NCBI GenBank assembly: GCA_014904845.1
Contig: MU119236.1
Coordinates: 3,758 to 67,757, forward strand
From: Acephala macrosclerotiorum
Lineage: Eukaryota; Ascomycota; Leotiomycetes; Helotiales; Mollisiaceae
Reading direction: 5' to 3'
DNA: 64,000 bases
The position numbers and the translations under genes were made by a program. The notes beneath the pieces were generated by a model that ran no database searches, was not told the DNA's origin, and saw only the letters and a list, made by a program, of their open reading frames with translations. Positions 1-64,000 of the stretch are shown piece after piece. Positions within the stretch are counted from its first letter, which is position 1; each line of letters starts with the position of its first letter.

Positions 1-249
1 ACAGCTCATAAGGTTAGAGACTGGTTTGCAGACCATGGGATCACACAGCTCATGAATTGGCCCCCTTACTCCCCTGACCTCAATCCTATTGAGCACGTCT
101 GGCATGAGCTGAAATGCATAGTTAATGAGATGTTTCTAGAGCTTCTTACAGATAAATCTAAGAGTGAGCATGCAAGACAAAGGCTGGAATTATGTTTACA
201 AGCAGCTTGGGACTGTTTACCCCAAAGCTTGTTTGACAATTTATACTAG
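1..249 (+). mobile_element. Tc1/mariner-type transposase, C-terminal fragment
   Basis: An open frame enters from the window edge and stops at 247-249. It contains WPPYSPDLNPIEHVWHELK, the hallmark block around the last catalytic acid of Tc1/mariner DDE transposases, which cut and paste DNA at TA sites. Only about 80 residues are visible, so whether the element is complete upstream cannot be judged. After the stop, about 60 bp of AT-rich sequence may hold the end of the element, but I could not define a terminal repeat without its partner. Confidence 0.9.
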
Positions 250-518
250 AGTATGCCAGACAGAATAGAGGCTGTAATCCAAGCAAAAGGATGGCATACT
301 AAATACTGAGCTCAGTTTGTAGTGCAATCACAATGTAATTTAATCATCTTGTAGTCTAGCTTTAGGCCTTTCTAATGCTTCAATCAGAACTTGATTTGGA
401 CGGATAATGGTAGAGTTATTGTCAAATGAAGGGGGGAGGGTAAATGGTGGGGTGCGAAGTAAAAATGCAGTAGCGAATAATTTTTGTTTAGTACTGTAGC
501 ACTACCTTCAGTCTGACT

Positions 519-1659
519 TTGTCAAGCTCTGGATCGAGCTCATCAAGTTCCTTGTATTCCACCTCTACGAGCAAGTTGACGAGCTCATTGTCCAGCTCAA
601 CTCTGTCAAGCTCTATAGATTCATCATCTCTCTCCTCTAGTTCTATCTTAACTTTGTCTCCGAGCTCGTTCAGCCCCACATCGACTACATTTCAGTTATC
701 CTCAATGGCGGGGTTTCAGTCTTCCTCCGCTACAATCAGTCCATCTGTGCCTTTGCGAGTTATATTCGCCTCGACACTAGTATTGCCAACCGTAACGTCC
801 AGCAGGACTTCGACTAGCATGGTTGCCTGCATCCGAAACAATTGTCTGCGTCAACTCCAGAAATCATCGTTAGTGGCAGGATCGTTCTGTGCATCATACA
901 CCACGACCGTCAATTCTGCATCTACCGGTCTGCCTAACTTTGTTGACAGGTGTAACAGCATACCGGCTTCTATCTCGTCTGCGTGCTCCTGTATCCCAAC
1001 TGTCGTGGCCTCCACTGTGTCCATCTCACCTCAAACCACGATGACACAGACCACATTAGCCACGAGCACATCTCCTGTGTTATTGGCAAGCAGCTCTACT
1101 ACAGCATCGCTTCCTTCAGCAAGTGCCTGTGCCACAGGCCTGGTCAACGGCGGCTTCGAATCTGGCTCGGTCGCTCCTTGGGCTGATAATGGTGGCTTCT
1201 CATCTGCTCTCTCCGTCGGGTACTCCCCCTCCACCCACGTGGGTGCTTCAGATGGGAATTACTACATGTAAGTAGCCAAGCTCACCAGTTATATACCTCC
1301 AACTAACATCATCTAGGGAATCCACCGTAAATGACGGATCAATGGGTATCATCTCCCAGACGGTGGCTGTCTGCGCAGGTAAGACATACACGATGCAAGC
1401 GCACGCTCAAGTAGCCTCCCTCCCAGCTGCGATCGGCCACCACCACCCTCCTGGTTGCACGGTTCAAATTCGCGACTCCGTCGGAGGAAAATGTTCTAGA
1501 CCGGCCACCATCAAAGCCAATGCCTTCAACACTGTCTCGAAGACGTTCAAGGCAACGAAAACACAGAGATACGCTACGTTGCAAGTCAAGATTGAATGCC
1601 CGAACAACACAGCAGGCAATGTAAATACGGTCTATGTGGACAATATCTCTATAGGATAG
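519..1659 (+). CDS. Ser-rich secreted/cell-wall-type protein with CBM4_9-like C-terminal domain, 5' end missing
   Basis: Model join(519..1267,1317..1659). The 49-bp intron has a GTAAGT donor, CTAAC branch and TAG acceptor, and phase is kept across it. The visible protein starts in a run of about 50 residues that are mostly Ser. A Cys-containing block follows (NNCLRQLQ, SFCASYTT, SSACSC), a pattern seen in fungal extracellular proteins. The C-terminal domain begins NGGFESGSVAPW and ends VYVDNISIG, which is typical of CBM4_9-like beta-sandwiches. No ATG or signal peptide opens the frame: a TAG lies at 489-491 and the first in-frame Met is at 705. The 5' exon is therefore either upstream behind a TTTAG acceptor at 487-491 or lost near the Tc1 fragment. 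A role in binding the wall or plant polysaccharide is inference. Confidence 0.65.
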
Positions 1660-3090
1660 ACAACCGCTCTTTTAAGCAAACATTTCCTTTGATTATTTGG
1701 GGTTAGCGGGTAGATTCACGAAGTTGGATAGTGGTTTGAAGTACTGTACATACGCACAAATAGAAAGTCTTCGCAACGTTTTTGGTTTGTAATAGTATTC
1801 TCAGTTATCTTCTTCATTGTGCAAATTCTTCCCATATGAGAGTTTCATTATACCTAGGAACCATAGGATGCCCATAAACTCTATGTTGATTTTTTCTCGT
1901 GCCGGTTCCGCTTTAGTTTCTGGACGCGAGTAGCGGCCGCTTTTACCTGAGCTGAGGGTGCTCGCGTGCATGAGCAGAGCCCGAACAAAGCCTGAGCATC
2001 CTGAGCTCGCCCTGATTTGTTAACTGCTGCAGGCCCAATTTTGGCTCCGGCTACAGTTTTCTTGTCGGGTTTGCCGGGACACTCAATCTGCTCCCCTTAC
2101 AAGGTTTCTGCCAAAGCCGCTTCGAGATCCTCAATAGGAATGCCTCACATAAAGAACGTATAAAGAACTCAACAATATCGTAGAAAAGCATGCTGCGACA
2201 ACTTTTCCCATTTTGAGATAAATTTTCCTTACATAATACAGTACAGTTTGAGATCGGCTTCGGTTCAGAACCCTCAATGATTTTATTCTTGATTCATATT
2301 TGGTGCGATATTAATCCTCTATACTTCGTAGCTAGCCTAACTCCTGCCGGCAAACAAGCAGGAAAATGGCAGGCTCAACGAATACTCTTCCAACATCCGA
2401 AGACGCCCACTTTATGCCCAAGCTCTGGCGACAATACAGCAAGATAGCGTGACAAGGGCAGCAAAATGTGGGGCATTCTGCAAAGGAACGAGTCACCCTG
2501 TCCTAGACAACAACATGCAACGGCAAGGGGAAACATAGGGCTTTGAGACTTTTGGGCTGGGAGTAGAACGGCCTCGTAGCAATCAATGTGAAGTTGCCTG
2601 CACTAATGTCTCCGAAAGATCCACCGAAATGCTAGTGAGAAGAGAGCACTCGAACTTAGAGCAATAGCAGTGAGGTCATATACGAGCAAAAGGACGAACA
2701 GGCCAAACGAAGGCAATCTGAGAGATCTCAATAGCATTGTCTCATGGAACCTCCGTAACCACAACCTTCAAATTATGTGTGCATATCTTTGCCCTGTCCG
2801 CCGTAAATTTAAAGGCTATTGATACCGTATCAACGTGCTCAAACGAAATTATCATTCTGCCGTCCCACCGATATTGTACTGCCTCGGATTTCGAGGTCTC
2901 CCGTTGGATGAATATCCAAATCAACTCGCAAGCATGGCCTGACCCAATCAAATACATAGAAATTCTCAAACAAAATCCTGAAAAAATCTCGCCTTACCCA
3001 CATCCAAAGAAATTCGTAAGGCTCCATCCCTGAGCCCGCCCCTTCCCATCTCAGTACCTTATCTCGACCCACGTCATCTCAGTCGTTATA
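1660..3090. other. Intergenic, no gene recognised
   Basis: Short frames exist on both strands around 2737-3072 but overlap each other and match nothing I know. The stretch holds one cluster of CTGAGC-type words (separate entry). Confidence 0.6.
1946..2008 (+). repeat. CTGAGC-word cluster, copy 1
   Basis: About 60 bp with four CTGAG words (CCTGAGC, GCTGAGG, CCTGAGC, CCTGAGC) plus a TGAGC. It resembles the clusters at 14016-14076 and 23683-23767. Confidence 0.55.
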
Positions 3091-3642
3091 TCACATCCAT
3101 GTGTACGATAGTGGGGCAACGTCGTAAGTCAACTTGCAATGCCCGTATTTGCAACCCTCGCATAGAGCGCTCTCATGTGGACCCTTACTCGCACGATTTG
3201 TGTAAATGGGTTGTTCCATCTGTATACCACTCCACTTTTTAAGACGATATGCAATTCTATCTGCGTATGAATCATCCGGGAATGGCTGACCGAGGCTTCC
3301 ACAACCTTTGCAGCGTTGGCGATACACTCGGGCATTGTATCGTTGTTCGGGGTACATTCGTATCGTAATAGCAATCCTTTTGCTCCCCCATCCGGCTTGG
3401 CGGCAAGCTTCGTTCGAGCATTCGAAGCGTCCCATGATATTGGTATCGTATTCTTGAATAGATCCTCTGTCCTTGTCGGTTGCGAAGAAAGTAAAGAAGA
3501 GGCCGTCCTCCTCTAACAGGAGTCCCACACTATCGTGAAGTTCTGGATACATAGACCACGATTTATCCAAAGGGTGCGCTTTTGGCTTTGGTCTCCTGCG
3601 TGATATTGGCTCTCTGTGCAACTTCGATTTTGGGGACGGCAT
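3091..3642 (-). CDS. 3CxxC-type zinc-finger protein
   Basis: A single exon of 183 residues that starts at a true ATG (3640-3642). A basic N-terminus (PKSKLHREPISRRRPKPK) precedes a domain with paired cysteines: CSNEAC near residue 75, CKGC near 113 and CEGC near 160, and a final C near the end. This is the arrangement of the fungal 3CxxC zinc-ribbon family (zf-3CxxC, related to receptor-transporting proteins). The conserved FxCxNxxC...W plus QRCKxC spacing is present and the length is normal for the family. Its function in fungi is not established. The frame is intact, and no neighbour suggests a pathway. Confidence 0.85.
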   Translation of the reverse strand: MPSPKSKLHREPISRRRPKPKAHPLDKSWSMYPELHDSVGLLLEEDGLFFTFFATDKDRGSIQEYDTNIMGRFECSNEACRQAGWGSKRIAITIRMYPEQRYNARVYRQRCKGCGSLGQPFPDDSYADRIAYRLKKWSGIQMEQPIYTNRASKGPHESALCEGCKYGHCKLTYDVAPLSYTWM

Positions 3643-4630
3643 GCTGGGTCTGGCCTGTATGCGAGCTCACGATGACAGAGCTCGAGGAAGGGGTTAAACC
3701 CGTCTTTAAGCGAGCAATGAATATCGAGCCAGAAGATACGATACTAGACAAATGATTTCGACGTAGCAATCGTGTTGCCATAATAAACGGAGGATTGCTG
3801 TCTTAGATAAATACATGTCTTCTGCCCCAGCGGTTAGACCGTCAAATACGTGGTCGGCACTGGACAACTGTGACGCCTTCCAACGTTGGCGAAATTCGGC
3901 GATCGATGCCGATTATTGGAAAGATGTCTGAAAAGATGGTGTGCGCCTTCGAGCGCTGATAGGTATCCCACATCCCCTTAAAACCCCCGGAATAGCAGCT
4001 TCAACCATTGGCATAACCCCACGTAATTAGCTACCCAGATTTTTAGCTTGAAAAAATATATCATCTTCGTCTCTTGGGATTCGAGGAGGTAGGACACTAA
4101 GTACGCCTCTTCTTTCAGCTTGATAGTGGGGTCGCCTGTGAAAGTAAAAGGAATACAATTCAAGTCAATAAATAAATAAACAATTTATTTTTATTTTTAT
4201 ATTATTATATATTTAAATTTTTTAAATTTAATTAAATTATACAAATTTTTTAATTTTTATTATAATATTATTAAATATATGAATAATAAAGTAATGAAAC
4301 TCGACTTATAAGGTTATAATCTAAGGCAGTAACTAAGCATTGCACTGAGATATTAAATTTGATAGTTGCTTTTAGCGGGCCGCGCTTCGGGCGTCATTGT
4401 GACCGTAGGACAGCCTGAGCCTCACCCTCCGCGCGCACTTCCATTCTCGATTGAAGCTCAATCACCCCTTCCCCTGATCGCCTTCGCCATCACCCTAGCC
4501 CTTCTATCATGCCATAAGTCCACTCTGAAGTTCCCGATGATTTTGACAGTGGCAGTCCAGAAAGGCATCGAATGCTTCGGGATCGCAGACCTCCCACAAA
4601 TTTTCGCCCGTTGCTTCGTTATCTGCGAAC
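3643..4630. other. Intergenic with an AT-only-like tract at about 4150-4310
   Basis: About 150 bp from 4155 is almost pure A/T, far from the balanced composition on either side. This resembles RIP-degraded or spacer DNA. No terminal repeats were found. The 3643-3781 part is probably the promoter of the 3CxxC gene. Confidence 0.6.
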
Positions 4631-5612
4631 ATGGCACCACCGAACGAGGTAGCTACAGCTGCAGCAGATGAAGCAGCAGACGCACCCCGACATCTCCGTC
4701 CTTCGAAAGAAAATATGGCCGAGTCAACACCATACATGGAGTACACGTCCGTCCTTCTATCCCCGATCAGAACTAACATCGTCCAGTGGAATCGGCACCG
4801 AAATGGTCGACATCTACGTTGGCCCCTCCAAAAAACTCTTCCGGCTCTACAAAGCAAAACTCTGCAGCCGCATCCCCTATTTCGACAGAATGTTCAATGG
4901 TAACTTGAAAAAGGTATCGCACAATGTGGCGTATCTTGAAGAAGACGATCCTGCGTCCTTTGATTTGCTGGCCGATTGGGTGAATTATCCAACGACTTCG
5001 AAATCTTCGAGACGGATTCGGGAGTTGACAACGGTGAAGCATAAGGAGGGGAATGAGGAGGCCAGTTGGGACCCGGTGGGATTTTACAGTCTGGCGGAGA
5101 AGTATTGTTTGCCAGAGCTGCAGGATGCCATTATGGATGCGCTTGTTCAGTATCATACGGAGCAGAACGAGCTTCCTTCCGTGAACTTCGTTTTCCGAGC
5201 CTACGAGCATACCTCGGCAGGATCACCTTTGGCGAGATACTGCGCGGAAAGCATTCTCTATGTGATGGACGAAGGCGGTGAAGATGACAGATGGCCTGCT
5301 AAAGAAGTTGCACGTTTGTTCCGGGAACTACCTACCTTTGCCTCTGAATACATTGCTGTGCAGAGAAAAAAGGGAGGCAAAGGTAGAGGTGTTGATCCAA
5401 GGGACACCATTCGATGTTATTTCCATGCCCATGATCGTGGGGAGCCCCGTCCTGGAAATCCCAACAAGAGGAAGAGTCCGGAAGGCGCAAAGTCGAATGG
5501 GAACAAACGGCCGCGTGTGGTCGAATTCAGTAATCTCGACGTACTACAAGATTTTGACTTTGATGCCTTTCTCCACCACGATGACCACAGGGAGATGACT
5601 CTGAATTCTTAA
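4631..5612 (+). CDS. BTB/POZ-domain protein
   Basis: Model join(4631..4740,4787..5612), 311 residues. A 46-bp intron with GTACAC donor, CTAAC branch and CAG acceptor joins the ATG exon to the BTB frame in phase. The BTB fold starts near residue 40 with VDIYVGPSKKLFRLYK, then AKLCSRIPYFDRMFNG, then LEEDDPASFDLLADWVNY. This is the usual fungal BTB core, in which the first strand, the hydrophobic helix and the acidic ED-P-FxLL segment mediate dimerisation or Cul3 binding. The tail is basic and lysine/arginine-rich (NPNKRKSPEG, NKRPRVVEF), a plausible nuclear signal, and ends in an acidic stretch. Fungal BTB proteins of this size are mostly uncharacterised, and no partner domain is present. Confidence 0.85.
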
Positions 5613-6481
5613 AAATGAATATCAACGGAGGGCTCGTCTGATAACCTGTGTCTACGATCTATACTCGTAATCTGGATTACTGAATACATTGTTTTGGCAC
5701 CTCGCTACGTTCCATTATATATATACCTCACATCATTCGTACGTTATTTCCTCATTCTAGTTTTCACCTCCAAAGTTGCTCTAGTTGAGGCACCTAGCAC
5801 TTTCTACGCTTCTCCACTAAGCCCTACTATCTCCCTATTAACACAACCAATTCCCCGAAACAGTATTACTGCTACAAATCAGCTCATAAGCTGATAATTA
5901 CAGCTCGCTAAGAACGTGGTATCGCTTCTACACATCATCCAGTCCCGCTGCTACGGCCGTGCTACGTGTAGGTTATCCGTTCGTAATTGTGAAGAGGTGC
6001 TTGCAAGGATTTGTAACTGTTTGCTAGGGCGTGTTGTGGTTTGAGGGGATGTGGGAGTCTTTCTGGATAATGAGAAGAGTGGAGAGGTTGTTATAAATGC
6101 TGGTATCGAAAGAAGAGATATTAAACTAAGAAGGAAGTCCGTACTACAATACTCGCATACGCGCAAGGCGAGCTAGCCTCTCCATCATTCGACAAAAGCA
6201 ATCTGTTCATTCAACGACTCTAGGCAGCATTCTTCGGTATATACCCTCCCCGCGCCATAGCGGTAGAATTTCTTCTTTACACTTCATTTCTAGAAGCATA
6301 TAACGAGATGCTTAGGGTGCTCATGGGACTTCTCAGGTGAGATGGCTGAGTGGAGGGTGAGCGGAGGGTGATTGACGCCTGAGTAAGAGCGGCAAGATTA
6401 TAACCAAATGCGAAGAATAAGTAGGAAAGAATTGACTGATAATACCACATAATCCATCGCTTGGAAACAAACTCTGCTGAA
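5613..6481. other. Intergenic, nothing recognised
   Basis: There are only short overlapping frames without recognisable motifs. Both flanks are AT-rich. Confidence 0.55.
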
Positions 6482-7810
6482 TTGGCTCTGTTCAAACAAG
6501 GTTCTCGCTGCTTTCTTCGTTACAGCCATCGCAACTGTCCGTGCCATTATTGTCGGATATCTTTCCGATTCACTTCCTGAATCTTACCTCGACGAGTTGG
6601 ATCAGGCCGTCATCGCCGCATTCCCAAGAAGTCGCTTCTCAACAAGACTCCTTTCATGGTTTTTGGCACTGCGGCATAAAACCATGTTTACTTTAAGATT
6701 GAGAGGCAAGCGATCGAAAGAACACAAAAGTGTTCCACGCCATGTGCGACAAGAGTGCCTCGTCAAATTCACGCTCGTCTTGAGCGACTAGCAATTGGTT
6801 ACCGGACTTGCTATTCTGATCGGTGGTTTGGCAACCTAATGTAAGCTCACCGGATACGAGTTTTCTGTCATTCTCGGTCTCGCCTGGTTTTCATGAACGC
6901 ATCTTGCTACTTTAGACGTTCTCCGAGATTATTTGGTTGCAAGTTGTCCGGAATTGGCGCGTATGTGGAATGATTGCCCTGCTTTTTCTTCTGACTTAGG
7001 CGTTGTTCTTCACGAATATGGCATCATACTCGACCATCAAAGTACCGATACAATGCTATTACTCGCTGCCGGCCACCGCCACTGACCAAGACGAACACGG
7101 AGGCTGGATCTGGTGATCATTTTGTAACTCTGTTACTTTTATTAGCCAGCTATATCGTCAAAATTCAGAATTTATATCACAACTCAATCACGATTTACAT
7201 CAGAATCTGGAACTTGCAACACGAAATCGTGACAAGAGTCCTGTTTCCAGTGCGCCGAATCCGAGGGATCGCCCCGTATTAAACCAGGAAGCCGTCACCA
7301 CGTACAAAGCCTCGCAGCACGTCGACCTACGGAAACTTCGCAAAGCATCCCGCGGGATTAAATCTTGGCTCCTAATAAGCACTCACCGACATGATAGCTC
7401 TTTCCTGTCCTTATTATCCACCGTAACGTTCAGCTTCTCATATGGTATTTCTCAGGTTGTACTTTATCGACGGAATACTGTAACTACGACCGACTAGAAC
7501 TGGCAACTGGATCAACATCTATGGACTTTGGTCAGATTGTACCTCTCTTTCTATTAGTTCCAGTCCTCGCTGCCGCTGAGATGTATTATGGTGAAGGAAA
7601 AAAAAATTATTCCCTACCAAGGCCTCATAACTAAAAGTTTCAAGATTTTGTCGGCGAGAGCGTGTTTCTACCCACATCTCTACAGGCTCGCACCGCAACC
7701 TTAGTGAGGCATATTCCAATAAAACAGATCTAAGCAAGTTGACACTTCCTCCAAGTCCCTACCACCAGCTCGAACACCACGTCCACCACGACACAAAAAA
7801 GTACTTATGA
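6482..7810 (+). pseudogene. Decayed gene of the large fungal multi-pass membrane-protein family (SDQQLVTGLAIL type)
   Basis: The trace runs in several frames. AIIVGYLSDSLPESYL is followed by an LSD-stop-QLVTGLAILIGG block, then LAWFS-stop-THLATL(D)VLRDY, then RNWRVCGMIALLFLLT-stop-ALFFTNM, and finally FGQIVPLFLLVPVLAAAEMYY at about 7530-7595. Most blocks match, in order, an uncharacterised Leotiomycete membrane-protein family in which the second block normally reads SDQQLVTGLAIL. The stop at 6789-6791 is thus a CAG-to-TAG change. The order is kept, but at least two frame changes and several stops are present, so no long product is possible. A hydrophilic tail may extend to the TGA at 7808-7810, and a further weak membrane-like stretch lies at 7890-8110. 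Confidence 0.8.
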
Positions 7811-9241
7811 CAAGAACCTTGCCATTGTCGAAAGATATTTCTACGGAGACACAAAAACCATCGCCAAATATCAGTGTACAGTACAGTAATGGCAGACCGA
7901 GATATTCTACATCTCAGTCTATGGAACGACTTGCTCGTCTCTTAGTCTAAGGAATTCCAAGCATTTGAACAGCAGCTAAAATTGACACCATCCTTGACGC
8001 GATTCGCCATCAGTGGAATTATGTCCATTACTTTGGGAATTCTGCTCAACATGAACGGGAACACTCCACTCCTGATATCGCTCTTTCTTTGCCTAGTCAA
8101 ATTTAGTTTCTCCTTTGCAAGGAAGCTGGGGGGCTTTCTGCTTATATATCGTGCTGCCCCGCGCAGCCAAAGACATGAAAAAATTGATTACCAGATGAGT
8201 ATCATTGGTGAACAGCGATCGCTTTTGTCCTAAGGTAAGGTTGTTGGCCGCCGGGATAGATTCCAGAAGAAATACTGACTGACCAGCGCAACGGAAGGTG
8301 CGGATCCGAAGTCCCGCTACGATAATGGCAGCGCATCTCGACATGGAAGGAAATAACAAGCATAAGATATCGCAAATAGAACTCGACTTGATTTGACAGC
8401 AAATACTTGAATAAATGTGCGTGGATCATGAAGTGTTCAGTAAGTTGTGGCCACATGATGATAACCATTTCGCAATCCCTCACTTTCGTAACTCGCACTA
8501 ACGAAAGGATTTGTCTACAGCGGAAAACGTAAGAGTACTTGACATCTAGGCAGAGTCCTTCGCGCTGAGTTTATTCAAGCCTATCTCGAAGCCCGAGTAT
8601 TGCAGGCCCGAAAGAGAAACGCAACGATACATATATGAAATTGAGCAATGTTCTCGGGATCGCTAAATTTAGAGGGCTCGGTTGCAGTCATAGCGGAGTT
8701 TCAGGGGTATGCTGGGTTCTATGACCTCATTCCGTTGTGGATAATCCCCAGATTCGCGCGAAATTCCCTGAAGAGCTTGGCGTGATACAAGGTAGACTTA
8801 ATTTGTAAGGTGAATGAAGCGCCGAGAGTATGAGGCTCTGGTCTTGAGGTCCCTGCGCAACATCAAAGCGCTTCCATAGGTGTAGATCATGTTTCTGATA
8901 CACGAAACGAAACAAGTTACGCATCCACGGCAAAGCTTGATTCACGGGTGTGGCTTGTCCGGATTCGTCCGAAGACCTCATTCGTAATTGCTGGTCAGAA
9001 ATCTTGTATGAGAAATGAACGGCGAGACTTGTGCCAGTGATAGGTCTGGGAGAACCACTTACATATGTCGGCCTCCACCTTGGCCTTCTGCTTCCATTCT
9101 GTTCTATACACTTTTGTCAAATAATTTCCAAGGAGCAAGTTTTCTATTTCGTGCTGTGCACTTTTCGATTCCTTTCATTCCTCCAAGCTAAGCATTTATA
9201 CAACTTTGTAATATTTTCAACTTTTTCAATACTATTTCAAA
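7811..9241. other. Intergenic; possible further pseudogene debris, then promoter of the repeat-peptide gene
   Basis: The frame at 7982-8233 contains a hydrophobic stretch and may be the outer end of the decayed membrane gene. From 8240 to 9100 nothing is recognised. The last 60 bp before 9242 is T/A-rich with TTTATAC and TTTCAA runs, as expected of a fungal promoter/5' leader. Confidence 0.5.
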
Positions 9242-10673
9242 ATGAAGTACGCCGTTATCCTCTCTTTCGCCGCCTTTGTGCTGGCCATTCCTGCTCCCCA
9301 GGACGATATTTCCAGCATCCTCGCTGTAAGTCTTACCCTCGTCACTGTTCTGCCTTCAAAAATCGAGAAGTGATTTGCTGACTCCAGGATTCTGAGATAG
9401 GCCCTCCAAGCGAACTCGCCTGATGTCAGTACTCTCTTCCCATGGCTTCCATAAACGACCGTTTCTCCAAACTTGACAGGAGAGCACGTCGCTGACTCTG
9501 CAACTTGGATCAGGATGCCAGCGCCGCCGCTGCTCTGAACAAGGCCGCTCGTCAAGAGAGCGCCGATTTGAACAGCATCTTGGCTAATTTGGCTTCAAAC
9601 AACCCAGGTTCGTGTATCTCTTGCCAGGATTCATCTCAATTTCCTAAAGAGATTAAATTCTCTAGCGACAGACTTTTTAAGGACAACATATGCTGATTCC
9701 GCTGACAGATGATGCCGCTGCTGGTGAGTACTTCATTCATTCTATAAAGCGACATCTGCCTCGTTTGGATAGTATCTACCGAGACATACACATGCTATAG
9801 ACTGCTTCGAGAAAAGTCCGAAAGATGCATACTGACGCTCATTCCTCTGCATAGCAAAGGGAGTTGTTGCCAAGAGACAAGATGATTTGGCATCAATCTT
9901 GAGGTGAGTTTTTTCTAATATGTCTTTGGCTCGCCGGGTATTCTAGTACTACTAGGACATGGAGATTCGCGTCTGTTCCACAAATGAGATATACTGACTT
10001 CAGTTCTTTGTAAATAGTGCATTGAGTGCCAATGATCCCGCCGATGGTTATCACGCCCCGTACAGAAATCTCCAATAGTATGCTGACACCTAGATTAGGA
10101 TCCGTCGCTGCCGGAGCTGTCAAGAGGCAAGATGATGTAATTCCACCCAACCTATCGCATCTTGTATTCGAGCAGTCTCTGGAGTATTGACATACTTCAC
10201 CAACACAGACACATGTGCAACGATTCCGGAGAAATGCATCTCTCCATCCCGGAATGTTTGAAGAAGAGTGCTGACTCAAGACTCTGGCTGTAGATTGCTA
10301 GCATTTTGGCAGCCCTCCAAGCTAACGACCCTGTGAGTTTATCAATTCTAGTTTTTGCTCTTTTGCGGCAGTCTGTCGCCAACTCCCCCTTGTCCCTATA
10401 CCCACTTCTTAATTTGTCGAGGCATGAATAGTGCTCGACGCAATGACAAGGGCGTTTGTGAAAGAATACTGATACTCTGGCAAATAGGAGGACGGAGCGG
10501 TTGCTGCTGGATCTGCCGCTTCCAAGAGAGATGAGGTACGTATCACACGATCCTGTCCAAATCTCATGAGATAGAATTGACAAATTCCTCAACAGATGGC
10601 AGATATCCTGGCAGCTCTTGCAGAGAACAATCCTGAAGATGCTGAGGCCGCCGCCGAGGCTCCTCATGCTTGA
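9242..10673 (+). CDS. Secreted Kex2-type repeat-peptide precursor, ten small exons
   Basis: Model join(9242..9325,9401..9424,9514..9607,9709..9723,9855..9903,10018..10046,10099..10136,10294..10332,10488..10535,10596..10673), 498 nt, 165 residues, phase consistent throughout. A signal peptide (MKYAVILSFAAFVLA) is followed by IPAP and five related units. The unit cores are QDDISSILAALQANSPD (20-36), QESADLNSILANLASNNPD (50-68), QDDLASILSALSANDPADG (81-99), QDDIASILAALQANDPEDG (109-127) and DEMADILAALAENNPED (139-155). Ala/Gly-rich spacers end in KR at 79-80, 107-108 and 137-138, and in a degenerate AR at 48-49. Kex2 cleavage in the Golgi would release about 28-30-residue acidic, amphipathic peptides without Cys or aromatic residues. 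The repeat register across exons that are individually meaningless strongly supports the model. The weakest splice sites are the GTTATC donor at 10047 and the choice of acceptor at 10097-10098. It is not an alpha-pheromone or a Tyr-containing dikaritin precursor that I recognise. No DUF3328 gene is nearby. Confidence 0.8.
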
Positions 10674-11714
10674 ATTAGAGATGTACAAAGTGGAAGGTCG
10701 GGGGGTAGAGAGGTGGAAGACAAATTGGGTACATATGTCGGGGAATAGACGGCTTTGGGGGACAATACGAACAGGAATGGGTGTACAAAGTCGCGAAATA
10801 GTTAACATTCGTTCGGCAATGCTTCTTCTCTAAATATCAAGTCTGAGTTTTGGGTCATGTGGATGTCAGATGGAAGGGAACCTTTGAGAGTCAACTGCGA
10901 CCTGGACAGGCGAGATCTATCCCAAATAGGTCGGCCACGGAAAGGCAAGTTCCTCGAAGACCATTTATTCGTAACGGATTTCCAAAATCATCGAAAAATT
11001 CTCAGGATCTGAGTCGGAAATTTTGTAAGCTTCTGTCAGAGATCTCGTTGAAAAAGGTGGATGGGAATTTTCCTTCAAAGTCAAAAATTACCCCGCACCT
11101 GAAGTCTTTTTGCACTGCACATAATACTCGAGCAACTCTGATTTGACAATAGTAATTCCGTTGCGAGTCGGAGAAGAGCATAGGACTTGGATAGGGTGTA
11201 GACACAAGTGGTGATGGGAAGGAAAGACATGGCTGCAGAAAGGGGTTGAGCTTGCAGGTGGTGAACCGAACATGAGAACCGCGAAGCCCACAGAAACGTG
11301 TTCAGATTATCTAGGAAAAGATCCGACATTGCAATTCGCAGCAAAAGCTACTCGTATCGCTTCGCGCAGCAGAAATTTTATTGAACGTGCTGCCAGCGGA
11401 GAGCAGGAGGCGGGACGGAGCGGAGCGGAACCTGTTCCGCGGGCGGCAAAGAGCACGGCGGCCGTCCTGCTGCTGCCGCCGCTCCCCGCGACGTGCAACA
11501 AAGCTTCTCATTGTCGGTCTGATGTGACGGAAAAAGGCTTGGGATGACAAATTTCAAAATTATACTAAAACGTGGAACATTAAAAGGAAAGACTAGGAGG
11601 TGCGCAAAACTAGGTGAGCACATAATCATCTATCGAGAAACAGATCTGGATGTTTGAAAACTTCAAGTATGAGTTGCCCCTGACATATTCCCCATTGTAC
11701 CACTTGTACGTAAA
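10674..11714. other. Intergenic, no gene recognised
   Basis: A GC-rich patch at about 11400-11500 stands out, with a short hairpin GCGGAAC/GTTCCGC. The frames here are short and overlap on both strands. Confidence 0.5.
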
Positions 11715-13222
11715 TTACGTGTACCAAGTAGGCTCCGGGATCTATCACTCATTAGCAGCCCTCTCAATCTATACCACACTCAACTCTGGGCAAACTCACC
11801 TTATCAAGCAAAACAAATTCCCCCAACTCCCTATTCTTATGGGCCACCGGATCATGCAACGTATGCGCCTAACATCCCTCCAAAATCTATCCAGTCCAAC
11901 CTTCCTCCCCGTCGCCCTAGATCCCGTAACCTCAAAGACCCCGGCCGTAACCCTCAAGCTGGTATCAGTCGTAACAACCTTCGCGCTCGCTACCCATTCC
12001 GCTGCCTCTCCTCTTTCCCTTTCTGACACTTTCCTATCCTCTCCATACTTGGCATATACGTTCGAAATTTCGAGACCTGCAAGATCAGCGAGCGTTTCTG
12101 CAGCGCGAAGATGGGCGAAGAAGTTCCCGTATCGCTCAAGGATGTAGAATTCCTCAGTAGGAGACGATTTGTTGTCTCCTCCGTAAGGCCAGGCGCGAGT
12201 TGATGTGTTGGTGTACTTCGCCGCGAAGTCCAAGGAACCTTGAGCGATGCCTAGGTAAAAGTTTGAGAACACGAGTTGGATGGTGGGGAGAAGGAGGGTT
12301 GCGAATGGGATTGCGAGGACGGATGGGTCGGGGAGTTTGGTTGTTGTGGACCAGCCGAGGGCGTCGGTCCAGGGAACGTGTACTTGGGAGATTTTGACGG
12401 AGCCGGATTCGGTGAGACGGAGGCCGACGTTGTTCCAGTTGTGCTAGGGATTGTTAGGGTAGAGGTGTGGGTAAACGGAGTGGGAGAGACTTACAGCAAA
12501 TTGGATGCCTGGTTGTTCTGTTGGGACGAAAGCGAAGATGTGGTGTTCAGTGCCGGCGTAGACGCCTTCGAGCACTGTCAGATCGGAGATCACACCTCCA
12601 GTGTTGAAGTTCTTGAATCCATCAAAGACGAGATGGTCTTCGTGATCGGTGATGTTCAAGTCATTATCCCTTGGATTGACAGCACCTGCTGCTAGTCAGT
12701 ACACACATCTCATTCCAGAGGACTTGACTGACCTCCAACGAAGTAGTTATTCTCAATGATCAACTTCTGAATCCTATGCTTCTGCTTCTCAGTCCCAACC
12801 ACATTCGCAGTCGTGCTCCACAACAAATGATACCCCAGCAACATCCCCAAACTCCCATCACCCTTAGCAACTTCTCTAATGACCTTATATCCTACCTCCC
12901 AATTCTGCCCGCCACCGCCAATTTCCTTTGGCCCCAGAATCTTCAGCAGACCTGAGCTCTTGAGCAATGCTACTTCAGCTCTTGGGGATTTGTTCTCGAT
13001 GTCTCGCGAAGCAGCATCAACAGCCAGGATCTGGGCTACTTGACGAGCTCGTTCAATCCATGCTTCGGTTGTGGCAGGTAGACCATCGCTGATGAATTTC
13101 TGGTGGTAGACATCGTAGACAATGGGGTCTGAAGCTGGGTTTGGTTTCACTTTCTTGGTGCTTGGTTCAACGGCAACACCACTGCCATTGGAGGCTAAGA
13201 GGTCGCTGACGGGGGGAGCCAT
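11715..13222 (-). CDS. DszC-like acyl-CoA-dehydrogenase-fold flavin monooxygenase, with a 1-nt frameshift
   Basis: Model complement(11715..11741, 11800..12443, 12495..12685, 12733..13222), about 450 residues. All three introns (58, 51 and 47 bp) have GT-AG ends and keep phase. Family marks run in order: LLKSSGLLKILGPKEIGGGG, GDGSLGMLLGYHLLW, VGGAVNPRD, ISDLTVLEGV, TESGSVKISQVHVPW, TGSRATGRKVGLDRFWRDVR, then HTLHDPVAHKNRELGE and the C-terminal IPEPTWYT. These match the DszC/dibenzothiophene-monooxygenase branch of the acyl-CoA dehydrogenase superfamily, FMN-dependent enzymes that oxidise sulfur or nitrogen in organic substrates. Between WRDVR and HTLHDP the frame slips: one base is missing near 11866-11867, and exon length (644 nt) is short by exactly one. 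Either the gene is freshly broken or the base is an assembly error. The substrate is unknown. Confidence 0.82.
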
Positions 13223-14185
13223 GTTTGTTTGAACTCAAGAATGATGTAAATCAATAAAAACAACGAAGAGAAAGAAATGCAAGCAAAGTGAGGTTGTGCA
13301 AGTTCAGCTCTTGATAAGGTCCGGAAGCTCTCAGCACCAGCGGATCCAGGGATCCACGACTCGTACGAACCCCGCCATACCATCTGAATATTGTGTGCTT
13401 GCCCAGACCATCTCGACGCTCCATGTTGCCGAACTACAGCATCGCGTGCTCTACGCATTTATGGTGATATTCGGTGACATCGCAAGCCGAGAGCACGTTG
13501 AGGGGATTCGTCAATGGTGGGGTCGATCCTCAATCACGTCAGTTTTGGCTGCATCGAGCTATCCGAACTTTTGCGGGACCAGCATCTCGGCAGAGAATAA
13601 GGTTATGACCCCCACCCTAGCGCTTAGAGTGCCTAATATTGTTTTTGGTGGTAAGTTCTAGATCGCGGAATGTGTGGTTGAAGTTGTTGATGAAGGTTGG
13701 AAGGCGTCGTGGAATTTTGCGGATGGTGGGATGGAGGCGCTAGTCCCGATTCGGTCGTCGGAATTCCTACGGCGTTCCGACATCACATTGAAAAGGAACG
13801 ATCATGAAGCTCCAAGGGAAACCTGGTAGTCGGGTCATAATGTTACACAACATACGGGAAGGGGATAAGGATGCCAGGTTTGCAGGAGGCGCTTCTGGAC
13901 TCTACAGGCAGTAAAAGTGACATTTGAAACTCATCCACCAAACTCTACACCTGGCCTATGACACGTAATCTCACACTGGAATATTTTCATGACATTTCCC
14001 ATCTCCGTCTTTGAACCTGAGCTATGGCTGAGCAAGCTTAAGCCGAAGGTGAGCATTCCTGAGCACGGCCTAAGCACATGCCAAGGAAGCCGTATACCCG
14101 TGTACATTGGAAAACTCTCGCTGTGGTAATGCAACTGCAGTTGCTAAACATATACCGTATCCGTACTATATAAAAAGGTCTTTAT
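13223..14185. other. Intergenic
   Basis: A 121-codon frame at 13296-13661 has no recognisable motif and overlaps the likely promoter of the DszC-like gene, so I do not call it. A CTGAGC cluster lies at 14016-14076. Confidence 0.5.
14016..14076 (+). repeat. CTGAGC-word cluster, copy 2
   Basis: CCTGAGC, GCTGAGC, GGTGAGC, CCTGAGC and CCTAAGC occur within about 60 bp, just past the 3' end of the SNF2 gene. Confidence 0.55.
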
Positions 14186-17100
14186 TCATCTCAACGCAGC
14201 ACGCAGATACTGAAGTCGGCCAGCCCCAACGTCTGTCTCTGATAATCTTGCATTTGAAAACGTTAAGTTTGCTAAGTCCTTCTTCCGGTCCTGGATCTTG
14301 ACAACATTCTATAAAACAAGTCAGCAACAACCCTAGGACAAGCACCAACGAAAACACAACCTCTTCGAATGAATTTAGCATTCTATATCGTATTGTCGTT
14401 ACATTCCTCTTCTGGCCGAGACGATACACGCGACATAATGCCTGCTCTTCCATTTGTGGATTCCATTGTGGCTCCATCAAGTATGCACGGGATGCGGCTG
14501 TGAGATCCAACCTAGTGAGTGTTAATTTCAAAAATACTTGGCATTTCAAGCTGTAGACTCACCCAGCCCCACCACAAGTAATAGAAACCAAGATGACGCG
14601 GACGCCATCCGTTGTTTGAAATCTTCGTATAGCATCTGCTCTTTTATCAGGGGACAATTGCCCATCAACCCTTGTGAAGCGAATGGAGGCCCTATTTAGC
14701 ACACATTCAATGAGATCCAGCGTAAAGGTCCAGTAAGAAAAGATGGCACTGGAGCAAACCATCATTAGAAAAGCTATGGAAATCGTCACCTGAGGGGAGT
14801 TAACATACCTTTTCTCCGTTTTAAATTCCTTTAGATTTTGAAGAAGAGCTTTCAGTTTTGTTGGCGTAGAATCTGGACTCATAGTAATTCTAGGATTTAA
14901 GATTTGAGGGCGGGAAGATTCAACCAAGGAGACTTCAAAAGTTGGGCATTTCGGATGGTGTGCGCACGGTGATTTCCCGGAAAGTGCTGAAGCCTTCGAA
15001 GCGCAAGAGCAACAGAGAACAAACAGACATTGGGATAGATGAGCGTGGATAGGTGACTGACTCCCATTGTCCAAGCATTCGACATTCCCTTCTGGTGAGC
15101 CTTCCGAGGTTGTGTCAGCAAGGTTAGCAGTACAAGCGACACACATGGCTGCACCGGCATCGATCATACTGTCAAACGCTTTCTGAGCGGTAATATTGTC
15201 CCAAGTATTGGGCACATCACCGTCAGTATTCAAGTCATCGAAGCTCTCTTGTTTTCCAGCGACCACACCATGGTTGCAGATGAGCCTTAGCTTGTTTAAC
15301 CACCCCAATGCGTTCAGATATAATCCTTTTTGAGTGAACTCTTCGGACATCGCATTTTCAAGCATGCCAACAGTGAAAGCCCGAGCAGAATTATACAAGT
15401 CTTGCTCAGCGGCAGTGAAGGTCAAACGATGAATCTCATCGGTACGGCTTGGAAGGTTGATAGCAGTCCTTGGCCTACACAAAGTGATCGAGTTGACCAA
15501 TTTCTTAAGTCGCAGAAGGCCTTGTTGGTCTGATTCTTGCCAGGGTTGGGAAATCTCGATATTGAAGGTTTCCGGATCCGAAAAAGGGAACACTTTGAGG
15601 AATTCAATTATACTGGCCAGATCGGTAAGCTTGTTTTGAATGGGTGTTCCGGTAATTGCCCATCGATTAGAAGCGCAGAGAGCACAGACTGATTTTGCTT
15701 TTGAAGTACCTCTGTTCCGGATTATATGTGCTGCTAGCAGTTAGCAGCGTAATATCAGTGCTCTACCCTCGCTTACGTACCTTCATCCAGGATCACTCGA
15801 TGCCATGTAACAGAATAGATTGTCTCTTCTACTGAATTTGACTTATGGAATTTTTTCAGTTGTGCTGCAATTGTTTCGTACGTTGTGAGGACAATGTCAT
15901 ATTCTGAAAGCACATCAATCGAGGGCTTGACCGGGCCATGGTAAGTATACCATGCCATTGCACCAGGCCGCAGATGTCTACTAAAATCAGCGATGGCTAT
16001 AATGAAAAGCAATCGACTAACTTTTGTAACTGGCTGTGCCACATCTCTAACACTGTACAGGTCAGATTTGCTTCAACTATTCAGAGGGTAGAGAACTTAC
16101 AACTAAGTGGGGCAATAATTAGAGTTGTTTTAATAGATCGTCGTGAAGTTATTAGAACATTTTCGTTCTGTATCTCGGGCTCTTTTTGGTTGAGAGCAAT
16201 TAGTGCTATCATGGTGAGGGTTTTCCCAAGTCCCATTTCATCAGCCAAAAGTCCTCCTCTGAAGTCTGGAGGAGGCGCCGATTGCGTTTCTCCGGTGATA
16301 GTATTAACATATCTATTATAAAGTCAGTAATTCGATGAATTGAACGAGGTGTACAGCATACAGTAACCGGCCATTACCGCGCACCTCCCTGGCCCATATG
16401 TCGCTTCCTGGGGAATCAAATGCCCACCCCAATTCTCTTCGCGACATAAATTTCAGTGCTTGTTTTTGATGTCTTTGTAAAATTAGCAAGAACTTACAAA
16501 ATTTAAGGGAAGATCCTACCGAAAGAGGGGGGTTTCTATTGCCATTGGGGTCTCGGCTTCTTCGATATTATCTTCGTTCCTCAAAACTGCAAATAAATCA
16601 ATCTGAGAGGTGACATTCCCAACGAGACAAGTGATGCTTTCGGGAGTGATTGATGCTGTGGTGATTGGCTCTTCTTCTTGGCTGCAAAGCATATGTGGAT
16701 TCATATATTTCACGTCACGATCGCAATGAAACGGGTCTTGAAGGTACATCTGGCACTCCTGAAAGAACTCGCCAACATCTTCAAAAGCTTCGATGACTCC
16801 ATAGAATATGACACAGAGGAAGATCCTAGCTGGGTGTTTCTTTCCACAATCATCAGCCTTTCCCTGGGTTTTCTCGTCTTGAATCTCTACAGTACAGTAG
16901 GATTGGGTCGATGCGAGATTCATGTCTTTGAGGGCATGGAAGATCTTGGAATATTTGGGCCGTATTGTGCCAAACCTCTGGCATGTATCCAGTCGAAGCA
17001 GTTGATTTGATTGGTCTAGCCGAACATGAATTATCGGAACTTGTGGATACCGAGTGTCCCCTAATAGGACAGGGATATTAGATACCTATATTGAAGTCAG

Positions 17101-17660
17101 AACCTTAATGATTGAACACGTTAGAATTGCCAACCATTCCAAAACAGACTTCTTCTCCCAGCTTAATTCGTGGTAACTTTAAGACGGACAATTCGCCCAT
17201 AGCTGGTCCTGCATGTCGCTCCGTCTCCCGAGCCGGTGGAGGGGGATCCATAGTTTCATCGTCGGATACAACGCTCTTGTGGCTTGGGCAAGGTGGTTCA
17301 TTTATTTCGAATGGATCGCTAAACACCTGGTGTGCCGAGTCAAACAACTATTCTTCGTCAGTCACATAACTTTATCATATCTCACCGAAAACATCTCACC
17401 CGAGAATGCTCTTCTTGCTTCTCGATTTCGGACCCAGATTCATCTGCCAATAAAACGACAGAGTCAGGATCTGCACCATCCAATGCAAAGAATTCCTTTT
17501 GTTCCTCAAACGTATCCATGTTTAACGTATCAGAAGTTGAGATCCCGTCCAGTTCAATGATGGATGGCAACAATGGGACATTCTCAACGACTTTGATTGA
17601 CGATTCACCTCCAACGATCCGTTGTCGTTTGAGAGGCCTAGACTGTTGAATATCTGCCAT
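14186..17660 (-). CDS. SNF2-family ATPase, Rad5/HLTF-like
   Basis: Eleven exons in complement order: 17400-17660, 17135-17347, 16520-17085, 16362-16472, 16101-16312, 16022-16052, 15781-15980, 14809-15730, 14563-14748, 14361-14511, 14186-14308. This gives 991 residues with phase kept at all ten introns (including a 31-nt exon). The Walker A motif DEMGLGKT is at 408-415, the DEAH box (split by an intron) at 530-533, ITGTPIQNKL follows, and the helicase C-half has FSYWTFTLDLIE, SITCGGAGLDLTAASRA and RVYRLGQKR (928-936). Between the halves lies a Cys/His-rich insert (CVAC, CLDNG, CCSC), reminiscent of a RING finger. That placement is typical of Rad5/HLTF DNA-damage-tolerance translocases. The RING spacing looks irregular, so E3 activity is uncertain. 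The N-terminus binds no recognised motif. The gene is intact and expected to be nuclear. Confidence 0.92.
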
Positions 17661-18147
17661 AGAGTCGACCTCACGTTTGATAGAGTTAATCCTGGTGATG
17701 TATAGAGTATTTCGGGAGGGAAAATAAGATAGAAATGTGTCGCTGTCCGCATAGAACCTCGAGAAGAACGGGCAAGAAAGCTTTCAGAGGTTGAATTATT
17801 TCAAAAAAAGCCTCATGCGGTGTCTAGCTGCAGATCACAATGCAAGCAAGCGAATAGAAGCTGACTTCGTGGCCATGCATCGGTCTCAGCCACCACAAAT
17901 GTTGTTGTGCCCACCCGGCTGTGCAGCCTCACCAGTCACACCGCCAGCACCACACTTACGTTTCCATCATCAATCCAGCCCGACAATCTTCACTTAAATT
18001 TCCGAATGTCGGAGCTATCCATCTCAGGTATTAACGATCTGAGGGCCATCACCTACATGGTAGGATTGATCCAAATATATCTGCGAGACAATATCAACGA
18101 CCAACGAAAACATTCCGGAGATTGGGGAAAACAGGGAACCCATCGCA
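17661..18147. other. Divergent promoter region between SNF2 and NACHT genes
   Basis: About 490 bp separates two head-to-head start codons. No separate gene is seen, and short frames here have no motif. Confidence 0.6.
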
Positions 18148-21100
18148 ATGGCGGCCTCAGACAAATTAGCATCTATCGACATGGCTTTCATGAAGCTGAA
18201 ACAATCTGTCAATCCAATTGACGCTGTCACTTTTCAATCCACTACGCTCGAAGATGTTTGGAAGGCAGCACTTGCTATACAACAACGCCAGCGCGAAAGT
18301 AAATCTATGATGAACATGCGACGGGTTGAGCCTTTCTTAAAAGCCCTTGAAAAGTACTCCAAGTCAATAGAAATTCTTTGCAATGGGACACCGTATTTAC
18401 CATGGATATGGGTAAGTCTCAAAATGAACTTTCAGAATAATCACCCAAGACAGCTAATAACAATCCTTGGAACTCAGGCGCCCATCAAATTACTGTTGGA
18501 GGTCGGCGCTTATTAGTTTTGATCGAGGGCGCACTGACTAAATGTTGACAGCTAGCCAGTGCTCATGCAAACATCTTCGAAAAACTACTTAATGCGTACG
18601 CTCAAATCGCTGAATCGATGCCGCGTTTTGATCGGCTTCAGAAGACCTTCCAGGACCATCCCGATTTTCAGAGAGTTTTAGTCATGGTCTACTCTGATAT
18701 ACTCGAATTCCACACTCGTGCCTACCAACTTTTCAGACGACGAGGTTTGAATCATACGCAAGGTTGAGAAGAGCTAGTAGTGTTGCTAACTTGAAGTTAG
18801 TATGGCATGTTGTGTTTGACTCGTTATGGAAAAATTTCGACTCGCGATTCTCAGGAATCCTAGAAAGCCTTTCCCGTCACAGAGATCTGATAGATAAAGA
18901 GGCTTCGTCCATTAATATAGCAGAGGCACGAAGCGCGCGAATCCGTGCAGAAGAAGATATTGCTCGACGTGAGAAAGAGAGGCAAAACTATCAACTCCAA
19001 GATTCTATAACTTGGCTTGGCATCACCAATGACGAACAACAGGAAATCATAGAAAAATTGCTTCGAAGACGGCAGCCTGGAACCGGTGAATGGCTTCTCC
19101 AAAATCCGCAAATAATGTCATGGACCAGTGATAGCAGGAGGCATCCGATCATTTGGCTCAAAGGCATTCCAGGAGCTGGTAAGACAGCACTTCACCGCTA
19201 TTCCTCACAAGAAATTATGCTAAACTTTCAATAAACAGGAAAGAGCGTCTTGTGTGTACATTTGATCGAAGCCCTCAAAGTGGACCAGAATTATTCATTG
19301 ATCTACTACTTCTGTGATAGCACCACTAATAGCAAAGACATCTGTGCTCAGATCTTGAAGAGTTTAATTCTTCAGCTACTACAGGCCAATGTCGAATTAG
19401 CATCTCACGTCGCTGATAAATATGCCTCCTCACGGCCTACCGCGACTCTTGCCCAGGTACGAAAGGTTCTGCCAGAACTCATCGAAACTATACCAGCAAC
19501 GCGCATTATTATCGACGGTCTGGATGAGTATGGAATAGTAGACCAGAAGTCAATTCTCAATGAACTCTTGCTTCTGATGAAACTCTCTGGGGATAGATGT
19601 AAGCTCTTGGTCTCGAGCAGGGAAAATGCTTGCATACAGAGGCTCCTCGGAAAGAAGCCAACCATTTTCCTAAGCGAACATGATCAACGAGCTAGCATCG
19701 ACATCGATATTCGACTGCGTGTTCATGAAGAGCTAATGGCACTCCGAGAAAGGTTTGATCCTGCCGTCATCGACGAGGTCGAGCAAATTCTTGTAAAAAA
19801 AGCGAGTGGTAAGCACGGTAGTCTACCTAAAAACTATCTTGATTAATCTGTTGGTGGTTTTTAGGTATGTTCCTTTATGTGAGACTGGTTCTTGCAGAGC
19901 TTGAAGGTCGGTACTCTGTAAAGGATCTGTTTGAAGCTGCACAGAGCCTCCCAGAAGGCCTGGACGAAGCGTGAGCTATTTAAAATGACTTCTTTGTATG
20001 GCTTTGCTGACTATGAAATGAAGATACGGAAGAATTCTACAACGTATCAACAAATCAAACGATTTCAGCCGCCGGACATCCGTCAGAATTCTGAAGTGGA
20101 TGGCATGTTCATTTCGCAAGCTCAAACCCTTTGAATTGCAAGATGGATTGGCCTTCTACCCCGGAAATACTGTCCTCGACGATACTACGAAGTTATCCAT
20201 TCAGATTTTAGACCAATGCAAACCGTTGATTGAGCAAGGGCCGTCGGGTGCCATTGACTTTGTTCATTTTTCGGCAAAGGAGTATGTGTCCCCCGTTCTG
20301 TGGAGGCAATTATTTGCAATACTAACGTGTGGATGAAAGATATATTCTGCACCCTGGTAGTGGGCCTTACCTAAAAGAATGTCACGCTCACTTTGACATG
20401 GCCTTCTCATGTGTTTCGTATTTATCGTCTAGTATTTGCCTTATATCGCCTTCAATGACGGATTTTGAGGCTGAAAATCGCATCATCAAAGGCTACCATG
20501 GATTACACAGGTACGCTCACGAATTTTGGATCGATCACCTCCTTCGATTCAGTCTTTCGAAATTGTGTGACTCGCCCGCAGACACAGAAGCACTTGTTCA
20601 GCAAGTAGGCTATCTCAGCCAATCACAGAGGCCTCTGCCACATCTTTATGACACCCCAATGGCCAATAGCAATGAGGTTCACTCAGGATCCCATGAACAC
20701 TTACCATCCTGGTCCCAGTTTCCAAATATCCAGCAGTTTTTGGAGAAAATCTTAGTATTCCGGAAGCGATTGGAACAAGAGAGGTCCAGCATGAATTCAC
20801 TGGAAGGCAAGTGGAACAAAAACCGTGAATTTTGTTTGAACCTACTAATATTCTCAAGAATTGGAGCGCCTTGAGCTCGAAATGGATCCAACAAGCTTAA
20901 CTCAGCTCTCGAACTGTTATACGAGTATTTCAGGATACCTTCTTAATGGCTCTGATCTCTTCCACCAGCATGATTCTAGGATCCTTCAAAGCTTCAAAGA
21001 TATTTACGGGACATCGGGATACCCGTGTCGATATCAGTGCAAAGGAGGAGTCAATGGCTTTGTGTCGATCGAAGAACGAGATCAGCATGAAGCATCTTAT

Positions 21101-22441
21101 CATATCAGGGTCTACAGGTGCGGAGACATGTCCTGTGATCTCTCTGTTCGTGGTTTCAACACGAAAGCTGCCCTGAAAAGCCACACTAGACTGTACCATG
21201 CCAAAGCGACAAACGAACCTGCACCGATTCTTCGAAAGAAAAAGGCAATGCAACTCAAGAAGGCTCTCTTAGAGAAGGATGATTTTGAAGCCGCCGGTAA
21301 TGCCTTGGCTGAATTGGATCTTGAACGTCAGCCAGAACACCAAAAGCATGTCGGGTCGGATTGGTTTGCTATCTTCAACCCAAAAGTTCCCCGTGTGCTT
21401 GACGTTGACCTTGTTCACACTCTTCAACACCAAAGTGTCGTTTACTGTGTCAGCTTCAGCTATGACGGAAAATATATTGCTACTGGCTGCGACAAAGTCG
21501 CACAGATCTTCGATGTTGTCACTGGACAAAAGATTTGTATCCTCGAGGATGAATCAGTTGATCCTGTGAGTCATAATTATATCAGAAGTGCTTGCTTCAG
21601 TCCTAATGGAAGATATCTTGCTACTGGTGGGGAAGATAAATTGATTAGAGTGAGTAATGATATTGATTTCTACGTGCTATTACTAACGATTACAGGTTTG
21701 GGACATTGCTTCTAGAAGCATCAGAAGCACCTTCGTCGGTCACGAGCAATATATTTACTCCTTGGACTTCGCACGCGACGGTCGTACTATTGCTTCAGGG
21801 AGTAGTGATGGAACCGTTCGTCTTTGGGACATTGAGACTAGTCAAAATGTTCTTATTCTTAGTATTGAAGATGGTGTCACTGCTGTTGCCTTTTCTCCAG
21901 ATACTAAGTACGTCGCAGCTGGGTCTCTAGACAAGAGTGTTCGAGTCTGGGATGTTGTCAGCGGATACGTCGTTGAGCATTTTGAGGGCCCTGATGGACA
22001 TAAGGGCTCCGTACGCTCCGTCGCTTTCGCACCCAACGGCAAGTATCTCGTGTCTGGTAGTTTTGATAAGACGATAAAGATGTGGGAGCTTGCTACCCCA
22101 AGAGGTGGACGCTTCAACAACGCTCCTGAAGGCGGTCGCTGTATTAAGACCTTCGAGGGCCACAAGGTGAATCATCTCCCGAACTCCTACTTTTTTTCAT
22201 TAACATAAATCAGGATTGGGTTCTCTCCACCGCTTTTACGCCCGATGGAAATTGGGTTCTCTCCGGCTCTGAGGATTGTGAAGTCCAGTTCTGGGATTTA
22301 CAAACGGGCAACACGCAACTCAGGTTACGAGGCCACAAGCACATCGTTACCAGCGTTGCGGCGAGCCCAAGCGGGGGTTGCTTCGCGACGGGCGGTTTAG
22401 ATTTCCAGGCGAAGATCTGGAGCTATAAACCTTACCCGTGA
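18148..22441 (+). CDS. NACHT NTPase - C2H2 - Tup1-like WD40 fusion (STAND/NLR-like)
   Basis: Eleven exons: 18148-18411, 18478-18501, 18552-18744, 18801-19178, 19239-19808, 19865-19970, 20024-20281, 20340-20806, 20859-21649, 21696-22166, 22214-22441. They total 3750 nt and 1249 residues, with every junction in phase and no stop. The N-terminal helical region (1-200) resembles fungal STAND effector/adaptor segments. NACHT has Walker A GIPGAGKS (282-289, split by an intron) and Walker [10 protein letters not shown] (375-383), followed by [12 protein letters not shown] and the winged-helix-like [10 protein letters not shown]. Cys/His finger pairs ([31 protein letters not shown]) lie at 808-867. 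From about 903 the protein reads as Tup1/Rco[78 protein letters not shown], giving seven blades to 1249. HET-E/D-type NLRs instead carry near-identical WD repeats. It likely works as a cytosolic or nuclear signalling NTPase whose sensor is a Tup1 mimic (inference). Two splice sites are non-standard: donor GTCGGC at 18502 and a GC-AG intron at 20807. Confidence 0.88.
20807..20858 (+). other. GC-AG intron joining the NACHT and zinc-finger/WD40 parts
   Basis: The donor is AAG|GCAAGT, the canonical GC-donor context. The branch is CTAAT and the acceptor CAAG. It is the only junction found that keeps phase between residue 753 and the ELERLELE block; GT donors nearby give stops. Confidence 0.7.
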
Positions 22442-22633
22442 TTTCGTCTCCATAATCGGAGCTGAAATAGAAAGCTTGAAGTTCCGGGAGAAGATCCTTA
22501 TGGGAGAATTTGGATGGCGTACTAGGGAGGAATGGATGAGTCTCTTTCGTGCGTTATATGGGGTTTGTGTGGCTTTCATTGGATTGATTGGGTGGGGTGA
22601 GTAGTTGGAATGGAGGGGGAGAGTGTCACAGGT

Positions 22634-22898
22634 TATCCGTTACGCTGCCATCAGGATTGCACCTCATCGCTAAATCTCGCCCGATTTGCGACGCTTACTA
22701 ATCGCAATATAATTGTATAAAATCCCTATTGCTTAGTGTAATGATCTATTGGGTTTTATATTTTAATTGTATCCATTTCGCATTAAATTTTATTAATATT
22801 TGCTCGATCGAAGAAGGTTGAAGTAGGTGAGTTGGGGGAGTTTTGATGTTCCCGCCAAAATTAGGCGAGGTGCAATCCTGATGGCAGCGTAACGGATA
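22634..22898. mobile_element. MITE with 32-bp perfect terminal inverted repeats
   Basis: The left end 22634-22665 and right end 22867-22898 are exact reverse complements, starting TATCCGTTACGCTGCC. The interior (about 200 bp) is AT-rich and non-coding. The outer TA on both ends fits a TA target duplication of Tc1/mariner-type elements. It sits about 190 bp past the NACHT-Tup1 stop codon. Confidence 0.9.
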
Positions 22899-23400
22899 GT
22901 GTGGTGGCTAGATAACTGCGTTATGAAATGCCTTTGACGATAGTTAAAGGTTTCCTGTTAGAAGAAAAAAGTCCACGTAGAGTTTACGTAATAACACGCG
23001 ATATTTTTGAAAAAGTTAAATCACGTTTTTGCGCCAAGAAACGCCAAGATGTGTCGCTTTTGGTGTTTAGCGCTCCCGTAGTTTAGAGTTCCCGTAAAGC
23101 TCCTACTCCCACGTAGGGGGGGTTGTAAGGGGGGAACGCCGCTCTCGCACCGGCGGAGCCGGTGCGAATAAAAAATCCATATACTAAAAGATTTATGTCA
23201 TTTCAAGTCGTCAAAGGCAGGGCATGGCGCGAGGTACGAGGGACATCCCACTATACAGGTCTAAGACGTATAGCACGTGATTTATCTGTCACGTGGTGTA
23301 TCTATATGCTAAGACAGTGCCGTGACACGGATGTAGATATCTGGAGTAGACACGAGAAGAAAGTTCTTACTGGCTGGGAGAGAATCGGAGAGATAAATGA

Positions 23401-23486
23401 AAAGATGGGTGAAGAGATGGGTGAGAAAATGGATGACAAAATGGGTGACAAGATGGGAGAGGAAGAGAAGATGGGGGAAGAGATGG
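23401..23486 (+). repeat. 12-bp minisatellite, about 7 imperfect units
   Basis: The unit is close to RAGATGGGTGAN; the array has a 6-nt interruption (GGAAGA) near its end. If read in the open frame it would encode EKMG/EEMG/DKMG repeats. Confidence 0.8.
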
Positions 23487-23682
23487 AGAGGAAAGTTGCG
23501 AGAGGAGACGGCCATTTTTAGAACAGGGAGACGAAACCATCCTCCTGGATTACGGTGTCTGTATTTGTCTGCATCCCTGGCTGGGAGAGAGGCCTTTTTG
23601 GGCCATTCTTTAAGAGTTGATGATTTCTGGTGAGGTTAGTAGTCTTGGCTGCGCCGCGTCGCGTAAATAGGGTGAGAGACCT

Positions 23683-23767
23683 GCCTGAGTAGAGGTGAGC
23701 CGAAGCTGAGTAGCCGGGCCTGAGCTCAGCCTGAGCAAAGGCGGCGTTGGTCACGTGAGCCTGAGGA
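23683..23767 (+). repeat. CTGAGC-word cluster, copy 3
   Basis: CCTGAGT, GGTGAGC, GCTGAGT, CCTGAGC, CCTGAGC, CGTGAGC and CCTGAGG occur within 85 bp, immediately past the 3' end of the transporter gene. Confidence 0.6.
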
Positions 23768-23837
23768 CTGGAGGACGGCAACATTTCCGTGGTATAACAC
23801 GCAACTTTACTCGTATACCCAAGAACACCACTCCCCC

Positions 23838-24845
23838 TCACTGCGCCTTGCCCTCCCTCACACTCCTCCTCACAAAGAACCGACTCGTATCCCCCATCGG
23901 AAACCGAAAAAACAGTGCCTCCTGATACATCAAATGCGCCACAGTATAATACCCCAACAACCCCGCCAAAAACGCAAACACACCCCCTGCAATCTTCAAC
24001 TTCTCACTCTGTACTTCCTTCCCATCCGCCGCTGCAAAATAGCTCACTGCTATTAACGTAAAGGCTAGTTCGACGAAGCCGAAGATACCGATGTAGACGA
24101 GATTTCCGTGAACAGGTAAGTCTGGGGAGGTATTGAGAGTGAAGGAAGAGCCGAACATGGGAAGAGATCTAAACAGAAAGAACAGATTCAGCACAACCCA
24201 CATCAACACAAAGAACCCGAGAGCGTTGTTGTATGATACCGTATCGTCGCCGTAGGCAGCCTGGACGCTAAAGAGAGGCGTGAGGATAGCCCCAAAACCA
24301 CGATAGAAGAATCCGAACGCGCTCAAAGCCGTGTATCCGAACGAGTTTCCAAGTACCAGTTCCCATTGTGCCGAGATGACCATTCCGATACCAGCAACGA
24401 AGAAGAAATTCCCAATGAAGACGTTGTCGACCGTGACGCCTCGCCAGCCCATGAGGCTGAGGGACAGAGAGTTGTTAGGGTCGTTGCGAAGGCTCCGATG
24501 GCGAGTGCGGTCTATCCCGCATTCAGTGTACCGTCGTGGAGGTAGAGAGAGGAAACTTACTGGGCTTCCCAATGTACTATTCACGATACTTGGTACGAAG
24601 TATGGATATGGCTTCCCAGCAGGACTGTTGAATCCATTGATAATTGATTCTTGCGTGAGATTTGGATAAATCCTCGCCGCGTCCGCAAGACTGCTGCGTT
24701 TGACGACATTTAGTCTCACATTTTCTTCCAACTGTTGTTCTGTAGCCGTGTTGGACCTTGAAATTTGGTATAGTAATCGCAGTTTGCAAGCAACAAACGA
24801 GGAGGCGCGGGTAGAGAACGCCTTCATATTATTCCTTCTCAACAT
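23838..24845 (-). CDS. GPR1/FUN34/YaaH (Ato) acetate-transporter-family protein, with a 2-nt frameshift
   Basis: Two exons, complement(23838..24511, 24561..24845), separated by a 49-bp intron (GTAAGT...ATAG). The N-terminal part ends PYPYFVPSIVNSTLGSP. The membrane part has the family sequence FATTLTTL, then LSLMGWRGVTVDNVFIGNFFF, QWELVLGNSFGYTALSAFG and GAILTPLFSVQAAYG, then four more hydrophobic segments (six in all). These proteins move acetate/succinate with protons or sense ammonium at the plasma membrane. Frame 0 carries FATTLTTL and frame +2 carries SLSLMGW. Exon 2 is 674 nt (3n+2), so two extra bases near 24465-24475 break TM1. The entry motif NPAPLGL is changed to SPTALAIG. The N-terminal 60 residues are unlike standard Ato proteins. 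Either a young pseudogene or an assembly indel. Confidence 0.75.
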   Translation of the reverse strand: MLRRNNMKAFSTRASSFVACKLRLLYQISRSNTATEQQLEENVRLNVVKRSSLADAARIYPNLTQESIINGFNSPAGKPYPYFVPSIVNSTLGSPVSFLSLPPRRYTECGIDRTRHRSLRNDPNNSLSLSLMGWRGVTVDNVFIGNFFFVAGIGMVISAQWELVLGNSFGYTALSAFGFFYRGFGAILTPLFSVQAAYGDDTVSYNNALGFFVLMWVVLNLFFLFRSLPMFGSSFTLNTSPDLPVHGNLVYIGIFGFVELAFTLIAVSYFAAADGKEVQSEKLKIAGGVFAFLAGLLGYYTVAHLMYQEALFFRFPMGDTSRFFVRRSVREGKAQ

Positions 24846-25403
24846 CGTACTAAAACAACATTGTGGACTTTAGAACAGTAATACGCCATCAGATAGTACG
24901 GCAGTAGATGTTACCGGTCTCTAAACGATGCTACCGGCTTCAAAATACGGTACAGATTCGCAACCCGAATTTTTGGAAACGACGCGTCGTGACGATACAC
25001 CCCACGCTAAATATAGATTGCTAGATACTGGAACCTACTTGACTTCCAGATCAGAATTGAAATCGATTTCGGGGTTAAGTGAAAAGGTGGAGGGAATCGG
25101 AGGACGCATGTGAAGGGGCAAAGATGCATCTTATCTCTTAGCTTATCACGCAATTGTATCGCTCACTTTGCTCACCACTGATTAATACCCCACCATCGGA
25201 GATCCTGACCAAAAGTGGGATTGGTAAGAAACAAATAATAAAGCCGAATTCGCATATTACAACCTAGTCGAAGCCACACACTTTTTACCAGGCCTCGGTT
25301 TCTGATTGATATGACGTTGCATGTCGATTTGGTGCAACGAGTCAATTGGGATCAGGATAGACTTCCTTAGGTAGACCTGGGAGAGAAGTTCTGGTATATC
25401 GAT
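24846..25403. other. Divergent promoter region
   Basis: No gene was seen. It lies between the head-to-head transporter and MDR genes. Confidence 0.6.
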
Positions 25404-26908
25404 ATGGCTTCAACTTCTTCCGCTGCGAAGCGCTCGCTTACAAATATAACGAAAGATGAAATATACAGATCGCAATCACTCGAGCAATCGTTAACACCAC
25501 CAGAAACTCCGCCAGGATCAGAAGGCCAGAGCAAGGTCATTCATCCATGGCCAGAACCAGAACCTGCAGAAGATGATCCAGAGGCAAAACGAAGAAAGAT
25601 TGTCCAGGAAGAGGAACATGAAGAGTTTGATGTCGAACATCAAGATGTTCTCCTCCTCCATGCGCCGAAGCAAAGATACGCACACACCAAGAAGCACCCT
25701 GTGCCCAGCATAGAACATGACAGGGAGATGTTGGTGGCTGTTGACGTTGTGGGATTGAATCCCATCGACTGGAAGGCACCGTAAGCACGAAACTTCCTTG
25801 GCTAAACGATGCTGATTGTATGAATAGAGACTTTGGATGGGGTCTTCCAAAGCTCCCATGTATCAGCGGAAGAGACCTTGCAGGCCGGATTGTCAAATCG
25901 CCCAGGGCACCATCGCGGTTCCGCAGAGGCGACAAAGTATGTCATTCCATCCACGTATGTAGACTTGACTAACTAGTTGAAGGTTATGGCTATCTCAACG
26001 GATTATCGAGACAACCGAAAGGCTGCGTACCAACAGTATGCCGTCGTCTCCGACTTCAATGCCTGCAGACTTCCATACCATTTGTCCTCCAAACAAGCAG
26101 CTCCACTGGGCGTTGCATTTGTCGCGGCAGCCCTATCTCTTGGCATATGTATGGGGTTGGACTTCGGATCGTCGAGCAATGGGATTCGCGGCCCAAATGT
26201 CCTTCGAACTGTGCAAGCGTTGCCCCGAGAAGCGCTGCCGAAAGATATTCAAGCGGAGTGTTTCGACAGTATAAAGGCTGGGAACGGTGCGAAGGCTGGC
26301 GACTGGATCGCGATATGGGGTGGTAAGGATTTCGCAAATTTCGAGTGTTCATTGACTAATGTCCTGCAGGATCTTCCGCATCTGGATGCTGTGCTGTGCA
26401 ACTTGCGAAGTTGGCTGGGCTCAAGGTGATAGCCATCATAGACGTAGCGCGGAATGGCGAGCGAATGCTCAAGCTTGGAGCAGACCTGCTTGTTGATAGA
26501 GTGAATGAGGAGCGGGCTCTCGAGATTGTGAAGAGCGTAACCAAAGGGAAACTGCGTTTCGCACTCGACACAAGAGGAAAAGAGAGCGCAAAACTTCTTG
26601 CAGATGCTATGCATGCAGACAGGAGTGAAAATGAGCCCTGGGTACATCTTGTCGGGCTCACAGGGCTTCCCAAGGAGCCCACCAACGGTGTTGTATACCA
26701 CTCAGTGCCTATAAAGGCATTTCATGAAGCTCCCCAGGTCGGAGAAGGTCTGATGATCTGGCTGGAAAAATTGCTAGACCAGAAACTATTAATAACGCCG
26801 GATATCGAGGTCGCGGAGGGAGGGTTGGAGGGCATCAATGCAGCATTGGACAAGCTGCGTGATGGGACTGTGAATGGTCCCCGAATTGTGGTGCCCATTT
26901 CCACGTGA
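25404..26908 (+). CDS. MDR-superfamily oxidoreductase (enoyl-reductase-like) with a charged N-terminal extension
   Basis: Model join(25404..25780,25828..25936,25983..26322,26370..26908), 454 residues, all introns in phase. MDR blocks run in order: VAVDVVGLNPIDWKA, PCISGRDLAGRIVKSP, FRRGDKVMAIS, KQAAPLGVAFVAAALSL, then a nucleotide-binding turn GGSSASGCCAVQLAKLAGLKVIA and LGADLLVDR. The catalytic zinc Cys of ADHs is absent, so it belongs with zinc-free enoyl reductase/quinone reductase types that use NADPH. The first 80 residues are unusual: low-complexity, Ser/Pro/Glu-rich, with a basic EAKRRKI cluster followed by EEEHEEF. An additional exon-like insert (LDFGSSSNGIRGPNVLR) sits before the Rossmann turn, as in fungal polyketide-associated trans-ERs, but no polyketide synthase is in view. 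The substrate is unknown. Confidence 0.85.
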
Positions 26909-27645
26909 GTTAGGCAATCGCAATACATATCGCAGACTCGTAGACTATAGAATAGAACAAGCCGTCGTCGAGGAACGCGTCGTCGTGGTTTTTTGCGTGG
27001 GGTGAAAGTGGTTGGAGAGAGAGAAAGCTTGCGGCCCACAAAATAGGGACTAGATACGCTAAATCGGAAAGAACCTAGCCCTGTTTTCAGGGGCCGCTTC
27101 GCTTCGGCACTTCATCCTTCATCACACTCCAACATACATCTCTAATCTCTCGTCTTGCAGAGCCCCAGATGCATCTTTTCCAATCGATGCAGCAGGACGC
27201 ATTCGGCTCAAAGGTAAGAACCAAGATATGGGTTATGGAGTTCCTTTGGACCGGAAGATCGGCATGTTTGGTCCCACTTTTAGTGATCACACAATATCGG
27301 CACATTGAGGGGTAGAATTGCGCCATCCAGTTCACCAGATCCTCGACACCATGAACCCTCGAACGAGCATCATGACGAAGGATCGGCTACCTGCAATGGG
27401 TTAATACCAAGCATGCCATCTGAACCATACTTCGGTTTGCGTAGGGAAGCTTGACAAGACCCCTTGATCTCGGTAGGTCGTGCAGCTGTTCTGGACCTAG
27501 ATAGCTATCAGCTACGGAGCTTCACCCGCCAGCTTCCCTGTCTCTCTCAATCTGCAAATTCCGTCTTTCTTCGAGCTTCTTATTTCCCTTTACAGCACTT
27601 GTGTACCGTCCATTTCTATCAACAAGTACCTGTACAATCCGAGTG
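26909..27645. other. Intergenic
   Basis: No gene is recognised. The final 100 bp is pyrimidine-rich and is the likely leader of the next gene. Confidence 0.55.
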
Positions 27646-29070
27646 ATGCCAACAAAAAGACAGAGAACTGCCAATGGCAGCCATGCTCCAGCTCCGAATG
27701 GAGATATCAATGGCACCAATAGTGTGCATTTTACAGCACCAGAAGATATCAACGACGACCCAGATCGTGTGAAGTTTGCATACTGGGTGCCCAACGTCTC
27801 GGGAGGTTTGGTAATCTCAAAGATTCCTCAAAAGACTTCGTATGTACTCCTATGATCCAGATTAGGTGGTGTAGATACTAATATGTTTACCCAGATGGGA
27901 CTACCCTTCCAATGTCAGATATGCACAAACAGCGGAGAACGTAGGCTTCGAGTTTGCCCTCTCTCAAATTCGATTCATGTCTGGCTATGGTGCGGTCAGT
28001 CACTTCTCACCCACCCCTCAAGATTTGCCCTCTGAATGATGTTTGTAGGAAAACCAACACGAATCTGTCTCGTTCTCGCAAGCGCTACTCCATGCGACGA
28101 AAAAGCTCAATGTCATTGCTGCACTCCTCCCAGGTCCATGGAACCCCGCAATAGCAGCGAAGCAGATCGCAAGCATAGACCACTACACCAACGGACGTAT
28201 CTCTGTCAACGTAGTGTCAGGATGGTTCAAGGCAGAATTCACCAGCATCGGACAATGGTGGCTCGAGCACGCAGAACGATACAGGTACATTTTAGCCCTC
28301 ACTCGACGCTGAGCAGCTCGCTGACAACCACATCTAGACGCAGCAGAGAATTCATCGAATGTCTAAAAGGAATCTGGACAACAGACAAATTTACCTTCAA
28401 AGGCGACTTCTACCAATTCCACGATTATCCTCTCAGTCCCAAACCCCTCTCCCTCCCTGGCCGTCCACATCCTCTCATCTTTCAAGGCGGCAACTCCCTC
28501 GATGCCCGCGATAACGGCGCCAATGTCTCAGACTACTACTTTATGAACGGAAACACATTGGAAGGATTTCAAGAACAAATCGCGGATGTCAAAGAACGAG
28601 CCCGAAATGTCGGTCGAGAAGGAGAAGTGAAATTCGCCGTCAACGGATTCGTGATCGTTCGACCCACCGAAGCGGAAGCCGTCCGAGTCCTAGAAGAGAT
28701 CCAAGGAAAAGCCGATAAAGAAGCGGTCAACGCCTTCGGCGACGCTGTGAAACAAGCTGGATCTTCAACTGGAGAGAAGAAGGGAATGTGGGCCGAGAGT
28801 AAATTCGAAGATTTAGTGCAATATAATGATGGGTTTAAGACGAAGTTGATTGGGACGAAAGAGCAGGTTGCTGATCGGATTCTGTTGTTGAAGAGTTTGG
28901 GGATTGATATTGTGCTTTGTGCGTTTTTGCATTATGAGGATGATATTGAGGATTTTGGGAAGACGGTTCTGGCGTTGGTGAGGGAGTTAGAGAAGGAGGG
29001 GAGGGGAAAGGATACTGAGGATGAGATCAGGAGGACTGGCGATGTATACCGGAAGAAGGTTGCTGCATAG
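27646..29070 (+). CDS. Bacterial-luciferase-family FMNH2 monooxygenase, SfnG/SsuD-like
   Basis: Model join(27646..27839,27895..27994,28049..28284,28338..29070), 420 residues, phase kept. The core starts VKFAYWVPNVSGGLVISKIP, then AQTAENVGFEFALSQIRF, LNVIAALLPGPWNPAIAAKQ, GRISVNVVSGWFKAEF and HPLIFQGGNSLDARD. The FAYWVPNVSGGLV opening and the VVSGWF and FQGGNS blocks are those of dimethylsulfone monooxygenase (SfnG) and alkanesulfonate monooxygenase relatives, two-component flavin enzymes that release sulfite/sulfinate from organosulfur compounds for sulfur scavenging. The N-terminal 40 residues are a low-complexity fungal addition. It is intact. A separate flavin reductase would be needed and is not in the window. 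Confidence 0.9.
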
Positions 29071-29276
29071 ATGTAGAGTTTTAAAAGAAATGCTTTTGAT
29101 TTTGCAGGGACTGCGACAGTTTCGCAAATACTGACCTCAGTTGAAGAGGGTGTCTCCACTCTAGACTGAGTAGCTAGCTCCTTTCGTGAGAGCTCAGTGA
29201 TCTCTGTAGGAGAATATCTTGATGGCAGTTGAAAGTCAGAATTCCATCCCCGTACTCCTTCGCTCAAACCACCCAT

Positions 29277-30354
29277 TCACACCCACTGCCCCTCACCAAG
29301 ACCCAGCTTCACCCTTTCCTCCTCGCACGTCTTCTCCATCGGATTCAACAAAGTATGGATCGTCATCCCCGTATACATCGCAACATCCTTGATCAATTGC
29401 TCAAAACCGAATTGGACGATCTTCTCGAGGTTGGCGAATTCGAGGTTCTGCCCCTTTTCAATCTTTCTCAGACTGATAGCAATCACCTCTCCAATTTGCT
29501 TGTTGATCCTCACCAATCCGCCTTCGACCGCTCGTTCCTCCGTGGGTTTCAGATACCGCTCTTTAGTAGTGCCAAGTGATTTGGTGGATATGATGTTGCT
29601 AATTCGGGTGGGGAGCTAGGAGGACCAGGGCACAACGGGGTTGGAGTAGCCATATTTGGCGGAAGCAAGGTCAAGCGCATACTCCTCCCCTCCATTCTTC
29701 AGCTTCACTTTCAAGAGACGTTGCTTATCAGCAACCTCAACCGTATCTGGTCCATGAACAACCAACACGGAGAGTTTCGGGTTCTTGGCTTCGATTGTCA
29801 GCTCTTCGATGGTTTCCGCAATTTCTAAAAGTGTTCGTCAGCCACGTATCGAATTGAGGAGTTAAGAAGAAAAAAGTACTGGAGATTAAGAAGTTCACGG
29901 CGTGGCGCATCCAAGCAACCGCCTCCCTACCCGCTCTTGCGACGAGCGCGGCTTGCTTGCTTGTCTCCTCGAGGTTGTCGAACATCTCTCTGGGAAATTT
30001 CAACAACATATCAAAATCCGCAATCGGGTTCCCGATACCGCCGTCCCACATCCTCGAAAAACTCCCTTGCTTCTCAACTTTGACGATGTGTTTATTGAAC
30101 ACTTTCTCGCGGTAGACGTAGAAGATGGCTTGGAGAACGGCACCGACTCTATAAATCTGCCTCCTAGTCTGGAGTCGGCGACAAAGGTCTTTGCGGGAAG
30201 GCCAATCAGCTTTTTGGCAAGAAGCGGGGCAGTATGATGTTTTGGTGAGGGGCTCGGAGACGATGATGATGGGTTCAGTGGAGCGAATGGAGCAGAGGTT
30301 GGTTGTGGGTTTTGCGCAGTGAGTGCAGGGATAGGTTGTGGTGGTTGGAGGCAT
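29277..30354 (-). pseudogene. MYND-finger protein gene with a nonsense codon (copy A)
   Basis: Exons complement(29277..29824, 29880..30354) join in phase by a 55-bp intron. The N-terminus has the MYND zinc finger (YPCTHCAKPTTNLCS, YCPASCQKADWPSRKDLC), then YRVGAVLQAIFYVYREKVFN and PVVPWSS, where an in-frame TAG at 29616-29618 stops the frame. It would otherwise run on for about 113 residues to INKQIGEVIAISLRKIEKG and GLGEGQWV. The aligned residue in copy B (33331-34423) is Tyr, so the stop is a single-base change. The product truncated at residue about 228 would still have its finger. The family is a lineage-specific fungal MYND group of unknown function. Confidence 0.75.
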
Positions 30355-31311
30355 GATGGAGTACTTTTGCGAGGTTGAGTTCTCGCTGGCGCCCGTCTCT
30401 GGAGGGAGCGAGCCAGGGACATTGGGTATTTTTTTTGGATGCTTGAGTAGAGTTCGATGTTAAGAAGTTAGCGTGAAAAGAACGACGCTCGTTAACGGGG
30501 GGGTTGCGGGCCGGGACAACCCCAAAGTTCGAGAAGTCAGAGCTGAGAACCGAAAGTGAATTCGTTCAAGCCCAGGTAAGATATTTGCAAGTACAGATTT
30601 GGCTGCAACTCTTCATTTCAAGCTCAAGCGAGTTTGAGATGAAATGAAGAGCATCGCTGCTGTACCCTTCCCGGAAACCCTTTTAAATGGTTTTTTTGTC
30701 TCAAACTATGTGTTCACTTCTCAACTGTTTCTGGGAAATTCTGATGCAGATTCATCAGGCTTGTAGCTTACCACCATCTCAGCACCTGCAATACCTCGAT
30801 TTGCATTCCGGCACCGAGAAAGTGTGTTGAAGTTTACTGTTCCTGGTTGCTATTTTTTGGGGCACCAATCAAAAGCATTGGCTGCATCCTTCGAGAGGCT
30901 AACTCGGTTACTTTACCGCTTCCTCAATAACCGACTCACATTGGGCCAGTTGCCTGCCAGTCAAGAAATGTCTAAACATAGCATGTGCTAATTGGCAGGT
31001 ATCGAAAGTTAGGCGAGCAAAAGGACCATGCAGGATGCTGGAAGTATTGGCTATCCTGCTATGAGGAGGCTGCTGTGTAACTGTGGCTTGTATCATGCAA
31101 TGCATCGTCCTTTCGTTCGGTTAGTTCTCTAACTACCGTTGACAACACAAAAGGACCTCAGCCACAACCTCATTGTTTCAGTCGCAAGGCTGCAGGGAAA
31201 TTATATATCTTGACAACATCTCACAAGCTTTCTCTCTTTTCCCACTAATACTACACACTTCGTCTCGTCCGCGTTGCATATCTGCACGATACCTCGACCA
31301 CATATCGAGTC
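30355..31311. other. Intergenic with an imperfect hairpin
   Basis: At 30609-30651, CTCTTCATTTCA faces TGAAATGAAGAG around a centre with partial pairing. Nothing else is recognised. Confidence 0.55.
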
Positions 31312-33113
31312 ATGTCTTACATTCCTCCGTTTGCTCCTCCCCATCCCGCGATGGACACCCAGCTCGTGGTCATGCCGCCAAGAAAGGTTGCTCCTTCCGC
31401 CGAGGATTGGGAGTGTCATCGACCACTCATCAAACGCTTGTATCTCGAAGAGAAGAATACTTTGAAGGAGGTCATTCGCATCATGTCCTCTCAGTACGGA
31501 CACAACGCCACGTGAGCACTGTTCCTCTCGCTTTGGATTCCACCAATTTCTAACGCGCCGCCAATGGCCTCAAAATGTACAAAGATCGAATCCACAAATG
31601 GGGATTTGATAAAAAGCACAAAGAACGAGACATGCTCGCCATTCTTCGCAAGAAAACCGAGAGAGAAGCAGTTGGAAAACGGACAGCGTTTCGAGTACGA
31701 GGACAGGTTGTGACCATAGAACAGGTCCATCATTACTTGAAGCGGAAGAAAAGCATACCAAATCATGACTCACAACCTCCCACACCTTCAGATCTATCCT
31801 ATCGAACACCATCTCCAGCTCCTGCAGAATATTCCGCTGAAAACGGCACACAACCTATCAACTCAGACTCTTTTTGGCAACAAGGTCGTACTATTCGGAC
31901 AGATATGTCGTTGCTTCCGAGCTCAAGATACACTGTTGGGGCTGCTGAAGTCGTCGACATTGAATGGGCTTCTGCGCCACTCTTCATCGAAGACGAAGCC
32001 GTCATCCAAATGACCCTGAAGAGCATGCAAAGTCTTTTATCTGATGATCAACAAATCCCGCGTTCACCCTCGACACCCCTGGCAATCCTCGTACCTGAAC
32101 GTCTTCTTCTCACCATCAAGACATATGTGAATGGCTCGTTTGAAAAGAAGACCTGGTTGCTAGATGATGATGGAGATCTCACATCTCTTATGATATTACA
32201 AAATGGGGGCTATATGTGTCTTCCTGACTTTGATGACTCCTACTGTGCTGCAGCTGAGTTTTTGGAAATGGGCCTCTACTCGGAGTTTCGACGAACCCTC
32301 TCAAGAGCTTTCAATCTTGTCAAAGACATCGTTCGAAGTGAGCACCCGCAGTTCCTAGAATACCTTCTAGACTGCCTTCTATTCTTCAAGCGGGAACAAC
32401 ACCAGGATATCAATGATTTGCTAGTAAGATTCGTTTGCGAAATTGCCACCCTGTGCGGACCACAACATCCCTTGGTTCAGATTTGTCAACTTATCGCTAG
32501 GCTCGAGCCAGAAACTTTTGAACAAGTAATTATTCAATCTTGGGAATGCACGATCGATGATTTCGGGCGAATAATAGGGCTCTCCAATACAGCCTGTCTG
32601 AAAGCCAGAACCGCCTTCATCAGTGGGGTTCACGGATTTCTCGATTTACTTGAGGAAGAACGACTTCTTCGGGCACTTCTGGAACGATTTGAACGAGATA
32701 TTGGCAGTTCATCAGAGCAGACATTCGAGATTATTGGGAGATTGGCAACTAATTTAAATCGGCAAGGTCGGTATGTGGAGGCTGAAGAGCTGGTATTAGT
32801 TGCCTTGGTACAGGTGGATAAAGAGCCCGACTCTAATTATCGTTCCTGGCATAATTTGAATTCTTTAACACTCAGGGCAGAAAGTCAGTACTATCAGGAC
32901 AAAAAAGTCCTGGCAGAAGATAGCCAGCGACAAGCTCTAAAACTTGCTCGGAATGTATGGGGTTGGGACGGCCCATTGGCTATTCCGATTATGGTCGGCT
33001 TATATAGATGGCTCCGAGAGTGGCAACGTGAGGAGGAAGCTGACGAGCTAAAGTTAGAGATAGAGGAGGCGATAGGCGTTGATGAGATCGATCTAGAGCT
33101 TTATGGACACTGA
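31312..33113 (+). CDS. Clr5-domain protein
   Basis: The ATG exon 31312-31511 ends YGHNAT at a GTGAGC donor. The second exon, near 31571-33113, continues LKMYKDRIHKWGFDKKHK. Together they make the Clr5 domain (residues about 28-85): W-x-x-HRPLIKRLYLEEKNTLKEV then MYKDRIHKWG, a fungal DNA-binding-like module. The rest (about 450 residues) is helical, with a TPR-like half (LATNLNRQGRYVEAEELVL, LAEDSQRQALKLARNVWG) common in this family. The intron has a TTCTAAC branch but no AG at the phase-consistent acceptor: the sequence there is CCAATGG|C. The first downstream AG (31586) breaks the frame. Either a rare non-AG acceptor or a splice-site mutation is present. The function is probably regulatory. 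It lies between the two MYND copies. Confidence 0.78.
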
Positions 33114-33330
33114 AGTCATTCAAATACAAGAAAAATAGTTCACTTTCGAGAAGCCCTGAAGTGTATCTTGAATCTCCAAGCCTTTCGATCCCCATTCTGG
33201 TGGATTCACTAGCACGTCTCGCTTGTCTCTCAAGCTCAGCCTTGTATAAAACCCTCGAATTCTATCGATCTTTCGATCTCGTCCACATCAACAAAGTCCT
33301 CCCCAACAACCCATCTAAACCACACCCAAG

Positions 33331-34423
33331 ATGGCGACGACTCAACGATTTCGTGCGCAAACTTGCGCCCACTGTCAGCAACTGGCAACGCTCTACTGCA
33401 CTGGGTGCAAAGACTCTCCGATCTTGAACGACGGCATCCAACCAGCCTCCTTCTGCAGTAAAGCCTGCTAGGTCTCTGGTTGGCCAATCCACAAGTCCGT
33501 ATGCAAGCGTCTCAAGATGCGCAAGATGGTTTACCGCGCCGGTGATCTATTGCAGGAGATGTTCTATGTCTATCGGGAGAACATGTTTGACAAGGGAATC
33601 GCAAAGATCGAGGATAAGAACGGGAGGATGAAGCTGTACGAGCTTGATCTAGATCGCCCAATCCAATCCACTCTTGATCTTCTTGAGCCCTTTCCACACC
33701 ACTTGGTCACCGGCTAAGAAGACAAGAAGGCAATCTTGGTTCATCTAACATGTAATGATGCCATCGGCTTCATGGACAAGCTGATCGATCATGTTCTCAA
33801 GGGTGAGTCGAATATGAAATTCTCCATATAGTAGGCGGTGAAAATGCTGATCTTTCACTGAAAAAGATGTCGCCTCTTCTTACAGTGAATACACCACCGT
33901 CTTCAAAAACCCTAAGCGCGTTCTGGTTATTGTCCTCCCTACTGGGTCAGAAGACAAGAATGTGTACCGACACGAGATCGTCGTGGTCACATTGAAGAAC
34001 ACTGAGGAGCGATATGTGATTGATCTAGCAGGTGCACAATATGGTTACTATGATCCTGTGGTACCATATAATGAGTACTTCTCTTCGCGTGTAGCGAGTC
34101 TGGAGCGCATAAGCCCGCCTGGATCGATGCGTCAATGGACCATGCGACACTCCCAAGGCGACGGACCTAAAAAGAACCACCTTTCTGCGGCAATAATGGA
34201 ATTCAACAACTCGACGAGCCATGTCTTCTTGGATATCACTGTTCGTTGGGAGACAGTTTGCAAGAAGAGCGTGAAGATGATGCTGGAAGCATCTGAAGAT
34301 GAATTTCTGAAGTCCAAAGGGCTTTTGGTGGCTACTCTTGGAAAGGCGTTGGTGGAGGTCATTGAAGAGAACAAGAAATATGTGGACGAGCAGAAGCGCC
34401 GTGCTGCCCAAGGGAAATCTTGA
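33331..34423 (+). pseudogene. MYND-finger protein gene with two nonsense codons (copy B)
   Basis: Exons join(33331..33802,33867..34423), phase kept through a 64-bp intron (GTGAGT...AAAAAG). The finger CAHCQQLATLYCTGC and FCSKAC is followed at once by TAG (33469-33471) in place of the conserved residue before VSGWPIHKSVCKRL. A second stop, TAA, lies at 33715-33717 after PHHLVTG. Downstream the frame is open (VYRHEIVVVTLKNTEERYVIDLAG, YGYYDPVVPYNEYFSSR) to 34423. It is the paralogue of copy A in opposite orientation, for example MFYVYRENMFDKGIAKIE against IFYVYREKVFNKHIVKVE. No full product is possible. Confidence 0.82.
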
Positions 34424-36003
34424 AATGGTAATGGTAATGGTAATGGAGTCGACTTGGACATCTCATGGACTGGAGTCTTTAACTTTAGAGATTTCCTTTG
34501 CTACCCGAAGTTGGCAATAAGCTTATGCACATACCCCTAGACAGTGTCATAGACAGAAATAGTGGCATTGTCAATGCAATCTTTTTCCGCGCCTCTAACG
34601 AAGATCTTTCATCCATAAAAGTTATTCCTAGTCCTCATTCAAGTGCAATACCCCAAAAGTGCCCTTATTGCCGCATGTTTAAAAGTTGCGGAGCACCAGA
34701 ACAATATTATTGATGACGCTTTCACTCTGAGGTTCTCAGCCATTGAACGCTCCCTCGAAGGATGAGCACTACCCGACCCCTGGGAACATGCCCATGGCTA
34801 AATTTAATCAAATTGGGAATGTTTTACTGCATATTTAACACACTACCTGTGGAATTTGGACCAGTCACCAGCCTTGCCAATTGACTACCTCAAGCCTCGT
34901 GATAACTCCGACGTTCAGCGCTGTCAAGCACTCGCAAACGATTAGCAAGCTCTACTAATTATTCATGGGAAGATACAGAGGGATGATGTCTGCATCTCAG
35001 CTGCTCTTACCTCCTGATTAGGCTGTGTACGGGGGACTTATAGGGCGGGGTCTCAAGATTTTCCCCCACCCACAAAGCCCCCATAGGGTGAGGATATATT
35101 ATTCCTCCACCCATAGTTCCCCCCATAGGTTCTATACAGGATAAGTAAGGCCTCATCGATATATCGCATACAGAAGAGCCCAAAACATTGATGTGTACAA
35201 ATTTCGCCACAAGGCACGGCTGTGGGCACGTAAAACAAACTATCGTTCGCTGTAGGTACTTTGTGGGATTTGAAACATTATTTGATTCACACCTTGAGAA
35301 TCGCGATGCCGAAAGCCAAAACACATGCGGAGGGCATTGCCTACAAGGCAGAAATCTATCGGTTGAGTAATATATGAGAAGGGAGGAGCAAATTGTTAAG
35401 AGGGAACAAGAGGAGAAAAGAGGAAGGAGGGAGATTGGAAAGTGAAGTGGGCTGAGGATGGGGCCGCGTATCAAGCCAGGAATCCACCGCATGTACAACG
35501 AGATCCCTGTGGCTGTTGCGTACTGCTATTAGTCGCCGTGTTGATGGCTATAATCGCTGCTACCATTTCTGAGGACGGCTAAGCACGAAAAATTTGTTGA
35601 CTCCCGCGTCGTTGAGATTGCAGAGTCCGGCGTACAGATGAGAGCCTGTTTTACCGGCTCGTAGTCGAATGAATTGGATTCCCAGACTTCAAAAGTGTTT
35701 GATACTTAGCACAACACACGTACAACAGGGTGTAATGGTAAGTTCGAAGTGTTAGTCGGAGACGCCCTCGTAGTCTCGAAAGGTTGCTGTCATGATGCCA
35801 GCCCTGACCCAACCGAGGTATTAGCCGAGGGAGCCACAGCCAGCCTTCAATTCACTGTCTGTAAATCATGAATTTGAACAACTCTATGGAAGGCGAGTAA
35901 GGATATAAAATGTAGTAATTGAGCGCTAACAGAAGGCGCTATGAATAGTTTTCGTCTACGTTGAATCAAGTGACTAAAACCGCTGATAGCACGTGATAAC
36001 AAC
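34424..36003. other. Intergenic, no gene recognised
   Basis: A pair of imperfect direct repeats of about 27 bp (CCACCCA...CCCCCATAGG) lies at 35065-35130. Frames on the minus strand at 35007-35498 read through this repeat and have no motif. Confidence 0.5.
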
Positions 36004-37842
36004 TCATGGATCTTGCGCGCACTCCTGACCCCATAGTTCATGGCAAACAGCAGTGTAGTTACTAGAGACGTCCATGTAGTAGAAGATATCCATGTCATCA
36101 TCTGTGCCAATGAACCCTGGGTTACGAGAGTCCAAGGGCAAATCTTCAAGTTTCAGCATACGCGGAACTTGGGTACCTAGTCAATGTCAGTCTAGGCTCC
36201 AAGGTATACTGATAATTATCTTAATACCCTCAGTATACTATACTCGTCAAACATAGCATCGAAGTTGAAACAAGGCTTTAGAGTGTCGTTACTGAATAGC
36301 CTCAACTGCTCCTCATAGAATGTCCCGTTGTATCTGGTCAACGATTAGAACTCGTTGACACAGATTTAGAATCAAGACTTACCTGTTCCCAAAAGGAGGC
36401 ACATCAGCCGGAGCGCGAACCGCGTTCCTGTTTGATCCTCCTGGCGTGAAAGCTCCTAAGTACTTCACTCCCCACTCAGCGGCCTGCGCCTTTCCAAGCA
36501 GCAACTCGTTTTGCAACGACCAGTCCAGATCTGAAATTGAGCTAAAAGCCCCTATGGGCCAAGGCTGCAAGCACTGCACTTGTTGAATATGCACTCCAGT
36601 ATCCTGTTGGGTCGTTCGCAGGATTCTTATAATCCAGCCAATTATGGGGAAAGCCAATGATGATCCAAGGATTCTCGTCTGCCGCTTGATAATCCTGAAT
36701 AATTGTCTGGAATTTGGAGTCTGTGAGGCCGTCGGGATTGATTTCTACTCCCCAGATCTCGATCACTGGACGGCCGTCTTGGTAGATGTAGCTGGGGCTT
36801 TAAAAGAGAGGGGCAAGGACATTGACGTAGTCTGCTTCTAGGATTGGGGTGTAAAATAAGCTTGGCTTTAATACCGGTATCGTCGGTATTGATAAGAATC
36901 GATGCTAGAATCGTAAGAAATCGATTTTTAACCACTTCTAGCGAAAATTATATTTCGGATTTTTTTACGAATACGAAATCAATACAAATTTTTTTTTAAA
37001 TAATTTATTAATATTTTTATATTAAAATTTAAAATTTAAAAAATATATATATATTTAATAATTATAAAAAAAAATTATAAAAAACAATAAATAATTAAAA
37101 TAAACGAAAAATCAATATTAATATTAAAAAAAAATTCGATTCCTTGCAATACTTAATTAATATTAGCGGGAATCGATTTTGTATTAATGCTTTAAATATT
37201 AAAGCCAAGCCTAGTATAGATAAAAAGGTCCCAGTCTACTGGTTTGCCATTGAAGTTGTATTCTATTGCGAAGTATTTGCCGTATTTCTCAGCCATTTCT
37301 CTGATTATATTGAGGACCTGTTCCATTGTTAATGTCGGACAATGAAATATTAAACCATCGATCTTATATTTCACCATGCATTGAAAATGTGCTTCGATGA
37401 CGGAAGTGCAGTATCTTGCGAATAGATTCGCATGTTGACTATTTGCAAGGATAAAATTGGTATCAAAAAGACATTCTTCAGCGTAGTCCGCGACGTATGG
37501 TAGTATATCCGTCAAGACTCAATGAATTAGCTAAACTTCCAGGTGCCTTCAGTCATGGGAACTTACCTCTCTGGCCATCTGCGGGTTTGTGGTCAAACAT
37601 TAACATAGTAACAGGGCTGGAGTTGGAAATTATATCATGGATGAATGTGGCTGTACACAGATTATTATCATCGTCAGTAATGCAGGCCAGAATCTCTTTT
37701 GCGTTGACTAAGTATGTCCACATGGCGCTCCATCTCGGCTTTGGATGTGTGTGGTAAAGGTAGTCGTTGGCGATAGTGGGCTTGCGAAGCTTGCACAAGC
37801 AATACTCAAGAAGTTGAGTATGCGCTTAAATGTATTTTGCAT
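36004..37842 (-). pseudogene. GH99-like (xylosidase/arabinosidase-type) glycoside hydrolase relic, split by an insertion
   Basis: The trace on the minus strand starts at a signal peptide (MQNTFKRILNFLSIACASFAS, 37842). It continues ILPYVADYAEECLFDTNF, CMVKYKIDGLIFHCPTL and EMAEKYGKYFAIEYNFNG. After the inserted element it resumes with LEADYVNVLAPLF-stop-SPSY, DGRPVIEIWGVEINPDGL, WIIIGFPHNWL, LLLGKAQAAEWGVKYLG, PPFGNRYNGTFYEEQL and a C-terminus MDIFYYMDV, ending HELWGQECAQDP. These blocks occur in this order in fungal and bacterial GH99-like WbsX-related hydrolases, where IDGVFLQRF, FAIMYDISG and PVVSLWG are the equivalents. A TAA interrupts the frame just after the insertion, and the first exon changes frame after the signal peptide. 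It is clearly not functional. Confidence 0.75.
36859..37211. mobile_element. AT-rich TIR element inserted in the glycoside-hydrolase gene
   Basis: The ends read [A/G]GCTTGGCTTTAATA facing TATTAAAGCCAAGCC, flanked by TA on both sides (36857-36858 and 37212-37213). The roughly 350-bp interior is mostly A/T with an internal CGATTTT pair. It has no coding capacity. The composition fits a RIP-mutated MITE. Confidence 0.8.
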
Positions 37843-38455
37843 CGTGGAGATTGTTTGCCTTGCCTGTCAAGCTTGTATAGAGGAATACGCCTAGATCTTT
37901 AGCAAAGTCCCGGAAGAAAAGCGGAGTTGGTACTTCGAGTAGTTCTTACTAGAATTCAATGCAGTGATCTGTTGAAATATGTCGTGGGGGAGAATGTTTA
38001 ATAAAATGATCTGTAATTGCCGTGTGTGGACACATTATAAAAATTCTCAAAAAAACACAAATATTAAAAAATTTATACACCTTGACAAACATAAATACTA
38101 ATCTGAATAACAATACCTAGATATAAGGGACTCAGCCACGAGAACAGACTATGTTCAAAAGCAAGTATGTTAATCATGACAGAAATAGCGATCTCAGTCA
38201 GCATATCAAGCTCCTATCAAGTTGTGAGCTTAAATTTCGGGAATGAAAATCGAAAGAGGGGCAGTCCGAATGGCCGTCATGTCATGTCTGGAATGATATA
38301 GTGCTTGAGAAGAGGTAGTACTTCAGATCAAGTAGGGATTTACCTTCAAAACTATTCATAGTGACTTTGGGGAATCTTAATCCAGCAAGTTTGCGTAACT
38401 AGCATCGATATTATCCTCCAGGCACAATATGACCGAGTTTCATGTTACTATATAG
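37843..38455. other. Intergenic, AT-rich
   Basis: Nothing was recognised. It probably includes the old promoter of the decayed hydrolase. Confidence 0.5.
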
Positions 38456-38917
38456 CTAGCATTTCTCTATCGTTTTTCTTTCCAGAGCCCTCTCCACACC
38501 CTTAACATTGAAATTGGCCATTGAACTGGTAAAGCGTCCCCCCAGTAGAATCCACAGGAACATAAGTACTTCCAAGATTCCCAGAATCATCAACGAGAGG
38601 ATGACTCCAAATACTGTTATAAGCAAATATAATGCCAAGATTTTCTGCCTTGGGATCTTTGCCCTTGCCCCCTTCCATTTACTATCAACATAGAGGACAA
38701 GGTAGTCAGGGAGTTCGGAGCTGAAGCTGTAGCCGCCTGGCGACGCAAGCTGGTCTCTAGAGATAGAGTCGACGTAACCGGTTTGGAGGCAGTTTTGATC
38801 GAATACGTACAACTTAACGATTGGATTCGAGCCTCCGTACGGAATATAATTAAGCATGGTACAGGTGCACATGTTTGGGACAGGACTGCAGACCCTGGTT
38901 GACTCATTTGGTGCATA
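38456..38917 (-). CDS. Hypothetical Cys-containing protein fragment, uncertain
   Basis: An exon-like open stretch begins after a CTAG acceptor at 38918 and runs 153 codons. It reads STRVCSPVPNMCTCTML, then VKLYVFDQNCLQTGYVDS and YSFSSELPDYLVLYVDSKW, then a strongly hydrophobic segment (LLITVFGVILSLMILGILEVLMF is about 23 residues within it) that may be a membrane helix or an unrecognised intron. No 5' exon or signal peptide could be assigned. I do not recognise the family. Cysteine spacing suggests an extracellular part. Confidence 0.35.
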   Translation of the reverse strand, partial: YAPNESTRVCSPVPNMCTCTMLNYIPYGGSNPIVKLYVFDQNCLQTGYVDSISRDQLASPGGYSFSSELPDYLVLYVDSKWKGARAKIPRQKILALYLLITVFGVILSLMILGILEVLMFLWILLGGRFTSSMANFNVKGVERALERKTIEKC

Positions 38918-40363
38918 CTAGATATAAACACTGGCTATCTGCCTCGAGCACGAAGTTCTGTTGTCAGACTCTCCCAGTACGCTGCATCGGCCTGCGAGCA
39001 AGGCCCTGAGAAAGCATGCTCCGGACTTTTATGCCAAAAAATGGGTAAGAGCATAGACAGCTGAGAAGGGCCTCTGATTGCGTGCTCTCATTTGCGACTG
39101 GGTCTGCTAAGAATGAGAGCAAGGGGGGCAATTTGAGGCTCGGCGCAGCACGGCAAGCTAAAAATCCACTCCTCATTTCCCAGAGAGCTTCAATCCTTTA
39201 AAGGGTTTCTACCTCTCTCCTCTCTTGCCTGTGCCTGCACACCCGCCCACGCCTATTATGCTTACGCATAAGGACCTACCCAAACGAAACTTTTGATTTT
39301 AGAACGATTCCTTTTATCCGTTTTTTAATATTGATATTCAAGAAAATAGACTTTAAAGCACGTCCAAAGCACGTTTAACAACTTTTTTTTTAATCGACCC
39401 GAAGTATCCCGAAAACATTCCGAAAAACAAGGGCCCTTACAAGTGTTCGAAACCTTCTCGGGTGGTTTTAACCTTTGATTTTAACCCTTAAAGTGGCTTT
39501 AAACCTTGTTTTTCACCCCTACAAAAGCATACGGAAGCTCATTTACCCCCTTCACGTAATTTCAAAGCCTTTATGAAAGTCATAAAACCATTGTAAAGGC
39601 TTAAAGCGGATATTTCAAGCTCTATAGTTGGTTCTTCAAAAAGTTTGGAGTGAAAGCTGGAGCACTGCTTTCGTAGGGAAGGGAATGCTGAAGTAGATTC
39701 TTAAATCGTTACGAAGTCGATGATGGCATGGGTGATGACATGCGAAATCGAGAAGCACATGATGCAGACCTCGTAGGGCTGTTGTCTGAAGGCTGGAGTC
39801 CGACTTTGATGGTTTCTTTGTGGAACTTGGTGGGTTTGACTTCTCCTTCACTTTTCGTGATACGTGTTGTAAGTTTTCAAACGGTTTACAGGGATAAAGA
39901 AGCAGCATTTATTTCTACCACGATTTCCTCGAATAATAAGGAAAGAATGACTGAGCCGCTATATACACTCAGACTCAACCGAGTTAATGTGAGTCACTAC
40001 AAAAAATTGTTTACATCTCACTGAGGACCCTCCGTAAGTGAGTCTTGGGGGTGTTTTGTCTTAGCAGAACTTCTGCCAATGAGTTTTTGATTTTTAGATC
40101 CCGGTTCTTGTTGCTGGGGTACTATTATACTAAAAATGACATAAAAGGTGAAGGCTCTGAATGACTATCCCACGCAGAAACGGATTTGAAAGTTCATTGG
40201 AATATATAATGAGAAATCTAAGAACGAGGAGTAACCTTAACCGCGTACTAGGAAAGAAAATAAAGCAATTTTAGTGAGAACGAGCATCAGCATTGTGTAT
40301 ATTGCGAGCTAAGACCACAATTCCACTTGCAAAATTAGCACCAAAACCAGTATCGTGACTCCC
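38918..40363. other. Intergenic, T/A-rich from about 39290
   Basis: Long T runs and TTTAAA words occur between 39290 and 39620. The frames at 39636-40024 have no motif. No repeat boundary was found. Confidence 0.5.
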
Positions 40364-42189
40364 TTACTCCAAAACAATCCTCATATTTCCCCTCCCATCC
40401 TCCGGAGCCGGAAACCCCAAATCCTTCTTCATATCCGTATCCCTTCTATCCGTTTCCCACAACCTCATACCCTTCACCTCCACTACCTTCCCCCCATCAT
40501 CCTTCTCCAGTGTCAAGAAAGTCCTCGCCACTATTGCGATTGATAGATATAGCTCCATGTGAGCAAGTGGCCAGCCCAGGCAGTTCCGCGTTCCTTTTGA
40601 GAAAGGCATTAAGTACTTAGTGCTAGCTTCTGGGATTCCTGAGGGGCGAGAGGGGAGGTGGTAGGGAGTAGCAGGTGGGGGTGAGGGGAGCCAGCGTTCG
40701 GGGATGAAGGACCAGGGTTCTGGGTAGACGGTGGGGGAGTGGTGGATTAGGGGATAGTGCATGCTAAGTGCAGTCTATAGAACAATCAGTTGAAGGGCGG
40801 CGGGAACATGGATGATGGAGCTTACATTTGGTGGGATGGTCCACTTCCCGAGCTGAAGAGTTTCAGTTGGCGCTGAGCGAGTGAGTCGGTATGAGACCCC
40901 TGAAATCAAGCGCAGTGTTTCTTGCACCACTCCAGTCTGAAGTGAAGAAGCGTTAGTATGTCCTACAGGGTCTAGGAGATTGACTTACAAGATAAGGCAG
41001 CTGCTCTAGTTGGGCTGTAGCAAGAGGTTTGTTAATATCTGGCATAGCATACTGGAGCTCTTCAAGTAGCGCAGTAAGCCTCTCTTGATCAAGCAAAAGG
41101 TAGACAAAAGCAGCGGATATTGCACCAGCAGTAGTTACTGTCCCAGCAGCAAGCAGCAATTGAGCCTCCTGCCAGAGTCTATCCACACTCTTGTCACTTT
41201 CAGGCAAAGACTGATTGTCCAAAAGCTCTTGGAAGATCGTGCGATGCTTGACATTCAGGAAGTCGCTCTTCGTTGACATCGTCTCTTGGATCTTTTTGAT
41301 GCAGTGCTACAACTTCACGTCAGCAACAGAACTATGAATACAGGAGAATGAATGATACTCGTTTCATGAGATTGAACTTTGCCATCCCAGGCCCAAAAAC
41401 ACCCTCCATCACTCTATCCGGCAACGCATCAAGAACTTTTGGAAGCCATTGAGCATTCACGGTGATATGCGTGTTATCAGTCAGCGCATCCGTCGCCTCC
41501 ATAACCACCCTATTAAACCCCTCCGCCTCAATATAATTCTCACTAATCCCAAAACAATACTCTGCAATAATATCACTCGTCAGCGCCCCAAAAGCTGGCC
41601 TCATCGGTATCGGTTCACCAGTCTTTTGGTATCGACGAAAGACGGAGATTAGACGAGAGATTTTGTCGAGAATCAAGGGCTCGAGTTTGCGGAGGGAAGA
41701 GGTGGAGAAGTATGGTGCGAGGGCGTTGCGGCGGAGACGATGGATGTCGTGGTGGATGGTGCCGAATGTGGAGTCAACATTGGAGAATGCGTGGGACCAG
41801 GTTGGGGGTTTGTCGCGGCGGGATGGGGAGCTGGCGAAAAGGACGTCGTAGAAATCTGGGTCGATGACATGGAGTTCATGAGGACTAATTCTGATGATAG
41901 GGCTATCTGGAATCTGGGTCAATAGAGTGACGTGGAGAATGATGGGGGACGACGTGCCATATTCCTCGTGTAGTTCTTTGATCTTGTAGATGTATTGGCC
42001 ACTTCCAGAAATCACGTCGTAGTAGAACATGTACCCGTAGGTGAGACCTGCCAGCTTTGGACCTGGAAACTTCGCATACTTGCTGAAGTAAAGTCGATGA
42101 ATGGCAACACCGACGCAATAAATAATCCATCCAACTGACAAAGTGAGTAGAATTTTGGTTGCAGACCACTGATCAAAATTTGGAAGCAT
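40364..42189 (-). CDS. Cytochrome P450 monooxygenase
   Basis: Four exons, complement(40364..40774, 40826..40936, 40989..41306, 41359..42189), 556 residues, phase kept. It has an N-terminal membrane anchor (LLTLSVGWIIYCVGVAI), KYAKFPGPKLAG, the C-helix region HHDIHRLRRNALAPYFS, I-helix AAGTVTTAG (330-338), ExxR as ETLR (389-392), PERW and the heme loop PFSKGTRNCLGWPLA with ligand Cys485. All parts needed for activity are present. The I-helix lacks the usual acidic residue before Thr (AGTVT instead of AGxDT/ET), which is common in trichodiene-oxygenase-like and other secondary-metabolism P450s. It is ER-anchored and needs a P450 reductase. It has no biosynthetic partner in the window, so its substrate is open. 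Confidence 0.93.
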
Positions 42190-42996
42190 CGTGATGGCTT
42201 TTCTATGCGTTGGAGAATTGGGGTCCTCGAAGGTTCATACCTCTGGGCAGACATGCCTTTATGTGCTCGGACAGACAGACTTATCTTACTCGATTGGGGA
42301 AACGCTTGAACTCAGCTCAAGCATACTTCGTATCTACTCTAGTGGCTGTAGCGAGACCGGGGGCGGGAAGGGGTGTTTAAACCGATTTAGGTGATTTTCT
42401 GGCCTGTGCAAGCCTAAAACACCCCTGCCTCGCTACAGCTATTAGGGTAGATACGTTGTACTGTATTAATTTGTCGTGATGATGCAAAACTCAACCCTTG
42501 AACCCGGACATATTTGCACAACATCCATGGCACACGAGCGTTTCGTAAATTTGTGTTTGGAAACAGATGCACCATTTCTGGTTAAATGCTGATCTTACTC
42601 TTAAAAAGCGGGGCCTCCGGGATACCCCGCTGTGCTCGCGTGCTGCGTGGCATTGTGGCGGTGAAAAATTCGGGGATAGTACATGCTGCCCTTACTATCC
42701 AGCTCTATGTCGGCTTGAAACCCGACATAGGCGTGAAAACCAAGGGAGGGACCGTGCGAAAGGTGTTAGGGTGCACGTGATATCCTCTATATATCTTCAT
42801 TCTCACCGCTCTTTGGATTATCATCCTTAATATATCACCCCTTCAGACCATTATAAAAGGCATGTTCGGAACTGGGAATAATTATCCATAGCCGAATGAA
42901 CGCGAAGAAGTTTTGAAAATGCCATACTCCACTTGAGGTAAGACTTTCTCCTCCCACAACCCCAATGAAGCCTTGCTGGAGAGGGACACGTCCTTA
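42190..42996. other. Intergenic with a foldback element and hairpins
   Basis: Besides the element at 42329-42455, short hairpins lie at 42607-42633 (GCGGGG/CCCCGC) and 42703-42732 (CTATGTCGG/CCGACATAG). Confidence 0.6.
42329..42455. mobile_element. Small foldback MITE-like element
   Basis: The arm beginning CGTATCTACTCTAGTGGCTG pairs with the end CTACAGCTATTAGGGTAGAT through to 42455. The inner GGGGTGTTT/AAACACCCC pairs as well. Mismatches in the outer arms are mostly C/T or G/A. The whole 127 bp would form one long hairpin. Confidence 0.75.
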
Positions 42997-44779
42997 CTAG
43001 TAGTGGAAGTTCTCATCGTATTCGTCCTCACCGTCGAAATCGCTTCCTCCAGAGGCATAGTCATGAAGGTCCTCATAGTCGTCGATAAAATCCTCATCCT
43101 CGTCCTCGTCCTCATCATCCGTATCTTCCTCGCCCTCGACTTCGTATGATAGCATGGCCTGCTCCATAAGTAGATCAGGATACTTCTCCATTCCGCCGGC
43201 CTTTTCTGCCAAACCCTCAACAAGCCTTACCAAAGCGGTATTATCTGGCTCGTGTTTGCTCCAGAGGCTATGTAAAAATTCCCATTCTCTTCCGATCCAT
43301 GCTTTCAGGTGAAATGACGAACCACCTCTGGCATACGAGCAGTTAGAAGGGTTGAGATACTCTAGCTTGTTGCATTTCTGAAGATGATCGAAGACTTCGT
43401 CCCACGAACCGGAAGTCAACTCAGTGTCTTGGATCCAGAGCCTCGATAATGTTGAAGGAAGAAGCAATTCGATGAGCTTGGATGCACTAACAGTCATTCG
43501 GTGCAGGAAGAAGGAGCTGAGGTTCGAAGTGCTCAATGTTAAAAGGTCGCAATCAAGTCTGTGTGTGCTCTCTAGTGCTAGAGTATCAAGGTTGGGACAT
43601 TGGGCGGCGATTTCGAACATCCAATGGGCGTGTTCTCTGTTTGGAAACTGTTCTTGGAGGTCAGATAAAGGATAATCATCGTCTCCATCGTGGGTCTCGT
43701 CGGCATATATCAAGTATTCACGCGATCCCCCGGGTCCTGTTGCATCTGCAACTGCGAGAAACAATTTCTTTAACTGTAGCAACAGCGATGCAGGAAGCAC
43801 CTGGCGAAGAGCCTTGTAGTTGTGCGAGCATGGAAGGGACAGCCTCAATTCAGTAAGATGAGGGAAGAAAGAGGACTTTGAGAGAGCCCGGCAGAGCTTA
43901 GCCATGAAGAAGGTAAGGTGCATAGCGTCGACACGGTCGGCACGCGCATGTCCACCCGGTACACCGAAATCAAACGTGAACCGACTTGCCCATTGTCCTG
44001 TGTAGATGTCGAGACTCCTAAGTTCTGACGTCGAAGAAATGTCCTTGGAAAAATCGGTTATGTACGCGGTTGTAGAATTGAGGTGGTTCTCGTATTCGGT
44101 TTGTGATTCCTCAAGGAGTGTTGACGACGTGAAGGCCGGTCCTAGATTGATCTTGAGGTGCTTGAGATGCTTGGGTGGACGACCTGAGCAGGGCAAATTA
44201 GACGCGAAAGCCCACCACGGATTTGGGTTGCCGGGTACCCAAATACCATGCGTAGAGCGGAAGAGAACTGCCCTAGCAGCAATGTCGAAGCGCTTCGACA
44301 CCAAACGAAGATCGCGTAGCGTCTTTATTTCGGGCTTAGATTTTCGATCGTACCAGGCTGTAATCAGATCGTAATTGAAGAATGGGGAAATCATCCTTGG
44401 TGCGCGTCTGCTCGGCGCTTGGTATGGGATGACGGCTTCGAACTGAGCGGCAATCTAGGTTGCGTGGTTAGCAGATGAGGGGTTCCCCCGAGCAGGGCAC
44501 TAAACGAAATCGCACCTCATCGTAAATCTCCTGCGGCAGCGCTCGCATGATCTCGGCCGAGTCGCGCATCGTTGCGATCAAGAGAAACACTCTCGGAACA
44601 CACCTTCTTTGAGGTTGTTGTATGGTTGAATTTGCGAGTCCTTGTTGAGAAGTTGTTTGTGTTGAAGTTGAAGTTGGAGGACGATACCGAATAAATGGGT
44701 CCGGGGTTTGGCGAGGTGCGTTTGAAATTAGGCGGCAATCACCTGATAGAGGACAAACCTTCCTGTCAGAGGTCTTCAT
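42997..44779 (-). CDS. F-box/LRR-like protein with acidic tail
   Basis: Two exons, complement(42997..44454, 44516..44779), 573 residues, joined in phase by a 61-bp intron (GTGCGA...CCTAG). The F-box-like start is MRALPQEIYDEI, then TLRDLRLVSKRFDIAARAVLF. It is followed by leucine-rich stretches (HLKHLKINLGP, HLTELRLSLPC, LDTLALEST) typical of substrate-recognition subunits of SCF ubiquitin ligases. The last 60 residues are almost all Asp/Glu (EGEEDTDDEDEDEDEDF). The first exon could start at the upstream Met (44779) or at the MRDSAEIM Met; both are in frame. The substrate is unknown. Confidence 0.8.
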
Positions 44780-45040
44780 CTTGGTACCTATGTAATCATT
44801 GATGGGTGTGCTCTTTTTCGTTCCCTTGTTAAGTTCATTGCCTGGTGGCTACTTTGAATAGACACTCAATTTGTGAAAGTCTGAGTTCAAGTTTCATCTT
44901 TTTAGAAGCAGAATAATGACCTGAAGTACGCAACAGTTTTTTTTTTTGGACATCGATAGGCTTCTCGTGCAAGTTTTATTTCCTAGACAGCTCGAATGCC
45001 AGTCCCCTCACATCCTCAAACTTTCAAACAACAAAGTCAC

Positions 45041-47384
45041 TCAAGCAGGACTGACAGTCAAAATCGCAACCCCATACCCCGGCACACTAAACGTCCACCC
45101 ACCACTCGCACTCCCACTCACCGTCGCACTCGTCGGCGTCACCGTAACATCCAGCGGATAATTACTACTCGTCGCCCCACCTGTCAATGTCTGTAACCCC
45201 GCCGTTGCACTCACCCCGCTCGCGTTCGGAATCTTAACCGTAACATTCTGAGTCGTCGTCCCATAATTCGCCAACTTGATATAATATATTCCCGTCGTAG
45301 TAGAACTCGCTACCCAGAACAAAGGATTAAACGCCGTGTCAGAAGTTACCGGTAAGATCGTGTTCCCACGAGCGGTGGAGAACAGTTTTTGCACATAGTA
45401 AGATACAGAGCCGGTTAGGGAGCCAGGACGTGCGTCCAAGCCAACTAGATCGGGTGACCATTCTGCGACGTCGTAATGTTCTAGTAAAGGAGCGTAGGAC
45501 GCCATCTTTACCAAATCACTATTCCGCTCAAGACCAATCATATACACAGCTTCGGACACCGCTCCTTGCACCGTACTCCAGTATGTTGTGGCGCCAGAGT
45601 CGTCTGCCGTGTTGGCATATTCGCCGACAAAGATTCCGCTACCGTTGGTGCGAGGGTAGTTGTCGAATTCGTTGAAAAGGGAGATGAAGGCGTGCGGTTC
45701 TTCGTAGTGGTGGATGTCGGTCCAGACACCAGAGGGGAGGGGAGAGGGTAGACAGGAGGACGAAGTCGTGGAGGCGATAATTGTTATAGAGGGGTACGCG
45801 GCGTGGATGGCGTCGTAAAATTCTGTGAAGCGGGATGCGTAGGTGGAACAGCCGGAGGAGAGGTTGTCTTCGTTGCCGATCTCTAGCATGGTGACTGGAG
45901 GGAGTTAGTAAGAGATTGTCCATCGTAAGCAGGACATTTTGAAGAGCAAGGAGGAATTGAGGATTGGTAGAAAGTACTCACCGTTGTATGGAGCTGGATG
46001 ACCATATGAGGAGCGAAGAGCACCAAGTGTCGTGGATGTGCTTCCAAGTAGGAACTCAAGCTCGTTCAAAGCATCATTGACGTAGGGTGTCAGAGCAGTT
46101 CCAGACACGATTCCGCCTCCTAGTGAGAGACCTGACCAAATGGCGAGAACAGGCGCAAGTTTCATGTCTTCACACCATTGAAGGTATTCCATGAGACCTA
46201 ATGGGTAAGCAGTGGACTTTGGAGAGAAAGAGTTGGGAGACCTACCAAGAGCATCGGTGTTCGCGTATCCCCAATCACCCTGACGACCAGGTCTGTCTTC
46301 AACAGGACCAATCGTCTCATTCCACTTCCATCTATCTGCTGGAGAAGCACCTTCGCTAGCGAACTGTAAGCACATAACAATCACGCGGGCGTCAATGCTC
46401 ACAGATTATTCCCACCCGGAAACCTCAAAAACGACGGATTCATCGCCTCAAGAAAGTTCCCAACATCAAGCCGAATCCCATTATACCGCGCATGATACGT
46501 AACCGGAAAAAGCTGCGGCAACGCAAACCACAAACTTCCACCCGCAACCTTACTTCCATCAAAAGTCAACTGCCAAACATTATTCCCATCCGGACTCTGC
46601 GTACTAGCAAACGTCGTAGCAATATAAGTGAAATTCCCCGCCACACTCGTAATCGTCAGATTCTGACTCGCGTACACGGTCCCACTTGACGCTCCAACGA
46701 GTTCTAATGTGACGATTCCGGAGTAGGCGCCCTTTACCCAGAAATAGTTGGCGTAGGTGTCAAGGTTTACGGGGACTCCGTTGTAGCCTGCGTTGGAGAA
46801 TCCGACCTACATGACATATTTAAGTCAGTAAAGGGCTTACAGACAAGACTGGAGGGGATTCGGCAGGAAAATGCATCTTTTCATGAATTGCAGCAAGTAG
46901 GCCCATAAAGATTTCCGGAGGGGAAAGGATCGTTTAGGAGAAGTCGACTTACGTAGCCGGTGGTGCCGCTAGGCACAGAGACCTCTAAGGAAGAGGTGAT
47001 GGCACTGGTGAGAGGGGTGGAGGTGTCGCGAGTAATAGTCGTGCCGCCTACGGAGCCGTAGGGGGAGATGGTGGGGGATGTGCCTTGGAAACCGTTGTTT
47101 TTTAGGAGTTGGCCGTGGATTCCGCCATCGCCTGAGTTATTGATATCCTGGAGTCGGTGTTAGTGAGGTGAAGTGCAAGCGACTGTGAAGCCGAGGGGAG
47201 GTGAATTAGGGTGGTGAGAGGCGCGCGTGGAAGGGAGGCATACCTCAAACATCAACCCATAAAGAAGAGGACTGGATGCATTTCCACCAGTTGTAGAAAC
47301 AGTCAACGTAGTAGCATTCAAAAGACCAGAGAAGATGAGAGATGCTAGCCCAAGGCTGCGACAGAAATTCTCAAGGGAAAACAT
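45041..47384 (-). CDS. Secreted GH51 alpha-L-arabinofuranosidase
   Basis: Six exons, complement(45041..45894, 45982..46197, 46246..46355, 46403..46806, 46953..47147, 47244..47384), 639 residues, all phases consistent. The signal peptide (GLASLIFSGLLNA) is followed by LLYGLMFEDINNSGDGGIHGQ, the beta-sandwich, then MNPSFLRFPGGNNLEG, WGYANTDALG, LEIGNED with acid/base Glu364 and IFVGEYAN with nucleophile Glu447, and a C-terminal beta domain. These are the GH51 hallmarks, and the length matches fungal AbfA-type enzymes. It removes arabinose side chains from arabinan and arabinoxylan outside the cell, fitting a plant-associated or litter-degrading life. Confidence 0.95.
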
Positions 47385-48338
47385 ATTGGCAAATAACCGA
47401 GATCGAGCAATTTAAATTGCCTGGGTAAAGAGGAGAAACCCATCCATGGCTTTGGGAATACCTTATGCCTTTATAGCTGATAGAGGGGGACTAGAGTAGG
47501 ATTGGAAAGGTAGAGCTCCATGCCTCGGCGAACATCACTTGTGGAATTCACCTCCAAATTCTCCTTCCGCAACCGATCTCTGTCCGAGAGTGAGGGAGAC
47601 TAAAGGATGAACATAGCTCCGTCGCATATTGCATGTGGTTCCTGCATCATATTCCCCACACCTACCGGATCTCGCTACCTTTCAAGGGTTCCCAGGTACG
47701 ATGGAAGAACCACGAGGTCATCCAAATGGAGCGGCTGATGACCCCAGAATGGAGCAGCTACAAAATAGGCCCGGCGGGGATCACCGGGGAAGATGAGCCT
47801 TAAGTCAGTATGTCGAGTATTAAGATCAAGGATTGGAGCGAATGCAAGAGATCTGCCGGCCTGGTCCCGCTTCCTAGTTTGGGATCAAATCCGGGGTTCC
47901 TCGTGATGTGTGAACAGTCAAGGTTTGGATTCACAACCGCTTGATTGCATTCTTTGTGGAGAAGCTGGCAATAGGGTGATGAGGTGGATAGGAGATGCAG
48001 ATTGCGAAGAAAAAACCAGATTATGCAAGGCAACTTGTTGTTGCTTTGACTTGAGTCGGGCTATTGTCTCCGTGGAGTGTGATTGGTGCATATGTACTTT
48101 CAGGCGCTACCAAAGACGGAGGCCTACCTGCAAACAAACACAAATTGATGACCAAACTTAAGTTTGACAATGAAAGTAGCGAACACCATGACGTGACGCG
48201 ATGTTAGGGTTGAGGAAGGACTTCCAACTGCGCGAATGTGACCAGAGAGCCACTGTATTAAAATTGTATATGCAGCGCGCGTTTTTCTACAATAGTTATA
48301 CAAAAAACACATAGACCACCATGCATCGTGTGGTTGCT
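47385..48338. other. Intergenic
   Basis: The promoter of the GH51 gene is expected at 47385-47900. No gene was recognised. Confidence 0.55.
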
Positions 48339-49401
48339 CTAACCTGCAACCAGAACCCAGAGTCTGTCATAGGTTAATCATGTGCCAAAATCAAAATGAT
48401 GTGAAAGGGGTGCTTACAAGAAGAAAATCATGAGAACACCGAACATCTTAGCAACCAGCCAGCGGTTCCCAGACACTCTCGACCAGTACTTTAGCAACTC
48501 CCGTTGGGCGCCTTGAACGTTGTCTACCACGTCCTCCGTGTTGGCGTCTATTCTTTGGATCATCTCACTCTGCTCTGAAACCATGGACGCCAATTGTCCG
48601 AAAATCCCCCCAAGTTCGTTGATCGTCCTTTCTATGGCCTCGATTGCCTCACCTCTTTGCTGAATGTATGTGTTCTGGGGTTGTGCTTCTTCCATCATCA
48701 AAAGCTGCTGGTCTCCAACAGGGTTTAATGATAAGGAGTCTTGACCCGGTCCAGGCGAGCCTCTTGCTGGCGTGCTGTATAACGGGGACGCGGATTGTGA
48801 TATCGAAGGCGCGACGTGTTGTGAGACGTGTGATACGAAGTTCTCTGTTCTCGCTCTTGAAGCTTGGATATTCTTCGTCCGGACTTCTAATACATCCTTG
48901 AAGTTGACAGATACATCCGTGAGCTTTCCTTGTAGTAGAAACACCACATTCTTGTTATGCTCTCCCTCTTGGTCGGCTTTAGGATGTTGGGCTCGGGTCA
49001 GGGCTTGTAGTGATCCAATTTGTGCGTTCAGCGCTGAGAGATCTTGTTTGATGATGGATGTGAGTTCGTTGATTTCGACGGGTCGATCATCAAATAGTGT
49101 TTTCCTCTTCGCAACTATACATCGTCAGTATTTGATGCATATGGACTCAAATGAAATTCCTACGCTGTGCTAGCTTTTCTAGTTTGCCCATGGTAGCTGA
49201 TATGCCTCTTCCAATATCTGCCGCCCTCCTGGCGAAGTCGGATCTCTTCGGTTTCGCATCTCCATTTGCTGCAGCCTTCTGTGAGTCGCTAAGCAGAGAT
49301 TGTCTTTGCGCGCCAACCTTCGAGGATGCTTGTCGTTTTTGTGCTTGGGCGAGGACTGAACGGAACTCATTCGTCCGGTCCTGGATCGAAGATACTGCCA
49401 T
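48339..49401 (-). CDS. SED5: Syntaxin 5 / Sed5 Golgi Qa-SNARE
   Basis: Three exons, complement(48339..48363, 48418..49114, 49164..49401), 319 residues. The N-terminal peptide SSIQDRTNEFRSVL is the Sly1-binding motif of Sed5. An Habc region follows (KRKTLFDDRPVEINELT, IKQDLSALNAQIGSLQ), a Ser/Pro linker, the SNARE motif (EAIEAIERTINELGGIFGQL, with the zero-layer Gln in MVSEQSEMIQRI) and a C-terminal anchor (AKMFGVLMIFFLLWVLVAG) that spans the last intron, whose final exon is 25 nt. It mediates ER-to-Golgi and intra-Golgi fusion. Intact. Confidence 0.95.
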
Positions 49402-50399
49402 CGCGATAGATAGCGCAAGACTGGATCGTCGTTATCGAAGTCAGCGCGGTGGGATGGCCTTGCTGAGGTTGTTGAGCGCGTGGGGCGCACGTCGTACTCC
49501 TAGTTCGCCTTATGGTTCAACCTTCCGGAGGCTCGGATCGAAGTCGTATTATTATTATTACAGTGGCTGGGTCAATGAAATTGCGAAGGAATGTGTGAAT
49601 GCAATCTCTTATTAGGAAGTGTAAAGCCGAGGCGAAGAGAAAGAGAAGAACGCGGAAAGTTGCAGTGGAAAACGGAGTCGCGACGTTAGGACAGCTGGTG
49701 TTTCGATTTGCACTGCTGTCGATCACCGATACATGTTGTAGCCTTGAATAGAAGGCGTCAGTTCAGGCTTCAGCCCTAATTTTAGTGGAAAGCTTGAGCC
49801 AATCTGGAGTAGTGGAAGAAGGATGTGGCGATAGCCAATCAACAGATGCATACCAAGGTGGCGCAGCAAGAATGATGCTAAGACGGCTGATCTTGGACAG
49901 GGTTCTGCAGTTAACCAGCGACAAGACTTTGATTGTTTGGAGCAGCTCGGGACAAGCAACTCATCATCATTCTCCCACAGCCAACGGTTCTTTCGTCCGA
50001 GTGCAGCATCTACAGCTTCATCTGATCTTTCTCTTAATCCTAATTATTACCCTTCGTTGCCTGTATCGTCAGCCATCGTGTATGCGCGGGTGTGGACAGA
50101 GATTCCACTGAGCAGCCTGACGTTCGCTGGGCGGATCTTACTAGGACCATCGACACTCGTCAATACGCGCATTTTGCATTACTAGCCTTCATCAATCCCA
50201 TCACCAATGTACGCATGGGCACGGTGATGAATGTCTCGTAGCATACGGGTCATCGCAAACTGCCCATCATGGCGCCAACATTTCCTAATACCTTTGACCA
50301 AGGCTCGCCGATGTACGAGTCTCTCGCATCATTCCTTCGCATTGCTAATACATCATCAGGACCCCTCAATCTGCGTCTAGCATCTCGTACCAGACGAAT
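49402..50399. other. Divergent promoter region of SED5 and the large disordered-protein gene
   Basis: No independent gene was recognised. A GTATTATTATTATTA run lies at about 49544-49560, and the last 200 bp contains CATC-rich leader-like sequence. Confidence 0.6.
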
Positions 50400-53300
50400 A
50401 TGAATCGACAAAAGACAAAGAAGTGGACACAAGCACCAGCGGTCAATTATGATGGAGATGATTGGGGTGATGATGATGAATACGGCGCTCCCCCTCCACC
50501 ATCGAAACCCACAGGATTTCGACAGCAAGGGCAAGGAATGCAAAGCTCTGCGAAGCCAGAGTCTCCAGCATATGACAGTTCGAAGAAATATGGCGAGCTT
50601 CCGCCTCTGCCAGGAGCAAACGATCCTCGGGGACGGAGCAACTCCTTCGATGCCGACGATGAAAAGCGCAACTTTTCGAGCAGCACCATGAGACAACCAT
50701 CACCATCAATGACGACGCCTACATCTAGTGCTCCTGCCACAAGATTCTCGCAAATTACTGGTGTACCGTCTTCTCGAAACCCAAGCGGCCCTCCAGCTCT
50801 CCAGATACAGACACAACAGCCTCAACCCCAGACAGGACTTCGAAAGGCAAGCCAAATGGTTTCTCCAGTTTCTGGGTCTCCTTATCCTGATGTTCTGCAG
50901 TCAGGGAGAGTCAATACTGCTGAAAGTTCCGTTGTATCTCCCGCATCCGTAGCGCCTTCATCTGCTAGTGACTTCCAAGCTCGACAGGATTTCTCTCCAT
51001 CTGCCGTTCCCCAACCACTAACAACTCGGGCTTCGCCTGCTCCTCAACCAGTCACGGACTCGCCGTCCACGAGATTCCCGGCACGAAAGAGCAGCTTAAG
51101 TCAGGTTGCGGGGCCGCCATTGTCCGACATTACGAGGCCATCTCCGGCAGACTCTACATCTAGGCCCTGGGTTTCTGGGCCTCGATCGGCTTCGCCTGGA
51201 GCTTCCGCAAGATCACCTAACACCCCTACAGGCAAGGCCCTTCCCTTCATTAGACCAGCAGAAATTTACAAACGCGCTGAAGAGGAGCGACGTCAATCTA
51301 TCGAGTCTGGAAGTCGGCCAAGCATCGACTCTGCTACTGGTGCTAGAGCAAGCGATAGATCCGATTCTCCTATTGTCATCAATTTGAAAGAGAAGTCAAG
51401 TTCGGACAGTCTGGGTGCCAGTGGGAGACGTCGTACAAGTTTTGAGGGCGATGATGGTTCGGAGTCGGGGCGTCGTTTGATGCCAATGCTAGAGCCCGTG
51501 AGAGAGAGGAAGAGCGAGTATGGCTTTGAAGGTATCAATGTCAACGAACAAGCTCCGCGAGCTGGATCTACGGGATTTACACACCCGGAAGAGTCGAGGG
51601 CGTCAGCTATCGCGCATGAAGTCGATGAAGAAGAGGCACAAAAAATATCTATAAGCCCGAAACTACCGGACTTGAACCGCATATCCGGCTTCGGGGTGGA
51701 CTTGTTCTCTCAGCCAAAGGATGAGGCTTCAGAGCTTCCCGGCGCCAAACAGATAGAGACTACCCCGACGGCTTCAACAGCAACACTTTCCCCGGTTGAT
51801 GAGGATTTAAAGCTCCATAGTCAGCCGTCATTTGGTTTCCGGTCCATTGTTAACCAGGCATTTGACAGGTCAAATGACACTTCAGTTCCACCAACACCTG
51901 TGTCAAATACTGGTAGTGGCCCCAAGAGGACCGATAGTGAAAGTACTGGTACGACAGGAATTAGTCCAATTATGAGTAGGGTTCCTAGTGCAGCTGCTCA
52001 TGCTTCCCGCAATCACGATGTATCAAACTCCTCGATACTCGAGGTCGTCAACGAGCCCGATTCACCAGAACTTGTGACTGAAAGAGAGGCCGAAGACACG
52101 CAGCGTGGTCGGGAAGTACCAGGATTCAAGCCCGGCTATCGTCGTGATATCAGTACACCCCGAAGTGATAATAGTCCTGCACGTACACCAGATCTTGCGA
52201 AAACCAAGATCATCACCAGCGGACAGCACGCCATCATTTCAGAAGCATCCCCAGAAGATACTTCTCTGGAATCCGAGCCCTTACAACCTCCCCGACCAAT
52301 TGCAGAACGGGAAGGGAGCTTCAGGCCATCGTTGCCTGGTGGCTGGACCTCATATGCAACCACAGCTCAGAGCGAAACTGGTACCCAAGCTCCATCGTTG
52401 AGAGCACAAACTCCTGTTCGCGATGTATCACCCATCAAGAGTGCAGGTGGAGGAAGTGATTTGGATATCACCCCCACAACCACAAAACACTCCTTGCCCC
52501 AATCTGCCCTTGGTGCCGCTGTTGCTGGTGCAATTATTGCAGGCACGACCGGGACCGCTTTGGGTCCACACAGCCAAGATAATCCGATTAGTATTTCTCG
52601 CTCACCAAGTCGGAAACCTGTATCGGGCAGTAGTAATCCCCCCACACCCGATCCCTCTATGGCACCTGGTGGTAACCTTTATTCGACTTCAAACCTTGAT
52701 CCCAGACTATTACCGAAACTGGAACAAGCACCTCCTGAGACTCAATTACGTGCAGATGCCGTCCATAGAGACATCTCCACACAATCGAGCGCAGCTCCGA
52801 CTCCTCCACCAAAGGATAGCCCTGAAAATAATGTTAGTGACGACGATTCCGAATACTTCACGAAGGCGACTGTGCCATTAAAGTCACGCACCCCTGTTGG
52901 AGCAGAGGCTAGCGAAGCATTACTGCCTCCTTCGAGGCCTCAAATGCTTCCAGCACTCAGTACAGACATCCATCCAAATGATGAGGAGAACGACAAACTC
53001 CGAAAGGAAATCGTGAAAAGCCTCAGTTCAAGGCCATCTGAAGCAACTGCTCTGAATGACAGTATGCTTTCTGACGAATACGACGAGAGTAGTTACCCAA
53101 AGCAAGGCCACGAAAGTACTTACCTGCCTCGGGAGTACGACAACTATTGGGCGTCTACCTCAGATGACCAGGAAGGTGCTGACTCATTTCCTCCACCCGT
53201 TCCAGAGCATATTGCGAGGGCAGAAGCTACTGAGCCTGCAATGTCAACGAGCCAGGACCGAGATGAAGTCGATTCGCCTGTCATTGCACCTTTGAGCCCT

Positions 53301-56300
53301 CGGCGACCTGAACAGCTTGAGCAGCCGTCTCTAGAAGCCCCTCAACCACCGATTCAGAGTCGCTTTTCGTGGGAAGGAAGTGGCGAAAATGTCAACGTAG
53401 CTATACCAAATGATCAAGTTTCGGAAGTCAGCGCTGTAAGCACTCCGGTTTACGCCCCCCAGGCAACGGAGGAGGCTACTGTTGCTCCAACTGTTGCTTT
53501 ATCCGATGCCCAGTCCACAGCTCGAGAACAGGCCAGTCCAATTGAGCCTCCAGTGCAAACGCAAGCCACTCCTACGAATCGCGACTCAGAGGAATTCAAC
53601 AAAAAATACCTACTTGCAGCTAGTGGTGCGGCTGCTGTAGGCGCTGCTGCTGCTGCTACCACGTATGCATACACTCCTCAGGACAGCAGTGAACGTAGAC
53701 TGTCTCTCGCCGAAGAAAAGGACCCGCGAGTTTCTTCACACCCTGTGTCTCCAACGTCCCCTGAAGATGAACACCCATCTCGGCAAGCACAACCTTATTT
53801 CACCCCATCTCCGAACCAAAACTCTCCGGTTCCTGCTCCAAGCACCGTCTCTCCTGTTGCATCACCTGTAATTCAGCAGCCATCTACATTCCACACAATG
53901 CCGCCTCTGGGATTTAAAGAGATTGTTGGAATTGGCTCGACCCAACAGCGGATTCATACCTTCGATCTAACCAGAGAACGATTTGCGACAATGGATTCTG
54001 GTTTGAATGACTGGATGGCGCATCTCCAAGCTCTACACCCCGAGCATGCAGGCACTGGTCCTTCGTTCGGAGGCTCCAGAATTAGTGTTCCTAATGGAAC
54101 AGCACGATCCAAATTTGGCAAGCTTACTGGTGGTGGCGACAAAGGCGGCGGCGGTAGTGGTGGTGTTGCACCTCCTCTACAGCAACCATACTTTCAACAT
54201 TACCTTAACGCAAGCTCGCCAACAACGCCTTCCACACCAGTACCCCGTCCCGGTTCAGGCACTGCTTCCAGCATGGCGTTTGGCTCTCAACAGGGCTTCT
54301 CTTCTAATAGTGGCAAAATCACCACACATCAGGTTCAAGCAAAGGGGAAAGAGCTTCTTCATTCGGCCGGTATCTTCGGCGGCAAGGCGGGCAAGGCTGG
54401 CAAGGGCTTACTTGCAAAGGGCAAGAATAAGTTTCGCGGTGGAGACAAGGTAGATTGACACATCTCCTTTTGAGCCGGAGCACAATTTGGCGAAGGGGCG
54501 TTCATCTGATTTATCAAGTACTTGCATTTTCGAGACTAATCAGCGTGGATGTTTTCATTTTCTTTTCAGATGGCTACCTGCTTAGCAGGTCGTGTACGAC
54601 TAGGGGAAATTGCAGCCTTTCCACTGTTCTCTCCTTGCTACCATGATACATGTATCTGCCTTTGATTGCATACGTTACTAAGTTTTATGTCCATATAGAC
54701 AAGCCCAGATCCCAAGCCTAAGAATGAGCGCCCGAAGGAGGACCGCCGAACCTCTTGGGGTCTTCCCCTCAACCTAACTCGCTCTCCTGGAAAGCCTGAC
54801 CAGTCGGCACGCCAGTCAACAGAGTTCAGTCCCCAGTCCCAACGCCCACGAGCAGCAACCAACACATCAAACCGAAGTTTTACCGCCCCACAGCTTCCAG
54901 ATATACCTACAGGTGATTCGCTTGGTATCGTGAGTGGGGCTTTGGCATCTTCTAACGGCACACCAGGACAGGAACATCAAGGACCTGCTACCATCAGACA
55001 GGTCCAAGAGCCAACACCCACACTAGAAGAGTCTGAGGCTCGGGATTCTTTGAGGCCACCTGCCCCAATTGGAAAGTATCAACCAAGCTGGGATCCTTAC
55101 AACGCCACGCCTATTGCTGAGGAGGAGGTACTCCAATATGAAGACCGGCCAACAGAGCGTCAAGAGCGTCAATTTTCTTCCAATGTGGCTAACCGACAAG
55201 GTTCACTAGCAGTGCCCCCTGGTATAGTATCGGGAAGCGAGAGATCGAACAGCGATGACTCTCACTTCTATAGTGCACAAGAGGAGTCATCTGACATCCC
55301 TAATGATTGGGTAATGGTGGCTCCTCCAAACCAAAAGACGAAGGATGCTCCTGCTCAACAGCCAGCACAGAACCTCATTCCAGAACCGAACGTCGAACCT
55401 GATACGAGGAAGAGCTCGGAAACTCCAGTCACGAGCATTCTGAACCGTCCGCGTGGAAGCAGTTATGAAATCCCGTCTCCCCCTACCTCTGCGAAAGGCC
55501 CAGCACCTAGAGCTGCTGAGCCTCCTTTCGTCGCACCTGCACCTGTGCAGCAGCTCACTCCACCTTCGAAGCCTGTTCAGGCCGAGCTAGAGAAGCAAAG
55601 TGGAGCTTCCTCGTTCTTACCGCCGATTCGAAGAACATCAACCTTCGGTCTCGGATTCGGTTCTCGTCATGCTAGACCAAGATTTCCTATCGAGGATGAT
55701 GAGGAACATGGCGTTCGAGACAATGCAGCCAGGCCTGTGGGCATGATATCAACACCCCCAACGCAGGCTGAAGATATTAGAGCACCACCACAACAACCAA
55801 GCTCTTCCCTCCTCCAAGGCGGAGGAATCAGAATGGTTGATGATTATGTGTCTCCTCCTCCGGGGCCTCCTCCTGGGTGGCAACCTCCGGCTTCACGACA
55901 AGCTCCTTCTCCATCTTCACAACCATCGCAAGGCGCGCGACCACTCTCGTTTGTGCAGTCGGGAGAAATTTTGAACACGCCACGTAGATCGAACACACAA
56001 CAAATGGTAGCGAACGACCCCGTCAAACTAGAACCTCCAAGGTACCAAGAGCCAACGCAAACTCGAGAACAGCCCCTAAGAGAGCAGCCACCAAGAGACC
56101 CCCGACCAGTGATGAACTTGCCACAAGCTGCTCCCCCGCAAGACAGCTCACCTAGACCCCTACTGGTGCAAGCTGGTTCTTCGAATTATAGTCAACAATC
56201 TGCCACCGGCCAGCGTCCAACATTCTCACCTCAGGTTCCACAGCAGCAAGCATTTGCCACTAGGATACCAGAAGCCGCGCAACGCCCTGAGCAAAATCAG

Positions 56301-59300
56301 CGCGCAATGCCGCCTCCGCAACACTCACGGCTACCACCCATCGTGACTTCTAGAGCTTCGGACGTCCTTCAGCGCCCAGAATTCAGAGAATCACAGGTCG
56401 AATGGAGGCCAAATAGACCAAAGGCAGTGGAGCAACCTCCTCTTGTGGTCTCACCAACTGTGTGGAAAGAGATGGACATGCCACCGCCAAGACAGTCAAA
56501 CTCGTGGGAGCCTCAACAACGTCCGCGAGGCTACTCGGGATCAAGTCAAGATTATCCACAACGTCCCGATGGTCAGTACAATGAACGCGCTGGATGGGCT
56601 GGACCACCTGGCCAAAATCCCTATCCACAACCTCCGTCTTCAGCACAAAGATATCCTGAGCTTTTCAGACCTGGACAGCCAGGACCACCTGGGCCACCAG
56701 GGCCTGATGGACCGCGGGAGAATGTTGATCTACCGGATCACTACTATCAAGCACCCCTAGCTGGTCCCAACGCTTTCTTGCCAAGACATCAGGCGAACGA
56801 GTATCAGATTCCAGGTGTCGGACCACCTCCAGAAGATCCACGATTTGCGGGATCGTCGAAGCGAAATTCCGGGTTCTTCAAGGAGATTGGAGGCAAGTTA
56901 TCTCGCGCTTCTTCCAGGGACAGACGTAATTCGGAATCTCGCGATCGTGACGGTGCCGCCCTATCACCAGATAGACCATTTGAGTCGCAAGGAAATGAAT
57001 ACGCAGAATCCAGCGTTGCTTCAGAAGGCGAGCAAGAACAAAGGAAACGTCGCTCAAGCTTCTTTGGTCACCTTACCCACAATTCTACATCTGGTTTGGG
57101 TCCACCACAAAGTCGGGAAAGTGTCATTGCGCACAACTCTGCTTCGAGAACCGATCTTCTGAATTCTCCTCAGTCTTCTCCTACCCGCCAGGACAGGAAG
57201 CGATCATTCTTCGGAGGCGGTTCGAAGGATCCTAAGGGGAAGCCAAGCAAGCTTGTCAGATCTTCTACTGGTTCCAACACTGGATCGATGGATCCTCCTG
57301 GGAAGAAGCATAACAGATTTTCAGGTTTGAGCAGCATGTTTGGCAAAACCAGCCCGTCAGCAGGCAGATCCGTTCAAGGCAGGCCACAAGCCACCAGAGA
57401 ACTGTCGTACAATGAACGACAACCTATCGAGTCGCCTCAACTTGGTGCGCAGAGGCCTGCCATGAATACTCCACCTCTGAGCCAGGGCCGGGCTCCCAGC
57501 CAGACCCGTCAAGTACTCCATAAGCTGACATCAAGCTCCTCACCACGAACATCTCCGCGACCTGACAACAAGACGCGTCGATCCTCTGGAGGATTGCTTG
57601 GTGGGCTGATGGGTGGTAAGACTAAGAAACAAGATAGAGGCAGCGATGATTCGCGGTCACAGGGAAGCAGCCAAACACTACGAGGCCCGAGGACACTCCC
57701 TGCTGCTCAGACATACACCGACCTGCAAGAGCAACAACCGATGGCTCCTCCACCTCAACAACGCGAGATTCCCTTCCAAGACCCTTCCCTTCGAGTTGCA
57801 GACCGAGGTCGCCAGGCTGGTCGCAGCCTTGAGCCTCAGTATGACAATGTCCCAATTCCTGGCGGCTACTCTCTCGTCCGAGGTCAAGGTGCACAGGCAG
57901 TACCAACACAGTACGATCCTCGTGGCTTGAGTCAGATGCAGCAACCCGATACCCGTTTTACACAGAGAGCTCCAAATGGACAATACTTCCCCAATGGAGC
58001 TTCTATGCAAGGACCACCTCAGCAAAATGATGGACGATATGGCCCAGGACCTCGACCACAGCAACCGCCGCAATTGCAAGACCCTCGCCAAAAGCAACAA
58101 CCGAAGCTAAATCTTTCCGCGATCGAGACATATGAGACCTTTGCAGTTCGCACGGCGCCCCGTCGCTTGAGCCGAGAAGACCTACTTGCGCGTTCCCCAC
58201 CAAAGTCACTAGAAGGCCAACAAAGACCATACCAACTCTCACTACCCGGTGGTGATGAGGAAGAGCGACCCATCCCTCTCGAGAAAGATCGCATATCGCC
58301 CCCCACGAACCAAACTCCAGTGCAACAGCGACCACAACACGATGCAATTCAGCGCCTCCAACAACCAGTCCTCCGTCACCCCGAATCGCCGGCTGGCTAT
58401 CCCCTCCCAGAAGACACAGTATTCTCCCCGGTCGACCCCCGCGCAAACGACATCCCACCCCCACCACCACCGCAATGGCCGGGAACGGGACGCATGGGCT
58501 CCCAAGGCTCAAACACCTCGCTACAACATGGCCGCCAACTCTCATTGACAACCATGGACGGTGATCTTGATCGCTCTAATACTCGTCGAACAGCAGTTTC
58601 AGCCGTATCAGGCCTCTCAGGCCTCTCAGGCTCGCGTCCTCAAAGCGGGGGTTTGAATGTTCCAGATCGCCAGATTAGTGATGCCACGGAGAGAGATGGT
58701 GGAAGAGGAGGGAGAGGGGTGGTGAGTCCTAGTCCGAGTCCGCCGAGTCCGATGCCGGGGACACCAGAAAGGACTGTATCGCCTGATCCTCGCGATCATG
58801 CCGTACTGCCAGCTCAGGCCCAGCATCGACAGCCTGTCGGTGATATCAGGAACACAGAAGTTATGCTCAGCAGAAGAAGTCGCGAAGATCTCTACGACGC
58901 CTCTCCCCGCCTCCCCAAACAAATCAACCGTCTCCCTAAAGAGATGAACATGTCTTCCCCCCCTCCTCCCGCCATCAGCAACGGAAATGGGCACGCCCAC
59001 GCGAACATCTCACCACCAACAACCACCCGTGGATCTCTCCAACCCCTAGGAAAGGAAAACATGAACGTAAATCGAAGCGCGAGCGCGGCTGTCAATCCGA
59101 CGGCGCCGAGCATGGCGGAGGGAAATGTGATGAGAGCAGCGAGCAGTTCGCAAGCCGGACTGGGTGGCCATACAGAAGAGAAGATTCTGTATCAGGATAG
59201 GACGGCTGGACGGGCGGAACTTCCAAGCACGAATGAGGATGATGGAGAGCCGGAGATGGTTGCTACCAGCTATCCGGGGATGGAGTGGTGAGCTTTTCTT

Positions 59301-59397
59301 TCCTTTCTGGTGGTTGGGGAGTGAGTTTGATGAAAATGTGCTAATGGGAAATAGGAATCCGTATGCGGCTGGGGCTTGGGATGATGGATTCGATTAA
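50400..59397 (+). CDS. Very large intrinsically disordered fungal protein
   Basis: Model join(50400..54449,54699..59287,59355..59397), 2893 residues. Phase is kept at both introns: 249 bp (GTAGAT donor, TACTAAG branch, ATAG) and 67 bp. It starts MNRQKTKKW and has a WGDDDEYG acidic-aromatic patch. The bulk is Ser/Pro/Gln-rich. One conserved fold-like island lies near residues 1170-1215 (GFKEIVGIGSTQQRIHTFDL, then TRERFATMDSGLNDWM), seen in other ascomycete proteins of this type. Gly/Lys-rich repeats occur around 1330 (GKAGKAGKGLLAKGK), a collagen-like GQPGPPGPPGPDGP near 2010, and RRSSFFGHL-type basic phospho-site motifs beyond. The C-terminus is EWNPYAAGAWDDGFD. It could be a scaffold of the cell cortex, but this is inference. 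The 249-bp intron is long for the genome; two adjacent genes remain possible. Confidence 0.85.
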
Positions 59398-60201
59398 TCC
59401 ATCACTCATACTGTGCAGTTTGGCTATGGGAAAGTAGTGATAGAAGGATGAGTTGGTGCTATTTTAATGTTCGATATAGATTTCTTAGACATTGATCGAA
59501 TGGCTGATGTTCATTCTTGTGAATATAAGGAAAGCGGAGGAAATACCATGACGATGAGATGAAGGCGCTGAATACGGATATGAGGTTTGGTGTATATGGA
59601 TTTCTTTGTTTTGAGATGTCGAGGTGTTTGTAGGACTTGAATACCCCTGCTGTGTTGATGTTTATAGCACACTTTTTGAGCTGGAAAGAACGGTAGTCCT
59701 ATATTAGCAGATGACTTAAATATGTATCTATTGTTCCTATTTTTCGCCATGGGTATGAAGGGGAGTTTCCAGAGCGAGTTAGCAAGTGCCAATTTTATTT
59801 CTTGCTCCCTTACAAAGGATATGCGATTAGTTCGTTTCCCCGTGCGGCTGAAATCGTTCCAGGGTAGGAAAAGTCTGGCTGATGATGACTGCGCCCGCCA
59901 AGAACTGTGGGATGTCACCAAACACTCGGGAGAGGCTCAACCGATGAACACACGGAATCACGGTTCACGGAAGACCGATGTACACGCATCGTCAATGTTT
60001 GGTTATAAGAGATGCGATGCTGGGGTCTGGAGAACTCACAAGCTCTTGCTGCAATCTTCTGTTCGCAGCTTATCTCGACCTCCGTCTATCTTGGTCTCCG
60101 TCTTTCCCTGCGACCACTCGTCGAAGAATCTCTTTCCCGCTGGAGGAGGCATTGTCATTCCTCCAACCTTTTGCTACTCTCCACTATAGTCAAGCAACAA
60201 G
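59398..60201. other. Intergenic; promoter of the RTA1-like gene
   Basis: Short frames have no motif. A pyrimidine-rich leader (TCTCTTTCCC and TTGCTACTCTCC) precedes the ATG. Confidence 0.6.
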
Positions 60202-61242
60202 ATGGCAGCGAACGTCACTCACAACGCTAACGGCACATTGAATATCGCATTCAACGGTGTCCAATCACTCTTCATACCCACAAACGGTATCACAGGCTAC
60301 AACAGAAACAACAACACCGGCTACGGCAACATCACCATCCTCCAAAACCACGACGCCCTCTGCAACTCAACACTCTGTGACCTGACCCTCGCACACTTCG
60401 ACTACATCCCCTCCCTCGGCGGTAACGCATTCTACGCTGGTGTATTCGGCATCTACATCCTACTCAACCTCTTCTTCGGCACCCGCTACAGAACATGGGG
60501 CTACATGGCAGCAATGTTCTTCGGTCTCTCTGGCGAAGTAGTCGGTTACACAGGTCGTCTCCTCCTCTACCAAAACCCATTCGACCCCACTGGCAACGAC
60601 TTCCTCATCTACCTCGTCTCTCTCACCATCTCGCCCGCCTTCCTCTCAGCAGCCATCTACCTCTGTCTCGCGCGCATCGTGGTCGTTTATGGCGAACATT
60701 TATCGAGATTCAAACCAAGGACATACACACTCATTTTCTGCGGCTGTGATATCTTTTCTTTGGTGTTGCAGGCGGCCGGTGGTGGGATTGCTTCTGGTGC
60801 TATGACACCGAGTCAAGACCAGTTGGGGATAAATGTCATGCTAGCAGGCCTCTCTGTTCAAGTTGCTTCTTTGTTCCTATTCGCTTGCATGTGTGCCGAA
60901 TTCGCCAATCATCTTCGCCGAAACCCAAACTCATGGAACACCCAACACACCCAGTTATACAACGGCAAAGTCTTCAAATCCTTTCTCATAGGGCTTTGTG
61001 TTGCAACTTTGACTATCTTTATCCGAAGTGCATTTAGAGTGGCAGAGTTGTCGGGAGGTTTCCATGGTCCGTTGGCAAATAACCAAGTGAGTTTTATGGT
61101 TTTGGAAGGTGCGATGGTTGTTACGGCTGCAAGCTGTTTGACGTTGTTGCATCCGGGGTTGTGCTTTCAAGGGTTTTGGCATGCGGCGAATTTTTCGTTT
61201 TTGCAGAAGGTTGAGGTGGAGTCGGAGGTTGAGATGGCTTGA
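60202..61242 (+). CDS. RTA1-like seven-transmembrane protein
   Basis: Intronless, 346 residues. A Cys-containing N-terminal exterior (NSTLCDLTLAHFDYIPSLGG) is followed by seven hydrophobic segments: FYAGVFGIYILLNLFFG, YMAAMFFGLSGEVVGYTGR, IYLVSLTISPAFLSAAIYLC, FCGCDIFSLVLQAAGGGIAS, VMLAGLSVQVASLFLFACM, FLIGLCVATLTIFIRSAFRV and FMVLEGAMVVTAASCLTLLH. The motifs GYTGR, SPAFLSAAIY, DIFSLVLQAAGGG and IFIRSAFRVAEL are those of the RTA1/RSB1 family (lipid-translocating exporters linked to azole and aminocholesterol resistance). It localises to the plasma membrane. Intact; the cytosolic tail is short and acidic. Confidence 0.94.
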   Translation: MAANVTHNANGTLNIAFNGVQSLFIPTNGITGYNRNNNTGYGNITILQNHDALCNSTLCDLTLAHFDYIPSLGGNAFYAGVFGIYILLNLFFGTRYRTWGYMAAMFFGLSGEVVGYTGRLLLYQNPFDPTGNDFLIYLVSLTISPAFLSAAIYLCLARIVVVYGEHLSRFKPRTYTLIFCGCDIFSLVLQAAGGGIASGAMTPSQDQLGINVMLAGLSVQVASLFLFACMCAEFANHLRRNPNSWNTQHTQLYNGKVFKSFLIGLCVATLTIFIRSAFRVAELSGGFHGPLANNQVSFMVLEGAMVVTAASCLTLLHPGLCFQGFWHAANFSFLQKVEVESEVEMA

Positions 61243-62061
61243 GTGTCTTGATCAATGTTGTTGAAGTCCTGAACAAGCAAGGTGGAAGATCATTTTTTTC
61301 GTATCGTAATAGTAGATTGAGCGTACCGTTCATTATTATCTGAGGTTATCTGGTAGGTAAGTGTCGCTTGGTTTCCTCATTCACTTTTCCGTGCTTGTCA
61401 AATTTATAGAATAAAATCGGAGATTTCTGCCCGATAATTGCATACTCATTCCCGCCAGTCTACTGCATGCATTTTTTCTTGCGCATGGCTCAAATACTTA
61501 TGCTACCCCAAAGGTGGGGTAAGGGTAGTCTTCGTGGAGACGACCGGATGAAGTTCCAGCATGAAAACCTCCGCAAATTATTCGATCATTCTCAGTTTGT
61601 TGCAATATCCAATATCGAAGTACCGCAATGCCAATTCGCCAAGTCCTACAAATTTTCAAACCTCATCTTGACTATCCCAACGTTCCGCATACGCGATAAA
61701 TAGGATGCCAAGCATGACGTACTTCGCGAGTAAGTGCTGATATTTTCGAGCCACATTACTTTCCTTCCGCCATTGAAGAGATAACACTAGCCTTATCTTT
61801 CAAATATCAGGAACAAGCCGAGGAAGCCATTCCTTCATTGGTTGATCTGAGCCATGGCGGTAGAATGCCCAGCGATAGCTTCCCCAACTAAGATCGAAAG
61901 TGGGTATCGTAAGCATCTAAGCTCACATACATGCAAGAATAAGTGAAGGTCATCCCCATTCTTGGGATGCTAAGTAAGCAACAATGCCTACATAAGACAG
62001 CAGGACGTTCTGAATTTCCATTCCAGTTCTCTCCACACTCGTCTTTTCTTCTCCTTGAGCA
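61243..62061. other. Intergenic
   Basis: No gene was recognised. The frame at 61467-61703 has no motif. Confidence 0.55.
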
Positions 62062-64000
62062 ATGCGCTGCAAGTTTTTGTTCGCTGGAGCTGTTGCTCTG
62101 GCACTTGCTTCTTGCTCCAATGCGTCAGCATTCAAAAGTGGCAGTACAGTCAATGTCGATGGAACGTATTACTACATTCCGGCTATTCCAGTGTCGAGTT
62201 TGGCAGTTGGACAGGATCAATTGAAGACTGCTTGCAGCCCGGGAGACGACTTCATCCCACTTACTGTCATGACCGGCGATTTCAATACGTTTGACGCCAC
62301 TGCATTGAAAACTGAGGTCTCGAAATATATTGCTGCGGATGATGTGTTCAGTGCTGGATTCTTGCAAGGTGAGTCTGACCGGAGGCTGAATTTGGATGAT
62401 TGACTGACTTTGGCAGCAATATATCTCATCTCGACGACTCCAGCCGAGCTTCACACCTCCCTCACACCGACACTTTCGGGATATGGCAACAAGCTGTTCA
62501 TGGTCTCTCTAACCAGCAACTCATCGATGGCAACAACGAGCTGTTCTTCTGAGCTACCTACAGGACCGCACTTTCTTCATGCTTACACAGGTGCCGTCTA
62601 TCAGGCTTACCGACTGTACTCTGATTACGAAGGCGCTTTCACGGAAGGCACTATTGCTGGTACCGATGGAAATTTTAGCACGATGTCTGCTTCAATTCCC
62701 GTACGGACCATTTTCAGACCACATGAACACATACCTTCAAGCTCACATAGCACAGGGAGTTCAATCGCCAACAATTGGAGTTCCTTCAAGATTGTACTAC
62801 ACGAAAACGGATGCTCAACCACTTGCTGGGGTAACTTGTTCACATCATTCTTTCGATAGTGATTGGCTAACAATACCAGGTCCGTCTTGGCGTCAAAGAC
62901 ATCTACGATGTAGCAGGAACCAGAAGAGGCTGCGGAAACCGAGCTTACTACGACCTGTACCCCGAGCGACTAACAACTGCACCAGCTGTCCAAAAGCTTC
63001 TCGATGCAGGTGCCATCCTCGTCGGTAAGATGAAGACATCACAATTTGCCAACGGCGAGATGGCGACCGCCGATTGGGTCGATTATCATTCTCCTTTCAA
63101 TGCACGAGGTGATGGGTACAATGACCCATCTTCGTCGTCTTCGGGGCCTGGTGCTGGTATTGGAGCTTATGACTGGCTTGACCTTGGGCTCGGGTCGGAC
63201 ACTGGTGGCAGTATCAGGAATCCTGCTCAAGTGAATGGAGCTTTTGGGAATAGACCTAGTCATGGTCTTGTGACTCTTGACGATGTGGTAGGTCGGAACG
63301 GACACAATGTTCTTAAACAAAATCGCTGATATCATATCAGATGCCTCTATCACCACTTATGGATACCGCAGGCCTCATCACTCGCGATGCATCACTTTTG
63401 AAGACAGCTGGTCACGTGCTATACAGCAGCAATTTATCAACCTTCACGTCCTTCCCAAAGAAACTCTACACCTCAGGTTTCCCTGTCAACATAACCTCTG
63501 AAGCAGACACCGTACTCTTCGACTTCGTGTCCAAGCTCGAAGCTTTCTTGGGTACCAATGCTTCGGTCCTCGATTACGATTCCATGTGGGCCTCTTCGCC
63601 ACAAGCAGCATCTACCAACGCCAGCACACTCAGCGACCTTCTCGCTTTGACCTATCCCACCCTAATTGGGAAACAACAATATGCACTTTTCGGAGCACCC
63701 TTCATCACCGACTACGAAGCTGCTCACGACGGTCGACATCCTTTCCTGGACCCAAATCCTCTCGTGCGATGGACCTGGGCGCAAACGAACGCCACAACAC
63801 TCGAAGAAGGAATAAACAACAAGACTATCTTCATGGATTGGTGGAACAGTGAAGTCGTCAAGACAGATTCTGAAACTTGTTCTGATAGTTTGTTGTTGTA
63901 TCCAGGGACTCTGGCGACGCCGAATCCGAGGAATGTTTATATTGATCCACCAAAGATTCCGGCTGGGTGGAGTGTGCAGAACATTGCGATTATGGCGGGA
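62062..64000 (+). CDS. Secreted amidase-signature-family protein, 3' part outside window, with a 1-nt frameshift
   Basis: Exons 62062-62368, 62417-62830, 62880-63287 and 63341 to beyond the window. A signal peptide ([19 protein letters not shown]) precedes an N-terminal domain. The amidase core starts [31 protein letters not shown], then catalytic Lys in [12 protein letters not shown], and the signature [14 protein letters not shown] and [14 protein letters not shown] with the cis-Ser/Ser pair of the Ser-Ser-Lys triad, then [16 protein letters not shown]. Such fungal extracellular amidases hydrolyse amide bonds; the substrate is unknown. Between SASIP and [15 protein letters not shown] the frame shifts by one base near 62700 (exon 414 nt where phase predicts 413). 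The frame after the shift is open into the next exon. Either an assembly error or a broken gene. Confidence 0.85.

Follow-up and report, generated by a model that had tools for sequence, protein, structure and literature searches.

The window, a 64,000-nucleotide stretch of the Acephala macrosclerotiorum genome, carries on its plus strand (18148-22441) a gene for a single stop-free protein of 1249 residues, which runs from DUF7708 through NACHT and a pair of C2H2-like fingers to the Tup1 lead-in and complete propeller. This gene probably encodes an NLR-like receptor of a DUF7708-NACHT-C2H2 subfamily that captured a Tup1 propeller as its C-terminal sensor, and the propeller would work as an integrated bait, a role that we infer from the sequence.

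Gene model and domain order

Splicing of eleven exons gives one frame with one terminal stop, bearing out the original prediction of a phase-consistent open frame, and the protein is colinear over its whole length with P0022 of Sclerotinia nivalis, with a single one-residue gap. The exons, all on the plus strand, lie at 18148..18411 (start ATG, colinear with P0022), 18478..18501 and 18552..18744 (both from the splice model), 18801..19178 (ending within the P-loop region), 19239..19808 (NACHT core), 19865..19970 and 20024..20281 (splice model), 20340..20806, 20859..21649 (a single open exon that includes both the C2H2-like fingers and the beginning of the Tup1 part), 21696..22166 (Tup1 blades) and 22214..22441 (last Tup1 blades and stop); the introns before the last two exons are at the same positions as in TUP1. 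Nine of the ten introns are GT-AG (46-66 nt), and the remaining one, after exon 8, is GC-AG (20807-20858, 52 nt), a site picked for its gap-free match to P0022 over 13 residues; the frame is also open with a 34-nt GT-AG intron (20825-20858) or with other GT-AG choices. Given the full-length colinearity with P0022, a chance frame or assembly misjoin is very unlikely. Because the finger-Tup1 joint lies within one exon and the S. nivalis protein is colinear across it, a misjoin, a gene-model error and a merger of two genes can all be ruled out. Neither of two protein searches, with 120 matches listed in each, shows a full-length entry from the Acephala genome for the window gene, and in the deposited annotation the gene may be missing or split.

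The central NTPase and the C-terminal repeats follow the layout of an NLR. The N-terminal position is occupied by DUF7708 (aa 61-201, PF24809 E 1.2e-14; 18328..18922 on the plus strand including introns, coordinates derived by hand from the exons), an addition to the NACHT, fingers and WD40 part named in the original prediction; a literature search on the name DUF7708 found no paper. The central NTPase is of the NACHT / NPHP3_N type (aa 254-414, PF24883 E 1.1e-34, PF05729 E 6.2e-9), has the P-loop GIPGAGKS at aa 282, and lies at 19079..19621 (+) including an intron, again by hand-derived coordinates. The C-terminal superstructure-forming repeats are seven WD40 stretches. Between NTPase and repeats, a pair of C2H2-like fingers (aa 810-835 and 841-867; 21026..21199, +) fits a C2H2 spacing pattern, but no Pfam C2H2 model matches at E<=1 in residues 1-899, and a weak Sina zinc-finger match over residues 808-868 (E 0.0087) is under the family cut-off. 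The HET domain is absent from the 17 families matched at E<=1 in residues 1-899, and Rfam at gathering scores gave 0 matches across the window.

A copied Tup1 propeller and its history

The lead-in and seven-blade propeller (aa 900-1249; 21296..22441, +, including two introns) have yeast Tup1 1erj as their best PDB match, in one 334-bit domain covering residues 4-348 of 350. Blade-blade identity has a mean of 0.33 and a maximum of 0.49, below the internal identity of >=85% given as a criterion for the WD repeats of HET-E/HNWD (PMC4986451), and in a tree from which HET-type repeats were left out the propeller falls among Tup1 proteins and not outside them. The WD40 part is Tup1-type rather than HET-type, as originally proposed. 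Also as proposed, the Tup1 N-terminal region has been replaced by NACHT and fingers: residues 1-899 give no Tup_N match at E<=1. A normal TUP1, whose presence elsewhere in the genome had been left to be checked, was found in full on contig C43, with Tup_N (E 1.5e-18) and both propeller introns. The fused domain is an extra domain copied from a still-existing host gene, as in integrated-domain receptors: it is identical to the C43 propeller at 277/350 residues and has the same two introns.

The propeller derives from the 3' part of a TUP1 gene copied as DNA, introns included. Between it and the C43 propeller, dN is 0.13 and dS about 2.2 (saturated), and at this saturated dS its 350 codons are without indel or stop; its reading frame is under long-term constraint. 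Retention of both introns rules out a retrocopy, the full TUP1 on C43 rules out relocation of the genome's sole TUP1 to the window, and the saturated dS rules out a recent duplication.

The S. nivalis relative shares the finger-Tup1 joint and is 88-90% identical to the window protein over residues 1-760 and 71% identical in the propeller. The original prediction knew of no description of this architecture; it is not unique to the locus, since Tup1-like tails occur in 6 of the 120 listed relatives; beyond the window protein and its S. nivalis relative, five NACHT-C2H2 proteins with such tails come from Dothideomycetes and Xylobotryomycetes. A literature search for fungal Tup1 with NACHT returned few papers, one of which cites Tup1 as a structural analogue (PMC1805685).

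The propeller tree has 48 rows (40 of the 120 listed matches, C43 TUP1 and 7 fusions) and the NACHT tree, a quick tree without a mixture model, has 47 (46 of the 120 listed matches and the window protein), rows of both being picked by hand for spread. The best propeller tree nests the fused propeller within Leotiomycete Tup1 (a set of 13 rows, 98/93). For groups that were named after the trees had been inspected, with several tried, a practice the test's own note warns of, holding canonical Leotiomycetes together without the fused propeller was rejected (p 0.0175), holding canonical Leotiomycetes and Sordariomycetes together without the fusions was not (p 0.211), and a constraint that put all canonical Tup1 on one side of a branch had p 0.047. 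Under the same caution, a single clade of fused NACHT parts was rejected (p 9e-7 with 7 rows, 2e-67 with 6 rows), and the propeller data by themselves did not reject a single origin of all seven fused propellers (p 0.205). Very long branches lead to the five other fused propellers, the tip length is 0.25 for the Acephala fused propeller vs 0.008 for TUP1, and no named Dothideomycete is among the listed canonical Tup1 matches or the canonical rows of the propeller tree. In the best tree the source of the window propeller lies inside Leotiomycete Tup1, a looser placement being also compatible with the tests, and the failure of the fused NACHT parts to form one clade favours repeated capture of Tup1 tails.

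Predicted ligand face and sister genes

We predicted 21 ligand-face positions by applying a sequence rule (PMC3419727) by hand to the motifs rather than to a structure; 18 of them are invariant in 41 canonical Tup1 proteins. With gaps taken as differences, and with positions eyeballed before the count, which was thus not blind, Acephala has 11/21 predicted ligand-face residues changed vs 62/329 elsewhere (Fisher p 0.001), and S. nivalis has 4/21 vs 95/329, with no excess (p 0.46). For fission-yeast Tup11, residues needed for Fep1 binding are known by experiment (PMC3419727), and at positions mapped to these Acephala has Y225R, K295E and I321T (numbering of the ligand-face comparison). For HET-E, a published discussion links selected WD residues to the propeller platform (PMC1805685), and the change in Acephala may be similar in spirit. 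The original hypothesis is partly borne out: the propeller is of the Tup1 type and Tup_N is missing, and a guard of Tup1, effector binding and control of transcription are putative roles. Faithful mimicry fares less well, as the predicted face is heavily changed in Acephala, although mostly kept in S. nivalis. A bait with much of its ligand face lost might stop attracting Tup1 binders.

Three other NACHT-C2H2 genes of the Acephala genome end in pieces of genes that have longer copies elsewhere, the donors being a KDM5 demethylase, a Q-rich protein (twice) and a bHLH factor. In all, 4/7 of the finger-bearing NACHT loci examined end in other genes' pieces with longer non-NACHT copies elsewhere. 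Among the captured tails there are DNA-level copies with introns kept, and the four captured tails have pairwise dN/dS of 0.06, 0.13, 0.18 and 0.28 against their longer copies, where roughly 0.5 would be expected for a captured copy free to drift. One sister tail matches PLU-1, a fragment with 0 matches in the PDB; the Q-rich gene on C12, with 0 Pfam families, may be a Med15/Gal11-like coactivator. At least some donors of the sister tails are nuclear regulators. The frame on C73 stops within the copied segment, the genome offers no strong second copy of the C83 tail (best other match 50% over 48 residues, E 1.4e-5), and the finger frames on C326 and C150, as read, end <30 residues past the last finger. 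A misjoin can be dismissed for the window gene; it may yet apply to the sister genes on C40, C73 and C8, each seen here in one species. Tails of NACHT-C2H2 relatives in other species include Myb, bromodomain, FHA and a PHD match under the Pfam cut-off. The host-gene pieces in the sister genes suggest receptors baited with copies of the cell's own proteins.

A proposed integrated bait and the alternatives

A Tup1-targeting agent, such as a mycovirus, an antagonistic bacterium or fungus, or an incompatible partner, would bind or alter the propeller; the NACHT domain would then oligomerise, and the N-terminal DUF7708 part would trigger defence or cell death, with the fingers perhaps holding the protein near chromatin.

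The adjacency of C2H2-like fingers and a corepressor domain also fits a NACHT-controlled transcriptional regulator, in which the fingers would bind DNA or chromatin, the propeller would recruit or compete for Tup1 partners, and nucleotide state would switch repression. The nuclear themes of the sister tails (PLU-1) and of other species (Myb, bromodomain, FHA, the sub-cut-off PHD) and the mostly kept ligand face of S. nivalis speak for such a regulator, which we nevertheless consider unlikely: with Tup_N absent it has no Ssn6/tetramer module, Acephala is changed at the three mapped Fep1-binding positions (PMC3419727), and 34 Sordariales NLRs are reported with C2H2 fingers (PMC12258605), so fingers need not mark a regulator. 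Less probable still is an allorecognition (heterokaryon incompatibility) receptor, its propeller a new WD40 sensor with a ligand face diversified toward polymorphic self proteins and unrelated to Tup1 function. It could draw on the precedent of HET-E/D (PMC9815663, PMC1805685) and on a rewriting in Acephala of a face otherwise nearly invariant in canonical Tup1, but the blades are far from near-identical repeats (PMC4986451) and a generic WD40 sensor does not predict the capture of non-repeat proteins by sister genes. Lowest of all we place chance fusions, in which duplication adds segments of other genes to this gene family and the resulting tails are functionless or merely stabilising ends. 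Such an origin would be difficult to square with 350 codons kept without indel or stop at saturated dS and with a joint retained in S. nivalis, even though the intron-bearing DNA-level copies, the differing tails of sister genes, the interrupted frame on C73 and the far faster evolution of the Acephala propeller than of TUP1 all agree with it.

The bait reading has a close parallel in print. In Sordariales, nine T-NACHT NLRs carry a C-terminal kinase domain derived from CHK-2, described as a putative integrated decoy (PMC12258605). Both cases join a NACHT receptor to a C-terminal domain seemingly copied from a conserved host protein with a separately existing gene; here, however, the donor is a corepressor, several donors serve a single subfamily of one genome, the captured part follows C2H2-like fingers, and the taxa are others (as compared with the systems described in PMC12258605). 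With HET-E/HET-D and the HNWD NLRs of Podospora, the window protein shares NACHT, a C-terminal WD40 propeller and, in one lineage, ligand-face change; it differs in its seven dissimilar Tup1 blades, its N-terminal DUF7708 and in that no HET domain was found. In common with Tup1 / RcoA / Rco-1 it has the lead-in, the whole C-terminal propeller and both intron positions, but NACHT-C2H2 instead of Tup_N and the Q/P-rich linker, and a propeller that evolves much faster. Plant NLR-ID receptors carry integrated HMA, WRKY and kinase domains; like them, the genes here fuse a host-protein copy to a receptor, with several donors within one receptor class, but they have NACHT rather than NB-ARC/LRR, and effector binding by them is putative.

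What fungal NLRs outside allorecognition sense has, to our knowledge, yet to be settled. When the sensor of a receptor can be recognised as a copy of a known host hub protein, the receptor itself points to a candidate target, and the KDM5, Q-rich and bHLH pieces in the sister genes extend this to a list of predicted attacked proteins that is directly testable. More tentatively, and with some doubt, one NLR subfamily (DUF7708-NACHT-C2H2) might repeatedly swap in nuclear-regulator tails as rotating baits, which would imply an unrecognised class of mycoviral, bacterial or fungal antagonists of the fungal transcription and chromatin machinery. The tail donors would then be Tup1 (probably in at least two lineages), the KDM5 demethylase, the Q-rich protein twice and the bHLH factor, with Myb, bromodomain/FHA and perhaps PHD in other species.

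A NACHT-C2H2 protein with a Tup1 propeller

The spliced model of the gene at 18148–22441 (+) has 11 exons and yields 1249 residues with a single terminal stop. The stop-free frame of the original prediction is thus borne out, also by the full-length alignment with OCU04_004825 of Sclerotinia nivalis (P0022, 1248 residues), which runs end to end with one gap of one residue. Intron 8 is GC-AG, and its donor was picked because it gives a gap-free alignment with P0022 at that point. Identity to P0022 is 89.5% for residues 1–247, 87.7% for 248–410, 89.1% for 411–760, 79.1% for 761–899, 67.4% for 900–945, and 71.0% for 946–1249. The two hosts belong to different families (Acephala macrosclerotiorum is assigned to the Leotiomycetes, Helotiales, Mollisiaceae), and their proteins are 88–90% identical across residues 1–760.

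Domain profile searches place DUF7708 at residues 61–201 and NPHP3_N/NACHT at residues 254–414, and a winged-helix match within residues 1–899 lies under its family cut-off. Two C2H2-like fingers were found by their spacing pattern. Residues 900–1249 make up a complete Tup1 propeller preceded by its lead-in, as had been proposed: the best PDB match is yeast Tup1 (1erj), as one domain of 334 bits, while the second-best WD40 protein matches as the sum of five partial domains, none above 97 bits. The claim that the Tup1 N-terminal region is replaced holds as well, since the same profile search found neither Tup_N nor a HET domain in residues 1–899 at E ≤ 1, where DUF7708 and NACHT are present. 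We found no report of a NACHT-Tup1 fusion in titles and abstract openings of the papers listed by searches on fungal NLRs (outside preprints and most subscription journals), and a literature search of the same scope found the name DUF7708 in no paper.

Origin of the propeller and fused relatives in other fungi

The normal TUP1 of the genome lies elsewhere, on contig C43 (593 residues, Tup_N E 1.5e-18). Both propeller introns are common to this gene and the window gene, and homology starts at GNALAELDL in each, which indicates that the 3′ part of a TUP1 was copied at the DNA level. The two propellers are identical at 277 of 350 residues with zero indels (dN 0.126; dS 2.2, saturated), and differences at codon positions 1/2/3 number 53/37/173. 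In the propeller tree, the window copy joins that of S. nivalis in a single clade (100/98) nested in Leotiomycete Tup1 (the starred set of 13 rows, 98/93), in line with the predicted Tup1 affinity. Among constraints whose groups were chosen after the tree was seen, canonical Leotiomycete Tup1 as a group without these two copies was rejected (p 0.0175), but placing all fusions outside Leotiomycetes and Sordariomycetes was not (p 0.211). Grouping the two copies with Monilinia/Sclerotinia and Rutstroemia Tup1 was also rejected (p 0.030), so vertical descent of the S. nivalis propeller within its own family, Sclerotiniaceae, does not look likely; taken with the 88–90% identity of residues 1–760 between families, this makes horizontal transfer possible.

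In this tree the window copy has a long tip (0.25, after a stem of 0.12 common with S. nivalis; own TUP1 tip 0.008). By a rule from PMC3419727, we marked 21 ligand-face positions, the predicted partner-binding surface, of which 18 are invariant across 41 canonical Tup1 proteins. The other 40 differ from own TUP1 at 0–2 of them, despite up to 84 differences in 350 residues overall. The window propeller is changed at 11/21 ligand-face versus 62/329 other positions (p 0.001), and that of S. nivalis at 4/21 versus 95/329 (p 0.46). The predicted face is thus rewritten in the Acephala lineage and mostly retained in the S. nivalis lineage.

Residues 1–925 retrieved 163 relatives, and the search for further NACHT proteins with Tup1 WD40 was productive: of the best 120, which were examined for tails, 6 end in Tup1-like sequence (E ≤ 2e-34). 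These are from S. nivalis (72% over 347 residues), Clohesyomyces aquaticus (42% over 353), Trypethelium eluteriae (48% over 277), Bathelium mastoideum (32% over 318), T. subeluteriae (36% over 204, an alignment covering later blades only), and Cirrosporium novae-zelandiae (28% over 346). Among these fungi, Clohesyomyces, Trypethelium, and Bathelium belong to the Dothideomycetes, and Cirrosporium is assigned to Xylobotryomycetes. A W..IFNP-type lead-in pattern fits all five relatives other than S. nivalis, whose DWSVTFNP lies outside it. Three more of the best 120 have weak WD40 matches only (E 9e-6 to 8e-4). Tails of other relatives include Myb (a group of NACHT-C2H2 proteins with P0143, P0152, and others has a Myb-like domain), bromodomain plus FHA (P0151), and WW and PHD matches both under cut-off.

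A quick NACHT tree, with SH-aLRT support only, splits the fused proteins over three positions. One is taken by the Leotiomycete pair, the second by Cirrosporium on its own, and the third by a Dothideomycete group that also includes two unfused rows. The NACHT parts reject one clade, both for all 7 fused proteins (p 9e-7) and for the 6 without Cirrosporium (p 2e-67), which favours at least two separate captures of the Tup1 propeller. Many tail losses, or a single propeller origin, are possible instead, and the propeller data are compatible with one common origin (p 0.205).

Probable captured tails in sister genes

Searching the genome with residues 1–899, we examined eight sister loci among the stronger matches. 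Six have C2H2-like fingers after the NACHT (C40, C73, C8, C83, C326, C150), and the other two, read by eye, end in ankyrin-like sequence (C84, C365). With the window gene included, a piece of another gene forms the end of 4/7 loci with fingers. The C40 gene (L029, 648–5250 of C40:173000–181000) is DUF7708-NACHT-C2H2 with PLU-1 (E 1.7e-72) in the fingers' open frame, followed by a PHD-like stretch (E 0.071). Its tail has a second copy in a longer JmjC/C5HC2/PLU-1 KDM5-type gene on C322 (223/287 identical, 11 gap columns, dN 0.144, dS 1.085), and in both the frame breaks at the same position, after HEW. A single Q-rich gene on C12 is represented by different segments in the C73 gene (L030, 462–4084) and the C8 gene (L031, minus strand): the C73 tail is 66/90 identical to it (dN 0.167, dS 0.924), and the C8 segments lie inside the finger frame. 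The next C8 frame, which we assume to be in the same transcript, matches a bHLH gene on C15 in its N-terminal part, with 84/109 residues identical (dN 0.115, dS 0.420). For the C83 tail, sequence search of the genome found no strong second copy, and the C326 and C150 finger frames stop shortly after the last finger. Being complete or longer genes, the copies elsewhere are read as probable donors. Three of these probable donors are recognisable as nuclear by family (TUP1, KDM5, bHLH), and a Pfam search with the Q-rich one matched no family.

A captured copy free to drift is expected to show pairwise dN/dS of ~0.5 or more. Rough estimates for four captured tails against their second copies are 0.06, 0.13, 0.18, and 0.28, all lower, so the tails seem to be retained by selection.

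Possible function and neighbouring features

Architecture, second copies, constraint, and the repeated pattern of tail capture are observed here; for mechanism, NLR biology suggests that the fused protein would oligomerise in an NTP-driven manner, with the captured C-terminal domain as the sensing part and DUF7708 delivering the output. The captured tails may serve as bait for attackers of host regulators, a reading that explains why differing tails are copies of host proteins. A regulator role, or one purely in allorecognition, is also possible.

Directly 3′ of the gene, at 22634–22898, lies a 265-bp element whose terminal inverted repeats are 32 bp long and perfect. It matches nine further genome sites, two at 97% identity, and appears MITE-like. 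By eye, the open frame at 14562–15740 (−) resembles an SNF2-type helicase, and that at 41335–42234 (−) the start of a cytochrome P450.
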